DNA of 64,000 nucleotides. Source: Deltaproteobacteria bacterium GWC2_55_46. GTDB taxonomy: Bacteria; Desulfobacterota; GWC2-55-46. The position numbers were made by a program, and so were the translations under genes. Below, in pieces: positions 1-64,000 of the stretch; position 1 is the stretch's first letter; each line of letters starts with the position of its first letter. The notes under the pieces are model-generated. The model saw only the letters and a list, made by a program, of their open reading frames with translations. It did no database searches and had not been told where the DNA came from. The DNA is taken from the NCBI GenBank assembly GCA_001595385.3, contig LVEI03000001.1:310001-374000 (forward strand), read 5' to 3'.

Positions 1-37
1 TTGAAAAACCTGCACAAGGCCAGGCACCCAAGGGGAT

Positions 38-53
38 GATAATGATTATAAAC
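38..53. promoter_or_regulatory. possible Fur-box-like site
   Basis: Read on the minus strand, this stretch contains ATAATCATTATC, a 12-base exact match to the right part of the classical Fur box (GATAATGATAATCATTATC). No gene start lies next to it inside the window, so its target, if any, is off the left edge. AT-rich matches of this kind can be chance. Confidence 0.25.
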
Positions 54-220
54 TTTATCCTTAAAGACACTGGAATAACACGCAAAAAAGATAGGGGAGC
101 AAGAGCAGTACGCCGCCCTTAAAAGCCTGCCTCCGCTCTGCACGATGTAATTTGACATAATATCCATTATGCGACATTCCGGGAATGGGCGCGCCGCTTC
201 CTGCGGCGTAGACAGACAGA

Positions 221-262
221 TGAAGTAAATGTGTTTACATTCTTGAAGTAAAAGTGTTTACA
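221..262. repeat. tandem pair of near-identical palindromes
   Basis: Two 19-base copies (221-239 and 244-262) differ at one position: TGAAGTAAATGTGTTTACA and TGAAGTAAAAGTGTTTACA. Each contains an inverted repeat, GTAAA-N4-TTTAC. The pair overlaps the last codons and stop of the histidine kinase gene. It could be a protein-binding site pair or a recent 23-bp duplication at the gene's 3' end. Confidence 0.55.
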
Positions 263-1743
263 GCCGGAAGGTAGATATAAAACGTAGTCCCGACGTTCAC
301 CTTTGATTCTACTGTTATGAACCCGGCATGGCTCCTGATGATGGAATAAGCTATAGCGAGCCCCAGTCCCTTCCCCCTCTGCTTGGTCGTGAAATATGGC
401 TCAAAGAGCCTCTTCAAGTCCTCTTTGGGTATGCCGTGGCCGGTATCCTTGATCGAGACCTTTACATATCGGCCTTCTTCCAATTGAAAGGGGTTCCCTT
501 TGCCAAGCGATTCGTTTGAGCACTTTACCTCTATCCTGCCACCATTCGGCATGGCCTGCTCAGCGTTGAGGATGATGTTACTCAAGACCTGGGACATCTC
601 GACCTCATCGGCATCGATAGGCCAGGTCTGCTCAGGACAAATAAGGTCGTATTTTATATTTTCTGCCTTGATGCTGGTGAAAACCGCTTCCTCGATCAAG
701 GCACTAACAGAAAGGGTCTTCTTATTGATGGTCCCGCCTTTCGCGAAGGTCATGAGCTGCTGGGAGAGGTTTTTTGCCCTGAGGATGACTCTTTCGGCCT
801 CTATGAGCTTTTTGTGTACCTCGGCTGGATCCTTTTCCTGGTCGGCGGACTCTGCGTTGCCGAGGATTGTCGTTAGCATGTTGTTGAAGTCATGAGCTAT
901 GCCGCCAGCAAGGAGGCTTAACGCCTCGAGTTTTTGTATCTTAAGGCGTTCTTCCTCGGCTCTCTTTCGCTCGGTTATGTCCCTTATGAAGCCTACAGCC
1001 TTCCATTTGCCATCTACTTTTATCGAGGAAATGGAGAGCTCGATCGGGAATTCGCTATTATCCTTCCGTTTGGCCTCAAACTCCACTATCTTCCCTATAT
1101 TCGGGCCTCTCCCGGTCCGGAAGAACTCATGTACGCCCTTAACGGCTCTTTCGTAATATCTTTCAGGCACTACGAATGGATGCAGGGCCTTTCCCATGAC
1201 CTCTGAACTGGAATAACCCAGCATCTCCTCGGCCCTTCTGTTCCAGAAATATATACCGTCAGGCTCCTCAATGCATATTATGGCATCCGGGGCGGCCTCA
1301 GCAGTGGCACGGAAGAGTTTTTCGCTCTCCTCAAGCGCCATTATAGCCGCGTTCTTTTCCTCCCTTAACTTTTTTTGGCCAAGGGCGCGCTCAACGACGA
1401 CTCCCAGACTGCTAAGGCAGTCTTTAAGGATGTATGCCTCAGCCCCTTGTTTATAGGAATCGAGGGCGGCAGCTTTACTTATGTTCGAGGTGACTATTAC
1501 AAGAGGTATGTCCAGCCCCTTCTGTTTTAAAAGTTCAAGGGCTCGCAATGCGGAGAAATTTTGTGTCCTGTATTCAGAAAGGATAATATCAGGGGTGGGT
1601 TTCAGCTGGGCGAGGAACTCTTCCTCATTATCTATCCGGTGCCAGAGCGGGTCGAGCCCGCTTTTCCTTAGCTCATCTACCAAGAGTCCGGCATTGGCGG
1701 TCGTGTCTTCGATTAAAAGTACTCGGACTTTTTCGTTCCCCAT
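235..1743 (-). CDS. hybrid sensor histidine kinase with degenerate N-terminal receiver domain
   Basis: Two-component signalling protein, probably cytoplasmic because no membrane segment is visible. Numbered from an upstream TTG at 1842, the order is: receiver-like domain (about 38-155), PAS domain (about 172-292, ending in the common DITERKRAEE linker), HisKA with the phospho-acceptor in GGIAHDFNN (H317), and HATPase_c with the N box (NAEQAMPNGG) and glycine-rich boxes DTGHGIP and GKGLGLAI. The receiver keeps the acidic pair (E45, D46) and the late Lys (K140), but the phospho-acceptor Asp is replaced by Glu (E90, in ILSEY). I prefer the ATG at 1743 (MGNEKVRVLL), which has GGGGAGG upstream and starts at the domain edge. 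ATG 1839 or TTG 1842 would add about 32 residues of unfamiliar sequence. It lies directly downstream of a broken response-regulator gene, its probable former partner. The ligand is unknown. Confidence 0.85.
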   Translation of the reverse strand: MGNEKVRVLLIEDTTANAGLLVDELRKSGLDPLWHRIDNEEEFLAQLKPTPDIILSEYRTQNFSALRALELLKQKGLDIPLVIVTSNISKAAALDSYKQGAEAYILKDCLSSLGVVVERALGQKKLREEKNAAIMALEESEKLFRATAEAAPDAIICIEEPDGIYFWNRRAEEMLGYSSSEVMGKALHPFVVPERYYERAVKGVHEFFRTGRGPNIGKIVEFEAKRKDNSEFPIELSISSIKVDGKWKAVGFIRDITERKRAEEERLKIQKLEALSLLAGGIAHDFNNMLTTILGNAESADQEKDPAEVHKKLIEAERVILRAKNLSQQLMTFAKGGTINKKTLSVSALIEEAVFTSIKAENIKYDLICPEQTWPIDADEVEMSQVLSNIILNAEQAMPNGGRIEVKCSNESLGKGNPFQLEEGRYVKVSIKDTGHGIPKEDLKRLFEPYFTTKQRGKGLGLAIAYSIIRSHAGFITVESKVNVGTTFYIYLPAVNTFTSRM

Positions 1744-1848
1744 CGCCCTCAATGCCTCCCCTGTCGAGTATAGAGACGATTTCAGTGTTTGCAACACACA
1801 TTTCATGTTGACTTTAAAATAGAGGGTTTGAGTGCTCATCAAAGATGC

Positions 1849-2241
1849 CTAACTCGCCTTTCTCTCTTTCAGCCTCTCTATCTCATTTCTTAGGTCCTGC
1901 ACCTCAAAGTCCCTTTCAAAGTGCAGTAACCTGTCCAATCTCTCGATCTGGTCCATCCGCTTTTTAAGCTCCCGCTCGAGCCTGAACCTCTCGATGGAAT
2001 ACATAATCGAGCGATACATCAGACGGCCGTCTATCTGACCCTTGACCAGATAGTCCTGGGCCCCTTGCTTTACTGCTTTCATGCCGGCCTCTTCGTCAGC
2101 CAGGCCGGTCAGCACTATTATCGGAGTCTCTGCGGCATGAGAGCACATCTTGCAGAAAGTTGCTAACCCTTGGCTGTCAGGAAGCCCGAGGTCGACTATT
2201 ATCAGATCGAATTCAGTCTCGGTATGCGGTCTCTCTGCCAA
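1849..2241 (-). pseudogene. response-regulator receiver domain, N-terminally truncated remnant
   Basis: The preserved part begins at the phospho-acceptor strand (DLIIVDLGLPDSQG, Asp present), continues through the switch Thr (IVLTGLADEEAG) and the conserved Lys (DYLVKGQ), and ends in a basic coiled-coil-like tail (residues about 85-130). The first 45 or so residues of a receiver, including the acidic pair that binds Mg2+, are missing. In frame, the sequence is open only back to a TAG at 2269-2271 and has only a TTG for a start. Sequence from about 2225 upstream matches a different gene family in another frame, so the 5' end was lost by a rearrangement. It is probably non-functional. Confidence 0.7.
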
Positions 2242-2284
2242 TCCCGGAGCTCGATCCTGTAATGTGGACTATTCGTCCTTTCAC
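2213..2284 (-). pseudogene. 5' fragment of a short-chain dehydrogenase/reductase gene
   Basis: A GTG at 2284 with GGGG just upstream opens a 23-codon frame that reads KGRIVHITGSSSGIGRETA before stopping at a TGA (2213-2215). TGSSSGIG is the NAD(P)-binding TGxxxGxG signature at the start of classical SDR enzymes, and its position a few residues from the start codon is right for that family. After about 20 codons the match ends and the response-regulator remnant takes over in another frame. This is a deletion or recombination scar, not a working gene. Confidence 0.6.
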
Positions 2285-2335
2285 GCGCTGCCCCTTTATT
2301 TCAATCAGGAGTATAAATCATAATTGGACCTGGCG

Positions 2336-2342
2336 CCGTGCC
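2336..2342. repeat. left 7-bp target-site duplication of the IS21-type element
   Basis: CCGTGCC abuts the left end of the insertion sequence and is repeated exactly at 5007-5013 directly after its right end. A 7-bp duplication is within the range usual for the IS21 family and supports insertion by transposition at this site. Confidence 0.8.
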
Positions 2343-2348
2343 TGCGTA

Positions 2349-2460
2349 TTCCGGACCAATCTGACCAGCGATTCCGCTCCAAACTGACCACCCGTTCCGG
2401 ACGAAACTGACCAGTCATTCCGGAGTAATTTGACCACCGATTCCTACGCCATTTGACCAG
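2349..2460 (+). repeat. left terminal repeat array of the IS21-type element (five units, 23-bp period)
   Basis: The core (C/T)TGACCA recurs at 2361, 2384, 2407, 2430 and 2453, always 23 bp apart, each with a TTCC a few bases before or after it. IS21-family elements are known to carry multiple terminal repeats that bind the IstA transposase. Five evenly phased units on this side exceed the three on the right. Confidence 0.85.
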
Positions 2461-2560
2461 GCTTTAAGGGCGGCCCGGGATCCCCTTCCAACGACGCTGG
2501 ATAAACCAGTCGGGCAAAAGGTATCCTTCAAGGCAACATTGTTTGCCGAGGAGGAACGTG

Positions 2561-4111
2561 ATGCCCAACGAGAGGTTGTCCATGCGGAAGATAAGAGAAA
2601 TTCTGAGGCTCAAATGGGAGTTGAAGCTCCGTAACCGGCAGGTCAGCCGTTCCTGCGCGGTATCCCATAATACGGTGCGGGAGTACGTGTTCAGGGCGAC
2701 GCAGGCAGGGCTTTCCTGGCCCCTGCCTGCGGAGATGGATGATGGCGCCCTGGAGCGACTCCTGTTCCCGGCGCCGGTGAAAGTGGCCGCCGAGGACCGT
2801 AACATGCCCGCGATGGAGTATCTGCGAAAGGAGCTTGGCAGGAAGCATGTCACGCTTATGCTTTTGTGGCAGGAGTACAAGGAGGGCAACCCAGAAGGAT
2901 ATCAGTACAGCCAGTTCTGCGAGATATATCGGAGGTGGACCGGGAAGCTCGATGTGGTGCTGCGCCAGGAGCACCGTGCCGGGGAGAAGCTTTTTGTGGA
3001 CTATGCCGGGTCCACCATCCCCGTGGTCGACAGAATGACCGGGGAGATAACAAAAGCCGAGCTCTTCGTCGCGGTGCTGGGCGCGAGCAACTATACCTAC
3101 GCCGAGGCGACATCCAGCCAGAGCCTGCACAACTGGATAAGCTCCCATATAAGGGCCTTTGAATATTTTGGCGGCGCCACGGATATCGTCGTCCCCGACA
3201 ATCTAAAAAGCGGCGTTACCAAGGCCTGCAGATATGAACCCGACCTGAATCCCACATATCATGAGATGGCCGTGCACTATGGCACGACGGTGATGCCCGC
3301 GAGGGCCGGCAAGCCCCGGGACAAGGCGAAGGTGGAAGCCGGCGTGCTTATAGCAGAGAGGTGGATCCTGGCCGCGCTCAGGAACCGGACCTTTTTCAGC
3401 ATCTCGGATGTCAACGAAGCCATCTGCGAGCTTCTGGAGAGGCTCAACGGCCGCAAGTTCAAGAAACTCGACACCTGCCGGAGGGACCTCTTCGAGACCC
3501 TCGACAAGCCCGTTTTGAAACCGCTTCCCGCCGAGAGATATGAATACGCCGAGTGGAAGCGGTCGCGCGTGAACATAGACTACCACATAGAGGTGGACGC
3601 CCACTACTACAGCGTCCCTTATCAGCTCATACACAAGGAGGTGGAGGTAAGGCTGAACCCATCCACCGTGGAGGTCATCTTCGGAGGCAGGCGCGTGGCC
3701 TCTCACCAGAGGAGCTATAAGAAGGGCGGCTTCACCACGACAACCGAGCACAGGCCAAAATCCCACCAGAAGCACCTCGAATGGACGCCGTCGAGGATAA
3801 TACGATGGGCGGAGAGCATAGGGCCGTGTACGGCAGAGGTGGTGAAGACCATCATGGAGAGCAAGCCCCATCCTGAGCAGGGATACAGGTCCTGCCTCGG
3901 TATACTGCGCCTTGGCAAACGCTACTCCGAGGCCAGGCTGGAGGCGGCCTGCCAAAGGGCTCTTACCTTCAAGACCTGCTCTTACAGGAGCATGGACTCG
4001 ATACTGAAGACCGGGCTGGATAAGCAGATGCCCATGATGGCTGAGGATAAGAAAAAGACCGTACCCGCGCCCGTGCATCAGAACATAAGGGGCGGCAATT
4101 ACTACCACTAA
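2561..4111 (+). CDS. istA: IS21-family transposase IstA
   Basis: DDE transposase of an IS21-type element, 516 aa. The N-terminal part (about 1-60) has a helix-turn-helix look (VSRSCAVSHNTVREYV). The integrase core follows with the catalytic acids recognisable in LFVDYAG (Asp), VPDNLKSGV (Asp) and KAKVEAG (Glu), then a C-terminal Mu-transposase-like region. The ATG at 2561 has GAGGAGG about 7 bases upstream, which makes it a better start than the in-frame TTG at 2543. It is followed after 20 bases by istB. The frame is intact, so this gene can probably still make full-length protein. Confidence 0.92.
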   Translation: MPNERLSMRKIREILRLKWELKLRNRQVSRSCAVSHNTVREYVFRATQAGLSWPLPAEMDDGALERLLFPAPVKVAAEDRNMPAMEYLRKELGRKHVTLMLLWQEYKEGNPEGYQYSQFCEIYRRWTGKLDVVLRQEHRAGEKLFVDYAGSTIPVVDRMTGEITKAELFVAVLGASNYTYAEATSSQSLHNWISSHIRAFEYFGGATDIVVPDNLKSGVTKACRYEPDLNPTYHEMAVHYGTTVMPARAGKPRDKAKVEAGVLIAERWILAALRNRTFFSISDVNEAICELLERLNGRKFKKLDTCRRDLFETLDKPVLKPLPAERYEYAEWKRSRVNIDYHIEVDAHYYSVPYQLIHKEVEVRLNPSTVEVIFGGRRVASHQRSYKKGGFTTTTEHRPKSHQKHLEWTPSRIIRWAESIGPCTAEVVKTIMESKPHPEQGYRSCLGILRLGKRYSEARLEAACQRALTFKTCSYRSMDSILKTGLDKQMPMMAEDKKKTVPAPVHQNIRGGNYYH

Positions 4112-4131
4112 GGAAAAGGAGAAATTGGACG

Positions 4132-4901
4132 ATGCTGAACAAACAGACCCTGGAGAAGCTCTTCGAGCTCAAGCTCGGCGGCATGGCGGCGCGGCCTTCA
4201 CGGAGCAGCTAACTCAACCTGATGTGGCGGACCTGAGCTTCGAGGAGCGCCTTGCGATGGTGGTGGATAGGGAATATACCCTCCGTGAGGAGAAGCGCCT
4301 GGTAAGGAGACTTAAGACCGCGCGGCTCAAACAGCCTGCATGCGTGGAGGACATCGACTACCGACATCCAAGGGGCCTGGACAGGCAGACCGTCAGGAGC
4401 CTCTCAAACTGCCAGTGGATCAAGGGCCATCAGAACATCATTGTGACCGGCCCCACCGGCGTGGGCAAGACCTATCTCTCCTGCGCCTTCGCGAACAAGG
4501 CCTGCCGGGAAGGGTATACGGCCGTTTATACGAGGCTGCCGAGACTCCTCCACGACATCACGCTCGCCAAGGCCGACGGGAGCTACACGAAGCTCCTGAA
4601 CAGGCTCGCCAGGACCGACGTGCTGGTGGTGGACGACTGGGGGCTCGCGCCCCTGACCGAAACGGAAAGAAGGGACTTCCTGGAGGTCCTCGATGACCGG
4701 CAGGACTGCCGCTCGACCATCATGACCAGCCAGCTCCCTATTACAAACTGGCACGACAACATCGGGGACCCCACGATCGCGGACGCCATCCTCGACAGGC
4801 TTTTACATAACTCGCACCGGGTGGCTCTCAAGGGCGAATCGATGAGAAAGCTCAGGGCCGGGAAGAAGGAAAACTTGACTCAAACTGACCAGGGAATGTA
4901 A
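4132..4901 (+). pseudogene. istB: IS21-family helper ATPase IstB, frameshifted near its 5' end
   Basis: IstB is the AAA+ ATPase (DnaC-like) that assists IstA. The natural start is the ATG at 4132 (MLNKQTLEKLFELKLGGMAA), preceded by AAGGAG, but that frame ends at TAA 4210-4212. The rest of the protein (AAFTEQLTQPDVADL onward) continues in another frame to 4901. Relative to an uninterrupted reading there are two extra bases at about 4188-4194, where GGCGGCGCGGCC seems to carry a duplicated CG. The Walker A (GPTGVGKTY), Walker B (VLVVDDWG) and arginine-finger region are intact downstream. The last codons overlap a copy of the terminal repeat core. Only an in-frame TTG at 4125 could start the long frame, replacing the first 20 or so residues with unrelated ones. 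Confidence 0.75.
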
Positions 4902-4936
4902 TATCGGAAACACCAGCGTCGCTGGCGCTCCGGCCC

Positions 4937-5006
4937 TGGTCAGTTTCAAGCGGAATGCGTGGTCAGTTTGCGGCGGAACGACTGGTCAATTTGAGCGGAA
5001 TAGGCA
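4937..5006 (-). repeat. right terminal repeat array of the IS21-type element (three units, 23-bp period)
   Basis: On the minus strand the TGACCA core occurs three times; on the plus strand TGGTCA begins at 4937, 4960 and 4983, again exactly 23 bp apart, in inverted orientation to the left array. Another core (CTGACCAGGG, plus orientation) sits inside the last codons of istB. Confidence 0.85.
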
Positions 5007-5013
5007 CCGTGCC
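5007..5013. repeat. right 7-bp target-site duplication of the IS21-type element
   Basis: This is an exact copy of CCGTGCC at the left flank. Removing the element and one copy restores a continuous intergenic sequence. Confidence 0.8.
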
Positions 5014-5178
5014 TCCTGTTTTAGTGGATATTATTACTATATAGCTGAAACCACCCCGAAAAAAACATAAGTAAATCGAGGAGATTAAAGTAAGGTTTTT
5101 ATTATCAAGGATTCTGATTTTTTTGTTTTTTTTCTAAAGTTTGATCATCCCTTGCCGATAATAAATGCATAGCGGACA

Positions 5179-6063
5179 ATGGGGTATATGGGGAATACAG
5201 TAACAGACATACATTCGGGCGAGGCAGAAGAGGCGAAGCGCCAGGCGCTCAAGTCAAAGGTACTCGATATCTTCAAGGTCTCTACCGTTCCTACGGTTCT
5301 CAAGAAGATAATCGAGATAACCGACGACCCTTTGTCAGGGATTTCCGACCTCGAAGCCGTTATCGAACATGACCAGGCGATAGCCTCCAGGGTCGTGGCT
5401 GTCTCCAATGCCGTCTATTACGGCTTCCCAAGGAAGATCAGCTCCATCCACCAGGCGATCCTCGTACTCGGCTTCGAAATGGTTAAAGGGCTGGCAGTAT
5501 CATCGACCATATTCAATGTCCCGAATCCGTCGACGAGGAAAGTGCTCTCTTCCCTGTGGGGGCACTCCTTCGAGGTGGCGATGGCCTCTGTCATGATCTC
5601 CAAAAAATCGGGGCTTGTGAACAAGGAGATAGCCTTTCTTGCAGGCCTTCTCCACGACATCGGCCGCCCAATACTGATACAGGTATTGAACAAGGAATAT
5701 CTTGAGGTCTGCGCCTTTGACAGGAATTGCCTTGGGAGGGAAAAGTCTGTGTTCGGGGCCGACCACGCCGAGGCAGGCACCTGGTTTATCGAAAAATGCA
5801 AGCTGCCGGAAGACTGCGTGCACGCGATAAGGTACCACCACACGCCGGAAGCCTGCCTTGAAGATACCAAAACGCTCCCGCCGCTTGTAAAGACCGTCTA
5901 TCTGGCCAACCTTCTCTCTACAGAGCAAAAGGATAAATACGCGGTCATCTCGCCAATGCACTCCGCGATAATGAAAGATCTCGGAGTTACGGCAGAGGAG
6001 CTCGACAAGTTCTCTGATGAACTTTCCGGTGTACGCAGCGAGATAAGCGCCTACTACGATTAA
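5179..6063 (+). CDS. HDOD domain-containing protein
   Basis: Single-domain HDOD protein of 294 aa, a family related to HD phosphohydrolases that is common near signalling and chemotaxis genes; its biochemical role is usually unknown. The domain spans about residues 30-230. Histidines and aspartate typical of the family are visible in LWGHSFEVA (H129), GLLHDIGRP (H159, D160), GADHAEAG (H196) and IRYHHTPE (H220, H221). No membrane segment or output domain is attached. The 165 bp upstream is AT-rich and holds no gene. The start is uncertain between ATG 5179 and ATG 5188, and neither has a strong ribosome-binding site. The stop overlaps the end of the convergent DUF362 gene by 4 bp. Confidence 0.85.
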   Translation: MGYMGNTVTDIHSGEAEEAKRQALKSKVLDIFKVSTVPTVLKKIIEITDDPLSGISDLEAVIEHDQAIASRVVAVSNAVYYGFPRKISSIHQAILVLGFEMVKGLAVSSTIFNVPNPSTRKVLSSLWGHSFEVAMASVMISKKSGLVNKEIAFLAGLLHDIGRPILIQVLNKEYLEVCAFDRNCLGREKSVFGADHAEAGTWFIEKCKLPEDCVHAIRYHHTPEACLEDTKTLPPLVKTVYLANLLSTEQKDKYAVISPMHSAIMKDLGVTAEELDKFSDELSGVRSEISAYYD

Positions 6064-6932
6064 GCGGCGGCCTGCCGCTCCCTTTCCCTGAAAAGACGTC
6101 TCGCTTCATCCAGCCGCACCCCTGCCAGATCGATATTATTCAGATTAGCCGTGCCGACCCCGAGCCTTTCAGCCTCGATTATATGCTCTACCCTGTCATA
6201 GCCTAAAATACGCGCTCCGACAGTGTCCGCAGCGACGCAATCCTTGCTTGCTATGACGATGCCGCTCTCAAAGGTATGCCCGCCAATGGGGCCGGTCCCT
6301 GTCATGGCCGGATGTCCTACGATTATGCCGAGCCCGATGGGGAAGGTCTTGCACATCCCAGCGATGAACTTTTGTATGTCAGTGAAGATATCATGCGGAT
6401 GCAGGCTTTTTGCCCTCGGGTGGCCGTAGTAGTCGGCGGCAGGATAGGACATCGAGATATTCTTCATCGTGAGGGTGACTGTGGCGAGGTGGTGCTCCTT
6501 GTGCTGCGCAAGCGATATGACGGTCTCATAATCCAGTACCCGTTCATTGACCATCACCTCCTTTAGCGGCCCATACTCAAGCGGCACCGCCTTGAAAGGG
6601 GGCCTGTTGTGGTCGAAGAACTCGACACCCTCTTCAGCGATCACCCTGTCGAGGCCCAGGAGCCTGAAGACATCTGCCGTCTCCCCTGCCCCTGCCCCGC
6701 CTGAGACGGTCAGCTTTTTAGGGAAATAATTTTTGACGTACCTTACGACCGCCCTCAAGGTGTCTGCCTGTGTGCAGGCGGTAAGGTCGTCCTTCGAGGC
6801 CCATGTGTCATTGGGCTTTATGGCGACATGCTTGCCGATGAAGAGCGCGGAAAGCCCCTCCATCGCGTCGAGGGCGCTCCATACGGCCGTTTCAACGTCA
6901 AGATTGTTTGCGATAGAGACCCTGCTCTTCAT
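6060..6932 (-). CDS. DUF362 domain-containing protein
   Basis: 290 aa with the DUF362 pattern: IKPND near residue 40, a central VSGGAGAGET stretch, and a C-terminal IASKDCVAADTVGARILG segment. DUF362 proteins often go with iron-sulfur ferredoxin domains in anaerobes; this copy has no ferredoxin CxxCxxC motif, so it is the stand-alone form. Function is unknown. It is convergent with the HDOD gene. No clear Shine-Dalgarno sequence precedes the ATG. A TATACT hexamer lies only 6 bases upstream of the start but without a good -35 element. Confidence 0.8.
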   Translation of the reverse strand: MKSRVSIANNLDVETAVWSALDAMEGLSALFIGKHVAIKPNDTWASKDDLTACTQADTLRAVVRYVKNYFPKKLTVSGGAGAGETADVFRLLGLDRVIAEEGVEFFDHNRPPFKAVPLEYGPLKEVMVNERVLDYETVISLAQHKEHHLATVTLTMKNISMSYPAADYYGHPRAKSLHPHDIFTDIQKFIAGMCKTFPIGLGIIVGHPAMTGTGPIGGHTFESGIVIASKDCVAADTVGARILGYDRVEHIIEAERLGVGTANLNNIDLAGVRLDEARRLFRERERQAAA

Positions 6933-6984
6933 AGATAAAGTATAACATGGGCGAAGCCTTTTGGCTGGGTCTCTGGCGGAGAGT

Positions 6985-7218
6985 CTACTCTATAATGACG
7001 TTTGTCAGGGTCTTTTTAACATACTGGATGGATTGTATCCTTGATATGAGCACGTCCCCAAGGACCTTGAAGTTCGAGGCGGCCACAAGGGCTATGAGGT
7101 CGTATGGGCCTGTCACTATCCTCGCGTCCTTGACGCCTCCTATCTGAAGGAGTTTGTCGAGCACCTCTTTTGACTTTGCGTGCTCGCATTCAATGAAGAC
7201 ATAGGCCTCAACCGACAT
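6985..7218 (-). CDS. stand-alone Lrp/AsnC-type ligand-binding (RAM) domain protein
   Basis: 77 aa from the ATG at 7218, which has AAGGAGG eight bases upstream; an in-frame earlier start at 7251 lacks this. The sequence (VEAYVFIECEHAKSKEVLDKLLQIGGV, then TGPYDLIALV) matches the C-terminal sensing domain of Lrp/AsnC regulators, and there is no DNA-binding helix-turn-helix. Such single-domain proteins form ring-like oligomers and bind amino acids or similar small molecules in characterised cases. The ligand here is unknown. Confidence 0.8.
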   Translation of the reverse strand: MSVEAYVFIECEHAKSKEVLDKLLQIGGVKDARIVTGPYDLIALVAASNFKVLGDVLISRIQSIQYVKKTLTNVIIE

Positions 7219-7270
7219 AGGGACGCTCCTCCTTTTTAATTCGTTATTCAAAACCGGAGACTACTACGTG

Positions 7271-8107
7271 TCAACGCTCGAGTATCAGGGCGACCTCGCT
7301 CCTGACCTTCTCAGGGCGCGTATGCTTAGGTACGCGCCTCAACCCTTTACGGTCGATGAAGCCCCTCTGTTTTTTCGTCAGCTCGCCGTAGATGAAAAGA
7401 AACCTCTCCTCTATGCCGGGGAATATCCTGGAGGCCTTTTTGCAGACCTCGATGCCGTCGATACGCGAAAGACCGGTCTCAGAAAGGACCGCGGCGTAGT
7501 AGTTTTCCCGGAGCCTTTCTATGGCCTCCTCGCCGTGCGAGGCGACTTCGACTATCCCGTCCTCTTTAAGCGCTGTCGCTACCTCCGGGTGAAAATCACC
7601 TACCAGCAGGAACCTTTCCACCCAGACAGATTGAGAGGCCTTTAGACGGAAGCTTAAGTCCCTTAAATGGGCGCGATCCTCAAAAAAACGATCTATCTTC
7701 CGCTTGTGTTTCTGCGCGTGGGCAAGTACCTGGGCGGCTTGAGGGAACTCGGCTATCCTTGAGGCGAGCGGGACCGTGATGCTCGTCCATTTAAGCTGTT
7801 CGCATTGGAGGAGCCCCTCGATAAAGGCCTCCTCCCCCGCCTCTATTGATACGCCTAGAAACGCGAAAGAGTCCTTCACAAGCTCGCTGAGGCCGTGGAG
7901 GCCTTCCGGGGCCATGCAGTTCCTGCCTGACCTTCCAATTTTATCTGCAGATGAAAGAAGGGCCCTGGAAAGCTCTGATTCGCTCCTGGCAAGCGTTCTT
8001 AAAAAACGCGCTGTCTCATTACCATTGCCGAGCCTTTTAGCGATATCACGGTAGACCCTGGCGTTCGTACTACCGAAAGAGGCCATCCAGCACATGAGCT
8101 TCAGCAT
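7271..8107 (-). CDS. helical-domain protein with degenerate C-terminal receiver domain
   Basis: 278 aa. The N-terminal 150 residues are predicted helical and resemble a ferritin/hemerythrin-like bundle only in general character; no clear metal-ligand pattern is visible. From about residue 163 there is a receiver-like fold (RFLLVGDFHPEVATAL, then AAVLSETGLSRIDGIEV). The acidic pair is reduced (VGD) and the phospho-acceptor position holds Glu (E210) instead of Asp, so conventional phosphorylation is unlikely. The C-terminal part has an unusual RKGLRRVPKHTRP segment at the place of the conserved Lys. A good promoter lies just upstream. I do not recognise a named family. Confidence 0.6.
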   Translation of the reverse strand: MLKLMCWMASFGSTNARVYRDIAKRLGNGNETARFLRTLARSESELSRALLSSADKIGRSGRNCMAPEGLHGLSELVKDSFAFLGVSIEAGEEAFIEGLLQCEQLKWTSITVPLASRIAEFPQAAQVLAHAQKHKRKIDRFFEDRAHLRDLSFRLKASQSVWVERFLLVGDFHPEVATALKEDGIVEVASHGEEAIERLRENYYAAVLSETGLSRIDGIEVCKKASRIFPGIEERFLFIYGELTKKQRGFIDRKGLRRVPKHTRPEKVRSEVALILER

Positions 8108-8135
8108 CCAAAGACCTCGCGGGAAAGATACGCTG

Positions 8136-8164
8136 ATTATCCTCTCTCAGGAGAAAAGTGTCAA
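8136..8164 (-). promoter_or_regulatory. sigma-70-type promoter for the degenerate-receiver gene
   Basis: On the minus strand there is TTGACA, a 17-bp spacer, then GATAAT. A transcript starting about 7 bases on would carry a leader of roughly 20 bases before the ATG at 8107. Confidence 0.6.
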
Positions 8165-8191
8165 GGGACTGAATTTTAGAATAGCAAAAGA

Positions 8192-8226
8192 AAAAGGGGC
8201 TACAGGCTTAAAACCCGTAACCCCTT
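8192..8226 (-). terminator. intrinsic terminator downstream of tRNA-Arg
   Basis: Read on the minus strand, AAGGGGTTACGGG and its partner (CCTGTAGCCCCTT) form a hairpin with a few mismatches, followed by TTTTTCTTTTG. It begins about 9 bases beyond the CCA end of the tRNA. Confidence 0.7.
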
Positions 8227-8234
8227 GATTTTTC

Positions 8235-8311
8235 TGGCGCCCCCGAGACGATTCGAACGTCCGGCACACGGATTAGGAATCCGTTGCTCTATCCATCTGA
8301 GCTACGGGGGC
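8235..8311 (-). tRNA. tRNA-Arg (anticodon CCT)
   Basis: The minus strand folds as a cloverleaf. The acceptor stem is GCCCCCG/CGGGGGC, the D arm GCTC/GAGC, the anticodon arm ACGGA-TTCCTAA-TCCGT with anticodon CCT (reads AGG), and the T arm GGACG-TTCGAAT-CGTCT, then discriminator G and encoded CCA. All invariant positions I can check fit. It stands alone with its own terminator. tRNA genes are frequent integration sites, and a gene remnant lies on its other side, but I see no duplicated tRNA 3' end in this window. Confidence 0.95.
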
Positions 8312-8531
8312 TAAGTAATAGTTTATTTTGTACAACTACTTACAACAAAAGTTGAGTGCATAATCTTCTCAGAAAAAACAGACTATGTCAATCAAAAAAA
8401 ACCGCTTGCCATTGCGATAAAACGGGCTACTCTCATTCAAAAATGAAAAACGATTGAAGAGCTGCACTCGCTCATGCTATGTTTTTACAATAAGTCGAAA
8501 ATCTATAGCTGCTTTGTGTCGACCTCAACAT
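8312..8531. other. AT-rich intergenic stretch between tRNA-Arg and a broken gene
   Basis: I see no gene here. The region presumably holds the tRNA promoter on the minus strand (TTGTAA/TTGTAC hexamers lie 25-40 bases before the tRNA) and the former promoter of the fragment that follows. A TTGACA on the minus strand near 8382 has no well-spaced -10. Confidence 0.4.
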
Positions 8532-8793
8532 ATGGATGAGATAGTGACAGAAAAACCCGATAATCTTCGCAAAGCCGCTATAGCCGCATCTCTTCTGCCC
8601 GCCCTGGTCGCTTTCATCGTCTATATTCCATCATTAAAAAACGGCTTCGTGAACTGGGATGACGATATTTATGTCGTTCAAAATGAACGCTCAAAAAGCC
8701 CATGACCTGGGGCTTAAGCAATCTGAGGGTTATCTCGCTTATCTCCGCACCCTTCGACCAACAGGCGCCAAGCCTGCCAGGGGCTCTCTATAA
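8532..8793 (+). pseudogene. remnant of a polytopic TPR/glycosyltransferase-like membrane protein gene
   Basis: The ATG at 8532 opens a frame with a first membrane helix (AAIAASLLPALVAFIVYIPS) and the motif LKNGFVNWDDDIYVVQN. This is the characteristic start of large tetratricopeptide membrane proteins of the O-mannosyltransferase/GT39-like type. The frame stops at 8703-8705 after 57 codons, far short of the usual 500 or more. An overlapping frame (8683-8793: AHDLGLKQSEGYLAYLRTLRP) looks like a possible TPR-protein C-terminus. The simplest reading is an internal deletion that joined the two ends out of frame. The N-terminal assignment is firm; the C-terminal part is inference. Confidence 0.55.
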
Positions 8794-8803
8794 ACAGAGC
8801 GCT

Positions 8804-9802
8804 TCAAATCACCCTGTTTTTAATCACCCCTGCCGCAAAGGCCGCTATATTGTCGATGGTCGTATCAAGTATCCTCTGGACCGCTTCCCTCGTGTTGAAA
8901 GCGCTATGCGGGGTTATGAGCACGTTCCTGAGGCGCAGCAGGATATGGTCGGCCAGAAGGACGTCAAGCGGTTTTTTCTGGGCTATGAAGCGAAGGAGCT
9001 CTGCCTCTTCACGGATCGCGGGCTCTTCAGGCAGGACGTCAAGGCCGACAGCCGCGACCTTGCCTGTGGTTATCGCCCTTAAAAGCGCCTGTATGTCTAT
9101 GAGGCTCCCCCTGGCGGTATTTATTATTACTACGCCAGTCTTCATCATGGAGAACTCGCGCTCTGAAAGGAAGTTGTCGGTCTCTGGAGTGGCTGGCACA
9201 TGGAGGGTTATGAAATCTGCCTTCCTCAGGACCTCTTCGAGAGAGACATATCTGAACCCGACCCTTGACGCCAGCTCCTCCTTCGGATAAAGGTCATAGG
9301 CAAGCACATCCATGTGAAAGCCCTTTGCTATGTCTATGACGCACCTGCCGATGCTTCCTGTGCCGAGTACGCCTATAGTCTTTCCCTTGAGGTCGAAGCC
9401 GCGAAGCCCAAGCAGAGAAAAATCACCCCTGCGCGTCCTGTCGACAGCGTCGACCAGGTTGTGGCTTATCGCCAGTAGAAGGCCAAAGACATGTTCCGCG
9501 ACGGTATTGTCGCCATAGGTGGGCACGTTCGCTACACTTATGCCACGCCCCCTGCAATATGCCATGTCTATATGGTCGTAGCCTGTAGAGCGGGTGGCGA
9601 TGAGCTTCAGGTCCCGGAAGTGGCTTAGCGTAATGCTGTCAAGCTCTGAGTAGATGAACGTTGATATCACATCCACGTCAGCGTAGGGGCCGGCGTTACC
9701 GGATGTAAGAGGGTCATGCAGGAACCTCATGTCATGGCCCGAGTCGAGCCTCTCGAAGGCCCCTTTTTCCCATTCTTCGACCTCAAAGACAGCGAGTTTC
9801 AT
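8804..9802 (-). CDS. D-isomer-specific 2-hydroxyacid dehydrogenase (D-lactate dehydrogenase-like)
   Basis: NAD-dependent oxidoreductase of 332 aa that interconverts a 2-keto acid and a D-2-hydroxy acid. The NAD-binding motif is GVLGTGSIGRCVIDIA. The catalytic residues are recognisable in NTARGSLID (Arg), LPEEPAIREEAE (Glu) and ITPHSAFNT (His). The ATG at 9802 has GGGAGAC just upstream; the in-frame extension to 9859 lacks a ribosome-binding site. The closest match by pattern is the fermentative D-lactate dehydrogenase group, but substrate cannot be fixed from sequence alone. Its start lies downstream of the DUF1858 gene's terminator, so it probably has its own promoter. Confidence 0.88.
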   Translation of the reverse strand: MKLAVFEVEEWEKGAFERLDSGHDMRFLHDPLTSGNAGPYADVDVISTFIYSELDSITLSHFRDLKLIATRSTGYDHIDMAYCRGRGISVANVPTYGDNTVAEHVFGLLLAISHNLVDAVDRTRRGDFSLLGLRGFDLKGKTIGVLGTGSIGRCVIDIAKGFHMDVLAYDLYPKEELASRVGFRYVSLEEVLRKADFITLHVPATPETDNFLSEREFSMMKTGVVIINTARGSLIDIQALLRAITTGKVAAVGLDVLPEEPAIREEAELLRFIAQKKPLDVLLADHILLRLRNVLITPHSAFNTREAVQRILDTTIDNIAAFAAGVIKNRVI

Positions 9803-9874
9803 CTGCGTCTCCCGTGGAATCGCATGATTGATTCTTTTCCCGCTGTGGCGATATGTCAAGCCGTTTGCTGAAAT

Positions 9875-9911
9875 GAAAAAAGGGCGGCTGGCATGAAGCC
9901 AGCCGCCCTTT
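9875..9911 (-). terminator. strong intrinsic terminator after the DUF1858 gene
   Basis: AAGGGCGGCTGGC pairs perfectly with GCCAGCCGCCCTT around a short loop. On the minus strand it is followed by TTTTTTC. It begins about 12 bases beyond the stop of the DUF1858 gene. Confidence 0.85.
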
Positions 9912-9922
9912 GGGAAAAAGTC

Positions 9923-10141
9923 TCAGGCTTGAGCCTCGTCCTTCTTCGCTGCCTCTATGAGTTCGGAGACGAAAATATTTACATCCGTCGAATGCATGGC
10001 GCAAGCCATTGAAATGGGCTCTCCGCCGAAAGCCGGGCAGGTAAAACAGCCAGAGCCAAAGTGCCTTGAGAAGACCTCCTTTGTCGAGGGCCATCTGGTC
10101 GTAACCTCTCCGGTGGTCATATTGCCGGTGATCTCTGCCAT
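9923..10141 (-). CDS. DUF1858 domain protein (small redox-disulfide-like)
   Basis: 72 aa with the DUF1858 core: WPSTKEVFSRHFGSGCFTCPAFGGEPI, containing a C-x-x-C pair, followed by a helix with ACAMHSTDVNIFVSELIEAA. This family is found alone or fused to hybrid-cluster and related redox proteins in anaerobes; its biochemical function is not settled. The start has an ideal AAGGAGG eight bases upstream. The gene has its own promoter and terminator, so it is monocistronic. Confidence 0.88.
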   Translation of the reverse strand: MAEITGNMTTGEVTTRWPSTKEVFSRHFGSGCFTCPAFGGEPISMACAMHSTDVNIFVSELIEAAKKDEAQA

Positions 10142-10198
10142 CTTATTCCTCCTTATCTGGAAATATCTCTTTTAAAATATACAATGTTTTATCCTCTA

Positions 10199-10227
10199 AT
10201 TATATGATTTCAGTCATAAAAACTCAA
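10199..10227 (-). promoter_or_regulatory. sigma-70-type promoter of the DUF1858 gene with a palindrome in the spacer
   Basis: On the minus strand there is TTGAGT, 17 bp, then a perfect TATAAT. The spacer contains ATGACTGAAATCAT, an inverted repeat resembling an FNR/CRP-family site (7 of 10 arm positions match TTGAT-N4-ATCAA). Binding there would block the promoter. The redox-type product makes an FNR-like input plausible but unproven. Confidence 0.55.
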
Positions 10228-10235
10228 GCGAGCCT

Positions 10236-11213
10236 TTAGCGCGGGAAAATGGTCAAAAGCCCCTTCTTATCATCCCACTCGCCCCTGCCACCGAGGTCTG
10301 CGCTCAAGTTCTTCATCTTGGCTGCTATAAGCTCGGTCCTCGGCGACCCAGGCAGGCGCGCGCTGAACTTCTCTATTATAGTCGGATAAAGGCGTATAGA
10401 CCTGACTTTTTTATTTACGTCAGCCACGAATATGAACGACTCGTCATTCCGTTCGCTCTCGTCAACAGCGTAGTCGTCTATGAAGTTCCCGGCGCCGTAT
10501 ATGATGGCTCCGCCCCTGTAGAACTCTATACCCTGGAATACATGGCATGAGTGGCCGAAGACGATATCAGCCCCGCTTTCAATGAGCCTGCGCCCAAACG
10601 GGATGTGTGCGCCCTGAGGGGTGTAGCCCCAGTTAGGCCCCCAATGGGCCGACACGATAAGGATATCCGCTTCCTTCTTCGCCGCGGCAGCCCTGTCAAA
10701 AAGGCCCTGGGCCCTTGGGTCGTCGAGGCTGGTCGGGACGTAGTAGACCCCGGGCTTGTGCGGCCTCGCCTCCCAGCCGGGCTCGTTGTCGGTAAAGGCG
10801 ATCATCGCCGCCCTCTTCCCCCCGATATCAAAAAAGGCAGGCGCGCTCGCCTCTTCAATATCCACTCCGGCGCCGGCATGCTTTATCCCGGCCCTGTCGA
10901 GCGCGCCGATGGTATCTGAAAGGGCCTCGTACTCGTAATCAAGTGTGTGGTTATTTGCTAAAGAGACGGCGTCGATAGAGGCCTTTTTCAGCACCTCTAC
11001 GTTTTTTGAGTCCGTGCGGAAATGGAAGACCTTCGGAGTAGCTGACCATGGGCGGCCCCTGTCAGAGATGACGCACTCGAGGTTTATGATCCGGGCCTCC
11101 GCCTCCCTGAATACCGGCAGTGTATTGCCCCATGGAAACTCCGGGGGTTTCCTCTGAAGCTCCCGGTTTACAAGCCTCCCGAGCATCACATCCCCCGCAA
11201 AAAGGACCCTCAT
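10236..11213 (-). CDS. CapA-family protein (metallophosphatase-like)
   Basis: 325 aa, matching the CapA/PgsA family: FAGDVMLGRLVNREL at the N-terminus, NLECVISDRG, SLANNHTLDYEYEAL, VSAHWGPNWG and FGHSCHVFQGIEFYRGGAIIYGAGNFIDDY. These are the calcineurin-like metal-site motifs typical of the family. There is no signal peptide or membrane anchor, unlike the poly-gamma-glutamate capsule protein proper, and no capB/capC neighbours, so capsule synthesis is not implied. GGAGGG stands six bases before the ATG. Confidence 0.85.
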   Translation of the reverse strand: MRVLFAGDVMLGRLVNRELQRKPPEFPWGNTLPVFREAEARIINLECVISDRGRPWSATPKVFHFRTDSKNVEVLKKASIDAVSLANNHTLDYEYEALSDTIGALDRAGIKHAGAGVDIEEASAPAFFDIGGKRAAMIAFTDNEPGWEARPHKPGVYYVPTSLDDPRAQGLFDRAAAAKKEADILIVSAHWGPNWGYTPQGAHIPFGRRLIESGADIVFGHSCHVFQGIEFYRGGAIIYGAGNFIDDYAVDESERNDESFIFVADVNKKVRSIRLYPTIIEKFSARLPGSPRTELIAAKMKNLSADLGGRGEWDDKKGLLTIFPR

Positions 11214-11284
11214 AGACCCTCCACGGCAAAAAAAGAGAGAACATCCCTGAGCCTTTTAAAGTCTTGCTTGGCCTGGAGCGCTTG

Positions 11285-14200
11285 TCAAGGCTGGGTTATC
11301 CCGGCCGCGCGCCTTTTCCATGGAAAGCTGAAGCGTTTAAGGAATGCCGGGAACTTTATGTCGTCGAGGGCAGAGTATATGACGGGTATTACGACCAGGG
11401 TTATGATGAGGCACATGGCCTGGCCGCCAACGATAACGACGGCCATCGAGGCCCTCGCCGCCGAGCCGTCACCACTGCCGAGGGTCACAGGCAGCATGCC
11501 GGCGATGATCGAAAAGGTCGTCATGAGTATCGGGCGGAGCCTGACCTTGTTGGCGAGCATCTGTGCCTCATACCTTTCCATGCCGCGGGCCCTGAGCGTA
11601 TTGGTGTAGTCGACCTGGAGTATGCCGTTCTTCTTGACGACCCCTATGAGGATGAACATGCCCATGACGCTGTAGATATTGAGCGTGCTCCCGGCAAGTA
11701 TGAGGCTTAAGATGCCGAACGGTATGGCGAGGAATATTGATGACATGATGGAGAGCGGGTAGACGAAGCTTTCAAACTGGGCCGCGAGCACCATGTAGAT
11801 GAATATGAGGCTCAGGACGAACGCTATGAGGAAGTTCTTGAATGCCTCGGCCATGAGCTTTCCCCTGCCAAGGTACGAGGTGGAGTACTCAGGCGGCATC
11901 TTCATCTCGCTGACGGTCCTGTTGGCGTCTGCGATGGCCTCGCCGAGCGGCTTGTTGTACAGGTTCGATATGATTGTTATCTGCCTTTCCTGCGCGTAGC
12001 GGTCTATCTGGCCAGGGCTTGTGCCGGGGGTAAGCTCTGCCAGGTTGTTGAGCTTGACGAGCATGCCGTCGGCCCCTGGAACGGTCAGGCTGTAGATGCT
12101 CTCCTGGCTATTTCTGTAGTCCTGCCTGAGCCTGAGCCTTACGTTATACTGCTCGTCCTTTTCCCTGAAAAGCGAGACCTTCTCGCCGCCGACCATGGTA
12201 CGGAGGCTCGCTGCTATCGCGTCAACGCTTACCCCCAGGTCAGAGGCCTTCCGCCTGTCGATATGGACCTGCAGCTCCGGGTGCTTCAATGCCTGGCCTG
12301 TGTCCGTGTCAACGAAGCCAGGGATCGCCTTGAGCCTCGTTATGAGATCTCCCGAGTACTCGTCGAGCATCTTAAGCTCCGGCCCGCGAAGGACCAGGTT
12401 GAAGGGAGTAGCCTTGAACCCGCCTCCTGAGACCAGATTTATGTTCTGTACGCTTATCCGGAGGCCGGGGGTCCCATTCAAGAGGTCCCTCACCTCCTGC
12501 ATCAGCTCCTTCTGGTCCCTCTCCCTTTCGCTCATGTGCTTCAAGTCGACGTAGATGGAGGCGTCGGTGACGTTTGAAAGATACTGCCCCCTTACACCTA
12601 TGGAAGTAAAGGTATGCTCCACCTCCGGTATGGCGGCTATCTTCTTTTCGACCTCCCTTATTATCTCGGAGCTTTTATCAAGGGAAGAGCCGGGGGGCGT
12701 TTCCACTATGACCTCGAACTCGCTCATGTCGTCGTCGGCGATGAACTCGGCCTTGGTGATCTTCATGAGCGGGACTACTGAAAAGAGTATGCCGACAGCC
12801 GCTACGATGACTATCGCCCTGTGCCGCAGGCACCAGCCGAGGAGCTTTAAGTATGCCCCCTCAGCCTTGGTGTATATCTTCGATTCCCTGGAAGCGGCCT
12901 TTGCCTCCCGGAGCCTCAGAAATCTTGAGGCGAGCATCGGGGTAAGGGTGAAGGAAACGAGGAGCGAGATCATGATCGCGAAGGCGGCTGTGAGGCCGAA
13001 GCTCTTCCAGAATTTGCCGACAGTGCCCTGCATGAACGCCACCGGGAGGAATATGACGACGAGGGAAAGGGTCGTAGCCATGACAGCCAGGGCGATCTCC
13101 TTGGTGCCCTTTACTGCGGCCTCGAAGGGCGTCCTCTTCTCCTCCTCCATGTGCCTGAATATGTTCTCGATGACTATTATGGCGTCGTCTATGACTATGC
13201 CGGTGCAGACCGACAGGGCCAGAAGCGTCATGTTGTTGAGCGTGAAGCCGAAATACCTCATGATGGTAAAGGTGCTTATGATAGACGCCGGGATGGCGAT
13301 GGCGGCAATGAGGGCGGTCCTCCAGTTGCGGATAAAGAGGAGTATTATGAGGCTCGCCAGTATCGAGCCCATGACAAGGTGCTCCTCGACCTGGCTTACC
13401 GCCTTCTTTATGAACCTGGACTGGTCTATTACGACTTCAAGCTCGATGTCAGTCGGAAGCGTGCCCTTTATCTCGGCGATCTTCTCCTTAACCTTGTCTA
13501 TTACCTCGACGGTATTTGTTCCTGACTGCTTTCTGACAAGCACCGATACGGCGCTATTGCCATCGAGCCTCGATATGGACCTCGGCTCTTCCTCGGTATC
13601 GAGCACACGCCCCAGGTCCTTCAGGCGCACCGGCGCGCCTTTCATGTCAGAGACGATAAGCTCCTCGAATTGCGAGACGTCCTCGACCCTGCCCATGGTG
13701 CGAAGCCCCTGCTCCGTGGCCTCCCAGGTTATCCTGCCGCCTGGGACCTCTACGTTCTGTTTCCTTATGGCATCCCTGACCTTGGCGATAGAGAGGCCGT
13801 AGGCCGAAAGCCTGTCAGGGTCTATGACGACCTGTATCTCACGTCTCCTGTCGCCGACAAGGGTCACGGCGCCGACGTTTTTGACGGCCTCAAGCTGCCT
13901 TTTTATCTTCTTGTCCGCAATCTCGGTCACTTCCCTGGCAGAGCGCTTGCCTGAGACGACCATCGACATTATTGGAGAGGAATCCGGGTCGAACTTCTCT
14001 ATAATCGGGGAATCGGTGCCTGGCGGAAGATCGGACAGGATGCGTGAGACCTTGTCCCTCACCTCGTCGGAAGCGACGTTTATGTCCTTTTCAAGGATGA
14101 AGGTGGCGAAGACCTGGGACTGGCCTTCGATAGTGGTAGAACGCAACTCATCGATGCCGCTTATGGTGTTTACGGCCTCCTCGATGGGCTTGGTTATCTG

Positions 14201-14383
14201 GCTCTCTATCTCCTCCGGGCTCGCGCCCTCAAGGCGTGTAGTTATCGTGACAGTCGGCAGGTCGACTTTCGGGAAAAGGTCGAGCCCAAGCTCGCGGTAC
14301 GACGCGAGGCCCATGACCACCAGGCTCAGGATAAGCATGGTCGCGAATACAGGCCTTTTTATGCATATCTCATATAGCGACAT
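11285..14383 (-). CDS. RND multidrug efflux pump, inner-membrane transporter (HAE1/AcrB type)
   Basis: 1032 aa, the usual length of AcrB-type proton antiporters. It has the N-terminal helix then the large periplasmic loop, and the central membrane half with the proton-relay acids in GIVIDDAIIVIENI. The second half repeats this layout (FLIAFVLSLIFIYMVLAAQFESFVYPL). The last segment is rich in basic residues (PAFLKRFSFPWKRR). It is the last gene of a tetR-tolC-adaptor-pump operon, 4 bp after the adaptor. The complex exports hydrophobic compounds across both membranes. Drug range cannot be told from sequence. Confidence 0.95.
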   Translation of the reverse strand: MSLYEICIKRPVFATMLILSLVVMGLASYRELGLDLFPKVDLPTVTITTRLEGASPEEIESQITKPIEEAVNTISGIDELRSTTIEGQSQVFATFILEKDINVASDEVRDKVSRILSDLPPGTDSPIIEKFDPDSSPIMSMVVSGKRSAREVTEIADKKIKRQLEAVKNVGAVTLVGDRRREIQVVIDPDRLSAYGLSIAKVRDAIRKQNVEVPGGRITWEATEQGLRTMGRVEDVSQFEELIVSDMKGAPVRLKDLGRVLDTEEEPRSISRLDGNSAVSVLVRKQSGTNTVEVIDKVKEKIAEIKGTLPTDIELEVVIDQSRFIKKAVSQVEEHLVMGSILASLIILLFIRNWRTALIAAIAIPASIISTFTIMRYFGFTLNNMTLLALSVCTGIVIDDAIIVIENIFRHMEEEKRTPFEAAVKGTKEIALAVMATTLSLVVIFLPVAFMQGTVGKFWKSFGLTAAFAIMISLLVSFTLTPMLASRFLRLREAKAASRESKIYTKAEGAYLKLLGWCLRHRAIVIVAAVGILFSVVPLMKITKAEFIADDDMSEFEVIVETPPGSSLDKSSEIIREVEKKIAAIPEVEHTFTSIGVRGQYLSNVTDASIYVDLKHMSERERDQKELMQEVRDLLNGTPGLRISVQNINLVSGGGFKATPFNLVLRGPELKMLDEYSGDLITRLKAIPGFVDTDTGQALKHPELQVHIDRRKASDLGVSVDAIAASLRTMVGGEKVSLFREKDEQYNVRLRLRQDYRNSQESIYSLTVPGADGMLVKLNNLAELTPGTSPGQIDRYAQERQITIISNLYNKPLGEAIADANRTVSEMKMPPEYSTSYLGRGKLMAEAFKNFLIAFVLSLIFIYMVLAAQFESFVYPLSIMSSIFLAIPFGILSLILAGSTLNIYSVMGMFILIGVVKKNGILQVDYTNTLRARGMERYEAQMLANKVRLRPILMTTFSIIAGMLPVTLGSGDGSAARASMAVVIVGGQAMCLIITLVVIPVIYSALDDIKFPAFLKRFSFPWKRRAAGITQP

Positions 14384-14387
14384 GATC

Positions 14388-15533
14388 TCAGTCCTCTTTG
14401 GCTACCTTGGCGCCGTCGAATAGGTTCGGGAGGTTCGAGGCCGCAACCTTGAGCCCCGGCTTTAAGGCTTCGCCTTTTACTTCCAGCATACCCCCGTCCT
14501 TCGCGCCTACCTGCACCGTCTTCTCTCTGGCTACCCCGTTCTCGATGACGAAGACCTTGTTAATGCCTATGAAGGAATAGACCGCGGACTCAGGAACGAA
14601 GGCAACGTTGCCTTCCCTGTGCGTCGATATGACGCCCCTGGCGAAGAAACCCGGCTTGAGGGCGCCTTTCGCGTTCGGCACAGAGGCCTCGAGCTCAAGC
14701 GTGCGCGTGCGGACGTCTACGGCAGGGCTTATCCTTGTGAGCTTGCCGCTAAAGACCTTATCCTTGAAGGCTTCGACATTTATCCTGACCTCCTGGCCGA
14801 TTGCGACCATAGGCGCTGATGCCTCAGCCACAGTCCCCTTGAATTTAAGCGTAGCGGTTGAAACGACCGTAAAGGCATCTGTCTTGTCCTTTAAATACTC
14901 GCCAGCGGAGATGGCCCGCCTGCTTACCGTCGCGTCTATCGGGGACTTTATGATGGTATCCGCGAGCCTTTTCCCGGCAAGAGCGAGCTTTGCTGCCGCC
15001 TCCTCGATCCCTGATTCCGCCTGGTTGAACTGGGAGGATGCCACCTCAAGCTTCGTCTTCACGTCGTCGTACTGGCTGGCGGAGACCATCTCCCTTTTAA
15101 AAAGCTCTTCGTAGCGCCTGTGGATCGTTTTGGCCTCTTCGAGGGTAGCCTTCTCGCGCTCAAGCGCCTTTAAGGCCGTCTGGTGCGCTGCCCTTGCCTG
15201 GTCAAGAGAAAGCCTCGCCTCGCGCTGGTCGAGGACCGCAAGGACGTCTCCTTTCCTTACCCTGTCGCCGAGATCTTTTCTTATCTCCCGCACAGTGCCC
15301 GAGGCCTCGTTCGACACTATTACCTCGTCCCAGCCCGCCAGTGTGCCGGTGGCCTCGACCGTCCTCTCTACACTCCTGCCCTCTATCGCGGCTGTAGTGA
15401 TCTTTATCGCCTGGGCCTCCTTCGCTTGAGCCCCTTTGGCCTGCCCGTTGGGGGCCTCCTTGCCGGAACAGCCATGGAACGCAAGGACAGCAAAGGCCGT
15501 TATTGCCAATAACGTCAATGGAGATGTCTTCAT
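14388..15533 (-). CDS. RND efflux periplasmic adaptor subunit (membrane-fusion lipoprotein)
   Basis: 381 aa from ATG 15533. The signal peptide (MKTSPLTLLAITAFAVLAFHG) ends in a lipobox with the lipidation Cys in AFHGCSG. Next come a lipoyl/hairpin region (RKDLGDRVRKGDVLAVLDQ), a long coiled coil (about 100-180) and beta-barrel and membrane-proximal domains (IKSPIDATVSRRAISAGEYL). It bridges the pump to the outer-membrane channel. An alternative start at ATG 15548 overlaps the TolC stop; GGAG before the 15533 ATG favours the shorter form. Confidence 0.9.
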   Translation of the reverse strand: MKTSPLTLLAITAFAVLAFHGCSGKEAPNGQAKGAQAKEAQAIKITTAAIEGRSVERTVEATGTLAGWDEVIVSNEASGTVREIRKDLGDRVRKGDVLAVLDQREARLSLDQARAAHQTALKALEREKATLEEAKTIHRRYEELFKREMVSASQYDDVKTKLEVASSQFNQAESGIEEAAAKLALAGKRLADTIIKSPIDATVSRRAISAGEYLKDKTDAFTVVSTATLKFKGTVAEASAPMVAIGQEVRINVEAFKDKVFSGKLTRISPAVDVRTRTLELEASVPNAKGALKPGFFARGVISTHREGNVAFVPESAVYSFIGINKVFVIENGVAREKTVQVGAKDGGMLEVKGEALKPGLKVAASNLPNLFDGAKVAKED

Positions 15534-15549
15534 ACGGACTCCGGTCATA

Positions 15550-16878
15550 TTATTCTTTAACCCCCGGCACGAGGGTGCCGGTAACATACAGAAGGTCTAT
15601 CTTTGCAAGCTCCAGGTCATATACCGCGTTGGCGTACGAGCTCTGCGCCGATACAAGGGTATTTTCCGCGTCGATCACGTCAACTGTTGTAGCGACCCCG
15701 AACCTGAACTGCTCGAATACCATCTTGTAGTCCTCTTCCGCGAACGCGAGCTGGCGCCTGAACGATTCGACCAGCGCCTCGACAGCGCTTACATTATTCA
15801 AGGACTCTCTTATCTGCACCTCGATATCCCGCCTGAGGCCAAGCCTTCTAAGCTCCGCCTCGCGGAGGTTGCTGCGCGCTTCATTCAGCTCAGCCTTTCT
15901 CAGGAACCCCTCGAAGATAGGATAGGTGAGCCTCAAGGTACCGGACGCGCTCTCCTCCAGCAAAAACGTAGTAGCCGGCTCCTGGTCGCGCCAGGTGTAA
16001 AGACCTTCAAGCTTTAAAGATGGCTTGAACCCGGCCCTTGCGACCGTTATGCCTTCGGTAGCGGCCTTCTCCTCAAAGAGCCTCTGGGAATAGTCGTATC
16101 TCTCCTTTAAGGCCACATCCACCAGCTCTGCGGCGGGCTTCACGGCAAGAGGAAGGGGGGGCGGCTCGGAGACCGTAAAACTATCTTCAATGGCAGTCAT
16201 CCTCTTAAGGAGCGTCTTCGCGTTCTCAAGGCTATTCCCGGATTTTATCAGCTCGGCCTCAGCGCCAGCCATTTCAGCCTCGGCACGCAGCACCGCTGAC
16301 CTTGTTACCTCGCCGACCTTAAGCCTGGCCTTTGCGACGTCGAGCCTCTCCTCGGCGCGCCTCAAGGCGGCCTTCTTTATCGCGAGGTCTTTCTGGGCCT
16401 TGAGCACACCGTAATACGACCGCGATGTGTCGAGCAGCACACCCTCCTGCGCGCCTTCAAGCCCGGCCCTGGCGCTCTTTATCTGGAGCCTGGCCTGCCT
16501 CTGTATGGCCCACTCCTTGCCGCCGGAATACAATGGCTGGGTTATCCTCAGTTCAGCGTTGGTGCTGGACTTTGGCTGGATGACGAATGCAGCGGAGCTC
16601 TTCTCAGAGGTATACCTCGTGTAGCTTCCCTCCGCGGTTATGTTCGGAAGCACCCTTGCTATCGTTTTCCCGAGGTCGGCCTCGGCCTGCTTCATCCCCT
16701 CGCCGGCTAAAGCGACCCTCTCGTGACTGGCTACCGCGAGCCTGTAAGCCTCATCGAGCGTAAGTGTCCTTTCCTGTGAAAAGGCCCTGTCAGGCAATAA
16801 GGCGAGCAGCACCGCCGCGATAGGGACGGCGATCGCCGCAAACGCGCGGCCCGGTGATGGTCTTTTTAGCCCCGCCAT
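15550..16878 (-). CDS. TolC-family outer-membrane efflux channel
   Basis: 442 aa with a cleavable signal peptide (about 1-34, ending near RAFSQ). Two outer-membrane efflux repeats rich in long amphipathic helices follow. Family landmarks are LTLDEAYRLAVASHERV at the start of the mature protein, the TQPLYSGG motif in the first half and TYPIFEGFLRKAEL in the second. GGAGG precedes the ATG. It lies between the regulator and the adaptor genes, so it is the dedicated exit duct of this pump. Confidence 0.93.
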   Translation of the reverse strand: MAGLKRPSPGRAFAAIAVPIAAVLLALLPDRAFSQERTLTLDEAYRLAVASHERVALAGEGMKQAEADLGKTIARVLPNITAEGSYTRYTSEKSSAAFVIQPKSSTNAELRITQPLYSGGKEWAIQRQARLQIKSARAGLEGAQEGVLLDTSRSYYGVLKAQKDLAIKKAALRRAEERLDVAKARLKVGEVTRSAVLRAEAEMAGAEAELIKSGNSLENAKTLLKRMTAIEDSFTVSEPPPLPLAVKPAAELVDVALKERYDYSQRLFEEKAATEGITVARAGFKPSLKLEGLYTWRDQEPATTFLLEESASGTLRLTYPIFEGFLRKAELNEARSNLREAELRRLGLRRDIEVQIRESLNNVSAVEALVESFRRQLAFAEEDYKMVFEQFRFGVATTVDVIDAENTLVSAQSSYANAVYDLELAKIDLLYVTGTLVPGVKE

Positions 16879-16880
16879 GA

Positions 16881-17543
16881 CTACCTCCTCTTCATCCCCT
16901 CGAAGAATATGTCTACGAATGTATCCGCGACCTTTTGCGTAGGCCTTGTAAAGCGTCGCTTGAAACCGTAAAGCTCCTGGACGATGCTGTAATGTATGAC
17001 CATCCCGATAAAGGCCCTCGCGGCCAGCGCCGTATCGACCGGCCTCATCGAACCGTCGGCCACGAGTTCTTTTATATGCCCTTCGAGAAAGTCGAGGAGC
17101 TCAAGGGCCCTTGTCTTAAGGAAGAGTTCGGAGAGCGATTGTTTCTCAAGCGCGCTGTATGTGAGAAGGCGCAGGAATGACGGGTCCTTCCGGTGCTCTT
17201 CAAGCAGATGAGTGGCGACGGTCCTGAAGACCTCCTTGCCCTGCTTGCCCTTAAGGAGTGTCAGCAGGCGGCTGTCGCCCTCCGTGTCAGCGCACCTGGA
17301 GTCTATGATGGCCTTGTAGAGATCCTCTTTCCTTCTGAAGTGCTTGAATATCACCGCCTCGCTTATGCCGGCCTTCAGGGCTATCTCGCGCGTGGTGGTG
17401 CCGCGGAAGCCATTGCGGGCGAAGAGGTCCGCGGCGACCTTCACTATCTGGACCCTGCGCTCATCCCCGCTCATCCTCGCACGAGGCGGCGCTGGCCTTT
17501 TTCTGACCGGTTTTTCTTCCATGTCCTTCATCGTCCTGTCCAA
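16881..17543 (-). CDS. TetR/AcrR-family repressor of the efflux operon
   Basis: 220 aa. The N-terminal helix-turn-helix (about 28-75) reads DERRVQIVKVAADLFARNGFRGTTTREIALKAGISEAVIFKHF, shown here in meaning rather than as one block: helix 2-3 contains TTTREIALKAGISEAVIF. The C-terminal part is the ligand-binding helical domain. It is the first gene of the efflux operon and has a palindromic site between its promoter and start codon, which implies autoregulation with release by pump substrates. The first five codons could be replaced by ATG 17528. Confidence 0.92.
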   Translation of the reverse strand: MDRTMKDMEEKPVRKRPAPPRARMSGDERRVQIVKVAADLFARNGFRGTTTREIALKAGISEAVIFKHFRRKEDLYKAIIDSRCADTEGDSRLLTLLKGKQGKEVFRTVATHLLEEHRKDPSFLRLLTYSALEKQSLSELFLKTRALELLDFLEGHIKELVADGSMRPVDTALAARAFIGMVIHYSIVQELYGFKRRFTRPTQKVADTFVDIFFEGMKRR

Positions 17544-17553
17544 AACAACTATG

Positions 17554-17569
17554 GTGAGTAAGTGCTCAC
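17554..17569. promoter_or_regulatory. probable TetR-family operator
   Basis: GTGAGTAAGTGCTCAC is a perfect inverted repeat of GTGAG arms around 6 bases. It sits immediately downstream of the tetR -10 hexamer, over the expected start point, and 10 bases before the start codon. The position suits self-repression of the efflux operon. Confidence 0.7.
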
Positions 17570-17570
17570 T

Positions 17571-17598
17571 ATCATATCATCTCGCCACCGATTGTCAA
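17571..17598 (-). promoter_or_regulatory. sigma-70-type promoter of the tetR-efflux operon
   Basis: On the minus strand there is TTGACA, 16 bp, then TATGAT, ending one base before the operator palindrome. Confidence 0.7.
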
Positions 17599-17635
17599 GC
17601 GGCAGATACGAAAAGCCGTCTGCTTCAAAAGAACG

Positions 17636-17665
17636 TTGACAGACGCAACTTAGTTGCATTAGAAT
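17636..17665 (+). promoter_or_regulatory. fur/zur promoter with the operator inside the spacer
   Basis: A perfect -35 (TTGACA, 17636-17641) and TAGAAT (17660-17665) are 18 bp apart. The spacer contains GCAAC-TTA-GTTGC (17645-17657), a perfect palindrome that fits a Fur-family operator and would block RNA polymerase when bound. The -10 ends 7 bases before the fur ATG, so the mRNA probably starts at or next to the start codon. Confidence 0.7.
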
Positions 17666-17672
17666 CAGGGTT

Positions 17673-18110
17673 ATGGCTGAAAGACTCAATGAGATACTCT
17701 CGGAGCTATCTGGCAGGGGCTTCAGGCTCACGCGCATCCGCAGGGGCGTGGTGGAGCTTTTCATCACGAACGCCCTCCCCCTTTCCGCCCTCGAAGTCAT
17801 CAGCATGCTCGGGCAAAGCATTACTACCTTCAACAAGACCACCGTCTACAGGGAGCTGGCCTTCCTCAAGGAGCACGGCGTCATAAAGGAGATACAGTTC
17901 CCGCACGAGCGGGCCAAAAGATATGAGCTGGCAACAGGTGAGCACCACCACCATCTTATATGCCTCAAGTGCAGGAAGGTAGAGGAGATAGAGCTGGAGG
18001 GGGACCTCGAAGAGCAGGAGAAGAAGATATTAAGGTCGCGTGGCTTCCACGTGACGAACCACTCGCTCGAATTCCTGGGGATATGCCAGACATGCAGGTG
18101 GCAGGCGTGA
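17673..18110 (+). CDS. Fur-family metal-responsive repressor, probably Zur
   Basis: 145 aa with the Fur-family winged-helix (about 10-85, with FNKTTVYRELAFLKEHG as recognition region). The metal-site cluster is HHHH (91-94), then Cys pairs C97/C100 and C138/C141 that form the structural zinc site. It is translationally coupled to the zinc-uptake genes that follow: its TGA overlaps the znuA GTG. This makes a zinc sensor (Zur) the best reading, though Fur or Mur cannot be excluded on sequence. It has no evident Shine-Dalgarno sequence. Confidence 0.88.
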   Translation: MAERLNEILSELSGRGFRLTRIRRGVVELFITNALPLSALEVISMLGQSITTFNKTTVYRELAFLKEHGVIKEIQFPHERAKRYELATGEHHHHLICLKCRKVEEIELEGDLEEQEKKILRSRGFHVTNHSLEFLGICQTCRWQA

Positions 18111-19039
18111 AACGATACGCCGTCGCCATGGCGGTCCTGGCGGTCATCATATTATCGATAGCCGTCCTTTTGACGTACAGGCAGCCGGAGGAGCCAAAGG
18201 ATGGGAAGATCAGAGCGGCGGCGAGCTTCTATCCCCTCGCCCACTTTATCGAGAAGACCGGCGGCGAGCATATAGATGTTCTTGACCTCGTTCCCCCGGG
18301 GGCGGAGTCGCATGATTTTGAGCCAACGCCAAGGGACATACGGAGGGTTGTCGCCTCGAAGCTCTTTGTCTATCTTGGCGCTGGCTTCGACCCGTGGGCA
18401 GAGAGGATCGCTCCTGAGCTTGCCAGGGCGGGTGTAACCACTGTAAGGATATCTGACCGCTTCACCCTGAAGGAGACGGAAGAGGAAGGCCACGAAGGCA
18501 ATGAGCACGGCCCACTCGACCCCCATATCTGGCTCGACCCGGTCCTGGCCTCTCAAATGGCAGATATACTGAGGGACAAGCTCATCGAGCTCGACCCGGT
18601 AAACGCCGCCTACTACAAGGAGAACGCAAGAAGATTCAAGGCTGAGCTTCAAAAGCTCGACGACCAATTCAAGAGTACGCTTTCCTCATGCGCCAGAAGG
18701 GATATCATAGTCTCTCACGAGGCCTTCAGCTACTTCGGAAGAAGGTATAATCTGAATATCTTCCCTGTCACCGGGGTCTTCTCAGGCGAGGAGCCGAGTC
18801 CAAGGCGCATGGCGGAGGTTTCGAAGCTTATGAAAAACATGGGGATAAGATATATCTTCACCGAGCCTCTCGGAAATCCACGTACAGCCCGAACGATAGC
18901 CAGGGAGACCGGGGCGACGGTCCTGACCCTCAACCCCATAGAAGGGCTTACGCCAGATGAAAAAAAATCCGGCAAGGACTATATCTCGATAATGAGAGAG
19001 AACCTCGCCAATCTCAAGACAGCCCTCGATTGCAGATGA
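18107..19039 (+). CDS. znuA: zinc ABC transporter substrate-binding protein (ZnuA-like)
   Basis: 310 aa from the GTG at 18107, whose GTGA overlaps the fur stop; ATG 18083 in the same frame is a possible longer start. It has an N-terminal signal/anchor helix (AVAMAVLAVIILSIAVLL), then a cluster A-I metal-binding fold: FYPLAHFIEK, GAESHDFEPTPRDI, LDPHIWLDP, IIVSHEAFSYFGRRY and the late Asp/Glu region. The short His/Glu-rich loop (EEEGHEGNEHG) is typical of zinc binders. It delivers Zn2+ from the periplasm to ZnuB. Mn2+ specificity is the alternative. Confidence 0.88.
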   Translation: MKRYAVAMAVLAVIILSIAVLLTYRQPEEPKDGKIRAAASFYPLAHFIEKTGGEHIDVLDLVPPGAESHDFEPTPRDIRRVVASKLFVYLGAGFDPWAERIAPELARAGVTTVRISDRFTLKETEEEGHEGNEHGPLDPHIWLDPVLASQMADILRDKLIELDPVNAAYYKENARRFKAELQKLDDQFKSTLSSCARRDIIVSHEAFSYFGRRYNLNIFPVTGVFSGEEPSPRRMAEVSKLMKNMGIRYIFTEPLGNPRTARTIARETGATVLTLNPIEGLTPDEKKSGKDYISIMRENLANLKTALDCR

Positions 19040-19785
19040 AAAAAACAGAGTGCATAGAAGTCAGGGACTTGAGCTTCAACTACAACGGCAACCCTGTCCT
19101 TGAGAATATCTCCTTCTCCGTCGAAGAGGGCGAATACCTCGGCATCATCGGCCCTAACGGCGGCGGTAAGACTACCCTTTTCAAGGTCATACTCGGCCTC
19201 CTGAGGCCGACCTCCGGGGAGGTAAGGATATACGGAGAGCCGCAGGAATCCTTCACCAGGCGGCACCTCATAGGCTACGTGCCACAGAGGACTACAGCCG
19301 AGGTCTACTTCCCTGCGACCGTGGAAGAGGTGGTGAGAAGCGGCAGGACCGCGCGTATGGGGCTTCTAAGGAGGCTTTCAAAGGATGACCTGACGGCGGT
19401 AGCGAAGGCGATGGAGATAACCGACGTGGCAAGGCTCAGCACGAGGCTTATCGGGCGCTTATCCGGTGGAGAGCGCCAGAGGGTCTTCATCGCAAGGGCG
19501 CTTGCGAGCGACCCCAGGATACTCATCCTCGACGAGCCTGACGTGGGGGTGGACGTCACGGCCCAGGAGAAGTTCTATTCCTTCATAGAGGACCTGAACC
19601 GGAATTTAAAGATAACGATACTGCTCATATCCCACGACATCGACGTAGTGGCGCACCAGGCAAAATCGGTCCTCTGCCTCAACAGGAGGCTTGTCTGCCA
19701 CGGCTCGCCAAAGAAGTTCATAAACGAGGATTACATGCAGGAGCTTTACGGCAAGAAGGTCAAGTTCATCCTTCACGGGCACTGA
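19036..19785 (+). CDS. znuC: zinc ABC transporter ATP-binding protein (ZnuC-like)
   Basis: 249 aa. Walker A is GPNGGGKTT, the ABC signature LSGGERQR, and Walker B ILILDEPDVGVD, followed by the switch His in LLISHD. The start ATG overlaps the znuA stop (ATGA). It energises uptake through the ZnuB permease encoded 18 bp downstream. Confidence 0.92.
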   Translation: MKKTECIEVRDLSFNYNGNPVLENISFSVEEGEYLGIIGPNGGGKTTLFKVILGLLRPTSGEVRIYGEPQESFTRRHLIGYVPQRTTAEVYFPATVEEVVRSGRTARMGLLRRLSKDDLTAVAKAMEITDVARLSTRLIGRLSGGERQRVFIARALASDPRILILDEPDVGVDVTAQEKFYSFIEDLNRNLKITILLISHDIDVVAHQAKSVLCLNRRLVCHGSPKKFINEDYMQELYGKKVKFILHGH

Positions 19786-19803
19786 GGAGGCCGTCTAAAG
19801 AAA

Positions 19804-20604
19804 ATGCCAGAGATATTCGAGCTTGACTTCATGAGGAGGGCCTTCGCGGCCGGGATACTCATCTCGGTCATCCTCCCGCTTATCGGCGTATTCCTTGTCG
19901 TTCGCCGCTACTCGCTCATGGCCGACACTCTCGCCCATGTCTCGCTGGTGGGTGTGGCCATAGGCGTCCTTACGAACACGCAGCCGGTCGTCTCGGCGAT
20001 CGCCGCGTCAACTCTCGCGGCAGTTGCGATAGAGAGGCTCCGCGGCATAAAAAGCCTCTTCGCCGAATCGATACTCGCCATATTCCTTTCAGGCAGCCTT
20101 GCCGTGGCGGTCGTCATAATAAGCCTGGCCAGGGGCTTTAACGTGGACCTCCTGAGCTATCTCTTCGGCAGCATCTCTACCATCGGCCCGGTAGACCTCT
20201 ACATGCTCTCAGCGGTCTTCGTCGCCGTGCTTCTGGCGATAACGCTTCTCTACAAGGAATTTTTCCTGGTATCTTTTGACGAGGAGTTCGCCGAGGCTGG
20301 CGGAGTGAATGCGAGGAAGTTAAATCTCCTGATAGTCGTGCTGGCGGCGGTCACCATTTCCCTTTCCATGAGAATCGTCGGCATACTCCTTATAGGCGCC
20401 CTCATGGTCATACCGGTAGTGAGCGCCAGGCAGTTCGACCTGAGCTTCAGGAAGACGATATTCATCTCCATCGCCTTTTCGCTCTCCTCGGTAATATCAG
20501 GGCTCTTCCTCTCGTATTACCTCGACCTCGCCAGCGGCGGCACGATAGTCCTTATCGCCCTCGCATTCTTTCTCCTGTCATTTATACTTAACAGGCCCGA
20601 GTAG
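19804..20604 (+). CDS. znuB: zinc ABC transporter permease (ZnuB-like)
   Basis: 266 aa, about eight membrane helices, with the cluster A-I permease landmarks: AFAAGILISVILPLIGVFLVVRRYSLMADTLAHVSLVGVAIG at the start and the EEFAEAGGVNARKLN cytoplasmic loop that contacts the ATPase. GGAGG stands 16 bases before the ATG. It ends the fur-znuA-znuC-znuB operon, so uptake and its repressor are made together. Confidence 0.92.
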   Translation: MPEIFELDFMRRAFAAGILISVILPLIGVFLVVRRYSLMADTLAHVSLVGVAIGVLTNTQPVVSAIAASTLAAVAIERLRGIKSLFAESILAIFLSGSLAVAVVIISLARGFNVDLLSYLFGSISTIGPVDLYMLSAVFVAVLLAITLLYKEFFLVSFDEEFAEAGGVNARKLNLLIVVLAAVTISLSMRIVGILLIGALMVIPVVSARQFDLSFRKTIFISIAFSLSSVISGLFLSYYLDLASGGTIVLIALAFFLLSFILNRPE

Positions 20605-20618
20605 GCAATCCAGGCACT

Positions 20619-21173
20619 TCATGGTTTAGTCACAACAGAGGCCTTGAGCGTCACGTCCAGGAGCTCCCTGTTCTCGAAACGTTCCTTGATCGAGAGGTCG
20701 CGTATTATGACAAGACGGTCGCCGTGCTCCGCCTGGTAGAGGAAGTTTACCAGATGGTTCATGTCCAGAGCCTCAAGCCTTACCTCCACCGCCCGGTCCG
20801 TATATCCTGAAACGCCCTTCTCCTCAAGCGGCTTTATCGAGATTATCTTATCCTTTATGCCGGTCCTTTTCGCCATCAGTTCTATGGCCGAGACCGGAGA
20901 GACACCTGTTGGGATGACCTTTGCCGCCATCGTCTCGAAGGCGGCCTTCTTCTCGGTGTACTCCTTCCTGAGAGTATCCATCCTGCCGATATTGCGCTCG
21001 GCGGCGGCAACAGACTTCTTAAGATGCAGATACCTGCCGTATAGCGTAAACCCGACAACAAGGATAAGAAGCGGGATGCCCGCGTAGACGGCGTACCGAT
21101 ACGCCTTCTTCCTCTCAAATCCCATGAATACGTTGTTGAAGATGCCCTTTGGCAATATAGCCCTTCGTTCCAT
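20619..21173 (-). CDS. gspM: type II secretion inner-membrane protein GspM-like
   Basis: 184 aa with one membrane helix (about 28-45, AVYAGIPLLILVVGFTLYG), then a coiled coil and a ferredoxin-like periplasmic domain as in GspM/PilO. It is the last gene of the gsp cluster. GspM anchors GspL in the secretion platform. The assignment rests on gene order, length and topology more than on sequence motifs. Confidence 0.75.
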   Translation of the reverse strand: MERRAILPKGIFNNVFMGFERKKAYRYAVYAGIPLLILVVGFTLYGRYLHLKKSVAAAERNIGRMDTLRKEYTEKKAAFETMAAKVIPTGVSPVSAIELMAKRTGIKDKIISIKPLEEKGVSGYTDRAVEVRLEALDMNHLVNFLYQAEHGDRLVIIRDLSIKERFENRELLDVTLKASVVTKP

Positions 21174-21180
21174 GTGCGTT

Positions 21181-22500
21181 TTACCTCAGATACGCGTTAA
21201 TGCTGAAGGAGGCCCCGCCTTCGGGCCTCGCCCTTGTTTCATCGAGGCTCACGTCCCTGAACCGCCCTCTGGCGAAAGCCTCTTTAAGGGAGCTTGCGGC
21301 CTCGAAGTTAGAGACCTCTCCCTTTGCTATTACCCTGCCGTCTTCGGCAAGTGTAAGCTCGGTTATCCTGATGCCCTGCCCCTGTGGCGCTGCCTGGGCA
21401 ACGCCATTCAAGGCGTCAAGCGCGCTTCGTCCCATGCCCAGCGCCTCCCCCTCCTTTTGAATGGCTTTGAGCCTCGCCTCGAGCTGATATACCGGGTCCG
21501 TAACATTTCTTTCCCCGGGGAAAAGCTCAAGGTAAGACGCCCTCAGAGACTGCCTGTAGGAATCGAGCTCAGCGGAAAGGCCGAGATATCTTATGTACAG
21601 GTCCCCGGTCAAAAGGATGGCAAGAAGGGCGGCAAGAGAGGCGGCGAGCTTAAGCCCCTTCCTCAAAGTCACCTTGTCCCTTGTATATTCGAACTCACCG
21701 CGCCTGAAGTTGACCGTCTCTCCCAGAAGCCCCTTTCCGTCGATAAGGGCCAGGGCCCAGATGAGGGCCCAATCATAAGAGCATCCAACGGGTAATCCCA
21801 GCGGGATGAGCCTTGCCCCATGGAATATCCCGCTTAGCTCCGCTTCATCCCACCCGGCATAGTGGACCTCGTCTACATCAAGCCCCTCAGCGTCGAGGAA
21901 CGCGGCTCCGAGACGCACCCCGTCGAGCCTCCTTACGGGCTTGAAAAAGCGTGGGCTCCCGCCCTCTGTCACGGCCATGGCGCCGGGAAAGAGCAGCGCC
22001 CTTACCCCTTCCTTGCCGTAATCTCCCATGAGAGCCGGAATTGCAAAAAGCCCTGAGCCGACCCAGACCGGATCGACCCCCAGGGACTTGAAAAGCTCAA
22101 GGTAAGCGCTTATGAGCCTGCGTTCAACGGCCACGGCAAGGAACCTGCCTTCACCAAGCGGAACGGCATCGGTTACGACCTCGTCCACCTCCACGTGCAG
22201 AAGGCCGGCCAGCTCAAAGGGAAGGGCCTCGAGCACCTTCTTCCTTTCGCTGAAGGGCATATCGACTATCCTGATGGAGAGGTCCTCGGCAGGCACGCTC
22301 ACGAGGACCCTCTGAAACTCACCTCCCTTTTTAACCCCTGCCTCTGTCAGTACCGCGGCCAGGGCCGCCTTTAGCCCGCCCTCACCCGGCGGTATCTCGG
22401 CGGTAAGGAAGGCGCGCTTGTCAGGGCTGACTCCGGCTATTACCCCGGCCCAGACCTTCTCCTTGCCGATGTCAATGATCAGGCTTTTCTTCTGCGTCAC
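21181..22500 (-). CDS. gspL: type II secretion protein GspL (PilM/GspL actin-like fold)
   Basis: 439 aa. The cytoplasmic actin-like part (SLIIDIGKEKVWAGVI at the N-terminus) runs to about residue 280. A membrane helix follows (LAASLAALLAILLTGDLYI), then a periplasmic ferredoxin-like domain. In the complex GspL links the GspE ATPase to the platform. Its start overlaps the stop of gspK by 4 bp. Confidence 0.82.
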   Translation of the reverse strand: MTQKKSLIIDIGKEKVWAGVIAGVSPDKRAFLTAEIPPGEGGLKAALAAVLTEAGVKKGGEFQRVLVSVPAEDLSIRIVDMPFSERKKVLEALPFELAGLLHVEVDEVVTDAVPLGEGRFLAVAVERRLISAYLELFKSLGVDPVWVGSGLFAIPALMGDYGKEGVRALLFPGAMAVTEGGSPRFFKPVRRLDGVRLGAAFLDAEGLDVDEVHYAGWDEAELSGIFHGARLIPLGLPVGCSYDWALIWALALIDGKGLLGETVNFRRGEFEYTRDKVTLRKGLKLAASLAALLAILLTGDLYIRYLGLSAELDSYRQSLRASYLELFPGERNVTDPVYQLEARLKAIQKEGEALGMGRSALDALNGVAQAAPQGQGIRITELTLAEDGRVIAKGEVSNFEAASSLKEAFARGRFRDVSLDETRARPEGGASFSINAYLR

Positions 22501-23417
22501 ATCTCCCTCCAGTAGAGGATCCCTCCCCCGACCTGCACGACAGCCTCGACCTCTCGGATGACCTCGCCTGACTTTGCCCTCGAATAGACCCTGAAGAGCC
22601 TCGATGTGGCGGTCACGCGGTCCTGCAGGCCAAAGCCGGTCTTTTCAAAGCCCGGCACCTTCATTACATCTGACCTGTCCCTGAAAGGCGTTTTATTCCT
22701 GTACTTTATGATCTCGTCCGCAAGCTCCCCTGTCATCTCTTCCGTAAGGGCCATGAGCACTGTCCTTGGCGCGGTATTTATATTCACGAGTCCGTCGGGC
22801 ACATAAGGAGTGATATAAGGCCCGATCGACCTTAATACTTCAGGGGTAAACCCCTTGACTAAAAGAAGTTCGTCGACGCTCTCCGGGTAATTATTCCTGG
22901 GCTTATACGGCTCCGCAAGTGTCATATAATAACTTTCCTCGGCCCCTCGCCCCCTTGGGGTGGTATCGCTATCTATCCAGTCAACAAGCTGGTCAGCAAG
23001 GGAATCCTCGGCCTTGACCACCTTAAGGAGCCTCAGGAAACTGCCATGCGCCTTTGGCTCCAGCACCCCGGTCAATGGGTAAGCTATCCGGGTTGAAAGC
23101 CTTGCCCTTTCGTCAACAGCCCTTATCTCCACGCTTAAGTCCTCGCCCACCGGCTGAGAAAAGACCATGCCGGTCGGGTCCATGACTATATTGGCGTCCT
23201 TTTTCAAAAACTCTTCGAGTCCAGCCCTGGCAAGGGCCACGCCGTCCCCGGCGATAAGGGCCGCCCTTGCCGAATCCCTCAGGTTCCCTGCCCTCGAAGA
23301 AGCGATATAAGTCCTGTAGATAAAATCTGTCACAAGGGTGGCGAGCACCGCGGTAACGAGCAGGACGGTGACAAGGGCAAGGCCGCTTTCAGATTTATTT
23401 TCTCTTAAAATACGCAT
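22497..23417 (-). CDS. gspK: type II secretion minor pseudopilin GspK
   Basis: 306 aa. The prepilin-like N-terminus is ESG|LALVTVLLVTAVL, with Thr instead of Glu at mature position 5, a hallmark of GspK. The large globular insertion includes LVDWIDSDTTPRGRGAEESYY and the helix-hairpin-like VNINTAPRTVLMALT. It sits at the tip of the pseudopilus with GspI and GspJ. Confidence 0.92.
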   Translation of the reverse strand: MRILRENKSESGLALVTVLLVTAVLATLVTDFIYRTYIASSRAGNLRDSARAALIAGDGVALARAGLEEFLKKDANIVMDPTGMVFSQPVGEDLSVEIRAVDERARLSTRIAYPLTGVLEPKAHGSFLRLLKVVKAEDSLADQLVDWIDSDTTPRGRGAEESYYMTLAEPYKPRNNYPESVDELLLVKGFTPEVLRSIGPYITPYVPDGLVNINTAPRTVLMALTEEMTGELADEIIKYRNKTPFRDRSDVMKVPGFEKTGFGLQDRVTATSRLFRVYSRAKSGEVIREVEAVVQVGGGILYWREM

Positions 23418-23440
23418 AATTACACTATTTATATGATAAT

Positions 23441-24028
23441 CTATCTTATCATAAGCCTGCCGGTCTGGACGATCTCCTCACCGGTCGGGAGGACTATCCT
23501 TATCCTTACGGCCCGCGGCGCAGAGCCTTCAATAGTTGCCTCCCATGCCTTTGACCAGTCCTTGCCGTTAAAGTAGCTTACCTCGAACTCTCTTATATCC
23601 CTTATCGCGCTGAATCCCATTTTTGTGCCCAGATACGGGTTCCATACCTCTTTTACCAGGCGCTTTTCAAGGCCGTCCTTTTCAATATGATAATTTACGG
23701 CAACAAGGTCGCTTGTGGGGGCACCAGTAGCGACCGGGAATGTAAATGTCGTAAAAGACAATTCCGAGTCCCCGCCTTTATTGCCGCCCTGGAAAAAGGT
23801 CCGAGTGTCTCCACGCCTGAAATAAGCTGACCTGACCTCTGTTGTAAATCTATCGATGAGCCTCCCGGCCTCTACAAAGCTCTCTGCCCTGTCCCCTGCC
23901 TTCCTGCCAGCCCCGGCAATGGAGAAGAAGGCCGAATATAGGGCAACAAGGAGGACGGCTGTAAGGGCCACCGCTACCATGACCTCTATCAGGGTAAAGC
24001 CGTTATTCCTGTTTGATGTACGAGACAA
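23441..24028 (-). CDS. gspJ: type II secretion minor pseudopilin GspJ
   Basis: 195 aa from a TTG at 24028 (LSRTSNRNNG|FTLIEVMVAV), which has GGGAGG nine bases upstream and gives a normal 10-residue leader. The longer open frame (to 24175) would give an implausible basic leader and lacks a ribosome-binding site. The family tail IRIVLPTGEEIVQTGRLMIR is present. It overlaps the 3' end of gspI by 26 bp. Confidence 0.85.
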   Translation of the reverse strand: MSRTSNRNNGFTLIEVMVAVALTAVLLVALYSAFFSIAGAGRKAGDRAESFVEAGRLIDRFTTEVRSAYFRRGDTRTFFQGGNKGGDSELSFTTFTFPVATGAPTSDLVAVNYHIEKDGLEKRLVKEVWNPYLGTKMGFSAIRDIREFEVSYFNGKDWSKAWEATIEGSAPRAVRIRIVLPTGEEIVQTGRLMIR

Positions 24029-24347
24029 GGAAAAATGGCCTCCCTTTTTCACGGCTGACCTTGAGCTCAAGCCTTTTAATCCCCTTAAGCGCCGTATCCT
24101 CCTGGACAAGGCTCCACCTGTATTCGGGATACGCCTTGCCGAAGGTGCCTTCAAGGGCTTCCGCCTTGCCTCCAAGCTTTATCTCTTCCATCTTCTCAAG
24201 CCCCAGGGCGGTTGCCAGGACTTCATCACGGCTTCCGGAGGCAACGCCAAGGTGGTAGTTGAAACTCGCGAGCAGCGCGACCACCGCGCCCGAGAGTATC
24301 GCCAGGGCGACCATCACCTCTATGAGCGTAAAACCCCGCTTATCCAT
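24003..24347 (-). CDS. gspI: type II secretion minor pseudopilin GspI
   Basis: 114 aa. A 5-residue leader MDKRG is cleaved before FTLIEVMVALAIL, and Glu is at mature position 5. The C-terminal domain is short, as usual for GspI. The ATG at 24347 follows AAGG and overlaps the gspH stop by 8 bp. The in-frame extension to 24434 would put a long basic stretch before the cleavage site. Confidence 0.88.
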   Translation of the reverse strand: MDKRGFTLIEVMVALAILSGAVVALLASFNYHLGVASGSRDEVLATALGLEKMEEIKLGGKAEALEGTFGKAYPEYRWSLVQEDTALKGIKRLELKVSREKGRPFFLVSYIKQE

Positions 24348-24930
24348 CGCTGACCTTTTTATCCGGGTCCGTAACCGAGGCCCTGCCAGTAAAGGGATTG
24401 TATGAGACGAGCGCCTTCCTTTTGCCGGAGACAAGCGTCACCTCGAAAGGAGGGCCCCCCGTCGGCGACAGCGCTATCGCCGCCTCTCCGCGCCTTACCT
24501 TGCCGAGCCCTGGCGCCGAGACCTCGTCTATCTCCACGCCGCGCCTGAGCTTGAGGCCACGGCTGACTGCCTCTGCCACCGGGGCGTATTCAACGCCGTC
24601 AGCGGATGACTCAACCGTTATGGCAGCGCCCTTGAGATCAAACCTCATCCGGTAATAATGCCTTGTGGCGGATGCCTTCTCTCCGAGAAAGACAGCGAGA
24701 AGGGAGAGCCTTTGGGCGTCTGAGTCCAGATAACGGTCTTCCAGGCCTTGAAGCCTGGGAAAGACTACAGCGAGAGCGAGACCTATTACGGCGATTACAG
24801 CGATAAGTTCCAGCAGGGAGAAACCGTTTGCGCGGGGTACGGATGGACGTCTTTTGCGGCTTGCGGCGGTTCTTTTACGGCCTCTGGCCTGTGGCGGGCC
24901 TTTGGCCTGTCTTCGTCTTCGTTCGAGCAT
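24340..24930 (-). CDS. gspH: type II secretion minor pseudopilin GspH-like
   Basis: 196 aa with a prepilin site RANG|FSLLELIAVIAVIG and Glu at mature position 5. The leader before the cleavage site is about 35 residues and strikingly basic (MLERRRR, then further Arg/Lys clusters); I found no shorter ATG, GTG or TTG start in this frame. The C-terminal half (ETP-like FEVTLVSGKRKALVSYNPFTG) resembles GspH. It lies 21 bp after gspG. Confidence 0.78.
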   Translation of the reverse strand: MLERRRRQAKGPPQARGRKRTAASRKRRPSVPRANGFSLLELIAVIAVIGLALAVVFPRLQGLEDRYLDSDAQRLSLLAVFLGEKASATRHYYRMRFDLKGAAITVESSADGVEYAPVAEAVSRGLKLRRGVEIDEVSAPGLGKVRRGEAAIALSPTGGPPFEVTLVSGKRKALVSYNPFTGRASVTDPDKKVSDG

Positions 24931-24951
24931 AGCGAGTTTTCCATGGACCTG

Positions 24952-25386
24952 TCAGTCCAGTTTCCAGCTTTCGATATCAGCGTCAAACCCATCGCCACCG
25001 CGACTGCCGTCTGCGCCGTAAGTGACGATGTCATAGTCGCCGCTCTGCCCCGGAGACGCGTAGACATAGGGGTTGCCCCATGGGTCTGCCGGTATCTTCC
25101 TCTTTTCAAGATAGCCGCCTTCACGCCAGTTGGCTGGTATCTTCCCGGTCTCCGGCTTGGTTGTAAGGGCCTCAAGGCCCTGGTCGGTCGAAGGGTACGA
25201 GCCGTTGTCCAGCTTGTAGAGCTTCAACGCTGTCTCAAGGTTCATTATCTGAACACGGGCCTCCGTCACCTTGGCCTCGTCTGTCCTGCCGACTATCCGC
25301 GGCGCTATTATGGCAGCGAGGATGCCGAGGATGACGATAACGACCATCAGTTCGATAAGTGTAAAACCTCTGTTACCCTTAGTCAT
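24952..25386 (-). CDS. gspG: type II secretion major pseudopilin GspG
   Basis: 144 aa. Leader MTKGNRG, then [22 protein letters not shown], with Glu at mature position 5. The C-terminal domain has the GspG signature [19 protein letters not shown] and the calcium-site loop [24 protein letters not shown]. It is the first gene of the cluster. No Shine-Dalgarno sequence precedes the ATG. A TATAAA hexamer lies 8 bases before the start. Confidence 0.95.
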
Positions 25387-25567
25387 CTGGATATTTTATA
25401 TCAAAAACCGCCTGATAACAACAGTTTAGAGACATGAGACGACCAGGAGGTCTTGAATAAGGCCCCATTTCCATCTAATGTTCAATAGATTGTGAGATTT
25501 AAAAAGCCGAATTATCTGTACGGGTTGGAAGGATTCTCTAAGGCCGGGACTTAAGGCGCTGGAAGGC

Positions 25568-26239
25568 TCAGGAGGCCTGCGCCTCTTTAACAGCCGACAG
25601 GAAGAAGATATAGCTTTCGAGCCTTTTTCGGGACTCCTCGCTTAATGAGGCAAAGGCGACGCCAAGTACTATCCTGCCTTCGTCTTTTACGATATTCTTC
25701 ATGGCCCCGGAGAGCACAAGCTTATCCGAGGCGCCGGGAAGCTCCACCTTGATGGATGCCTCTCTGCCCAGCTCAATGGCATTGTAAATGGCATCTCTAT
25801 TGGCGCAACCGGTTGTCTTTATCGAGCACCTGCAGCCTTCAGAACTTATGTCTATCAGGATAGCCTCAGCCTCACAGCCTTCCAAAGAGGCGGTGGCAGG
25901 CAGTATGCACTCATACCTCTGGCAGTGCCTTACCTTGAACTCCTCCAGGGCGTACGGATAGGCGATGACGAGGAGCCTCTCAGGCGAGGCCAGCAGGCCC
26001 ATGACCCTCGATTTGAAGCCGAAGACAGTGCCTTTATAAAGGTAGCGGACCACGACATTCAGGTCCCTCAGCTGGTCGGTGCGCAAAACCGTGTCATGGA
26101 AGCTCAACATGATGTACTGGCCTTGCCTCATGCCGATAAAGTCGCACCTGGCCCTGATAGAATAATCCTCTATCTCGACGACGATCTCAGTGCCTTGCGT
26201 TATCGGCAGCTGAAGCTTCTGTTGTACGCTCTCTGGCAT
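25568..26239 (-). CDS. YcgR-like PilZ-domain protein (probable c-di-GMP receptor)
   Basis: 223 aa. The N-terminal domain (about 10-100) matches the YcgR-N/flagellar-brake fold, and the C-terminal half is a PilZ domain. It has the c-di-GMP-binding RxxxR (R104, R108 in RHCQRYEC) and D/NxSxxG (D130 in DISSEGC) motifs. In other bacteria such proteins act on flagella or surface machines. There is no flagellar gene here, but a secretion pseudopilus cluster follows after 180 bp. It has its own promoter. Confidence 0.82.
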   Translation of the reverse strand: MPESVQQKLQLPITQGTEIVVEIEDYSIRARCDFIGMRQGQYIMLSFHDTVLRTDQLRDLNVVVRYLYKGTVFGFKSRVMGLLASPERLLVIAYPYALEEFKVRHCQRYECILPATASLEGCEAEAILIDISSEGCRCSIKTTGCANRDAIYNAIELGREASIKVELPGASDKLVLSGAMKNIVKDEGRIVLGVAFASLSEESRKRLESYIFFLSAVKEAQAS

Positions 26240-26265
26240 ATCTTCAGTTTTCTCCGGGATTTGGT

Positions 26266-26294
26266 CTTATAACATGTACCAGCCGCAAATTCAA
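26266..26294 (-). promoter_or_regulatory. promoter of the PilZ-protein gene, extended -10 type
   Basis: On the minus strand there is TTGAAT, 17 bp, then TATAAG preceded by TG one base earlier (extended -10). It lies 27 bp before the start codon. Confidence 0.5.
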
Positions 26295-26366
26295 GCGTAC
26301 ATAAAGATGCGCGTATTTTTAATTCTTTTTATATACGATTTGCCAAAATCCATTCCTTCATGCCCT

Positions 26367-26729
26367 TTACTCCCCCGCCTCGAAAGCGTCCTGTATATGC
26401 TCTATTTGAGCCCTGCCATCCTTCATCTCAATGCAAACTACGTCGAAACGGATGTCAGGGTCCGTATGCCCGAGTCCTTCAAGATAAAAAGAGGAAGTTA
26501 TCGTCATCTTCCTCTGCTTTCTCCCGTCAACGCTCGCGCCCGGCGGGCCGAACCTGTCCGAGCCCCTGGTCTTGACCTCTACAAAGACGATCGTCTTTCC
26601 GTCACGCGCGATTATGTCTATCTCGCCGTACCTGCACCTGAAGTTCCGCTCGAGTATCCTGTAGCCATGCCTCTCAAGGAACCCTGCGGCCTCGTCCTCC
26701 CCGGCCTTCCCTACAGCTATTCTGTTCAC
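26367..26729 (-). CDS. YraN/UPF0102 family endonuclease-like protein
   Basis: 120 aa with the Holliday-resolvase-like core of UPF0102: GKAGEDEAAGFLERHGY, then RCRYGEIDIIARDG, then FVEVKTRGSDRFGPPGASVDGRKQRKM. The nuclease-type E...D...ExK residues are present. Function is not established. It overlaps the end of rnhB by 4 bp, the common arrangement. Confidence 0.9.
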   Translation of the reverse strand: MNRIAVGKAGEDEAAGFLERHGYRILERNFRCRYGEIDIIARDGKTIVFVEVKTRGSDRFGPPGASVDGRKQRKMTITSSFYLEGLGHTDPDIRFDVVCIEMKDGRAQIEHIQDAFEAGE

Positions 26730-27346
26730 CTCTCCTCCGGCCCTGCGGAGATCCCTTTTATGACCCCTCTGAACGTCCTTCTGTGAATGGGCGTGGGGCC
26801 GTGGATGTCTATCGCCTCAAGGTGTTCCCTTGTCGGATAACCCTTGTTCGATATGAAGTTGTATTGGGGGTAGCGCCTGTGATAGGACTCCATTATCGCA
26901 TCCCTCGCCGTCTTGGCGACGATGGAAGCCGCGGCGATGCTGACGCTCAACGAGTCCCCTGAGATAATAGGCCTCTGGCTGATGCCGGTGTTGATGGGCA
27001 TGTTCCCGTCAACGAGTATCTTATCAGGCTTGATGGAGAGCTTGCCTACGGCCAGCTCCATGGCCTTGAGCGAGGCTTTGAGGATGTTTATGCGGTCTAT
27101 CTCGGCTGGCCAGACTATGCCGACGCCGACGGAAGAAGCTTCCTTGAATATGTCGAAGAGGCGAGCGGCCCTTGCCCTGCCTGAAAGAGCCTTGGAGTCT
27201 TTTATCCCCAGGTCGAGCGGCGGCGGGAAAGGGAAGATGACGGCGGCTGCGACTACAGGGCCGGCCAGAGGCCCCCTGCCAGCCTCGTCAACACCGGCGA
27301 CAAATCTGTACCCTGCTGAGTTGGCCTCTTTTTCGTGGATGTCCAT
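26726..27346 (-). CDS. rnhB: ribonuclease HII
   Basis: 206 aa. It removes RNA from RNA-DNA hybrids, including single ribonucleotides. The active-site acids are in VAGVDEAGRGPLAGPV (D20, E21), ILVDGNMPI and the later AAASIVAKTARD block. ATG 27346 is chosen because earlier in-frame codons lie inside the rplS terminator hairpin. It is read with yraN, after the ribosomal-protein cluster. Confidence 0.92.
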   Translation of the reverse strand: MDIHEKEANSAGYRFVAGVDEAGRGPLAGPVVAAAVIFPFPPPLDLGIKDSKALSGRARAARLFDIFKEASSVGVGIVWPAEIDRINILKASLKAMELAVGKLSIKPDKILVDGNMPINTGISQRPIISGDSLSVSIAAASIVAKTARDAIMESYHRRYPQYNFISNKGYPTREHLEAIDIHGPTPIHRRTFRGVIKGISAGPEER

Positions 27347-27363
27347 AGGGGGTCCGGCAATAA

Positions 27364-27391
27364 AAAAGCCCGGCCTTTTGGGCCGGGCTTT
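27364..27391 (-). terminator. intrinsic terminator after rplS
   Basis: On the minus strand AAGCCCGGCC pairs with GGCCGGGCTT around a small loop and is followed by TTTTTTATT. It is 13 bp beyond the rplS stop and 18 bp before the rnhB start, so rnhB-yraN depends on read-through or a weak promoter here. Confidence 0.85.
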
Positions 27392-27403
27392 CCGTTGCAA
27401 CCG

Positions 27404-27745
27404 TTATCTCCTGGTCTTGATCCTTGCGGCCTTGCCCTTGAGGTCGCGGAGGTAGTAAAGCTTGGCCCTCCTGACGATACCCTTGGTAAGCACCTTTACA
27501 GACTCAAGCGCCGGGGAATTGACCGGGAATATCCTTTCTACGCCAACGCCGTATGATATCTTGCGGAGCGTGAAAGTCGCCCTTACGCCGCCGCCGCGCT
27601 TTTTTATCACGACGCCCTCGAAGGGCTGGACCCTTGCCTTGTCGCCTTCCTTGATCTTGACCCTCACAAGAAGGGTATCACCAGGGTTAAACGCCGGAAT
27701 GTCGGTCCTGATAAAATCCTTCTCGATATCCTGAATGACTCCCAT
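27404..27745 (-). CDS. rplS: 50S ribosomal protein L19
   Basis: 113 aa. It has the L19 pattern: [51 protein letters not shown] and [23 protein letters not shown] stands six bases before ATG 27745. It sits at the 3' end of the trmD cluster, with a possible promoter in the AT-rich gap upstream (TTGCAA, 17 bp, CACAAT on the minus strand). Confidence 0.96.
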
Positions 27746-27841
27746 GTTATCCTCCGTGAATGTTCTAACCTTTTTCAAAATTTTAAGCACTAATTGTGCC
27801 TAAAAGACAAACAAATTGCAATAAAAAAATGAGCTTTTTTA

Positions 27842-28573
27842 TTATTCCCTTTTGCCGTCCCGGAGCCCATCAAGGAACTTTCTATCTTCGTCGGCAAGAG
27901 ACGCTCCCTCAAGGAGGTCCGGCCTCCTTCTGAAGGTCCTCCTCAGGGCCTCCTGCCTCCTCCACCTCTCTATTTCAGCGTGGTTGCCTGAAAGGAGCAC
28001 GTCCGGGACCCTCATGCCTCTGAAATCTTCGGGCCTTGTATACTGCGGGAACTCAAGGAGCCCGGAGCTAAAGGAGTCGCCTTCGGCTGACTCAGGCTCG
28101 CCGAGGACGCCGGGGATGAGCCTCCCCACGGCGTCTATCATCACAAGCGCCGGTATCTCGCCGCCAGAAAGTACATAATCGCCGATGGATATCTCGTAAT
28201 CGGCGTACTCTCTTATGCGCTCGTCATAGCCTTCATACCTTCCGCAGACCATGATGAGCCGCTTGTGTATTGTAAGCTCGCTTGCCAATCCTTGCGTAAA
28301 GCGCTCGCCCTGCGGGGTGGTAAGGACTACCTTTGCCGGCCCACTGGCCTTGAGCGCCTCTATCGCCTTCACCACAGGTTCCACCTTCATGACCATCCCG
28401 TGGCCTCCGCCATAGGGAGAGTCGTCGGTAGTCCTGTGCCTGTCGATGGTATGGTCCCTTAGGTTGTGGGGGACTACTTCTATGAGCCCCCTTGACAGCG
28501 CCCTTCCGATAACTCCGTGGCGGCAAGGGGATGAGAAGAACTCGGGGAAAAGGGTCAGTATCTCAAAGACCAT
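27842..28573 (-). CDS. trmD: tRNA (guanine37-N1)-methyltransferase
   Basis: 243 aa of the SpoU/TrmD knot class. The SAM knot is [26 protein letters not shown], and [13 protein letters not shown] and [21 protein letters not shown] are family blocks. The ATG at 28573 ([13 protein letters not shown]) is the conserved start; the longer open frame runs into rimM. It methylates G37 of tRNAs to prevent frameshifts. Confidence 0.96.
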
Positions 28574-28596
28574 CTTGGGGCATCTTTCTACTTTAC

Positions 28597-29106
28597 TTAT
28601 GGAAGCAGCCCCTCGATAAGGCGTATCGTTATCTTCCTCGTCCCGGTATCGACGCTCACTATGACGCTCTCTATCGCCGGGATAAGGACATCGCCGCAAG
28701 GGCCGGTCGTCTCAAGGACGTCGTTACCGCCGGTCGAGATGACGTTGGTGACCCGGCCTATGTACCTCGACTCGTCGGTATAGACTTCCATGCCGATGAG
28801 GTCGAAATAATAGTACTCGTCCTCAGCGGTCTCAGGCAGTTCGGACTTTTTAACCGATATCTCGAGGCCTACGAGCGCCTCTGCCGCGCTACGGTCATGG
28901 CACCCCTCCAGCTCGATGATCCAGCCGCCCTTGTGCTTGCGCGCCCGTACTACACGCCTGGCCTCGTGCCTGCCCTTGCCGGCGAGGATGACGGTATCCC
29001 AATGGATGTCGTCGAGTACGCCGTAGGCAACGGCCTTTACCTCGCCCTTAAGCCCGTGTACCCCGGTTATCTTCGCGATCAGGACGAGTTCGACGTCTTT
29101 ATTCAA
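28597..29106 (-). CDS. rimM: 16S rRNA maturation factor RimM
   Basis: 169 aa. The N-terminal RimM domain starts [17 protein letters not shown], and the C-terminal PRC barrel holds [14 protein letters not shown] and [19 protein letters not shown]. It helps 30S head assembly. It overlaps the khpA stop by 8 bp. Confidence 0.94.
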
Positions 29107-29329
29107 CTATCTCCAGAACAGAGCGTTTCCTGAGCTTTGTCGATGACGCGGTGAGTATGACCCTTATGGCCCGCGCGGTCCTGCCCTGCTTCCCTATTAT
29201 TTTGCCAAGGTCCTCCTTGGCAACTGACAGCTCTATTACGGAAGTCCTCTCGCCTACTACCTCTATTACCCTTACGTCCTCCGGATGATCGACAAGAGCC
29301 TTTGCGATGTACTCGATTAGGTCCTTCAT
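29099..29329 (-). CDS. khpA: KH-domain RNA-binding protein (KhpA)
   Basis: 76 aa, a single KH domain with the GxxG loop in [16 protein letters not shown]. It is small, basic, and always in this spot between rpsP and rimM in many bacteria. It binds RNA, with a partner of the Jag/KhpB type where studied; no khpB is in this window. GGAGG is present eight bases before the ATG. Confidence 0.92.
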
Positions 29330-29406
29330 GCGATGCCTCCGAGAAGTTCTGGTATAGGTACCGGCTTCTCCCCCTATTCAGCTGTCCGCCCTGTTTCCGT
29401 TCCGTT

Positions 29407-29652
29407 TCAGGCCGCTTTAGAGACCTTCTTAAGGAGCTGTTTAACGGTATCCGTCGGGACTGCGCCCTTGCCGAGCCAGAACGTCACCCTGTCGCCCTTG
29501 ACGTTTACCTGGGCAGGCTCGGTCATGGGGTCGTAGGTCCCGATGACCTCGAGGAAACTACCGTCCCTTGGGGCCTCTGAGTCCGCTACAACGATACGGT
29601 AAAAAGGCTTTTTCTTTGCGCCGTGCCTGGTCAACCTGATCTTTACTGCCAT
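29407..29652 (-). CDS. rpsP: 30S ribosomal protein S16
   Basis: 81 aa, with [27 protein letters not shown], a clear S16 signature, given here in part ([14 protein letters not shown]). The strong Shine-Dalgarno GGAGG is 13 bases upstream of the ATG. It follows ffh after 33 bp and precedes khpA. Confidence 0.96.
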
Positions 29653-29685
29653 TCTGCTGTACTCCTCCGTCTTTTTGTTTGTAGA

Positions 29686-31017
29686 TCACATCATCTTCTG
29701 AAAAAGGCCCTTGAGCCCTCTTGGCCCAGCCTTCTTGAACTTCTTCATCATCTTGCGCATCCCGGCGTATTGATTGACGAGCTTGTTGACGTCCTGGACC
29801 TTGGTGCCGCTCCCCTTTGATATCCTCTGCCGCCTGCTGGCGTTAAGGACCGAGGGGTTGCGCCTCTCTTCCCTGGTCATCGAGTTTATTATGGCCTCGA
29901 TGCGCGCTATCTCCTTCTCGTCAATACTGATGTCCTTGGACTTCTTAAGGGCATCAAAGCCCGGGACCATTGAAAGGATAGAATCGAGAGAGCCCAGTTT
30001 CTTTATCTGCTGGAGCTGGTCCTTGAAATCCTCCAGCGTGAAATCGTCCTTTTTGAGCTTTTGCTGAAGCTCTTTGGCCTGCTTCTCGTCAAAGGCGCTC
30101 TGGGCCTTCTCGATAAGGGTAAGCACGTCGCCCATGTCGAGTATCCTGCCCGCAAGCCTCGACGGGTGGAATACCTCGATGGCGTCGACCTTCTCGCCGG
30201 TGCCGATGAACTTTATGGGGCGGCCGGTCGTGACCCTCATTGAAAGGGCCGCGCCTCCCCTGGCGTCTCCGTCGAACTTTGTGAGCACGACCCCTGTTAT
30301 GCCAATAGCGTCGTTAAAGCCCTTCGCCGTATTGACCGCGTCCTGGCCGGTCATCGAGTCGGCCACAAAGAGGACCTCGCTCGGGGAGAGTATCCCACTG
30401 AGTGTTTTAAGCTCGGCCATCAGCGCGTCGTCTATATGGAGCCTTCCGGCGGTATCGACGAGGAGGATGTCGTACCCCTTGAGCCCGGCGATCCTGAAGG
30501 CCTCCGCGCATATATCAGCGGGGGACTTGTAGTTCTCGCTGTCAAAGCAGTCGACCTTGATCTCGCTTGCGAGCTTCTTTAATTGCAAGACCGCGGCAAG
30601 CCTGAAAAGGTCGGCAGGGACTATATACGGGTTCCTGCCTTTTTGCTTAAGATGCAGCGCGAGCTTTGCCGTAGTGGTCGTCTTGCCTGAGCCCTGGAGA
30701 CCTACCATCATGATGACGGCCGGCTTTCCCTTAAGCTCAAGGGCCGAGTCCTCGCCGCCGAGAAGGGCTGTGAGCTCGTCATGGACTATCTTTGTGAACT
30801 GCTGGCCCGGGGAGAGGCTTTCAAGGACCTCCCTGCCCATCGCCTTTTCCTTCACGGACGCGACAAAGTCCTTAACGACCGTGAAATTCACGTCTGCCTC
30901 GAGGAGGGCGAGCCTGACCTCCTTGAGTATCTCCTGGACGTTGGCCTCGGTCAGGGTGCCCTTCCCCCTGACGTCCCGAAGTATCTTCCTGAATTTATCT
31001 GAAAGTGACTCAAACAT
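29686..31017 (-). CDS. ffh: signal recognition particle protein Ffh
   Basis: 443 aa, normal length. N domain, then the GTPase with GLQGSGKTTTTAK (about 106-118), DTAGRLHIDD and TKFDGDARGG. The C-terminal methionine-rich M domain contains the RNA-binding RRQRISKGSGT and ends FQKMM. With 4.5S RNA it targets nascent membrane proteins to FtsY. I found no 4.5S RNA gene in the window. It begins the translation cluster; the start ATG 31017 is better than the in-frame codons further upstream. Confidence 0.96.
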   Translation of the reverse strand: MFESLSDKFRKILRDVRGKGTLTEANVQEILKEVRLALLEADVNFTVVKDFVASVKEKAMGREVLESLSPGQQFTKIVHDELTALLGGEDSALELKGKPAVIMMVGLQGSGKTTTTAKLALHLKQKGRNPYIVPADLFRLAAVLQLKKLASEIKVDCFDSENYKSPADICAEAFRIAGLKGYDILLVDTAGRLHIDDALMAELKTLSGILSPSEVLFVADSMTGQDAVNTAKGFNDAIGITGVVLTKFDGDARGGAALSMRVTTGRPIKFIGTGEKVDAIEVFHPSRLAGRILDMGDVLTLIEKAQSAFDEKQAKELQQKLKKDDFTLEDFKDQLQQIKKLGSLDSILSMVPGFDALKKSKDISIDEKEIARIEAIINSMTREERRNPSVLNASRRQRISKGSGTKVQDVNKLVNQYAGMRKMMKKFKKAGPRGLKGLFQKMM

Positions 31018-31300
31018 CGCTTTTTCCCATAAAAACGAGAACACGGCGGCTCTGGGGCCGCCCTGTTACAAGTATACCTTAAATATTATAATCCGCTTCA
31101 CCTGATATTGACAGCGGATAAATGGCTTTTGGCTGACGTAAATTCTACAAATATATAGGATTTCGAGCCTGCATGTCAACACATCTTTTAGGGTTTTAAA
31201 GGCTTTTGGTCGATGGCGGCGGGCTGGAAGCGCGTCTTTCGATCGACCGGGCCATAAAACCGCGGTTGACGGCCTGAGATGTTTTTGTTACCCTGATCTG
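31018..31300. other. divergent intergenic region upstream of ffh
   Basis: This stretch has no gene. It holds a GC-rich hairpin (GGCGGC...GCCGCC near 31044-31063) in the ffh leader and, on the minus strand, a perfect TATAAT (31085-31090) with only a weak -35. The plus-strand half (31100-31300) shows no recognisable element apart from a TTGACA near 31109 that lacks a matching -10. Confidence 0.4.
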
Positions 31301-31558
31301 ATGACAACTTCGGAACTTCTCATACTCCTTGCGCTCCTGACCATTGCCGCCATGCTCCTTAACCTCCCTTTCGGATATCTGAGGGTAAAGACAAGGAAGT
31401 TCTCGGTACAGTGGTTCCTGTATATCCACCTCCCCATCCCATTCATCTTCGTCATGCGCACGATGGCGGGCCTGGGCTACCAGTATCTCCCGCTTATGGT
31501 CGCCGGGGCGGTGGCAGGGCAATTCATCGGCGGCAGGCTCAACAGAAAGGCCTCCTGA
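31301..31558 (+). CDS. small polytopic membrane protein, unknown function
   Basis: 85 aa with two or three hydrophobic segments (about 4-22, 40-52, 62-76) and a basic tail (GGRLNRKAS). LNLPFGYLRVKTRKFSVQWFLYIHLPIPF is the most distinctive part; I do not recognise a named family. Its TGA is followed after one base by the ATG of the DUF721 gene, so the two are co-translated. Confidence 0.7.
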   Translation: MTTSELLILLALLTIAAMLLNLPFGYLRVKTRKFSVQWFLYIHLPIPFIFVMRTMAGLGYQYLPLMVAGAVAGQFIGGRLNRKAS

Positions 31559-31559
31559 G

Positions 31560-32030
31560 ATGTCTCAGCGTCCAAGGCGGCCCCGCCGGACAGGGTCGGA
31601 CGCGACTATCAGCTCGGTCCTTGACGCAACACTCGGGCACCTCAACCTCGGGGCGAGGCTAAGAGAGTTCAGGCTTAAGAAACTCTGGCCCGATTGCGTT
31701 GGCGAGGCCATAGCCAAAAGGGCCTGCCCTGAAAGGCTGATGGGAACGGTCCTTTTCTGCTCCGTTGAAAGCTCTCCATGGATGACGGAGCTAAACTACC
31801 AGAAGACCATCATCATCGGACGGCTGAACGAGACATTGGGCCCTGGGGCTATTACAGAGATAGTCTTCCGGGCCGGTCAGGTCAAAGGGCGTAAGGCCCG
31901 GAAACCGGAGGTCCCGACAAGGCCGCTTACCCCGGAAGAAGAATCTTTCATAGAAAAGACCACCGGTAGCATAAGGGACACGAGGCTTAAAAACCTCATA
32001 GAACGCGTGATGAGGATGTGTAAGTCGTAG
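31560..32030 (+). CDS. DUF721 (DciA-like) domain protein
   Basis: 156 aa. The DUF721 fold runs about 18-105 with LRLKKLWPDCVGEAIAKRA-type sequence (here FRLKKLWPDCVGEAIAKRAC) and TVLFCSVESSPWMTELNYQK. The family includes DciA, the ancestral DnaB-helicase loader, but that role is not shown for this type. The first 12 residues are very basic. It is convergent with the methyltransferase gene; the stops are one base apart. Confidence 0.82.
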   Translation: MSQRPRRPRRTGSDATISSVLDATLGHLNLGARLREFRLKKLWPDCVGEAIAKRACPERLMGTVLFCSVESSPWMTELNYQKTIIIGRLNETLGPGAITEIVFRAGQVKGRKARKPEVPTRPLTPEEESFIEKTTGSIRDTRLKNLIERVMRMCKS

Positions 32031-32031
32031 C

Positions 32032-32709
32032 TTACGGATATTCGACCGTAAGCCCTCCATCCCTTCCGGCTTCTATAAGAAATAAACCCTCTTTGCTTCC
32101 AACCGGCAAAAACCTTAACCGGTTCGCCCTGAGCCCCGCCTTGCCGAGCCCTTCGAGCATCTCGGCGAGCCTCGCCTTGGGGTAGACGTAGAAGACACGT
32201 CCATGACCACCCATGAAATAGGCTGATATATCTATCAGGTCGGCGATACCGCCGGATAGCTCCGTCCTTGCAGCAGCCTTCTCCTTATTTGGGCTTATCC
32301 TCCCCACGCCTGCCCTAAAGTAGGGAGGATTGCTTACTACCACGCTGAAAGAGCCTTCCGGGTAGAGCTTTTTAAGCTCCCTGTAGTCGCTCTGTACTAT
32401 CTCCACCCTGCCTTCCAAACCGTTAGCCTGGATGTTCTTCTCCGCTACAGCGGCAGCGCAAGGGTCTATCTCTACGCCGACGATCTTTCTTACCTTTGAC
32501 TTCCAGGCAAGGATAAGCGGGATGGCCCCGGTGCCGGAGCCTATGTCGATGGCTGAATCTTCTTCTGAAAGTGACGGCAGGACGAACTCTGCGAGGGCTA
32601 CGGTATCGCTTGTGAGCCTGTGGCCCGCCTTCCTCTGTACGAAGAAGTACGGGCCGAGGCTTTCGAGCGTTTCATCTTCCGCGACCCGGGGGCCCGTCAA
32701 TGGCAACAA
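32032..32709 (-). CDS. tRNA1(Val) A37 N6-methyltransferase-like protein (TrmN6/YfiC family)
   Basis: 225 aa class I SAM-dependent methyltransferase. The SAM site is AIDIGSGTGAIPLIL, and the catalytic NPPY motif is in VVVSNPPYFRAG, a mark of N6-adenine methylation. The start is a TTG at 32709 that overlaps the end of the DUF1015 gene, with other TTG codons in the same frame 3 and 9 bases downstream. The substrate is inferred from family only. Confidence 0.82.
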   Translation of the reverse strand: MLPLTGPRVAEDETLESLGPYFFVQRKAGHRLTSDTVALAEFVLPSLSEEDSAIDIGSGTGAIPLILAWKSKVRKIVGVEIDPCAAAVAEKNIQANGLEGRVEIVQSDYRELKKLYPEGSFSVVVSNPPYFRAGVGRISPNKEKAAARTELSGGIADLIDISAYFMGGHGRVFYVYPKARLAEMLEGLGKAGLRANRLRFLPVGSKEGLFLIEAGRDGGLTVEYP

Positions 32710-34058
32710 CAGGTCTTGAGAGCCTTTATGCCGTGGAAGTTTATCGTAAGGCCGGAAAGGAGCTTGGGATAGAAGTAGGTCGACTTCTGCGGCATTACGA
32801 AGCCGGCGAGAGCCACCGCCTTCACCTGCTCTATCTTCGTGGAATTAAGGAGGAAGACGAGCTGGTTGTTGTCGTTTGAGCAGGCGGCTATGGCCTCGTC
32901 AAAGCTCTTTACGTAAATAAGGTTCTCCTGCTTCTCCTGCGCCTCCTGGGTCATGCCCAGTATCCTGGCGAAGACAAGGGAGTGGAGCACTGTAACGTCC
33001 AGGCTCTTGAATACATCGGGGATGGAGCCCCCGAAGACCTTGTCCATATCGTGAGACTTGATGGAAAGAAGGTAATATTTGTCCCGCGCCCTGATGTGCA
33101 GGCCGAGGGCGACATCCTTCGCTCCAGAGGCCTCAAGCTCTTTGAGGAACTGCTCCCTGACCTTCGGCTCATCGGTTGATTTATAAGGGAACTCGCTGAT
33201 GTCGAAGTGCTCGGCGCATTTGGCGACAAACCCATCGGCGTCAAAGCCCTTGAGGCTGTGGACGACCCTGTGGGTCGGCCATATCGTCATCCCCTCGTCG
33301 TCCATGTTGGAGAAGTACATCATCACGTAATTAAAGGGCTCGCTGCCGGTGTAGTCAGGCTTCTTCTCCCTCTGCATGTTCCTGTAATTGAGGGCCGTCT
33401 CATACCTGTGATGGCCGTCCGCTATGAAAAGGGCCTTGTCGTCCATCGACGCGGCGACGGCAGAGAGGACCTTGGGGTCATCCACCCTCCAGACCTTGTT
33501 CACTATGCCGTCGTCGTCCAAAACGTCTATATCGGGCTCTCTGCCGGCGATCGCGGCGTCAAGGGCTTTGTTCACCGTAAGGGCCGGGTCTGAATAGAGT
33601 GAGAAGATGGAGCTGAAGTTGGCGTCGCAGGCCTGCATGAGCTTGAGCCTGTCGGCCTTTGGCCCTGAAAGGGTCCTCTCGTGCGGGTGTATGCCCTTGC
33701 CGAAGTCCTGCAGCTTTGAAAGGGCTATAAAACCCTTCCTCGTCTGCGTGCTTCCGTCCTTCTCAGTGTATGCCTGGTAGTAGTAATAGATAGCCGGCCG
33801 CTCGTCCTGCGCGAGCACCCCTTCGCCAAGCCACTTCTGGAAGTCGGTCGCGGCGCGCGAGTACCTGTCGTTCCCGTCCCTGTCCTCCGGGGCGGTCTTG
33901 CCGAGTATCAGCCTTATTATGTTGTTCGGGTGGCGCTCGTAGAGAGCGTCCTGCTTTTTCGGAGGTATTACGTCATAGGGCGGCGCCATGACCCTGGTAA
34001 GGTCTCCGACCTTGGCCGGATCGTAAAGCACACCCCTGAAAGGTATTATTTCAGCCAT
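32697..34058 (-). CDS. DUF1015 domain-containing protein
   Basis: 453 aa, a full-length member of a family frequent in anaerobes. Landmarks are VMAPPYDVIPPKKQDALYERHPNNIIRLILGK, then GIHPHERTLSGPKADRL and FIADGHHRYETALNYR, shown here only as markers. The protein ends KTCCCH, a Cys-Cys-Cys-His tail that may bind metal but is not general evidence of function. GGGAG precedes the ATG. Function is unknown. Confidence 0.82.
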   Translation of the reverse strand: MAEIIPFRGVLYDPAKVGDLTRVMAPPYDVIPPKKQDALYERHPNNIIRLILGKTAPEDRDGNDRYSRAATDFQKWLGEGVLAQDERPAIYYYYQAYTEKDGSTQTRKGFIALSKLQDFGKGIHPHERTLSGPKADRLKLMQACDANFSSIFSLYSDPALTVNKALDAAIAGREPDIDVLDDDGIVNKVWRVDDPKVLSAVAASMDDKALFIADGHHRYETALNYRNMQREKKPDYTGSEPFNYVMMYFSNMDDEGMTIWPTHRVVHSLKGFDADGFVAKCAEHFDISEFPYKSTDEPKVREQFLKELEASGAKDVALGLHIRARDKYYLLSIKSHDMDKVFGGSIPDVFKSLDVTVLHSLVFARILGMTQEAQEKQENLIYVKSFDEAIAACSNDNNQLVFLLNSTKIEQVKAVALAGFVMPQKSTYFYPKLLSGLTINFHGIKALKTCCCH

Positions 34059-34105
34059 CTCATGCTCCCGAAGTTAGTATATAGACGCGGTTTTTTGAAT
34101 TATAA

Positions 34106-34135
34106 ACAATACTATCCCGGACATTATTTTGTCAA
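34106..34135 (-). promoter_or_regulatory. possible promoter of the DUF1015 gene
   Basis: On the minus strand there is TTGACA, 18 bp, then TATTGT, about 47 bp before the ATG. A TATAAT lies nearby but has no spaced -35. This is the only candidate in the gap after recG. Confidence 0.4.
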
Positions 34136-34154
34136 TGGAAAAAGGTTTGGTCTC

Positions 34155-36575
34155 CTACCCTATCTCCGCCAGCTCAAGCCTCTCCTGCCACCTGGCCTTG
34201 AGCACTCGCTTGATGACCTCGCCTTCAGGGCCTGTAAGGCCGGGGTTTCCCTTAAGATAGCCGATAGCCTCTTCCCTCGCCTTCTTAAGGAGGCTTAAAT
34301 CAGACAGAGCCCCTTCTGTCCGGAAATCCGGCAGTCCCGCCTGCCGTGTCCCGATGAAGTCCCCTGCCCCCCGTATCTTCAAGTCCTCTTCGGCTATCCT
34401 GAAGCCGTCGTTGGTCTCCTCCATGACCTTGAGCCTCTTGTAAGTGTCCTCAGAGTTCGTCCACCCGGCTACAAGCATGCATACAGAGCTGTTAGTGCCT
34501 CTGCCCACCCTGCCGCGGAGCTGGTGAAGCTGGGCGAGGCCGAAACGTTCAGCGTGCTCTATCAGCATCACGGTGGCGTTGGGCACGTCAACCCCGACCT
34601 CTATGACGGTTGTTGATACGAGTATGTTCAGGCGGTTTTCCTTGAAATCCCGCATGACCGCTTCCTTCTCGCCTGACTTCATCCGCCCGTGCAGGAGCCC
34701 CACCCTCCATTCCCTGAAAATATCGCGCTGCAGGTGCTCCTTCATGCTGGTAGCGTCCCTGAGGCTCAGCTCCTTCGATTCTTCAACGAGCGGATAGACG
34801 ATATATGCCTGGCTTCCGCCTTCAAGCTCTCTTCTTATCGTCTCATAGGCAAACGGCCTCTGATTCTCTCTCAAGACCTTTGTCTGGACCGGCTTTCTCC
34901 CGGGTGGCAGTTCGTCGATTATTGATACGTCAAGGTCGCCGAATACAGTCATCGAAAGCGTCCTCGGTATGGGTGTCGCGGTCATAATGAGGATATCCGG
35001 GGATATGCCCTGCTCCGAGCGGAAGCCCTTTCTCTTGAGCTCTCCCCTCTGTACGACGCCGAACCTGTGCTGTTCGTCTATTATGGCCAGCCCCAGTTTC
35101 TTGAACTCAACATCCTTCTGTATGAGCGCGTGGGTGCCGATGACAAACTGAGTTTGTCCATCCCTTACCGAATCGAGCCTCTTTTTCCTTTCCGCCTTCG
35201 TGGCGTTGCCTGTAAGAAGAACGGCCTTTAAGCCCAGCGATTCGGCGTACCTGTGCGACAAAAGGTAGTGCTGTTCGGCGAGTATCTCGGTCGGGGCCAT
35301 GAGGGCCGCCTGAAAGCCGGTCTCGATAGCGGTAAGAGCCGCTATGAGGCTGACTACAGTTTTACCGGAGCCCACGTCCCCCTGTATGAGCCTGTTCATC
35401 GGGTGCGGAGCGGACATGTCTTTTTTTATCTCATCGACGACCCTTGCCTGTGCCCCTGTAAGCTTGAACGGAAGGAGGTTTTTAAGCCCGTCTTCGAGCT
35501 TTCCATCGGGCCTGAACGATATGCCGCTCTCCTTTTTTATGCTCATCCTTCTCATGGCAAGGCCTGTCTCAAGGAGGAATAGCTCGTCGAAGGCGAGGCT
35601 CTTTTTGGCGGCGATCGGGGCTTCGGGCCCTCCTTCAGGCAGGTGGGCCTCCCTCATAGCGGCGGCAAGGCCCAGGAGGCCATGCCTCTCGGATACCCCG
35701 CAGGGCACCCCGCCTACCGCCTTCCGGGCGTACTCATCGACCACGCCCCTTACAATCTTCCGTATAGTCTTCTGGTGGAAGTTCTCGACCTGCGAGTATA
35801 TGGGGACGATGCCGCCAAAGTCCGCTGAAAGGCCAGGCTCCTCGTCATGAGAGAGCACCTCTATGTCCGGGTGTATCATCTCCTTTTGCGCGCCGAACGC
35901 GGAGACCTGGCCGAATATGATGAGGCGCTGGCCGTTTTTGAACCGCTTTTTTATATGCGGGCCGAAGTTGAACCACTTGACCTTGAGGATGGCGCTGCCG
36001 TCGCTTACTGCCATCTCAAGCACCCTCTTTCTACCGTACCTCGCCTCTCCGATAGCGAGCACCTCGCCTGTGGCGGCCTCGCTCATCCCCGGGATAAGCT
36101 CGCGTATCTTTTTTATCCTGCTCCGGTCCTCGTATCTTATTGGCAGGAAATAGAGCAGGTCCTCGACGGTCGAAAGGCCTTTTTTAGATAACCTCTCGGC
36201 AAGCTTTGGGCCGATGCCCTTTACATAGGTAAGCGGTGTTTTAAGGGCGGCAAGCCTCTTTTCAGCCTCTGCCGGCTGCAAGGGCAATGGGGTGGCTGGA
36301 TAACTGATAGAACGTATGGCCTCGAACGCCCTTTCTATCCGCTCTTTTTTAAGTGGCGCGTCAAGGCTGTCGAAGCCTGAGAAAAGCTCTCTTAGCTTCT
36401 GTATCCCTGAACGGGCTTCTGACGGGAGTTGAAGGGAAAGGGCCTCTGCGGTAAGCGATGAGATGAGCGGCTCCACCGACTTAAGCGAGCCGAGGTGCTG
36501 AAAACCATCCTTTGAGGCGAACCTCAATGGCTTGAGAAAAGCCTCGAGGATCTCACCGAGCCTCGTACCTTTCAT
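34155..36575 (-). CDS. recG: ATP-dependent DNA helicase RecG
   Basis: 806 aa. The N-terminal wedge domain is followed by helicase motifs: Walker A GDVGSGKTVV, DEQH box (AIIDEQHRFGVVQR), and the C-terminal helicase with QLHQLRGRVGRG. It also has an N-terminal extension of about 110 residues before the standard wedge (LKTPLTYVKGIGPKLAERL), as seen in many deltaproteobacterial forms. It remodels stalled forks and Holliday junctions. It lies 2 bp after kup. Confidence 0.95.
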   Translation of the reverse strand: MKGTRLGEILEAFLKPLRFASKDGFQHLGSLKSVEPLISSLTAEALSLQLPSEARSGIQKLRELFSGFDSLDAPLKKERIERAFEAIRSISYPATPLPLQPAEAEKRLAALKTPLTYVKGIGPKLAERLSKKGLSTVEDLLYFLPIRYEDRSRIKKIRELIPGMSEAATGEVLAIGEARYGRKRVLEMAVSDGSAILKVKWFNFGPHIKKRFKNGQRLIIFGQVSAFGAQKEMIHPDIEVLSHDEEPGLSADFGGIVPIYSQVENFHQKTIRKIVRGVVDEYARKAVGGVPCGVSERHGLLGLAAAMREAHLPEGGPEAPIAAKKSLAFDELFLLETGLAMRRMSIKKESGISFRPDGKLEDGLKNLLPFKLTGAQARVVDEIKKDMSAPHPMNRLIQGDVGSGKTVVSLIAALTAIETGFQAALMAPTEILAEQHYLLSHRYAESLGLKAVLLTGNATKAERKKRLDSVRDGQTQFVIGTHALIQKDVEFKKLGLAIIDEQHRFGVVQRGELKRKGFRSEQGISPDILIMTATPIPRTLSMTVFGDLDVSIIDELPPGRKPVQTKVLRENQRPFAYETIRRELEGGSQAYIVYPLVEESKELSLRDATSMKEHLQRDIFREWRVGLLHGRMKSGEKEAVMRDFKENRLNILVSTTVIEVGVDVPNATVMLIEHAERFGLAQLHQLRGRVGRGTNSSVCMLVAGWTNSEDTYKRLKVMEETNDGFRIAEEDLKIRGAGDFIGTRQAGLPDFRTEGALSDLSLLKKAREEAIGYLKGNPGLTGPEGEVIKRVLKARWQERLELAEIG

Positions 36576-36577
36576 GG

Positions 36578-38371
36578 CTACATCTCTACGCGGGTTATGA
36601 CGCCGTGGAGCTTGTTTGTAGGGAGCTTATAGAATATAAGGAAGGTCGGGGTAAGCTTTTTTATGACAGAAAATACCTTCCAGAAGATGTTCGAGGTGGA
36701 TATCTCCTCGAGCCCGTAGAATATGGTCTTCTCGTTTATCCCTGAGGACTTTAGTATCGCCTCGACGTCTACGACCTCCATGTATCCTGAGCGTATCTCG
36801 AAGACTCTGAGCCCCGGCGCCAGCTCCTCGCCGGACCTTGAGGATATCCCATAGGGGGAGTCTTCCCTCGTTATGGAGACTATCACGTTGTCGTGATATA
36901 TGATGTTGTTCTTGAACATCGTATGGACGATGTACGGGGCTATCTCGTTCGCGTCCTTGGCGAAAAACAGGGCTGTGCCGTGTATCTTGGGCAAAGCCTT
37001 GTAGATCTGGTTGTAGCCTATGAGGAAGGCGTCCCTGTTAAGCGGCTTCAACGCCCTGTATAGCCTCCTTTGGCCCCTTGTGTATATGAGTATGATTGAA
37101 AACGGCAGCAGGGCTATGATGATCGACCAGTAGCCTCCGTGGGGGATCTTGAAGATGTTCGAGAAAAAGTAGATAAAAACTATGATCGAGATAAAGACTG
37201 AGACGGCGGTCCTGAAATAATCTCCCCTCCGGAAGAATATCCAGGTCATCATGATGCCGGTGACCGCCATCGTGCCCGTTACGGCAAGCCCGTAAGCGGC
37301 GGCAAGGCGGCTGGAAGCCTGGAAGACATACATGATGAAGAGGACGGCTACGAGGAGGAACCAGTTTACGAACGGAATGTATATCTGGCTCCTCATCTCG
37401 CGGGAGGTGTAATCGACCTTGAAAAGGGGCATGATATGCGTGGTGATGCCCTGGTAGACTATCGAGAACATACCGCTTATCATAGCCTGCGAAGCTATTA
37501 TCGTGGCCGAGATGCTCAAGATCAGAAAAGGCACGTACAGGAACTGCGCCTGGCTGAAGACCATCTCGAAGAGGACGTTCTTGGTCTCCGGATGGGTAAG
37601 GAGGAAGGCGCCCTGCCCCATATAGTTGATCACAAGGACGACGAAGACCATGTACCATCCCTTGACGATCGGCGCCCTTCCGAGGTGCCCCATGTCAGCG
37701 TAAAGGGCCTCTCCTCCGGTGGCGCAGAGTATCACCTCGGAGAGGATGAAGAAGCCTGCAAGGCCATGGTCGGCCATGAACTTCATCCCGTAATACGGGT
37801 TGACACCTGCCAGCACACCTGGCTCGTTCATTATGCCGGCGATGCCAGAGACGGCAAGCGACGAGAACCATATGAGCATCACTGGGCCGAAGGCCCAGGC
37901 CATCTTCTCGGTCCCTTTTCTCTGAAAGAGGAACAGCACGATCGCGATGAGGCCAGCGATCATGACGATACCGGTCTGGCTCAGGTTCTCTAAACCCGGT
38001 ATGAGGGTCGAGCCCTCGACCGCGCTCAGTATGGAGATGGCCGGGGTTATGACTCCATCGCCGACCAGGAGAGAAACGCCTATAAAGGAAAGTATCGAAA
38101 TAAAGGCTATCTTCCTGCCGCCCTTGAGATAAGGGAGCAGGAGTTCCCTTAAGACTATAGTGCCGCCCTCGCCCTTTTTGCCGAGGGTCGTGGCAAGCCA
38201 CGCGTACTGGACGGTGACAAGGGTGATAAGGGTCCAGAAAACGAGCGAGAGCACACCCCGTACATTCTCAAAGGTGGGCTCCAGGAGAAGGAAGATGACA
38301 GTAATGGTGTATATAGGGCTTGTGCCTATATCACCGTAGACTATGCCGAGGGATTTTATTATATTTCGCAT
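36578..38371 (-). CDS. kup: KUP-family potassium uptake protein
   Basis: 597 aa, about 12 membrane helices then a C-terminal cytoplasmic domain. Family blocks are LGIVYGDIGTSPIYT at the N-terminus, GDGVITPAISILSAVEG, and GGEALYADMGHLGRAPI. It is a K+/H+ symporter in characterised cases. It follows carB by 5 bp, an unusual neighbour for a pyrimidine operon. Confidence 0.94.
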   Translation of the reverse strand: MRNIIKSLGIVYGDIGTSPIYTITVIFLLLEPTFENVRGVLSLVFWTLITLVTVQYAWLATTLGKKGEGGTIVLRELLLPYLKGGRKIAFISILSFIGVSLLVGDGVITPAISILSAVEGSTLIPGLENLSQTGIVMIAGLIAIVLFLFQRKGTEKMAWAFGPVMLIWFSSLAVSGIAGIMNEPGVLAGVNPYYGMKFMADHGLAGFFILSEVILCATGGEALYADMGHLGRAPIVKGWYMVFVVLVINYMGQGAFLLTHPETKNVLFEMVFSQAQFLYVPFLILSISATIIASQAMISGMFSIVYQGITTHIMPLFKVDYTSREMRSQIYIPFVNWFLLVAVLFIMYVFQASSRLAAAYGLAVTGTMAVTGIMMTWIFFRRGDYFRTAVSVFISIIVFIYFFSNIFKIPHGGYWSIIIALLPFSIILIYTRGQRRLYRALKPLNRDAFLIGYNQIYKALPKIHGTALFFAKDANEIAPYIVHTMFKNNIIYHDNVIVSITREDSPYGISSRSGEELAPGLRVFEIRSGYMEVVDVEAILKSSGINEKTIFYGLEEISTSNIFWKVFSVIKKLTPTFLIFYKLPTNKLHGVITRVEM

Positions 38372-38376
38372 GAGGC

Positions 38377-41700
<3,324 letters not shown>

Positions 41701-41735
41701 CTAAAGACCTCCGGATTGAGTGCGGGATACGGCGT

Positions 41736-42866
41736 TCAACTATTGGCCTCCATCATCTCGGTAAACCTCCTGAAGAGGTACTGCGAGTCATGGGGGCCGG
41801 GAGACGCCTCTGGGTGGTACTGGACCGAGAAGACAGGCTTGCCCTTCAACGCAATGCCCTCGCAGGTCCTGTCGTTCAAGTTAATATGAGTGAGGTCAGC
41901 TATGCCCTTTAGAGAATCGATGTCAACGGCGAAGCCGTGGTTCTGCGAGGTTATCTCGACCTTGCTGGTCGTGAGGTCCTGCACCGGCTGGTTGCTGCCC
42001 CTGTGGCCGAACTTGAGCTTGTAGGTCCTGCCGCCGATGGCCAGCGAGAGTATCTGGTGTCCCAGGCAGATGCCGAAGATCGGCCTTTTTCCGATGAGCT
42101 TGCCGACGGTCTCTCTGGCGTAAGAGACCGCTTCCGGGTCACCTGGGCCGTTGGAGAGGAATATGCCGTTGGGGTTTAAGGCCAGGACCTCTTCAGCCGG
42201 GGTGGATGCCGGGACGACCGTTACGTCGCAGCCCGCTGAGGCGAGGTTACGGAGGATGTTCTTCTTTACGCCAAAGTCGTAAGCAACGACCCTGAACTTC
42301 TTTTTAGCGTTATCGGTCTTCGGGTATCCGCCCTTGTCAAGGTCCCAGAGCTCTCCGTGCCAGTCGTAGGCCTTCGCGCAGGTGACCTCCTTAACGAGGT
42401 CCCTTCCGACGAGGCTGGGGGCGGACTGTGCCTTCCTGACAAGGCGCGCGTGGTCGCCATCAACGGTCGATATTATGCCCTGCATCGCGCCCTTATCCCT
42501 GATGATGCGCGTGAGCGCCCTGGTGTCTATCCCTGATATGCCTACTATCCTGTTCCGGATCAGATATCCCATCAGGCTTTCGGTCGAGCGCCAGTTCGAA
42601 GGGAAAAGGCATGGCTCTTTTACGATAAAGCCCTCCACCCAAGGCCGGATGGATTCCATGTCTTCGGCGTTTATGCCGTAGTTGCCCTGCTGGCTGTAGG
42701 TCATCGTGACCATCTGCCCCTTGTATGACGGGTCTGTCAGGACCTCCTGATACCCGGTAAGGGAGGTATTGAAGACGACCTCTCCGCAGGCCTCGCCATC
42801 CGCGCCGAAGGATAAGCCCTCGAAGACCGTACCGTCTGCGAGGGCCAGTATTGCTTTTTTCAACAT
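41736..42866 (-). CDS. carA: carbamoyl-phosphate synthase small subunit
   Basis: 376 aa. The glutaminase triad is C267 ([10 protein letters not shown]), H351 and E353 (YHPEASPGP). It releases ammonia from glutamine and channels it to carB. The 64-bp gap upstream contains a perfect TATAAT (minus strand, 42905-42910) without a good -35, a possible weak internal promoter. GAGGTGG precedes the ATG. Confidence 0.97.
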
Positions 42867-42930
42867 GCCACCTCAAAATATTAATAGATTCGGTTGCTTT
42901 AACAATTATACTAAGATTACGTCTTAAATA

Positions 42931-44220
42931 CTACGGCCTGCTGAACTTGACGTTCCCAGCCACTATGGTCTTAAGGACTACCGCCTTAAGCTCTAAGCCT
43001 GCCCAAGGGGTGTTCTTTGACTTTGATTTAAGCTCCCTTGGCTCCACCTTCCAGCGCTGCCCCAGGTCGACGATGGTGATATCGGCCTGGCTCCCCACTG
43101 AGAGCCTTCCACCTTCGAGCTTGAAGACCTTTGCTGGGTTCGTAGACATGGCCTTCACAACCTGGCTGAGCGTAAGGATACCAGCCTCCACAAGGCCGTA
43201 GACGACAGAGAAGGCCGTCTCAAGGCCTATTATGCCGTTGGAAGCCTTGTCGAACTCTACGTCCTTTTCGATTATCGAATGCGGCGCGTGATCGGTCGCT
43301 ATGCAATCTATCGTGCCGTCCTTGACGCCAATCCTCAATGCCTCTACGTCCTCAACAGAGCGTAGCGGCGGGCTCATCTTTGCGTTCGTGTCATAGCCCG
43401 AAACGGCCTTGTCAGTAAGAGCGAGGTGGTGCGGCGTTACTTCAGCCGTGACCTTTACCCCCCTCTCCTTCGCCCTTCTTATAAGCTCGACAGCGCCTTT
43501 GGTGCTTACGTGCGCTACATGCAAACGTCCTCCGGTAAGCTCGGATAGCGTTATGTCCCTTGCGACCATCGCGTCCTCAGCGGCGTTGGGTATGCCCCGA
43601 AGGCCAAGGCGGGTTGCGACCTCACCCTCGTTCATGACTCCCCCGCCAACAAGGGACGGCTCTTCGGCATGGCTTATGACCGGGATATTGACGATGAGGG
43701 AGTACTCGAGCGCCCTCCTCATAAAGGCGCTATCAACGACAGGCACTCCATCATCCGATACCGCAACGCAACCGGCGGCCTTTAGCTCCGCCATCTCCGT
43801 GAGGCGCTCACCCTTTTGCCCAACGCTAAGCGCGCCTATCGGGTATACCCGGCAGCCCGCCTCTTCCGCGCGCCTGAGTATATATCTCGTGACCGATTCG
43901 TTGTCGTTTACGGGCTTCGTATTTGCCATGCACATGACAGCCGTAAAGCCCCCGGCTGAAGCGGCCAGGCTGCCTGTCCTTATGTCTTCCTTATATTCGT
44001 AGCCAGGTTCGCGCAGATGCGCGTGGGCGTCAATAAAGCCTGGCATTACAACCTTGCCTGTAGCGTCTATGGCCTCTACGCCCGGGCCTACCTCGGAGGT
44101 GTCGGCCTCGGCCTTTTTTACCGATGCCACCCTGCCGCCCATGATGTAGATATTGTAAAAGCCGTCTATATTCTGCGCCGGGTCGACCAGTCGGCCTCCC
44201 CTTATCACAAGCCTCGTCAT
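42931..44220 (-). CDS. pyrC: dihydroorotase
   Basis: 429 aa, class I type. The zinc ligands are in [16 protein letters not shown] (His-x-His), ISHAEE and ATDHAPH (Asp). It forms dihydroorotate from carbamoyl aspartate. Its ATG overlaps the pyrB stop by 4 bp, the usual arrangement for paired PyrB-PyrC. Confidence 0.96.
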
Positions 44221-45164
44221 CTCGCTACCTCTGTATGCTCTTCCTTCGCCCCGCCAAGCAGGTGGTAGAATATGGCCATCCTCACCGCGACACCGTTTGT
44301 GACCTGGTCCAGGATGACCGAATAGGGGCCGTCCGCCACTTCAGTGGATATCTCTACCCCCCTGTTTATCGGGCCCGGATGCAGTATCACCACATCGTCC
44401 TTCGCCGCCTTGAGCTTCGTCTCATCGAGGCCGTAAAGCCTTGAGTACTCTCTTACGCTCGGGAAGAAGGACTCGCTCTGCCGTTCTATCTGGATCCGGA
44501 GCATCATCACTACGTCCGCACCCCTTATCGCCTCATCCATGCTTGAAGTGGCCCTGCACCCGAGTTTCTCTATTCCAGCCGGCAGCATCGTCGGCGGCCC
44601 CGCAACCGTCACCTCCGCGCCCATCTTCGTGAAGCCATATATATTCGAGCGGGCTACGCGGGAATGTGTGATGTCGCCGATTATCGAGACCTTCAGCCCC
44701 TCTATCGTGCCCTTCTTCTCCTTCACGGTAAGCATGTCGAGGAGGGCCTGGCTCGGGTGCTCGTGCGCGCCGTCACCGGCGTTCACGACAGGGCAGGCGA
44801 GATATTTCGAGAGCATGCCCGGGGTGCCTGAAGATGAGTGCCGTATTACGATGCAATCGGGCCTCATCGCCTCCAGGTTCTTGGCGGTATCCCTCAAGGT
44901 CTCGCCCTTTACAACCGAGCTTGAAGAGACCGAGATATTCACCGCGTCAGCGCTCATGCGCTTCGCGGCTATCTCGAAGGAGGTCCGTGTCCTGGTCGAT
45001 GCCTCGTAGAAGAGGTTGATGATGGTCCTGCCCCTTAAGGTGGGGACCTTCTTTATCTCCCTCTCGGAGACCTCTTTAAAGGACTCGGCCGTAGCGAGTA
45101 TCAGCTCGATCTCGTCCCTTTCGAGGTCCTCTATCCCGAGCAGGTCTTTTCTTTTAAGCCGCAT
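44217..45164 (-). CDS. pyrB: aspartate carbamoyltransferase catalytic subunit
   Basis: 315 aa. The carbamoyl-phosphate site is [13 protein letters not shown], with HPSQALLDM and the aspartate-side loop [11 protein letters not shown]. No pyrI regulatory subunit is present, consistent with PyrR-controlled operons. It follows pyrR after 3 bp. Confidence 0.96.
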
Positions 45165-45167
45165 CGT

Positions 45168-45719
45168 TTAGCCTTGCTCCTGCTTCGCTTCCGGCGCTTC
45201 CACCACGACTTCGCTAACGCCGTCAATCTCCTCGAGATGTACCTTGACCCCTTCTTTTACGGACGTCGGTATGTTCTTGCCCACGTAGTCGGCCTTGATG
45301 GGAAGCTCCCTGTGCCCCCTGTCTACCAGCACTGCAAGCTGTATCGCGATTGGCCTGCCGAAATCCATAAGCGCGTTCATCGCCGCCCTGATAGTCCTGC
45401 CGGTGAAGAGGACGTCATCGACCATTATTATCTTCATGCCGTCTATCGATATCGGTATCTCCATCTTCTTGAGAGACGGCTGGTCTTTTTTAATGCCGAG
45501 GTCGTCCCTGTAAAGTGTGGCGTCCACGGCGCCGGCAGGGAGGCTCACCCCTTCTATCTCCTCTATCTTTTTCTGGAGCCTCAGGGCAAGATGGTACCCC
45601 CTCGTCGGTATACCGAGGATGACGAGCTTTTCGGTGCCCTTGTTCCTCTCGAGTATCTCGTGGGCTATCCTGGCCAGGGCCCTGTCTATGGCCTTATCGT
45701 CCAATACTGTTTTTTTCAT
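45168..45719 (-). CDS. pyrR: bifunctional pyr operon regulator / uracil phosphoribosyltransferase PyrR
   Basis: 183 aa. The PRPP-binding motif is [21 protein letters not shown], given in part ([10 protein letters not shown]). PyrR binds the pyr leader RNA when UMP is high and favours termination. The leader just upstream contains a matching binding loop and a terminator, so self-control of this operon by attenuation is well supported. Confidence 0.96.
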
Positions 45720-45731
45720 CGATTAGTTGGC

Positions 45732-45766
45732 AAAAAAATACCCCTGGACCCAAAAGGGCACAGAGG
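45732..45766 (-). terminator. attenuator (intrinsic terminator) in the pyrR leader
   Basis: On the minus strand CCTCTGTGCCC pairs with GGGTCCAGGGG (one mismatch, two wobbles) around TTTT and is followed by TATTTTTTT. It ends 13 bp before the pyrR ATG, inside the leader, so it can only work as an attenuator of the operon. Confidence 0.8.
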
Positions 45767-45807
45767 CAACAGGATTGTTTTCATGTGATATGCCACTTAT
45801 TTCCCCG

Positions 45808-45828
45808 TTTTTAATCTCTCAGGATTAA
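45808..45828 (-). promoter_or_regulatory. PyrR-binding loop in the pyr leader RNA
   Basis: The transcript contains AAUCCUGAGAGAUU, which fits the PyrR-binding consensus ARUCCNGNGAGRYU, at the top of a hairpin with arms UUUAAUC and GAUUAAA. It lies about 40 nt upstream of the attenuator. Binding by PyrR-UMP would favour the terminator. Confidence 0.8.
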
Positions 45829-45847
45829 ATTAAAAGGGTTTTTTGTT

Positions 45848-46237
45848 TCAGCGCATGCTGCCGCTTGCATCCCTTAGCGGCTTATGCACCTTTATGTCGT
45901 AAACAAGCGTTTTACTGTACTGGTTGAAAAAATCGAGCTCTTTCCTGTAATGCACGGAGATTGTGATATCCTCCGCCTCCCTCTCGATCAACAGATTTTC
46001 CTCAGAGAGCGGGATGGACCAGGCCGAGGCCTTTTTGATGATATGGCCAGCAAGCTCCTCGTCCGTATACATGTGCGCGACCTTTGCCTCCTCCTCCACG
46101 TCGGTCTTGAGCATCAAATATCCGAAGTAGGGAGGGGCGAACATATACGCGCCATAGATAGCGGAAGCAAGAAAGAGCAGCCAGAATGTTGACTTTAGCG
46201 TGATAAATCCGGCTTTATTTCCCGGTCGTACGTTCAC
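45848..46237 (-). CDS. small membrane-anchored protein (DUF4845-like)
   Basis: 129 aa. One N-terminal membrane helix (about 16-32, STFWLLFLASAIYGAYMF) is followed by a periplasmic or external domain with DISVHYRKELDF-type beta strands (here ITISVHYRKELDFF). It resembles DUF4845 proteins; function is unknown. It lies between ugd and the pyr leader on the same strand. Confidence 0.65.
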   Translation of the reverse strand: MNVRPGNKAGFITLKSTFWLLFLASAIYGAYMFAPPYFGYLMLKTDVEEEAKVAHMYTDEELAGHIIKKASAWSIPLSEENLLIEREAEDITISVHYRKELDFFNQYSKTLVYDIKVHKPLRDASGSMR

Positions 46238-46288
46238 TTCATATTACATATACAACGTATAGACAGGACAGTCAATACAATTCTTGGG

Positions 46289-47653
46289 CTACCTGGGCTC
46301 TGTAACAGGCGCGTTAAAGGTGCTGGCGAAGGTAAGCCCGGTCTTCGTCTCTCCCCTTCCCACGCATACGTACTCGAAACCCATCTTCTTCATTACCTCC
46401 GGGTCGTAGATGTTCCTCAGGTCAATTATCCTTGGGGCCTTAAGGAGGCTCTTTAGCCTGCCGAGGTCGAGCTTCCTGAACGGGTTCCATTCGGTCAGAA
46501 TAACGAGCGCGTCGCAGCCTTCTGCCACCTCATAGGCGTCGTTGCAGAACTGGACCGTCTCAGGCATCGCCTTCCTGGCGTTCTCCATGCCTGCGGGGTC
46601 ATAGGCCTTTATAGAGACCCCCTCGGCAAGGAGCTTCTCGGCTATGTCCATGGCCGGAGATTCCCTTATGTCGTCTGTATTGGGCTTGAAGGCGAGGCCG
46701 AGGATGCCGATGCGCGCGCCCTTAAGCTCGCCAGTAAGCCCCTTTATCTTATCGATCATCCGCTCCCGCTGCTCCCTGTTGACCTCGATGACCGATTCGA
46801 CGATCTTGAAGACATACCCGTGAGACCTGGCGATCTTGGTTATCGCCATCGTGTCCTTGGGGAAGCACGACCCGCCGTACCCCGGCCCCGCGTGCAGGAA
46901 CTTGGAGCCTATCCTGTTGTCGAGGCCCATCCCCTTGGCGACCATGCGCACGTCCGCGCCGACCCTCTCGCAGATATTGGCTACCTCGTTTATGAACGAT
47001 ACCTTGGTGGCGAGGAAGGCGTTGGACGCGTACTTTATAAGCTCGGAGGTCTCTACATCGGTTATGACGAACGGGGTCTCTATGAGATAAAGCGGTGAGT
47101 AGAGGTCCTTCATGATGGCTATGGCCTGCTCGCTCCTGGCGCCGAGGACCAGCCTGTTGGGCCTCATGAAGTCCTCTACGGCAGAGCCTTCCCTGAGGAA
47201 CTCCGGGTTCGATACCACGTCGAATTTGTGCTCCCCGCCCTGCCCCTTCTCGATGATATCCTCGATGAACTTTCCAGTGCCGACCGGCACGGTGCTCTTC
47301 GTGACGATGACCTTGTAGCCGTTAAGATTGGCGGCTATGGTGCGCGCGACCTCTTCTATATAGCTTAAGTCGGCGGAGCCGTCGTCCTTTGGCGGCGTGC
47401 CAACGGCTATGAAGATGACGAGGGATTTCTTTATCGACTCGCATAATTCCGTCGTGAACGTCAGGCGCTTCTCACTTATGTTCTTGTCGACAAGCTCCTT
47501 GAGGCCGGGCTCATAAATTGGTATCTCGCCCCTGTTGAGCATATTTATCTTCTCGGCATCCTTGTCAACGCAGGATACGTTCACGCCGAAATCAGCGAAG
47601 CAGGTGCCGGTAACAAGGCCTACGTACCCTGTCCCGATGACACAGATATTCAT
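46289..47653 (-). CDS. ugd: UDP-glucose 6-dehydrogenase
   Basis: 454 aa. The NAD site is ICVIGTGYVGLVTGTCFADFG, and the catalytic Cys is C263 in GPGYGGSCFPKDT. It oxidises UDP-glucose to UDP-glucuronate for surface polysaccharide synthesis. A consensus promoter lies about 90 bp upstream, and GGAGG precedes the ATG. The glycan genes further upstream on the same strand fit this role. Confidence 0.95.
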   Translation of the reverse strand: MNICVIGTGYVGLVTGTCFADFGVNVSCVDKDAEKINMLNRGEIPIYEPGLKELVDKNISEKRLTFTTELCESIKKSLVIFIAVGTPPKDDGSADLSYIEEVARTIAANLNGYKVIVTKSTVPVGTGKFIEDIIEKGQGGEHKFDVVSNPEFLREGSAVEDFMRPNRLVLGARSEQAIAIMKDLYSPLYLIETPFVITDVETSELIKYASNAFLATKVSFINEVANICERVGADVRMVAKGMGLDNRIGSKFLHAGPGYGGSCFPKDTMAITKIARSHGYVFKIVESVIEVNREQRERMIDKIKGLTGELKGARIGILGLAFKPNTDDIRESPAMDIAEKLLAEGVSIKAYDPAGMENARKAMPETVQFCNDAYEVAEGCDALVILTEWNPFRKLDLGRLKSLLKAPRIIDLRNIYDPEVMKKMGFEYVCVGRGETKTGLTFASTFNAPVTEPR

Positions 47654-47743
47654 GTGGAAGGACCTCCGTTCAAAGACTATTTTTTTTTAGCTGGCGCGCC
47701 GTAACCAGCGGAAAAACACCTGAATTCTTGAGAGTTATCGCTC

Positions 47744-47772
47744 AGTATAATCTCGCGCAGTCCCTATGTCAA
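47744..47772 (-). promoter_or_regulatory. sigma-70-type promoter of ugd
   Basis: On the minus strand there is a perfect TTGACA, 17 bp, then TATACT. It gives a leader of about 84 nt before ugd. Confidence 0.75.
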
Positions 47773-47795
47773 GAAAGCCGGACTTCTAAAGATCC

Positions 47796-48131
47796 TCAGC
47801 GGAAACTGCCTCTTCTCCAGCAGTCTAACTGCAAATAGCTCATGAAGAGGAAGGCGTACACAAAGATCCCCCCGAGGAAGTTGATGACATGCGTGAGCCT
47901 GTAAACGGTCTCAAGCCCTATAAGCGGCCTGCCAGGAGCGCCGACTGGCGCAAGCACCAGGTAACCGGACGGGGTCAGGAAGTAGGCCGCTATGTAAACC
48001 GGGAGGACATATGCGAAAAGGGACAAAAGCCTTTTCAGGCGGGCCCTTGGGCTTAGGCCCCCGTATATGGACGCGTGGGCGGCGAGGAATATGATAAAAC
48101 ACAGGAGCCCCAGGACTATTGCCTTTATCAT
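47796..48131 (-). CDS. small membrane protein, unknown function
   Basis: 111 aa with three hydrophobic segments (about 4-24, 40-58, 83-102) and the sequence RARLKRLLSLFAYVLPVYIAAYFLTPSGYLVL in the middle, given only as a marker. I do not recognise a family. It lies between ugd and the sugar-transferase gene on the same strand, with 108 bp of non-coding sequence upstream. Confidence 0.6.
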   Translation of the reverse strand: MIKAIVLGLLCFIIFLAAHASIYGGLSPRARLKRLLSLFAYVLPVYIAAYFLTPSGYLVLAPVGAPGRPLIGLETVYRLTHVINFLGGIFVYAFLFMSYLQLDCWRRGSFR

Positions 48132-48239
48132 CGTCTGTCAAAACCTTACGGATTCGTCTTTTTGGAAGGGCTATATTAACATAACTTGGTGGATTTTTAA
48201 AATGTTTACAGCGGGTTTTCAGGCGGGATGATGGGGCTT

Positions 48240-49640
48240 TCAGTACGCGTTACGGTTCACGAAGCCCTTCCATAGCGTTAGAAAGAGTATCTTGAGATCG
48301 AAGGCAAGGGACCAGTGCTCAATATAATAAAGGTCGTGCTCTATCCTTTTTCTTATGTCCGTATTGCCCCTCCAGCCGTTCACCTGCGCCCAGCCGGTAA
48401 TACCTGCCTTCATCCTGTGGCGGAGCATGTACCTGGGTATGTCGCGCCTGAACTCTCTTATGAAGACCGGCCTCTCCGGCCTTGGGCCGACAAGGGACAT
48501 ATCCCCGCGGAGGACGTTAAAGAGCTGTGGCAGCTCATCCAGGCTCGTTCCCCGAAGCGCAGCCCCCAATACCGTGCGCCTCGGGTCCCCTTTTCTCGCC
48601 CAGACCGCGCCTGTCTCTTTTTCAGCGTCCGGGCGCATGGTCCGGAACTTCAGTATCTGGAAGGTATCCCCGCCAATGCCCATTCTCTCCTGCCTGTAAA
48701 GGGCCGGGCCCGGCGAAGTTGCCTTTATGAGCGCTAATACCGCGAGCATAAGTGGCCCCAGGAACGCGATCGCCATAAGCGAGAACGTGATGTCAAAAGC
48801 CCTTTTCAATATCATGTTCCAGCCGTAAAGGGGCGAGCCCTGAAGGTTGAGTATCGGCATGCCCTCGAACTCCTCCACCCCTGCGCGAAGCGTTATGAAC
48901 CGCGCTATATCGGGTATCACCTTGATATCTACCGCCTCGTCCCCAATGCCCTTGATGGCTTCCTCTACCAGCGAGTGCTCGTCCCATGAAAGGGCTATAA
49001 AGACGATGTCTATGCGCCTCTCCTTTATAAAGCCCCTTATCCCATCGAGATCTGCGACGACCCGCACCCCTGCCACAAGGCGTCCCTTTTGAGCCTCGTC
49101 AGCGGATATGAGCCCCTCGACCTTGATCCCGACCTCCGGGTGGGACTCGAGCCTATCGAGCACCATCCTCGCCGGGGCGCCTGTGCCGACAATAACGGCG
49201 TACCTCAGGTTGTAGCCCTTCCTCCGAATAAGCTTGAGGGCTTTTCTGAAGAGAAGCCTCTCGACACTCAGTGCCGCTATATTGATGACAGTAAAGAAGA
49301 CGAAGACAAGCCTTGAGTACTCGTACTGCTTGGCAAAGAATGTGAAAGCTATGAAGAAGAGCATCGACGCGGCGCAGGCCTTGACCAGATCAAATATCTC
49401 CGCCTGGCTATCTGTCCTCTTCGGGCGATAGAGGCCGAACCATTTGAATACCACCGCCCAGATGGCGATTATCGGGAAGAGCAGGAGGCTGTAGGCGAGG
49501 AAGTCCGGTATGCCCTTGGGTGTAGCGACAAGGCCGGATTGGAAACGGATGTGGAAAGAGAGCACCCAGGATAAGGTGATGATGACGAGGTCTGCTATGA
49601 GGAGAAGGCTCTCAAAGAGCTGGCTGTGTTTTTTCAGCAT
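48240..49640 (-). CDS. undecaprenyl-phosphate glucose/sugar phosphotransferase (WcaJ/WbaP-type)
   Basis: 466 aa. Four N-terminal membrane helices and a Rossmann-like CoA-binding-type domain (VIVGTGAPARMVLDRLE) precede the catalytic C-terminal bacterial sugar transferase domain (about 275-466). This has the conserved KRAFDITFSL start and FRTMRPDAE, LDELPQLFNVLRGDMSLVGPRPERP and MKAGITGWAQVNGWRG. It starts lipid-linked glycan synthesis by moving a sugar-1-phosphate to undecaprenyl phosphate. Its 5' end overlaps the upstream glycosyltransferase gene by 29 bp. Confidence 0.92.
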   Translation of the reverse strand: MLKKHSQLFESLLLIADLVIITLSWVLSFHIRFQSGLVATPKGIPDFLAYSLLLFPIIAIWAVVFKWFGLYRPKRTDSQAEIFDLVKACAASMLFFIAFTFFAKQYEYSRLVFVFFTVINIAALSVERLLFRKALKLIRRKGYNLRYAVIVGTGAPARMVLDRLESHPEVGIKVEGLISADEAQKGRLVAGVRVVADLDGIRGFIKERRIDIVFIALSWDEHSLVEEAIKGIGDEAVDIKVIPDIARFITLRAGVEEFEGMPILNLQGSPLYGWNMILKRAFDITFSLMAIAFLGPLMLAVLALIKATSPGPALYRQERMGIGGDTFQILKFRTMRPDAEKETGAVWARKGDPRRTVLGAALRGTSLDELPQLFNVLRGDMSLVGPRPERPVFIREFRRDIPRYMLRHRMKAGITGWAQVNGWRGNTDIRKRIEHDLYYIEHWSLAFDLKILFLTLWKGFVNRNAY

Positions 49641-50763
49641 AACCGGTCCAGGATGTATGTTCAGAGTACCTTTCCTCTATGAACGCCCTCACCTTATCCT
49701 TAAAAACCGCCCTGTCAAACGAGAGCGCGTGCTCCCTTATCGCCGCCGGGTCGAAAGAACCTTCCAGGCGTTCGAAGGCCGAAAGCGCCTCGTTTAAAGC
49801 GGATGGGTTTTGCTCCAGGAAAAAAAGCCCTGTTGCGTTCCCAGCTGAACCTGGCGGCACGACGGTCTCAAGAGCGCCACCAACCCCATAAGCGACTACA
49901 GGCCTCCCTGAGGCCATCGCCTCAAGGGGAACGATGCCGAAGTCCTCCTCGCCAGGGAAAATAAGCGCCCTGCAGCCATGATAGAGCGCCGCGAGCCCCT
50001 CGTCATCCTTCCACCCTGTTAACTCTATGTTAGGCATGGCGAGCCGCTTAAGCCTCGCTTCGTCCTGACCGGAGCCAGCGATTACGAGTTTCCGCCCTGA
50101 TGCGTTGAAGGCCTCGATGGCGAGGTCGATACGTTTGTAAGGCGCGAAAGCGGAGACTATAAGGTAGTAATCGCCACGAATACCCCTGAGGCTGAACCTG
50201 GAACAATCCACCGGCGGATGGATGACCTCGGCCCCTCTCCCATAAAATCTCTCGACACGTTTCGCCACGTGCCTTGAATTGGCTATGAAATGGTCGACCC
50301 TCGCGTTCGTGGACGAGTCCCAGAGCCTCAGGTAATGGGCCGTGGCCCGTGCTACAAGGGCCTTGACGCCCTTTTCCCGCCCAAAATACGCGTCATACAT
50401 ATCCCAAACGTAGCGCATCGGCGTATGTATGTAACAGATATGGAGCGCGCCCGGCGGCGGTATGGCGCCCTTGGCCACGCAATGGCTCGTTGAGAGCACA
50501 AGGTCATATCCCTTGAGGTTAAAACCCTCTATAGCCATGGGGAAAAGGGGCAGGTAGTACCTGTACCCCTTTCGTGAGAAAGGGAGCCCCTGAATAAACG
50601 AGGTCTCTATCCGCCTGCCCTCTATCTTTTTGGATACCGCTCCCCTGTCGTGGACAAGGGTATAGAGGTCTGCTGACGGGAAGATATCGGTGAGCGCTTC
50701 CAGCACCTTCTCACCGCCCCTCATCCCGGTAAGCCAGTCGTGCACAAGGGCGACCTTCAACAA
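49612..50763 (-). CDS. glycosyltransferase family 4 protein
   Basis: 383 aa of GT-B fold. The N-terminal part has VALVHDWLTGMRGGEKVL and PMRYVWDMYDAYFG. The C-terminal donor site is in EEDFGIVPLEAMASGRPVVAYGVGGALE (E-x7-E type). It adds a sugar from a nucleotide donor to the growing lipid-linked glycan started by its partner. The two genes overlap, so they are coupled. The donor and acceptor cannot be told. Confidence 0.9.
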   Translation of the reverse strand: MLKVALVHDWLTGMRGGEKVLEALTDIFPSADLYTLVHDRGAVSKKIEGRRIETSFIQGLPFSRKGYRYYLPLFPMAIEGFNLKGYDLVLSTSHCVAKGAIPPPGALHICYIHTPMRYVWDMYDAYFGREKGVKALVARATAHYLRLWDSSTNARVDHFIANSRHVAKRVERFYGRGAEVIHPPVDCSRFSLRGIRGDYYLIVSAFAPYKRIDLAIEAFNASGRKLVIAGSGQDEARLKRLAMPNIELTGWKDDEGLAALYHGCRALIFPGEEDFGIVPLEAMASGRPVVAYGVGGALETVVPPGSAGNATGLFFLEQNPSALNEALSAFERLEGSFDPAAIREHALSFDRAVFKDKVRAFIEERYSEHTSWTGYAEKTQPAL

Positions 50764-50797
50764 AAACTCCTATGGAGAATCTTCTGGAGAGGCGGAC

Positions 50798-50940
50798 TAA
50801 CAGGATGTTGAAAAAGTCCTCCTGGACTTTTTCAACTACGATTTGGCCTGAGTGAACCAGTCCAAATCTTACAAATTGCTCGACTTTTCAAGTCTCGCGA
50901 TTTGGCAATCCGTCCATGGATTGCTTTCAACAGCCTGCTA
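50798..50940. repeat. 143-bp MITE-like inverted-repeat element
   Basis: The ends are imperfect inverted repeats (TAACAGGATGTTGAAA on the left; right end read inward TAGCAGGCTGTTGAAA). Inside are a perfect 13-bp hairpin (GTTGAAAAAGTCC around TCCT), GATTTGG/CCAAATC arms, and GCAATCC/GGATTGC arms. There is no coding potential. A 15-base part (GACTTTTCAAGTCTC) recurs at 51182-51196. The ends suggest a miniature transposable element mobilised in trans. Confidence 0.6.
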
Positions 50941-51196
50941 AAAGATAAACCGCCTCCGGTCAGAGTATAATCCGGCTTTTCAGGACGTCAAACGCGACGT
51001 TGAAATATTTTTAATCAAGGATTTTTATTGGAAAACAGAGATGAACGCGCGAAGCCGCCTGTGCGGGGCTTCACTGAAAAAAGCCACGCAGGTTATCACA
51101 TAGGTTATAAGGAGGAGCGAGGATGAGATAACTTTTTTTGATAAGCCGTATTCACAGGCGACGCAGGCAACAAAGCAGATGGACTTTTCAAGTCTC
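50941..51196. other. non-coding stretch between the MITE-like element and the radical SAM gene
   Basis: No gene of normal size is visible. On the plus strand AAGGAGG (51109-51115) precedes ATG AGA TAA (51123-51131), a two-codon open frame followed by seven Ts. A partial copy of the MITE-like internal sequence sits at 51182-51196, right at the end of the radical SAM gene. Confidence 0.4.
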
Positions 51197-52162
51197 TTAA
51201 GCTGACCTTAGAAAGCTGGAGTACAGGAGATCGCTCTCAGCGAGCTCTGTGTAGCAGCCAGCGCATTTTACCTCGCCGATCTTCTCGAAGGCCTCACGAT
51301 ATCCGAGGAGCGCTCCGCTTGGCCATTCCTTTGAATAGAACGCCGGATAACACGGGGCGACATTGCCGGTCGGGGTTACCGCGCAATAAAGTCTTCCAGC
51401 CCAGCACTCCCTCCTGTTCAAGCCCCATACCGGCAGTTTTATGTGGTCGAGGTACTCAGGCGAATTGACTATCGGAGCCCCCTTCTTTTTAAGCTCCTTG
51501 AGCCCCTGGATGGCCTTCATATAAGCCTTGCCCTCCGGTGACATGGAGCTTATCCTGGATACGTCAGATGAAAAAGGATAGCTCAAGACCGGCTGGAATG
51601 TCATCTTTACACCAAGCCTTTGCGCGTCGTCGACCATAAGAGGCAGATAGTCGAGGTTCTCTTTCGTGATAACGGTATTTGTCCAGACATTAAGACCAGC
51701 CATCTTGGCGGCCCTGATGCCTGAGGCGAGCTGCCTGTAGCTCCCTCCATCCCTCAGTTTGCCGTGCGCCTCTTCAGGCCCGTCGAGGCTTACTATGATG
51801 AGGTCCAGCTCTTTGAGCTTTTCCATATTATCCTCGAGGAGCGAGCCGTTCGTAAAAAGTGACGTAAAAACACCCTTTCGAACGCTATAGGAGGTGAGCT
51901 CGCCTATGTCGTCCCGCGTTAGCGGCTCACCGCCGGTAAAACAGAGCCTGCTCATGCCCATATCCGAGAACTCGTCTATCATCCGTATGGCGTCATCGGT
52001 AGAAAGCTCATCATCCCTCAGGCGCCAGATATCGCAGTACTCGCATCTGAAGTTGCACCTGTAAGTAGAAATGAATGTCACGGAAAGCGGATACCTTCTG
52101 ACAGCCATATTCGACGCCGCCATCATGGAGCGGCTGCCTGCGCTACTTAAAAGGTCTCTCAT
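51197..52162 (-). CDS. radical SAM/SPASM-like protein
   Basis: 321 aa from ATG 52162, with AGGTG just upstream; GTG 52171 in the same frame is possible. The radical SAM cluster is CNFRCEYCDIW (C-x3-C-x2-C), with FTGGEPL for SAM binding. The C-terminal part has further cysteines (CWAGRLYCAVTPTGNVAPC and CAGC) typical of a SPASM or twitch auxiliary cluster. It is likely a peptide-modifying or pathway-specific enzyme, but no substrate gene or precursor peptide is recognisable nearby. Confidence 0.82.
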   Translation of the reverse strand: MRDLLSSAGSRSMMAASNMAVRRYPLSVTFISTYRCNFRCEYCDIWRLRDDELSTDDAIRMIDEFSDMGMSRLCFTGGEPLTRDDIGELTSYSVRKGVFTSLFTNGSLLEDNMEKLKELDLIIVSLDGPEEAHGKLRDGGSYRQLASGIRAAKMAGLNVWTNTVITKENLDYLPLMVDDAQRLGVKMTFQPVLSYPFSSDVSRISSMSPEGKAYMKAIQGLKELKKKGAPIVNSPEYLDHIKLPVWGLNRRECWAGRLYCAVTPTGNVAPCYPAFYSKEWPSGALLGYREAFEKIGEVKCAGCYTELAESDLLYSSFLRSA

Positions 52163-52264
52163 TGACTGCACCTGTCCCGCTCTCGATCTTTACCGGCTGA
52201 GCACGCGCCTTTAATGCCGTACGAACGCGGGAGAGGCCGGCGGCGGGGATCGCCGGCCATTTGG

Positions 52265-52558
52265 TCAGATAGCCCTTGACAGTTGCTCTCCTTTTTCGAA
52301 GCCGGCCTGCATCTTTTTGAACTCATCCATGACCTGGTCTTCAAGCATCTGCCTTGTTGGTTTGTCGAGAGGGTGGACAAGGTCCCTGTACGTGCCGTCT
52401 TTCATCTTCTTCGCCGGCATGGCCACGAAATAACCGGTATTGCCCTTGATGACCTTCATGTCCCTTACGACAAAGCAGTCATCAAGTTTTATCGTCACGT
52501 AGGCCTTGAGCTTTTCATCCCCATCCACCGGAAGCACCTTGATCTCAGTAATACGCAT
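52265..52558 (-). CDS. spoVG: SpoVG-family RNA-binding protein
   Basis: 97 aa with the SpoVG pattern: RITEIKVLPVDGDEKLKAYVTI, DDCFVVRDMKVIKG, GYFVAMPAKKMKDGTYRDLVHPL, marked here in pieces. In Firmicutes it affects septation and sporulation, and in spirochaetes and others it binds nucleic acid as a regulator. It occurs in many non-sporulating deltaproteobacteria. AAGGAGGG stands six to nine bases before ATG 52558, so that start is firm. Confidence 0.95.
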   Translation of the reverse strand: MRITEIKVLPVDGDEKLKAYVTIKLDDCFVVRDMKVIKGNTGYFVAMPAKKMKDGTYRDLVHPLDKPTRQMLEDQVMDEFKKMQAGFEKGEQLSRAI

Positions 52559-52763
52559 CTTCTCTCCCTCCTTATAGTGTGATTCTAGGCACCTGCCCGG
52601 CACGCCCTTTGAATGCGGGCGTGCTATCCAGAAGTCTGTGTCGAGATCCGTATTGTTAGGATTTAATGGCTTGTTATTGCAACTGGTATGCCAAGGCTTG
52701 ATGTAAAAAAATATTTAGTCTAATTAACAGGATGGCAAATCAAGGCGAAATGCTTTATTTGGA

Positions 52764-52808
52764 TTTATGCACAATAATTTATGCACCGCACAAAAAATTG
52801 TGCATAAA
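52764..52808. repeat. 12-bp perfect inverted repeat with a third half-copy
   Basis: TTTATGCACAAT (52764-52775) and ATTGTGCATAAA (52797-52808) are perfect inverted repeats 21 bp apart, and a direct partial copy (TTTATGCACC, from 52778) lies between them. It is in the 358-bp gap between spoVG and the divergent purM, so it could be an operator for either. It could also form a hairpin in either transcript's leader. The rest of the gap shows no gene. Confidence 0.6.
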
Positions 52809-52916
52809 GAGAACCTTTATCCGCTCTCATCAACGGATATTCCGTGATCGTGGAGAAGCCAATTTTCAAACGCATACCCGTTGACTTCAAAAACGCTTTG
52901 CTTTAATCTATAGCTC

Positions 52917-53975
52917 ATGAAAAAACTTACATACAGTCAGGCAGGCGTTAACATCGACGAGGGCGCGAGGCTTGTAAGTCTCATCAAACCCGCTGTCCGG
53001 TCAAGCTACAGAAAAGAGGTGCTTGGAGATATCGGCGGCTTCGGAGCCCTCTTCTCCGGCAGGTTCAAGGGGCTTAAAGAGCCGGTCCTTGTCTCATCTA
53101 CCGACGGGGTCGGGACAAAGCTCATGGTCGCCTTCATGGCAGACAGGCACGACACAGTCGGCATAGACCTTGTCGCCATGAGCGTAAACGACATACTCGT
53201 AAGCGGGGCAGAGCCGCTTTTCTTCCTCGACTATTTCGCAACCGGCAAGCTCGACGCGAAGAGGGCCGCGGATGTCGTAACTGGGATAGCAAAGGGATGC
53301 AAGCTCGCCGGATGCGCCCTCATAGGCGGAGAGACGGCTGAGATGCCAGGGCTATATAAAACAGGCGAATACGACCTCGCCGGTTTTGCCGTGGGTGTGG
53401 CGGACAAAAAAAAGCTCATCGACGGCTCGAAGATAAGGCCCGGTGACAGGGTCATTGGCCTTGCCTCAAGCGGCCTTCACAGCAACGGCTTTTCGCTGGC
53501 GAGGAAGGTCATATTCGATATCCTGAAGCTTAAGGTAAAAGACAGGCCGAAGGGCTTTACCACCGATATAGGCTCGGTCCTCCTTGCCCCCACCCGTATA
53601 TACGTAAAACCGGTCCTCAAGCTCATGAAAGAGCACGACGTGCTCGGCATGGCCCATATCACAGGCGGCGGCTTTACAGACAATATCCCCAGGGTTCTTC
53701 CTGACGGGGTATCAGTGGTAATAGAAAATGGCTCATGGCCCGTCCCTCCGATATTCAGACTCATAAAGGAAGGCGGCTCGATAGAGACTGGAGAGATGCT
53801 CCGCACCTTCAACTGCGGCATAGGCCTTATCCTCATAGTCAGGGCAAAGGACGAGAAAGCCGTCCTCATAAGGCTCAAGGCCCTCAAGGAAAAGGCCTTT
53901 ACCATCGGCGAGGTCGCCCGCCGCAGGGGCAAAGGCCCACAGGTAGAGTTCACAGGAAAATCGGGTATATTGTAA
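52917..53975 (+). CDS. purM: phosphoribosylformylglycinamidine cyclo-ligase
   Basis: 352 aa. Family blocks are [24 protein letters not shown] and [17 protein letters not shown]-type sequence (here [15 protein letters not shown]). It closes the imidazole ring to make AIR in purine synthesis. No Shine-Dalgarno sequence is present. TTGACT and TTTAAT lie upstream (spacer 15), the latter 9 bases before the ATG. Its stop overlaps the purN start (TAATG). Confidence 0.95.
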
Positions 53976-54628
53976 TGGTCGCTATAGGGGTGCTTGTCTC
54001 AGGCAGCGGGACGAATCTCCAGTCGATAATAGAAGCAGTTGAAAAAGGCAAGCTCGACGCCTCAATAAAGGTCGTCATAAGTAACATTGCCGATGCCTTC
54101 GCCCTCGAGCGCGCCAGAAAACACGGCATCCCCACGGCGGTCATACGGGTAAAGGACTTCCCCGAAAGAGAGGCCTATGACGCCGAAGTCGTCCGTGTCC
54201 TTAAGGAGCACGGCGTAGAGCTTGTCGCGCTCGCCGGGTTCATGAGGATAATATCGAGGGTCCTCCTTGACGCCTATCACATGAGGATAATGAACATACA
54301 CCCCTCCCTTCTCCCGTCGTTCCCGGGCCTTGAGGTCCAGAAAGCGGCCCTCGACTATGGCGTAAAGTTCTCAGGCTGCACCGTCCACTTCGTCGACGGC
54401 GGACTCGACAGCGGCCCGATCATAATACAGGCTGTAGTGCCTGTAAAAGACGAGGACACAGTTGAGTCGCTTTCAAAGAGGATACTCGCCGAAGAGCACA
54501 GGATTTACCCGCAGGCGATACAGCTATTCTCAGAGGGCAGATTAGAGGTCAGGGGCCGGAGGGTATTCGTACGAAAGAGCGAGGCCCCCTCCGGGACGAT
54601 GGAAAACCCCAGGGCTGCTACCTTTTAG
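53975..54628 (+). CDS. purN: phosphoribosylglycinamide formyltransferase
   Basis: 217 aa. It begins [19 protein letters not shown] and has the catalytic NIHPSLLPSFPG (Asn, His) and HFVDGGLDSGPIIIQ (Asp). It transfers a formyl group from 10-formyl-THF to GAR. The start ATG overlaps the purM stop by one base; an earlier in-frame Met lies inside purM. The C-terminal tail is longer than usual. Confidence 0.95.
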   Translation: MVAIGVLVSGSGTNLQSIIEAVEKGKLDASIKVVISNIADAFALERARKHGIPTAVIRVKDFPEREAYDAEVVRVLKEHGVELVALAGFMRIISRVLLDAYHMRIMNIHPSLLPSFPGLEVQKAALDYGVKFSGCTVHFVDGGLDSGPIIIQAVVPVKDEDTVESLSKRILAEEHRIYPQAIQLFSEGRLEVRGRRVFVRKSEAPSGTMENPRAATF

Positions 54629-54648
54629 GGGCGCAAAACATTATTCCA

Positions 54649-55086
54649 ATGTACAACGGACCTGTCATCGTAAGCGCCTGCCTTCTGGGACTCAGGACCC
54701 GGTATGACGGCAGCGACGCCTGCAACACGGAGGCGATAACGCTCCTTGAAGGGCGCCAGGCGATACCGGTCTGCCCGGAGCAGCTCGGCGGCCTGCCCAC
54801 GCCGAGGCCGGCTGCACAGATAGCCCAGGGAGACGGGATCGAGGTGCTTGCTGGCGCGGCAAGGGTCATCGACGAGTTCGGCCAGGACGTTACCGTACAG
54901 TTCATGAAGGGCGCGATGGACGTACTGCAGATAGCAAGGCTTACAGGCGCGAATGAGGCTTTCCTCAAGGAGAAGAGCCCGTCCTGCGGCGTCGGCTCCA
55001 TCTGCAGGAACAGCCATTGCGTAAACGGCATAGGGGTCACGGCTGCCCTGTTAAAGCGCGAAGGGCTTATCATACGGGGATTTTAG
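54649..55086 (+). CDS. DUF523 domain-containing protein
   Basis: 145 aa with the DUF523 pattern: IVSACLLGLRTRYDG at the start, VCPEQLGGLPTPRPAAQI, and KEKSPSCGVGSI. The invariant cysteines suggest metal or cluster binding; function is unknown. It follows purN after 20 bp on the same strand. Confidence 0.9.
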   Translation: MYNGPVIVSACLLGLRTRYDGSDACNTEAITLLEGRQAIPVCPEQLGGLPTPRPAAQIAQGDGIEVLAGAARVIDEFGQDVTVQFMKGAMDVLQIARLTGANEAFLKEKSPSCGVGSICRNSHCVNGIGVTAALLKREGLIIRGF

Positions 55087-55126
55087 GCCTGTTTGACGGC
55101 TCAAGGCTATTTCAAAAGGAGGAGCG

Positions 55127-55798
55127 ATGAGGATCACATGGCAGGGGCACTCCTGTTTTATCATTGAGGCCGATGGCAAGCGCGTCATAATCGACCCGTT
55201 CCTTAACGGCAACCCGCTTGCGAAGATAAAGCCTTCGGAAATCAAGGTAGATGCCGTGCTTGTAACCCACGGCCACTCAGACCACCTTGGCGACGCGATA
55301 GAGATATCGAAGGCCAACAAGGCCCCTGTCATAGGGACCTTCGAGCTCGTGAACTACTGTACCGAAAGGGGCGCGACAGGCCACCCTATGCACATAGGCG
55401 GGAGCTACACATTCCCATTCGGCCGGGTGAAGCTGACGATAGCCCACCACGGCTCCACAACCGATACCGGCCCGGTCGGGAACCCATGCGGCTTGATAGT
55501 CAGCATGGGCGGCAAGACGATCTATCACGCGGGCGACACCGGCCTCTTCTCCGACATGGCCCTCATTGGGGAGATAAATCCCATCGACTGCGCCCTGCTG
55601 CCGATTGGCGACAACTTCACCATGGGCATAGAGGACGCGATAAGGGCCGTTGGCTTCCTTAAGCCTGCTGCCGTCGTCCCGATGCACTACAATACCTTTG
55701 ACATGATAAGGCAGGACCCGGAGATATTCCGAAAAGGGCTTGCGGGAAAGCCGGTGGATGTCAAGGTGATGAAGCCGGGTGAGAGTATAGATATCTGA
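55127..55798 (+). CDS. UPF0173 metal-dependent hydrolase
   Basis: 223 aa, metallo-beta-lactamase fold. The metal motif is VTHGHSDHLGDA, with AHHGSTTDTG, YHAGDTGLFSDM and PMHYNTF. It starts WQGHSCFII. The strong GGAGG is seven to eleven bases before the ATG. This family (YtkL-like) has no confirmed substrate. Confidence 0.9.
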   Translation: MRITWQGHSCFIIEADGKRVIIDPFLNGNPLAKIKPSEIKVDAVLVTHGHSDHLGDAIEISKANKAPVIGTFELVNYCTERGATGHPMHIGGSYTFPFGRVKLTIAHHGSTTDTGPVGNPCGLIVSMGGKTIYHAGDTGLFSDMALIGEINPIDCALLPIGDNFTMGIEDAIRAVGFLKPAAVVPMHYNTFDMIRQDPEIFRKGLAGKPVDVKVMKPGESIDI

Positions 55799-55832
55799 TA
55801 CCGCCTTTTGAAGACGACGCCGCAGATTGGCC

Positions 55833-56411
55833 TTATTTCATGCCTGTTACGGTGAATCTGCCTACATACCAGTAATACTTCACGAACTCGACAGCCAAAA
55901 GGCCCAGGCTCTTGCCGCTCCACCACCTCTCACCGTCGAAGTTGGGGGTCGAGATGGAGTAGGCCTCGGTCCTCATGTCAGGCATTACCATGGTAAAGGT
56001 GTAATAGGCCCTCTTCATGTGATAGCCGGAGGTAATAAGCACCATCGACTTAAGCCCCCTCTCCTCCATTATCTTCCTCACCTCTATGGCGTTCTCATAG
56101 GTGCTGGTCGATTGCTTCTCAAGGATTATCTTCGAGCGCTCGACCTTGTTTATCCTGTTGAGGAATATGGCGTCGAGGTCGGCGTCCTCATGCACTCCGC
56201 TCAATATAAGAAGGCCGGCCTTACCCTTCCTGAACTGGGCAAGCCCTTCTTCCGTACGCCCCCTCCCCCCGGTAAGGACGACTATCGCGTCGGCAACGGA
56301 TATGGCAGGCCTGTAAGCCCTCGTATCGTGGACGAAATCGAGGAAAAGGATGAGGAGAGCGGCAAGCAAGGCCGTGGCCGCGATAAGCTGTATTTTGCTC
56401 AGGTTTTTCAT
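55833..56411 (-). CDS. YdcF-like DUF218 family membrane protein
   Basis: 192 aa. One N-terminal membrane helix (about 8-26) precedes the DUF218 domain: ADAIVVLTGGRGRTEEGLAQF, SGVHEDADL, ESTSTYENAIEVRKIM-type sequence (here KQSTSTYENAIEV) and LITSGYHMKRAYYTF. Relatives include SanA and the ElyC family linked to envelope integrity and peptidoglycan precursors. The gene is alone on its strand between convergent and divergent neighbours. Confidence 0.85.
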   Translation of the reverse strand: MKNLSKIQLIAATALLAALLILFLDFVHDTRAYRPAISVADAIVVLTGGRGRTEEGLAQFRKGKAGLLILSGVHEDADLDAIFLNRINKVERSKIILEKQSTSTYENAIEVRKIMEERGLKSMVLITSGYHMKRAYYTFTMVMPDMRTEAYSISTPNFDGERWWSGKSLGLLAVEFVKYYWYVGRFTVTGMK

Positions 56412-56467
56412 ATGTCTAAAGGTTTTCGTCAGAAAACCATTTTACTTTACTTTTTTTTAAAAAAAAC

Positions 56468-56496
56468 TTGCAAAAGGATTGCGGTTATGCTAAAAA
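56468..56496 (+). promoter_or_regulatory. promoter of rpmB, extended -10 type
   Basis: TTGCAA, 17 bp, TAAAAA with TG one base before it (TATGCTAAAAA). It gives an expected leader of about 25 nt before the GTG start. Confidence 0.5.
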
Positions 56497-56527
56497 TTAC
56501 AATTCAAATCTTTTCGGAGGTAATCCC

Positions 56528-56719
56528 GTGGCAGCCACATGTGAGATATGCGGAAAGGGCCCGTCATTCGGAAATAACGTAAGCCATGCCAACAACAAGA
56601 CCAAGCGGAGGTGGAACCCCAACCTCCAGCCGGTCAAGGCCATCAGGAACGGCAAGGTCAAGAAGATAAAGGCTTGCAGCAGGTGCATCCGTACAGGGGC
56701 CGTTGTAAAGGCCGCCTAA
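56528..56719 (+). CDS. rpmB: 50S ribosomal protein L28
   Basis: 63 aa from a GTG start ([21 protein letters not shown], first residue Met), with GGAGG nine bases upstream. It is the zinc-binding form: the pair CEIC and the later CSRC. The basic core [16 protein letters not shown] is typical. The gene is monocistronic with its own terminator. Confidence 0.95.
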
Positions 56720-56737
56720 ATACGCCTGTTTCCTCTC

Positions 56738-56768
56738 AGGCCTGCCGTGAACCCGGCAGGCCTTTTTT
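56738..56768 (+). terminator. intrinsic terminator of rpmB
   Basis: AGGCCTGCCG pairs with CGGCAGGCCT around a 6-base loop, followed by TTTTTTA. The T-tract overlaps the stop codon of the convergent ridA-like gene. Confidence 0.88.
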
Positions 56769-57159
56769 ATTCCTCGTCGCCCGCAACGGCTATGGCGTCT
56801 ATCTCGACCTCGACTCCCTTTGGCAGGGCGCTGACCTCTACGGTCGCCCTCGCCGGGTAAGGCGGCGTGAAGAACTCTCCGTAGATGCCGTTCATCTCGC
56901 CGAACTTCGAGAGGTCTTTGAGATAGACGGTGGTCTTGACCACGTCCTTCATGCTCGCCCCGGCCTCTTCAAGGACCGCCTGCAGGTTCTTAAGCACCTG
57001 CCTGGTCTGCGGCCCTATGTCAGCCGACAATACCTCTCCGGAGGACGGCTCAACAGGTATCTGCCCTGAGAGGAAGAGGAACCTCCCTATCCTCACCCCC
57101 TGCGAATAGGGGCCGATGGCGCCGGGCGCCTTTTCAGTCCTTAGCTCTTCCTTCTTCAT
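56767..57159 (-). CDS. RidA family protein (reactive imine deaminase)
   Basis: 130 aa. The RidA signature is clear: APGAIGPYSQGVRIG, LFLSGQIPVEPSSG, and the C-terminal PARATVEVSALPKGVEVEIDAIA with the arginine that binds the carboxylate. RidA hydrolyses enamine/imine intermediates such as 2-aminoacrylate. The ATG at 57159 follows GGAG; a GTG six bases earlier is in frame. Confidence 0.94.
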   Translation of the reverse strand: MKKEELRTEKAPGAIGPYSQGVRIGRFLFLSGQIPVEPSSGEVLSADIGPQTRQVLKNLQAVLEEAGASMKDVVKTTVYLKDLSKFGEMNGIYGEFFTPPYPARATVEVSALPKGVEVEIDAIAVAGDEE

Positions 57160-57195
57160 AGCCACTCCGATGGGTTATTGATATCAGCAGCCTGC

Positions 57196-59382
57196 TCAGG
57201 ATACGCTTTCAGCCTCAGACTCCCTTGCTTTAAGCGCTTTAATCCTTTCGACCTTTGATACCTTCTTTATCTTTTTCAGGGCCGAGATGATGGTCTTAAG
57301 GTGGTTCGCGTCGCTCACCTCGACCTCGAAGGTGCATATCGCCTTGTTGTCCTGGTCTGTCCTTATGTCGGCGCTCGTTATGTTGGCGTCCGCAGTCTTT
57401 ATGGCGTTGGTCATCTCGGCCAGGAGGCCCTTCTCGTTCCTTGAGACTACCTGGATGGATACCGGCCTCATCGACCTGGCCTTCTTGTCCCAGGCCACCT
57501 CTATCCTCCTGTCCCTGTCTATGTGCAGGAGGTTCGGACAACCTGTGGCATGGACCGACACGCCCTGGCCGTGTGTTATGAAGCCCTCTATCTCGTCTCC
57601 GGGAAGCGGGTTGCAGCACCCGGCGAACCTTACCAGCACGTCCTCCACGCCCCTTACTATGATGGCGCTCCTGTCCTTCTCGGCGGGCTTCCACTTGTCG
57701 AACATTCTCTTGAAGGAGAACTTCTGGCTCTCTTTGAGCTTATCCGGCGGCAGGAGCTTGCCCAACACCTGATTGATGGATATCCTGCCATAGCCGACCG
57801 AGGCGTACAACGAGTCGGTCCCCTGCATCCCCATACCCGATGCTATCTTTTCAAGGTCGTCGGATTTAAGCACCTTACCAGGCTCAAGGCCGTGCCTGGA
57901 TATCTCCTTTTCCAGTATATCCCTTCCGAGAGTAATGGACTTTGCCCTCTCCTCGGTCTTTATCCACTGCCGTATCCTGGCCTTTGCCCTGGAGCTAACG
58001 ACGAACTTTAGCCAGTCCTTGGACGGGTGATGGTTCTGGGTCGTGATTATCTCAACTATGTCCCCGTTCCTGAGCTTGTACTTAAGCGGCACCATCCTGC
58101 CGTTGGCCTTGGAGCCAGAGCACCTGTTGCCTATGTCCGTATGGACAGAGTAGGCGAAGTCGATAGGTGTAGCGCCCAGCGGGAACTGCTTTATGTCGCC
58201 CTTGGGGGTAAAGACGAAGACCTCCTCCGGGAAAAGCCCGACCTTAAGAGAGTCCATGAACTCTTCCGAGTCCTTCAGGTCCCTCTGGAACTCAAGGAGC
58301 TGGCGGAGCCACGCGAAGCTCCTGTCGTCCTTGCCCTTCTCACCCTCCCTGCCTTCCTTGTACTTCCAGTGGGCTGCTATGCCGTACTCGGCGACCCTGT
58401 GCATCTCCTCGGTCCGTATCTGCACCTCCATCCTCACCCCGAACGGGCCTACTACCGTGGTATGGAGGGACTGATACATGTTGAGCTTGGGTATGGCGAT
58501 ATAGTCCTTGAACCTGCCCGGCACCGGCTTCCAGGTAGAGTGGATGATGCCCAGGACACCGTAGCAGTCTTTCAAAGACTTAACTATGACCCTGAATGCC
58601 ATGATGTCGTAGATCTTGTCGAACTCTACGTCCTGCTCCTTCATCTTCTTATAGATGCTGGTCAGGTGCTTCGGCCTCCCGGAGACATCTCCTTCTACCC
58701 CGTGCTCCCTGAGCCTGTCCTCTATCTGCTCCTTGACGGTGCCGATGAAGTTTTCCTTTACGTTTATGGCCGCGGCGAGCTTGTCTTTTAAGTCCTTGTA
58801 CCTCTCCGGCTCAAGGTACATGAAGGCCAGGTCCTCAAGCTCGGTCTTTATCCAGCCTATGCCGAGCCTGTTTGCCAAAGGCGCGTAGATATCGAGCGTT
58901 TCCTGTGCGATCTTCCTCTGTTTGGCTGGCGGTAGCGCCCCGAGGGTCCGCATATTATGGAGCCTGTCGGCAAGCTTTATGAGGATGACCCTGATGTCCC
59001 GGCCCATGGCAAGGATCATCTTTCGAAAGTTCTCGGCCTCGCGGTCTGCCTTCTTCTCGAAGGTCATCTTGCTCAACTTGGTAAGTCCGTCGACAAGGCC
59101 GGCTATCTCGGCCCCGAAAAGCTCCTCTATCCTCTCTATGGTGGTATGGGTGTCCTCGACGGTATCGTGCAAAAGCCCCGTGGCGACGCTCTGGACGTCC
59201 ATCTTAAGGTCCGCGAGGATCTTCGCGACCTCCAGCGGGTGGGTAAGGTACGGCTCCCCGGACTGCCTTATCTGCCCCTGGTGGATGACCCCGGAGACGA
59301 CATAGGCCTTCTTTACAAGCTCCAGGTCCGCCTTGGGGCTGTAGGCCGCTATCTTCTCCAATATGTCTTCAAGTCTGACCAT
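57196..59382 (-). CDS. bifunctional (p)ppGpp synthetase/hydrolase, Rel/SpoT type
   Basis: 728 aa from ATG 59382. The HD hydrolase domain contains HPLEVAKILADL and LLHDTVEDT (HDxxED intact). The synthetase follows with SIYKKMKEQ, GRFKDYIA (RxKD, the bifunctional type) and EVQIRTEEMH. After this come TGS (FPLGATPIDFAYSVHTDIG), the RIS region (AGCCNPLPGDEIEGF) and a C-terminal ACT domain. It appears to be the only such long protein in the window, and both activities look intact. Confidence 0.95.
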   Translation of the reverse strand: MVRLEDILEKIAAYSPKADLELVKKAYVVSGVIHQGQIRQSGEPYLTHPLEVAKILADLKMDVQSVATGLLHDTVEDTHTTIERIEELFGAEIAGLVDGLTKLSKMTFEKKADREAENFRKMILAMGRDIRVILIKLADRLHNMRTLGALPPAKQRKIAQETLDIYAPLANRLGIGWIKTELEDLAFMYLEPERYKDLKDKLAAAINVKENFIGTVKEQIEDRLREHGVEGDVSGRPKHLTSIYKKMKEQDVEFDKIYDIMAFRVIVKSLKDCYGVLGIIHSTWKPVPGRFKDYIAIPKLNMYQSLHTTVVGPFGVRMEVQIRTEEMHRVAEYGIAAHWKYKEGREGEKGKDDRSFAWLRQLLEFQRDLKDSEEFMDSLKVGLFPEEVFVFTPKGDIKQFPLGATPIDFAYSVHTDIGNRCSGSKANGRMVPLKYKLRNGDIVEIITTQNHHPSKDWLKFVVSSRAKARIRQWIKTEERAKSITLGRDILEKEISRHGLEPGKVLKSDDLEKIASGMGMQGTDSLYASVGYGRISINQVLGKLLPPDKLKESQKFSFKRMFDKWKPAEKDRSAIIVRGVEDVLVRFAGCCNPLPGDEIEGFITHGQGVSVHATGCPNLLHIDRDRRIEVAWDKKARSMRPVSIQVVSRNEKGLLAEMTNAIKTADANITSADIRTDQDNKAICTFEVEVSDANHLKTIISALKKIKKVSKVERIKALKARESEAESVS

Positions 59383-59520
59383 ATTATCCAATTTAACCCA
59401 ACCACCCCTGTTTTTCAATAGACAAGGGGAGCTGAAACAGGCGGGATCCGAGTTCAGCCCCGGTTTAAAGGCGGGGATTGCGATTGCTTTACCTGAGTGT
59501 TTTCTGTTATCATTTCTGTC

Positions 59521-61899
59521 ATGCGTCTTCTCAAGATACTGCTTATCCTGGCTCTGGCCTTCACCGCGGCAGGCTTAGGCACATACCTTTACTTCACGCG
59601 CGACCTCCCTCCGCTCGACAGCCTCCAGGACTATAACCCGAACCTGGTCACGAAGGTATGGTCCCAGGACAACCGTCTTATCGGGGAGTTCTATATCGAG
59701 CGCAGGGTCATAGTGACCCTGGACAGGGTCCCGAAACATCTCATAAACGCCTTTCTTTCAGCCGAGGACTCCGGCTTCTACGAGCATGAGGGCATAAGCT
59801 ATACGAGCATTTTCAGGGCTTTCCTCAAAAACCTCAGGGCAGGCCGTGTGGTCCAGGGCGGCTCAACGATTACCCAGCAGGTGGCAAAGAGCTTTTTCCT
59901 CTCTTCCGAACGGACCATCGCGAGAAAGATACGCGAGGCCATAATGGCCTTCCGGATAGAGAAGAACCTCAATAAAGACGAGATACTCCACCTCTACCTC
60001 AACCAGATATACTTCGGCAACGGCGCCTACGGCATCCAGACCGCCGCGGAGACCTACTTCGGAAAGGACGTAAGCGAGCTTACCCTGGCGGAGTCGGCCC
60101 TGCTCGCAGGGCTTCCCAAGGCCCCGAGCAAGTACTCCCCGTACGAGAACCTCGACCTCTCCAAAAAGAGGCAGGAGTACGTACTCGGCAGGATGTCCGA
60201 GGAAAAGCACATAACAGCCAGAGAGGCCGAGATCGCGGCGCAAGAAAAGATAAGGCTCATGCCGCGGCGTTCAGATAGCCTCTGGGCCGGCCCCTACTTC
60301 ACGGAAGAGGTAAGAAAGTACCTCGAGGAAAAATACGGCACGGAGCTACTGTACAAAGGCGGGCTCGATGTATATACGACCCTCGACGTCGACATGCAGA
60401 AGGCCGCTAACAGGGGCGTCGACGAAGGGCTTCGCGAGCATGACAAAAGGCGCGGGTTCAGGGGGCCTGTCAAGGTGCTCAAGAGCGACGAAGAAGCCGC
60501 GTCGTTCAAGAAAGAAATGGACAAAAAACTCCTTTTTGACCCGCCTCAGCCCGGCAAGTATTACCTTGCCGCCGTTACGGCCTTCAACGCAAAGGACTCT
60601 TCCTTAAGCGTCGAGATAGGCGGCAGAAGCGGTGTCATCTCAGCCAGGGACATGGAATGGGCCAGGCTCTACAACCCCACAAGCCAGGCTGACAACGGCA
60701 AGCAGGAGGAGCTCAAGAGGCTCTTCAAGCCCGGCGACGTGGTGCAGGTAATGGTCAAGAGCCCTCCAGATAGCCCCGGGGCGGTAATACCCCTCAAGCT
60801 TGAGCAGGAACCCCTTGCCCAGGCCGCGCTTATGGCGATAGAGCCGGAGACCGGCGCCGTGCTGGCGATGGTCGGCGGCTTCGACTTCTCAAAGAGCCAG
60901 TTCAACAGGGCAACACAGGCCCGGAGGCAGCCCGGCTCCTCCTTCAAGCCCGTTATATATACGGCGGCGATGGACAGCGGCTTTACCCCGGCCACTATCG
61001 TCATGGACTCGCCCATAGTCTTCGAAGACGCTGAAAAGGAGACCTCCTGGAGGCCGAGGAACTATGACGAGCAGTTCTACGGTCCAACGACCGTCAGGGA
61101 GGCCATAACGAGGTCGAGGAACATAATCACGATAAAGGTATTAAAGGAGATAGGCATAAACCAGGCTCTTGAGTACGCGAAGCTTCTGGGGATAAACTCG
61201 CCTCTTTCAAGAGACCTTTCCCTTGCCCTCGGCTCATCGGCCGTAACTCTCCAGGAGATGACTGTAGCCTTCTCCACGCTCGCCAACCTGGGTGTTAAGC
61301 CGGAGCCGCTCCTCGTTACAAGGGTCACCGACAGGGCCGGTCGCGTACTCGAAGAGAACTCTCCGTACACGACCCCGGTAATAAGCCCCCAGACCGCTTA
61401 CCTGATGACAAGCCTCCTTCAAAGCGTCGTCGAATCAGGCACCGGCATGAGGGCAAGGGCCCTCGGCAGGCCTGCAGCCGGTAAAACGGGCACCACCAAC
61501 AACCTTAACGACGCATGGTTCGTGGGGTATACACCCGGTCTTGCCGCTGGGGCCTGGATGGGTTATGATGATGAAAAGCCGCTTGGACACCGCGAGACAG
61601 GCGGAAAGGCGGCCCTTCCGATATGGCTCAAGTTCATGCAGGGCGCGGCACAAAAGCTCCCGGCAAGGAGCTTCCCCATACCTGACGGTCTTGAGTTCGC
61701 AAGGGTCGACCCGTATACGGGCCTTCTCGCCGGGCCGTCAACGCAGGAAGCGGTATTCGAGGTATTCAAGGCAGGGACCGCGCCAACGCAGGTATCAACC
61801 GCCAGGAGCAGGACTCAGCCGTCGGATTTCTTCATGATCGACACAGAACCTGCCCCGGTAACGCGCAAAAGGCCCGACAACTCTGAGTTCATCGACTGA
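59521..61899 (+). CDS. class A penicillin-binding protein 1A (transglycosylase/transpeptidase)
   Basis: 792 aa from ATG 59521. One N-terminal membrane helix (about 4-22) is followed by the GT51 domain (SAEDSGFYEHEG with catalytic E82; QGGSTITQQ), an OB-like insertion and the transpeptidase: S473-SFK, SRN and KTGTTNN. The C-terminus is long and basic. It makes and cross-links peptidoglycan. No Shine-Dalgarno sequence is visible; TATCAT lies 7 bases before the ATG with TTGCTT 18 bp further up. moaA begins immediately downstream. Confidence 0.94.
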   Translation: MRLLKILLILALAFTAAGLGTYLYFTRDLPPLDSLQDYNPNLVTKVWSQDNRLIGEFYIERRVIVTLDRVPKHLINAFLSAEDSGFYEHEGISYTSIFRAFLKNLRAGRVVQGGSTITQQVAKSFFLSSERTIARKIREAIMAFRIEKNLNKDEILHLYLNQIYFGNGAYGIQTAAETYFGKDVSELTLAESALLAGLPKAPSKYSPYENLDLSKKRQEYVLGRMSEEKHITAREAEIAAQEKIRLMPRRSDSLWAGPYFTEEVRKYLEEKYGTELLYKGGLDVYTTLDVDMQKAANRGVDEGLREHDKRRGFRGPVKVLKSDEEAASFKKEMDKKLLFDPPQPGKYYLAAVTAFNAKDSSLSVEIGGRSGVISARDMEWARLYNPTSQADNGKQEELKRLFKPGDVVQVMVKSPPDSPGAVIPLKLEQEPLAQAALMAIEPETGAVLAMVGGFDFSKSQFNRATQARRQPGSSFKPVIYTAAMDSGFTPATIVMDSPIVFEDAEKETSWRPRNYDEQFYGPTTVREAITRSRNIITIKVLKEIGINQALEYAKLLGINSPLSRDLSLALGSSAVTLQEMTVAFSTLANLGVKPEPLLVTRVTDRAGRVLEENSPYTTPVISPQTAYLMTSLLQSVVESGTGMRARALGRPAAGKTGTTNNLNDAWFVGYTPGLAAGAWMGYDDEKPLGHRETGGKAALPIWLKFMQGAAQKLPARSFPIPDGLEFARVDPYTGLLAGPSTQEAVFEVFKAGTAPTQVSTARSRTQPSDFFMIDTEPAPVTRKRPDNSEFID

Positions 61900-62901
61900 A
61901 TGATTATGAAGCCCCTTGTAGACGCATACGAACGCAAGATAGAGTACCTGCGCCTTTCTGTTACAGACAGGTGCAACCTGCGCTGCGTTTATTGTATGCC
62001 GCCGGAGGGCATAGAGCTTGCCGAGCCGAAGAACATCCTCCGGTACGAAGAGATGCTCCGTCTCGCCAGGATCGCCGCTGCCAACGGGGTAAAAAAGATA
62101 AGGGTCACAGGCGGAGAGCCGCTTGTAAGGAAAGGGATAGTCGAATTCCTTCACGAGATAGCCGATATCCCCGGCATAGAGGACTTGAGCCTTACCACTA
62201 ACGGAGTGCTCCTTAAGGAGTACGCGCGGAGCTTGAAGGAGGCCGGGCTCAACAGGGTCAACGTAAGCCTCGATTCATTGAAAAGGGACAGGTTCATCAA
62301 GATGACCCGCGGGGACAATCTCCAGCAGGTGCTCGACGGCCTTGACGAGGCGTTAAAAGTCGGTCTGACACCTGTAAAGATAAACATGGTCGTCATAAAG
62401 GGCTTTAACGACGACGAGATAGTCGACTTTGCGCTGCTCTCCAGGACAAGGCCATTCCATGTGCGCTATATCGAGTATATGCCCTTCAACACCCAGGAGG
62501 GCTGGCAGAGGGACAAGTGCTTGACCGCAAGGGAGATAAAAGAGATCATCGAAGCGGCGGCAGGCCCGCTTGAGCCTGTCTCCGACCAGACGGGCGCGGG
62601 AGGCCCGGCAAGGCGCTTCAGGTTCAAGGGGGCCCCAGGCGAGGTAGGCCTCATAAGCCCGGTATCTGAGCACTTCTGCGGCTCCTGCAACAGGCTCCGC
62701 CTCACCTCCGACGGCAAGTTGAGGACCTGCCTCTTTTCTGACAACGAAGTAGACTTAAGGACGCCGCTCCGGGATGGCTCAAGCGATGAAGAGATAGTCA
62801 GGATACTTCAGGAGGCCGTGCGCGAAAAACCCAAGGGGCATACGATAAACGAGAACATATTCAAGAAGTGCAGCAGGACGATGAGCCTGATAGGCGGGTA
62901 G
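61900..62901 (+). CDS. moaA: GTP 3',8-cyclase MoaA
   Basis: 333 aa. The radical SAM cluster is C25-NLR-C29-VY-C32, with TGGEPL for SAM. The C-terminal cluster region is FCGSCNRLRLTSDGKLRTC, and the tail ends TMSLIGG, the family's GG end. It starts molybdopterin synthesis from GTP. It begins right after the PBP stop (TGAATG). No moaC or other molybdenum genes are in the window. Confidence 0.95.
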   Translation: MIMKPLVDAYERKIEYLRLSVTDRCNLRCVYCMPPEGIELAEPKNILRYEEMLRLARIAAANGVKKIRVTGGEPLVRKGIVEFLHEIADIPGIEDLSLTTNGVLLKEYARSLKEAGLNRVNVSLDSLKRDRFIKMTRGDNLQQVLDGLDEALKVGLTPVKINMVVIKGFNDDEIVDFALLSRTRPFHVRYIEYMPFNTQEGWQRDKCLTAREIKEIIEAAAGPLEPVSDQTGAGGPARRFRFKGAPGEVGLISPVSEHFCGSCNRLRLTSDGKLRTCLFSDNEVDLRTPLRDGSSDEEIVRILQEAVREKPKGHTINENIFKKCSRTMSLIGG

Positions 62902-62965
62902 AAGACGGCTCCCCTGTTTTCTAAGATATACAATTCCATCTTCATAATCCTTCAAAAGACCTTTT

Positions 62966-62986
62966 GCGCGCTGCCGCGCTTTTTTT
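62966..62986 (+). terminator. probable intrinsic terminator of moaA
   Basis: GCGCG, CTGC, CGCGC, then seven Ts. The stem is only 5 bp but all G-C, and the T-tract is good. It lies about 65 bp beyond the moaA stop. Confidence 0.6.
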
Positions 62987-63120
62987 GGGCATAAGGCTCG
63001 GCTCGCTTTCCACCCCCTTCCTCTTCGCTCGCCCCTTATGTCGCTCGCAAAATGCCTCGCTCCTTCTTCCTCGGCTCGCTCGCCCTTCCCCCAACCTTAG
63101 GCTCGCTACGCCTTATGCCC
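62987..63120. repeat. 134-bp element with perfect 11-bp terminal inverted repeats
   Basis: GGGCATAAGGC (62987-62997) and GCCTTATGCCC (63110-63120) are perfect inverted repeats. Between them TCGCT/GGCTCGCT units recur at least five times. No open frame fits. The T-tract of the moaA terminator ends exactly where the left repeat begins. It looks like a small non-coding repeat family member. Confidence 0.55.
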
Positions 63121-63145
63121 GCGGTGTTTTATTAAGTACAGGACA

Positions 63146-63179
63146 TAAAAAAGGAGAGGTCTAAAAGACCTCTCCTTTC
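63146..63179 (-). terminator. intrinsic terminator of the metallophosphoesterase gene
   Basis: AAAGGAGAGGTCT pairs perfectly with AGACCTCTCCTTT around a small loop. On the minus strand it is followed by TTTTTATG. It lies about 60 bp beyond the stop of the downstream minus-strand gene. Confidence 0.8.
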
Positions 63180-63240
63180 TAAATCAAAGCTACAATCGCT
63201 GGGGATTTCGGTCAATAAAACAAAAGTTACTTCTCACCTT

Positions 63241-63978
63241 TCACCACCCCAGCTTCAATCTTTCCGCAAGCCTCTCCGGAAGGCCTGCCGCAAGTATCTT
63301 TTCCGCCGTCGAGTGTATGTCGTACTCGAACCTGTAGAAGTTTATCTGGTTTTTCCTGCTGTCGTAGATGAGGAAGGCGGCCCTGGGGTCACGGTCGCGC
63401 GGTTGTCCAATGCTCCCCGGGTTGACGAGGTACCTTACACCCTTCTTGAGCTTAAGGGGGTTCTCCTGGTTGAAGACTACTTCCCCGTCCTCATGGCTAT
63501 AGGCCGCCGGGACGTGCGTGTGGCCGAAAAAGCAAAGGCTTAAGGTGCTCCGCGCCTCTTTCATAAGGTCGAAGTTCCTCTCGGCGTCCCTCGGCCCGAG
63601 TATGTACCTGTCAGTATTATTTATCCAGCCGTGGACGGCCATGAACTTCCTGTTGACGAGGATATCCCTCGGGAGGCCCCTCAGGAACTCCATGCTCTCT
63701 TCATTGACGGCGTCCCTTGTCCAGTAGACAGCGGCCGCGGCATGGTAGTTGAAATCTGTCGGCTCCTCGAAGCCCGCAACCCTCGAATCATGGTTGCCGA
63801 TGACGCACAAAGCCCCGTTATCCTTCAGGAGCTTTATGCATTCATTAGGGTTCGCGTTATAGCCGACGATGTCGCCAAGGCAGATTATCTTGTCGACGCG
63901 GAGGCCTTCCGCGGCCTTCAGGAAAGCGGAGAGCGCCTCGATATTTGAGTGGATGTCTGAGATGACAGCGTAGCGCAT
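63241..63978 (-). CDS. metallophosphoesterase (calcineurin-like, YfcE/DUF2156-type class)
   Basis: 245 aa with the full metallophosphoesterase set: DIHSN (12 residues in), CLGDIVGY, GNHD, AVHGWI and FFGHTHVPAAY, plus NPGSIGQPRD near the end. It is probably a phosphodiesterase or phosphatase of unknown substrate. It runs to within 22 bases of the window end, so its start is complete but its upstream region is cut. There is no signal peptide. Confidence 0.9.
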   Translation of the reverse strand: MRYAVISDIHSNIEALSAFLKAAEGLRVDKIICLGDIVGYNANPNECIKLLKDNGALCVIGNHDSRVAGFEEPTDFNYHAAAAVYWTRDAVNEESMEFLRGLPRDILVNRKFMAVHGWINNTDRYILGPRDAERNFDLMKEARSTLSLCFFGHTHVPAAYSHEDGEVVFNQENPLKLKKGVRYLVNPGSIGQPRDRDPRAAFLIYDSRKNQINFYRFEYDIHSTAEKILAAGLPERLAERLKLGW

Positions 63979-64000
63979 CAGCGTCGGGGCAGACTTGGGC

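Follow-up and report, generated by a model that had tools for sequence, protein, structure and literature searches.

The zur-znuACB promoter of a deltaproteobacterial genome carries a predicted Zur operator, likely yields a leaderless mRNA and appears to recur in distant bacterial groups

In the window, by which we mean the whole 64,000-nucleotide stretch of DNA that was analyzed, a FUR-family regulator gene, zur, heads a zinc-uptake-type operon. We consider it probable that zur-znuACB is transcribed from a single autoregulated promoter that is occluded by zinc-loaded Zur, and that the product is a leaderless polycistronic mRNA from which Zur is made scarce relative to the transporter. This model builds on the observed anatomy of the promoter, the operon, the absence of a Shine-Dalgarno (SD) sequence, and the conservation of operator, promoter and start spacing. 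From comparison of sequences, the same arrangement of the zur promoter appears to recur in related zinc regulators of several distant bacterial groups.

Sequence reading and a promoter scan place the -35 hexamer TTGACA at 17636-17641 and the -10 hexamer TAGAAT at 17660-17665 on the + strand, with an 18-bp spacer between them (17642-17659). Inside this spacer lies a predicted Zur-type operator, GCAACTTAGTTGC (17645-17657, +), identified from sequence and conservation; its parts are GCAAC (17645-17649), TTA (17650-17652) and GTTGC (17653-17657), and the whole forms a 6-1-6 palindrome (GCAACT/T/AGTTGC). Seven bases (17666-17672) separate the -10 hexamer from the zur ATG at 17673, and this geometry predicts a transcript start at the A of the AUG (17673; range about 17671-17673). 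No usable SD precedes this ATG, where the best anti-SD pairing is -1.9 kcal/mol, and AGGG at 17667-17670, with 2 nt between its end and the ATG, is too near to act as an SD. The promoter and operator positions, the seven-base gap and the missing SD had all been described in the first-pass annotation of this DNA, which proved exact to the base. An in-frame stop lies upstream of zur (17637-17639), and from there to the conserved region the ATG at 17673 is the sole ATG, GTG or TTG. A scan of both strands from 17450 to 18150 returned two sigma-70-like sites, compared with a mean of 0.3 in shuffled sequence, and the TTGACA/TAGAAT promoter, with 11 of 12 matches, is alone on the + strand. A divergent TetR-family gene (16881-17543) has its own promoter, TTGACA-16-TATGAT, on the - strand (within 17553-17598), adjoined by the palindrome GTGAGTAAGTGCTCAC; from ORFs read by eye, this gene heads genes that we take to encode outer-membrane, adaptor and RND efflux proteins. 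A second leaderless-type promoter lies elsewhere in the window, at about 52872-52922 (+), where TTGACT, a 17-bp spacer and TAATCT are followed after 7 bases by an ATG with no SD.

Close orthologues of zur, defined as matches with E below 1e-25 among 59 genomes searched, were found in 21 genomes including its own. The exact sequence GCAACN3GTTGC lies upstream of zur in all 21, and in the alignment of their upstream regions, which has a mean identity of 39%, the operator half-sites are invariant or nearly so. A start codon stands 14-17 nt past the last operator in 17 of these 21 genomes, the exceptions being G019 (22 nt), G022 (37 nt), G015 (7 nt) and G028 (28 nt). In four relatives (L015/L042, L018/L047, L019 and L020/L106, from G028, G022, G009 and G015), the region upstream of zur holds a tandem pair of Zur-type palindromes spaced 33-34 bp apart, and in two of the four one copy has a mismatch.

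We also compared 84 homologues, comprising the best 80 of 383 relatives from a scan of named genomes together with loci L004, L006, L009 and L019. This set covers Deltaproteobacteria-labelled MAGs, Nitrospirota and many Patescibacteria groups, as well as single Bacillota- and Actinomycetota-labelled MAGs; bins in general can contain foreign contigs. An exact operator lies at most 350 bp upstream in 70 of the 84; loss of the palindrome from orthologues, which the first-pass annotation had named as evidence against its own reading, is thus not what the close or the wider comparison shows. Among the 14 homologues in which the exact operator is missing, 7 have a one-mismatch form; at L092, which also has no exact operator, the variant TGCGACATTGTCGCA carries symmetrical changes in both half-sites and keeps the same placement, just upstream of the start codon. 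TTGACA stands exactly three bases ahead of the operator in 38 of the 70 operator-bearing homologues. At 47 of these 70 loci the start codon closest to the operator follows it by 13-17 nt (exactly 14 nt at 23), and at the other 23 by 4-12 or 18-45 nt; some in-frame start lies 10-18 nt past the operator at 56. After thinning to one sequence per 80%-identity cluster, the operator was present in 57 of 71 clusters, with a start 13-17 nt past it in 41. In a quick tree all 84 homologues stand apart from six Fur paralogues, and 46 of the 87 inner branches are open, so we make no claim of transfer between phyla.

Spacing, the lack of an SD, the conservation of both and published precedents together argue that the zur mRNA is likely leaderless, starting at or near the AUG. 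With the commonest operator-to-start distance, 14 nt, transcription would be expected to begin at the A of the AUG. A TANNNT motif occurs 4-9 nt before the nearest start at 51 of the 70 operator-bearing loci, versus 315 of 4200 positions drawn at random from these loci. At 47 loci, TANNNT has a fixed offset from the operator and an in-frame start lies 12-18 nt past the operator; an SD 4-mer is present at 4 of these 47. We weighed the reading that Zur autorepression is right but that the mRNA has a leader of about 5-15 nt, produced by a later -10 or by slippage, or arises from an undetected upstream promoter, in which case zur would be SD-less without being leaderless. Such a leader would accommodate the variation in the -10-to-start gap at the 47 loci (4-9 nt) and the homologue starts that lie 18-45 nt past the operator, for example the 28 nt at L178 and L180, in two genomes of the source phylum. 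However, the mode of that gap (6 nt, 24 of 47) corresponds exactly to a start at the A of the AUG, the region from 17450 to 18150 has a single promoter-like site on the + strand, and an SD is missing in nearly all homologues (anti-SD pairing of -5 kcal/mol or better at 3 of 54 starts), and we judge a short leader to be unlikely. Within 464 kb of the source genome, leaderless-type spacing was found at 8 of 180 unit-leading and 4 of 167 internal genes, a count that used a crude ORF caller whose matches lacked zur itself. This is not a clear enrichment, so the source genome is not known to favor leaderless translation.

A leaderless zur may also bear on the ratio of repressor to transporter. For the acuR-acuI-dddL operon of Rhodobacter sphaeroides, the 5' end was mapped to the AUG and the repressor is described as being translated less than the downstream genes (PMC3017554). 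Like zur, acuR is a repressor gene that stands first in its operon, lacks an SD and is conserved in diverse taxa, and it is autorepressed, as zur is predicted to be, but it encodes a TetR-family, acrylate-responsive regulator, and the protein and its operator are unrelated to those described here (PMC3017554). In the zur operon, anti-SD pairing amounts to -5.9 kcal/mol at znuA, -11.2 kcal/mol at znuB and -0.2 kcal/mol at znuC. As znuC has no SD, the ratio argument rests on znuA and znuB, and with SD-like sequences at these two genes and none at zur and znuC, an acuR-type logic is plausible but mixed.

The zur gene (17673-18110, +) encodes a FUR-family regulator of 145 residues, assigned by PF01475 (E 2e-26) and alignment, and its 93 bits against a cut-off of 23.1 place it within the FUR superfamily. 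Directly downstream on the same strand is a ZnuABC-type transporter, consisting of the zinc-binding component znuA (18107-19039; PF01297, E 7.7e-81), which overlaps the end of zur, the ABC ATPase znuC (19030-19785; PF00005) and the ABC-3 permease znuB (19804-20604; PF00950). Tblastn found znu-type neighbors downstream of most zur homologues. The structural CxxC...CxxC zinc site (C97, C100, C138 and C141) is kept in 84 of 84 homologues. Residues 36 and 93, which we take to correspond to the E. coli Fur H33/PerR H37 position and to the Asp of the HHDH motif, are His and Asp in all six Fur paralogues examined from relatives, whereas residue 36 is Pro in 79 of 84 homologues and residue 93 is His in all 84; a Fur or PerR identity was rejected on these ligands. 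The Zur proteins of E. coli and Streptomyces have a regulatory-site cysteine, and the position aligned with it is residue 85, which is Glu in 79 of 84 homologues, or ambiguously residue 87, where a Cys is found in 9 of them. Against the equivalog model for E. coli-type Zur (NCBIfam NF008646), the score stays below the cut-off (45.1 versus 167 bits), so the regulator is Zur-type by context and ligands and is not that equivalog.

Taken from the znuACB operon and the ligand pattern, the regulator is Zur-type rather than Fur. Thus, of the initial label "fur/zur", the second half holds, and the first gives way to the operon context and the replaced His/Asp ligands. We give still less credence than to a short leader to the proposal that the regulator senses manganese or iron and that the ABC system is a Mn or Fe transporter, a change that would leave the promoter logic as it is. 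Consistent with that proposal, Mn-type families appear among the NCBIfam matches of the binding protein, all of which score far below cut-off, and the E. coli-type Zur model also scores far below its own. On the other hand, the Pfam family matched is ZnuA, the zur homologues have lost the His/Asp pattern seen in Fur paralogues, and the box as published consists of predicted Zur sites upstream of znuABC.

Within its own 2.79-Mb genome, GCAACN3GTTGC has three exact sites, with about 2.7 expected (4^-10), and the two besides that of zur lie inside ORFs. The bare string is therefore no commoner than chance, and it is the placement and conservation of the palindrome that exceed chance. A search with ATGCAACTNAGTTGCAT, allowing up to 3 mismatches, returned the zur site and one poor three-mismatch site, and its reversed control returned 1 site. 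Neither the exact search nor the ATGCAACTNAGTTGCAT search found a second Zur target in this genome, and the suggestion that the operator would serve as a motif for locating the rest of the regulon was not borne out, as no larger regulon was revealed. The chance number of exact sites would agree with reading the palindrome as an accident of sequence rather than an operator. Conservation refutes this reading, to which we assign next to no probability: all 21 close orthologues and 70 of the 84 homologues carry the exact palindrome in the corresponding position, and its columns are invariant within the 39%-identity alignment.

The arrangement can be described as a cassette of about 38 bp that comprises the -35, the operator in an 18-bp spacer, the -10 and an AUG at +1. 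A search of 49 homologue genomes with a leaderless pattern gave 27 matches in 25 genomes (1 for the reversed-pattern control); 24 of the 27 are zur loci of the homologue set, and of the other three, one is a second zur and two are znuA genes. The cassette sits directly on znuA in some genomes, and at L158 znuA itself is of leaderless type. At L168, in the genome of L082, the cassette AUG opens a 10-codon ORF (MSNHHQYEIE) that overlaps the znuA start and may encode a leader peptide, itself leaderless, with coupling to znuA. At L170 (Patescibacteria), what follows a cassette-bearing zur is, by eye, a gene for a ZIP-like membrane protein in place of znuABC. In unselected samples, genomes with the leaderless pattern numbered 6 of 395 in the source phylum, where controls gave 0, 5 of 145 in that of G455 and 3 of 118 in that of G460. 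Controls matched in 2 genomes of each of the latter two phyla, and one of the five matches in the phylum of G455, L172, is not zur. The cassette is thus sparse in each phylum. A looser pattern, YGCAACNNNGTTGCRNNA, matched in 29 of 247 genomes in a phylum search; the reversed control was about the same size among the matches listed, so most of the loose-pattern matches are chance. When 30 YGCAACNNNGTTGCRNNA loci were examined by tblastn, five had a zur-like gene with E below 1e-20 (L178, L179, L180, L194 and L195), and L183 and L189 gave weaker zur-like matches.

In the mechanism that we propose, a Zn-loaded Zur dimer would occupy GCAACT-T-AGTTGC in the -35/-10 spacer when zinc is sufficient, and RNA polymerase would be blocked. 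This occlusion of Zur's own promoter is inferred from geometry, because binding of Zur to an operator between the promoter hexamers should exclude RNA polymerase, and from published precedents. When zinc is short, Zur would be released and transcription would begin at the ATG or within about two bases of it, giving a leaderless polycistronic zur-znuACB mRNA. Translation of Zur would then begin without an SD at the 5' AUG, probably less efficiently than that of at least some downstream genes, and this lower efficiency may keep the repressor scarce relative to the transporter. What goes beyond the DNA itself in this model is the role of zinc as effector, the blocking of the polymerase, the precise position of the transcript start and the ratio of translation. 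A further idea, which we hold tentatively and consider rather doubtful, is that the cassette is conserved from Deltaproteobacteria to Nitrospirota and Patescibacteria because leaderless translation of zur is functional, giving a low repressor-to-transporter ratio and keeping zur-znu translatable when zinc starvation changes ribosomes.

Elements of this model have precedents. A predicted ZUR-box, ATGCAACNNNGTTGCAT, was described in Desulfovibrio (Rodionov et al. 2004, PMC545781), and the window operator matches 13 of its 14 specified letters, with one differing. In the passages of that report that concern the box, the same palindrome lies upstream of znuABC in a cluster with a FUR-family gene, but zur comes last (znuABC-zur) and the boxes are at -216 and -47 from the translation start, positions that are not of the leaderless type (PMC545781). 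In Corynebacterium glutamicum, the Zur targets cg0042, cg0043 and cg2911 are leaderless, and their Zur sites overlap promoters at which transcription starts on the A of the ATG, as is predicted for zur in the window; the figure legend gives the cg0043 start as a bioinformatic deduction (PMC2823685). As described there, the C. glutamicum system differs in having another, 21-bp motif and in a 45-nt leader on the zur operon (znr-zur) (PMC2823685). TA-led (leaderless) genes, in which TANNNT lies about 12 bp ahead of the start codon, were reported in 8 of 33 delta-proteobacterial genomes (PMC3160421). The zur gene fits this sequence pattern, as the first T of its TANNNT is 13 bp before the ATG and there is no SD (anti-SD -1.9); TA-led genes resemble it in this spacing but are presented as a genome-wide class with no tie to Zur or an operator (PMC3160421). 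Among the papers covered by a literature string search, the motif box occurred only in PMC545781, and among the matches listed no paper dealt with a leaderless autorepressed Zur promoter whose box is conserved over phyla. The Zur box (2004), Zur targets with leaderless mRNAs and a repressor-first operon that is both leaderless and autorepressed are therefore known, and it is their combination, conserved over distant phyla, that we did not find in print.

Together, these comparisons extend the box predicted in 2004 to a large clade of Zur proteins and tie it to a probably leaderless, autorepressed promoter over great distances. The cassette provides a signature by which zinc operons of uncultured phyla can be recognized from sequence, and it offers a clean test, set up by nature, of the reason that leaderless mRNAs are so common among autoregulated repressors.
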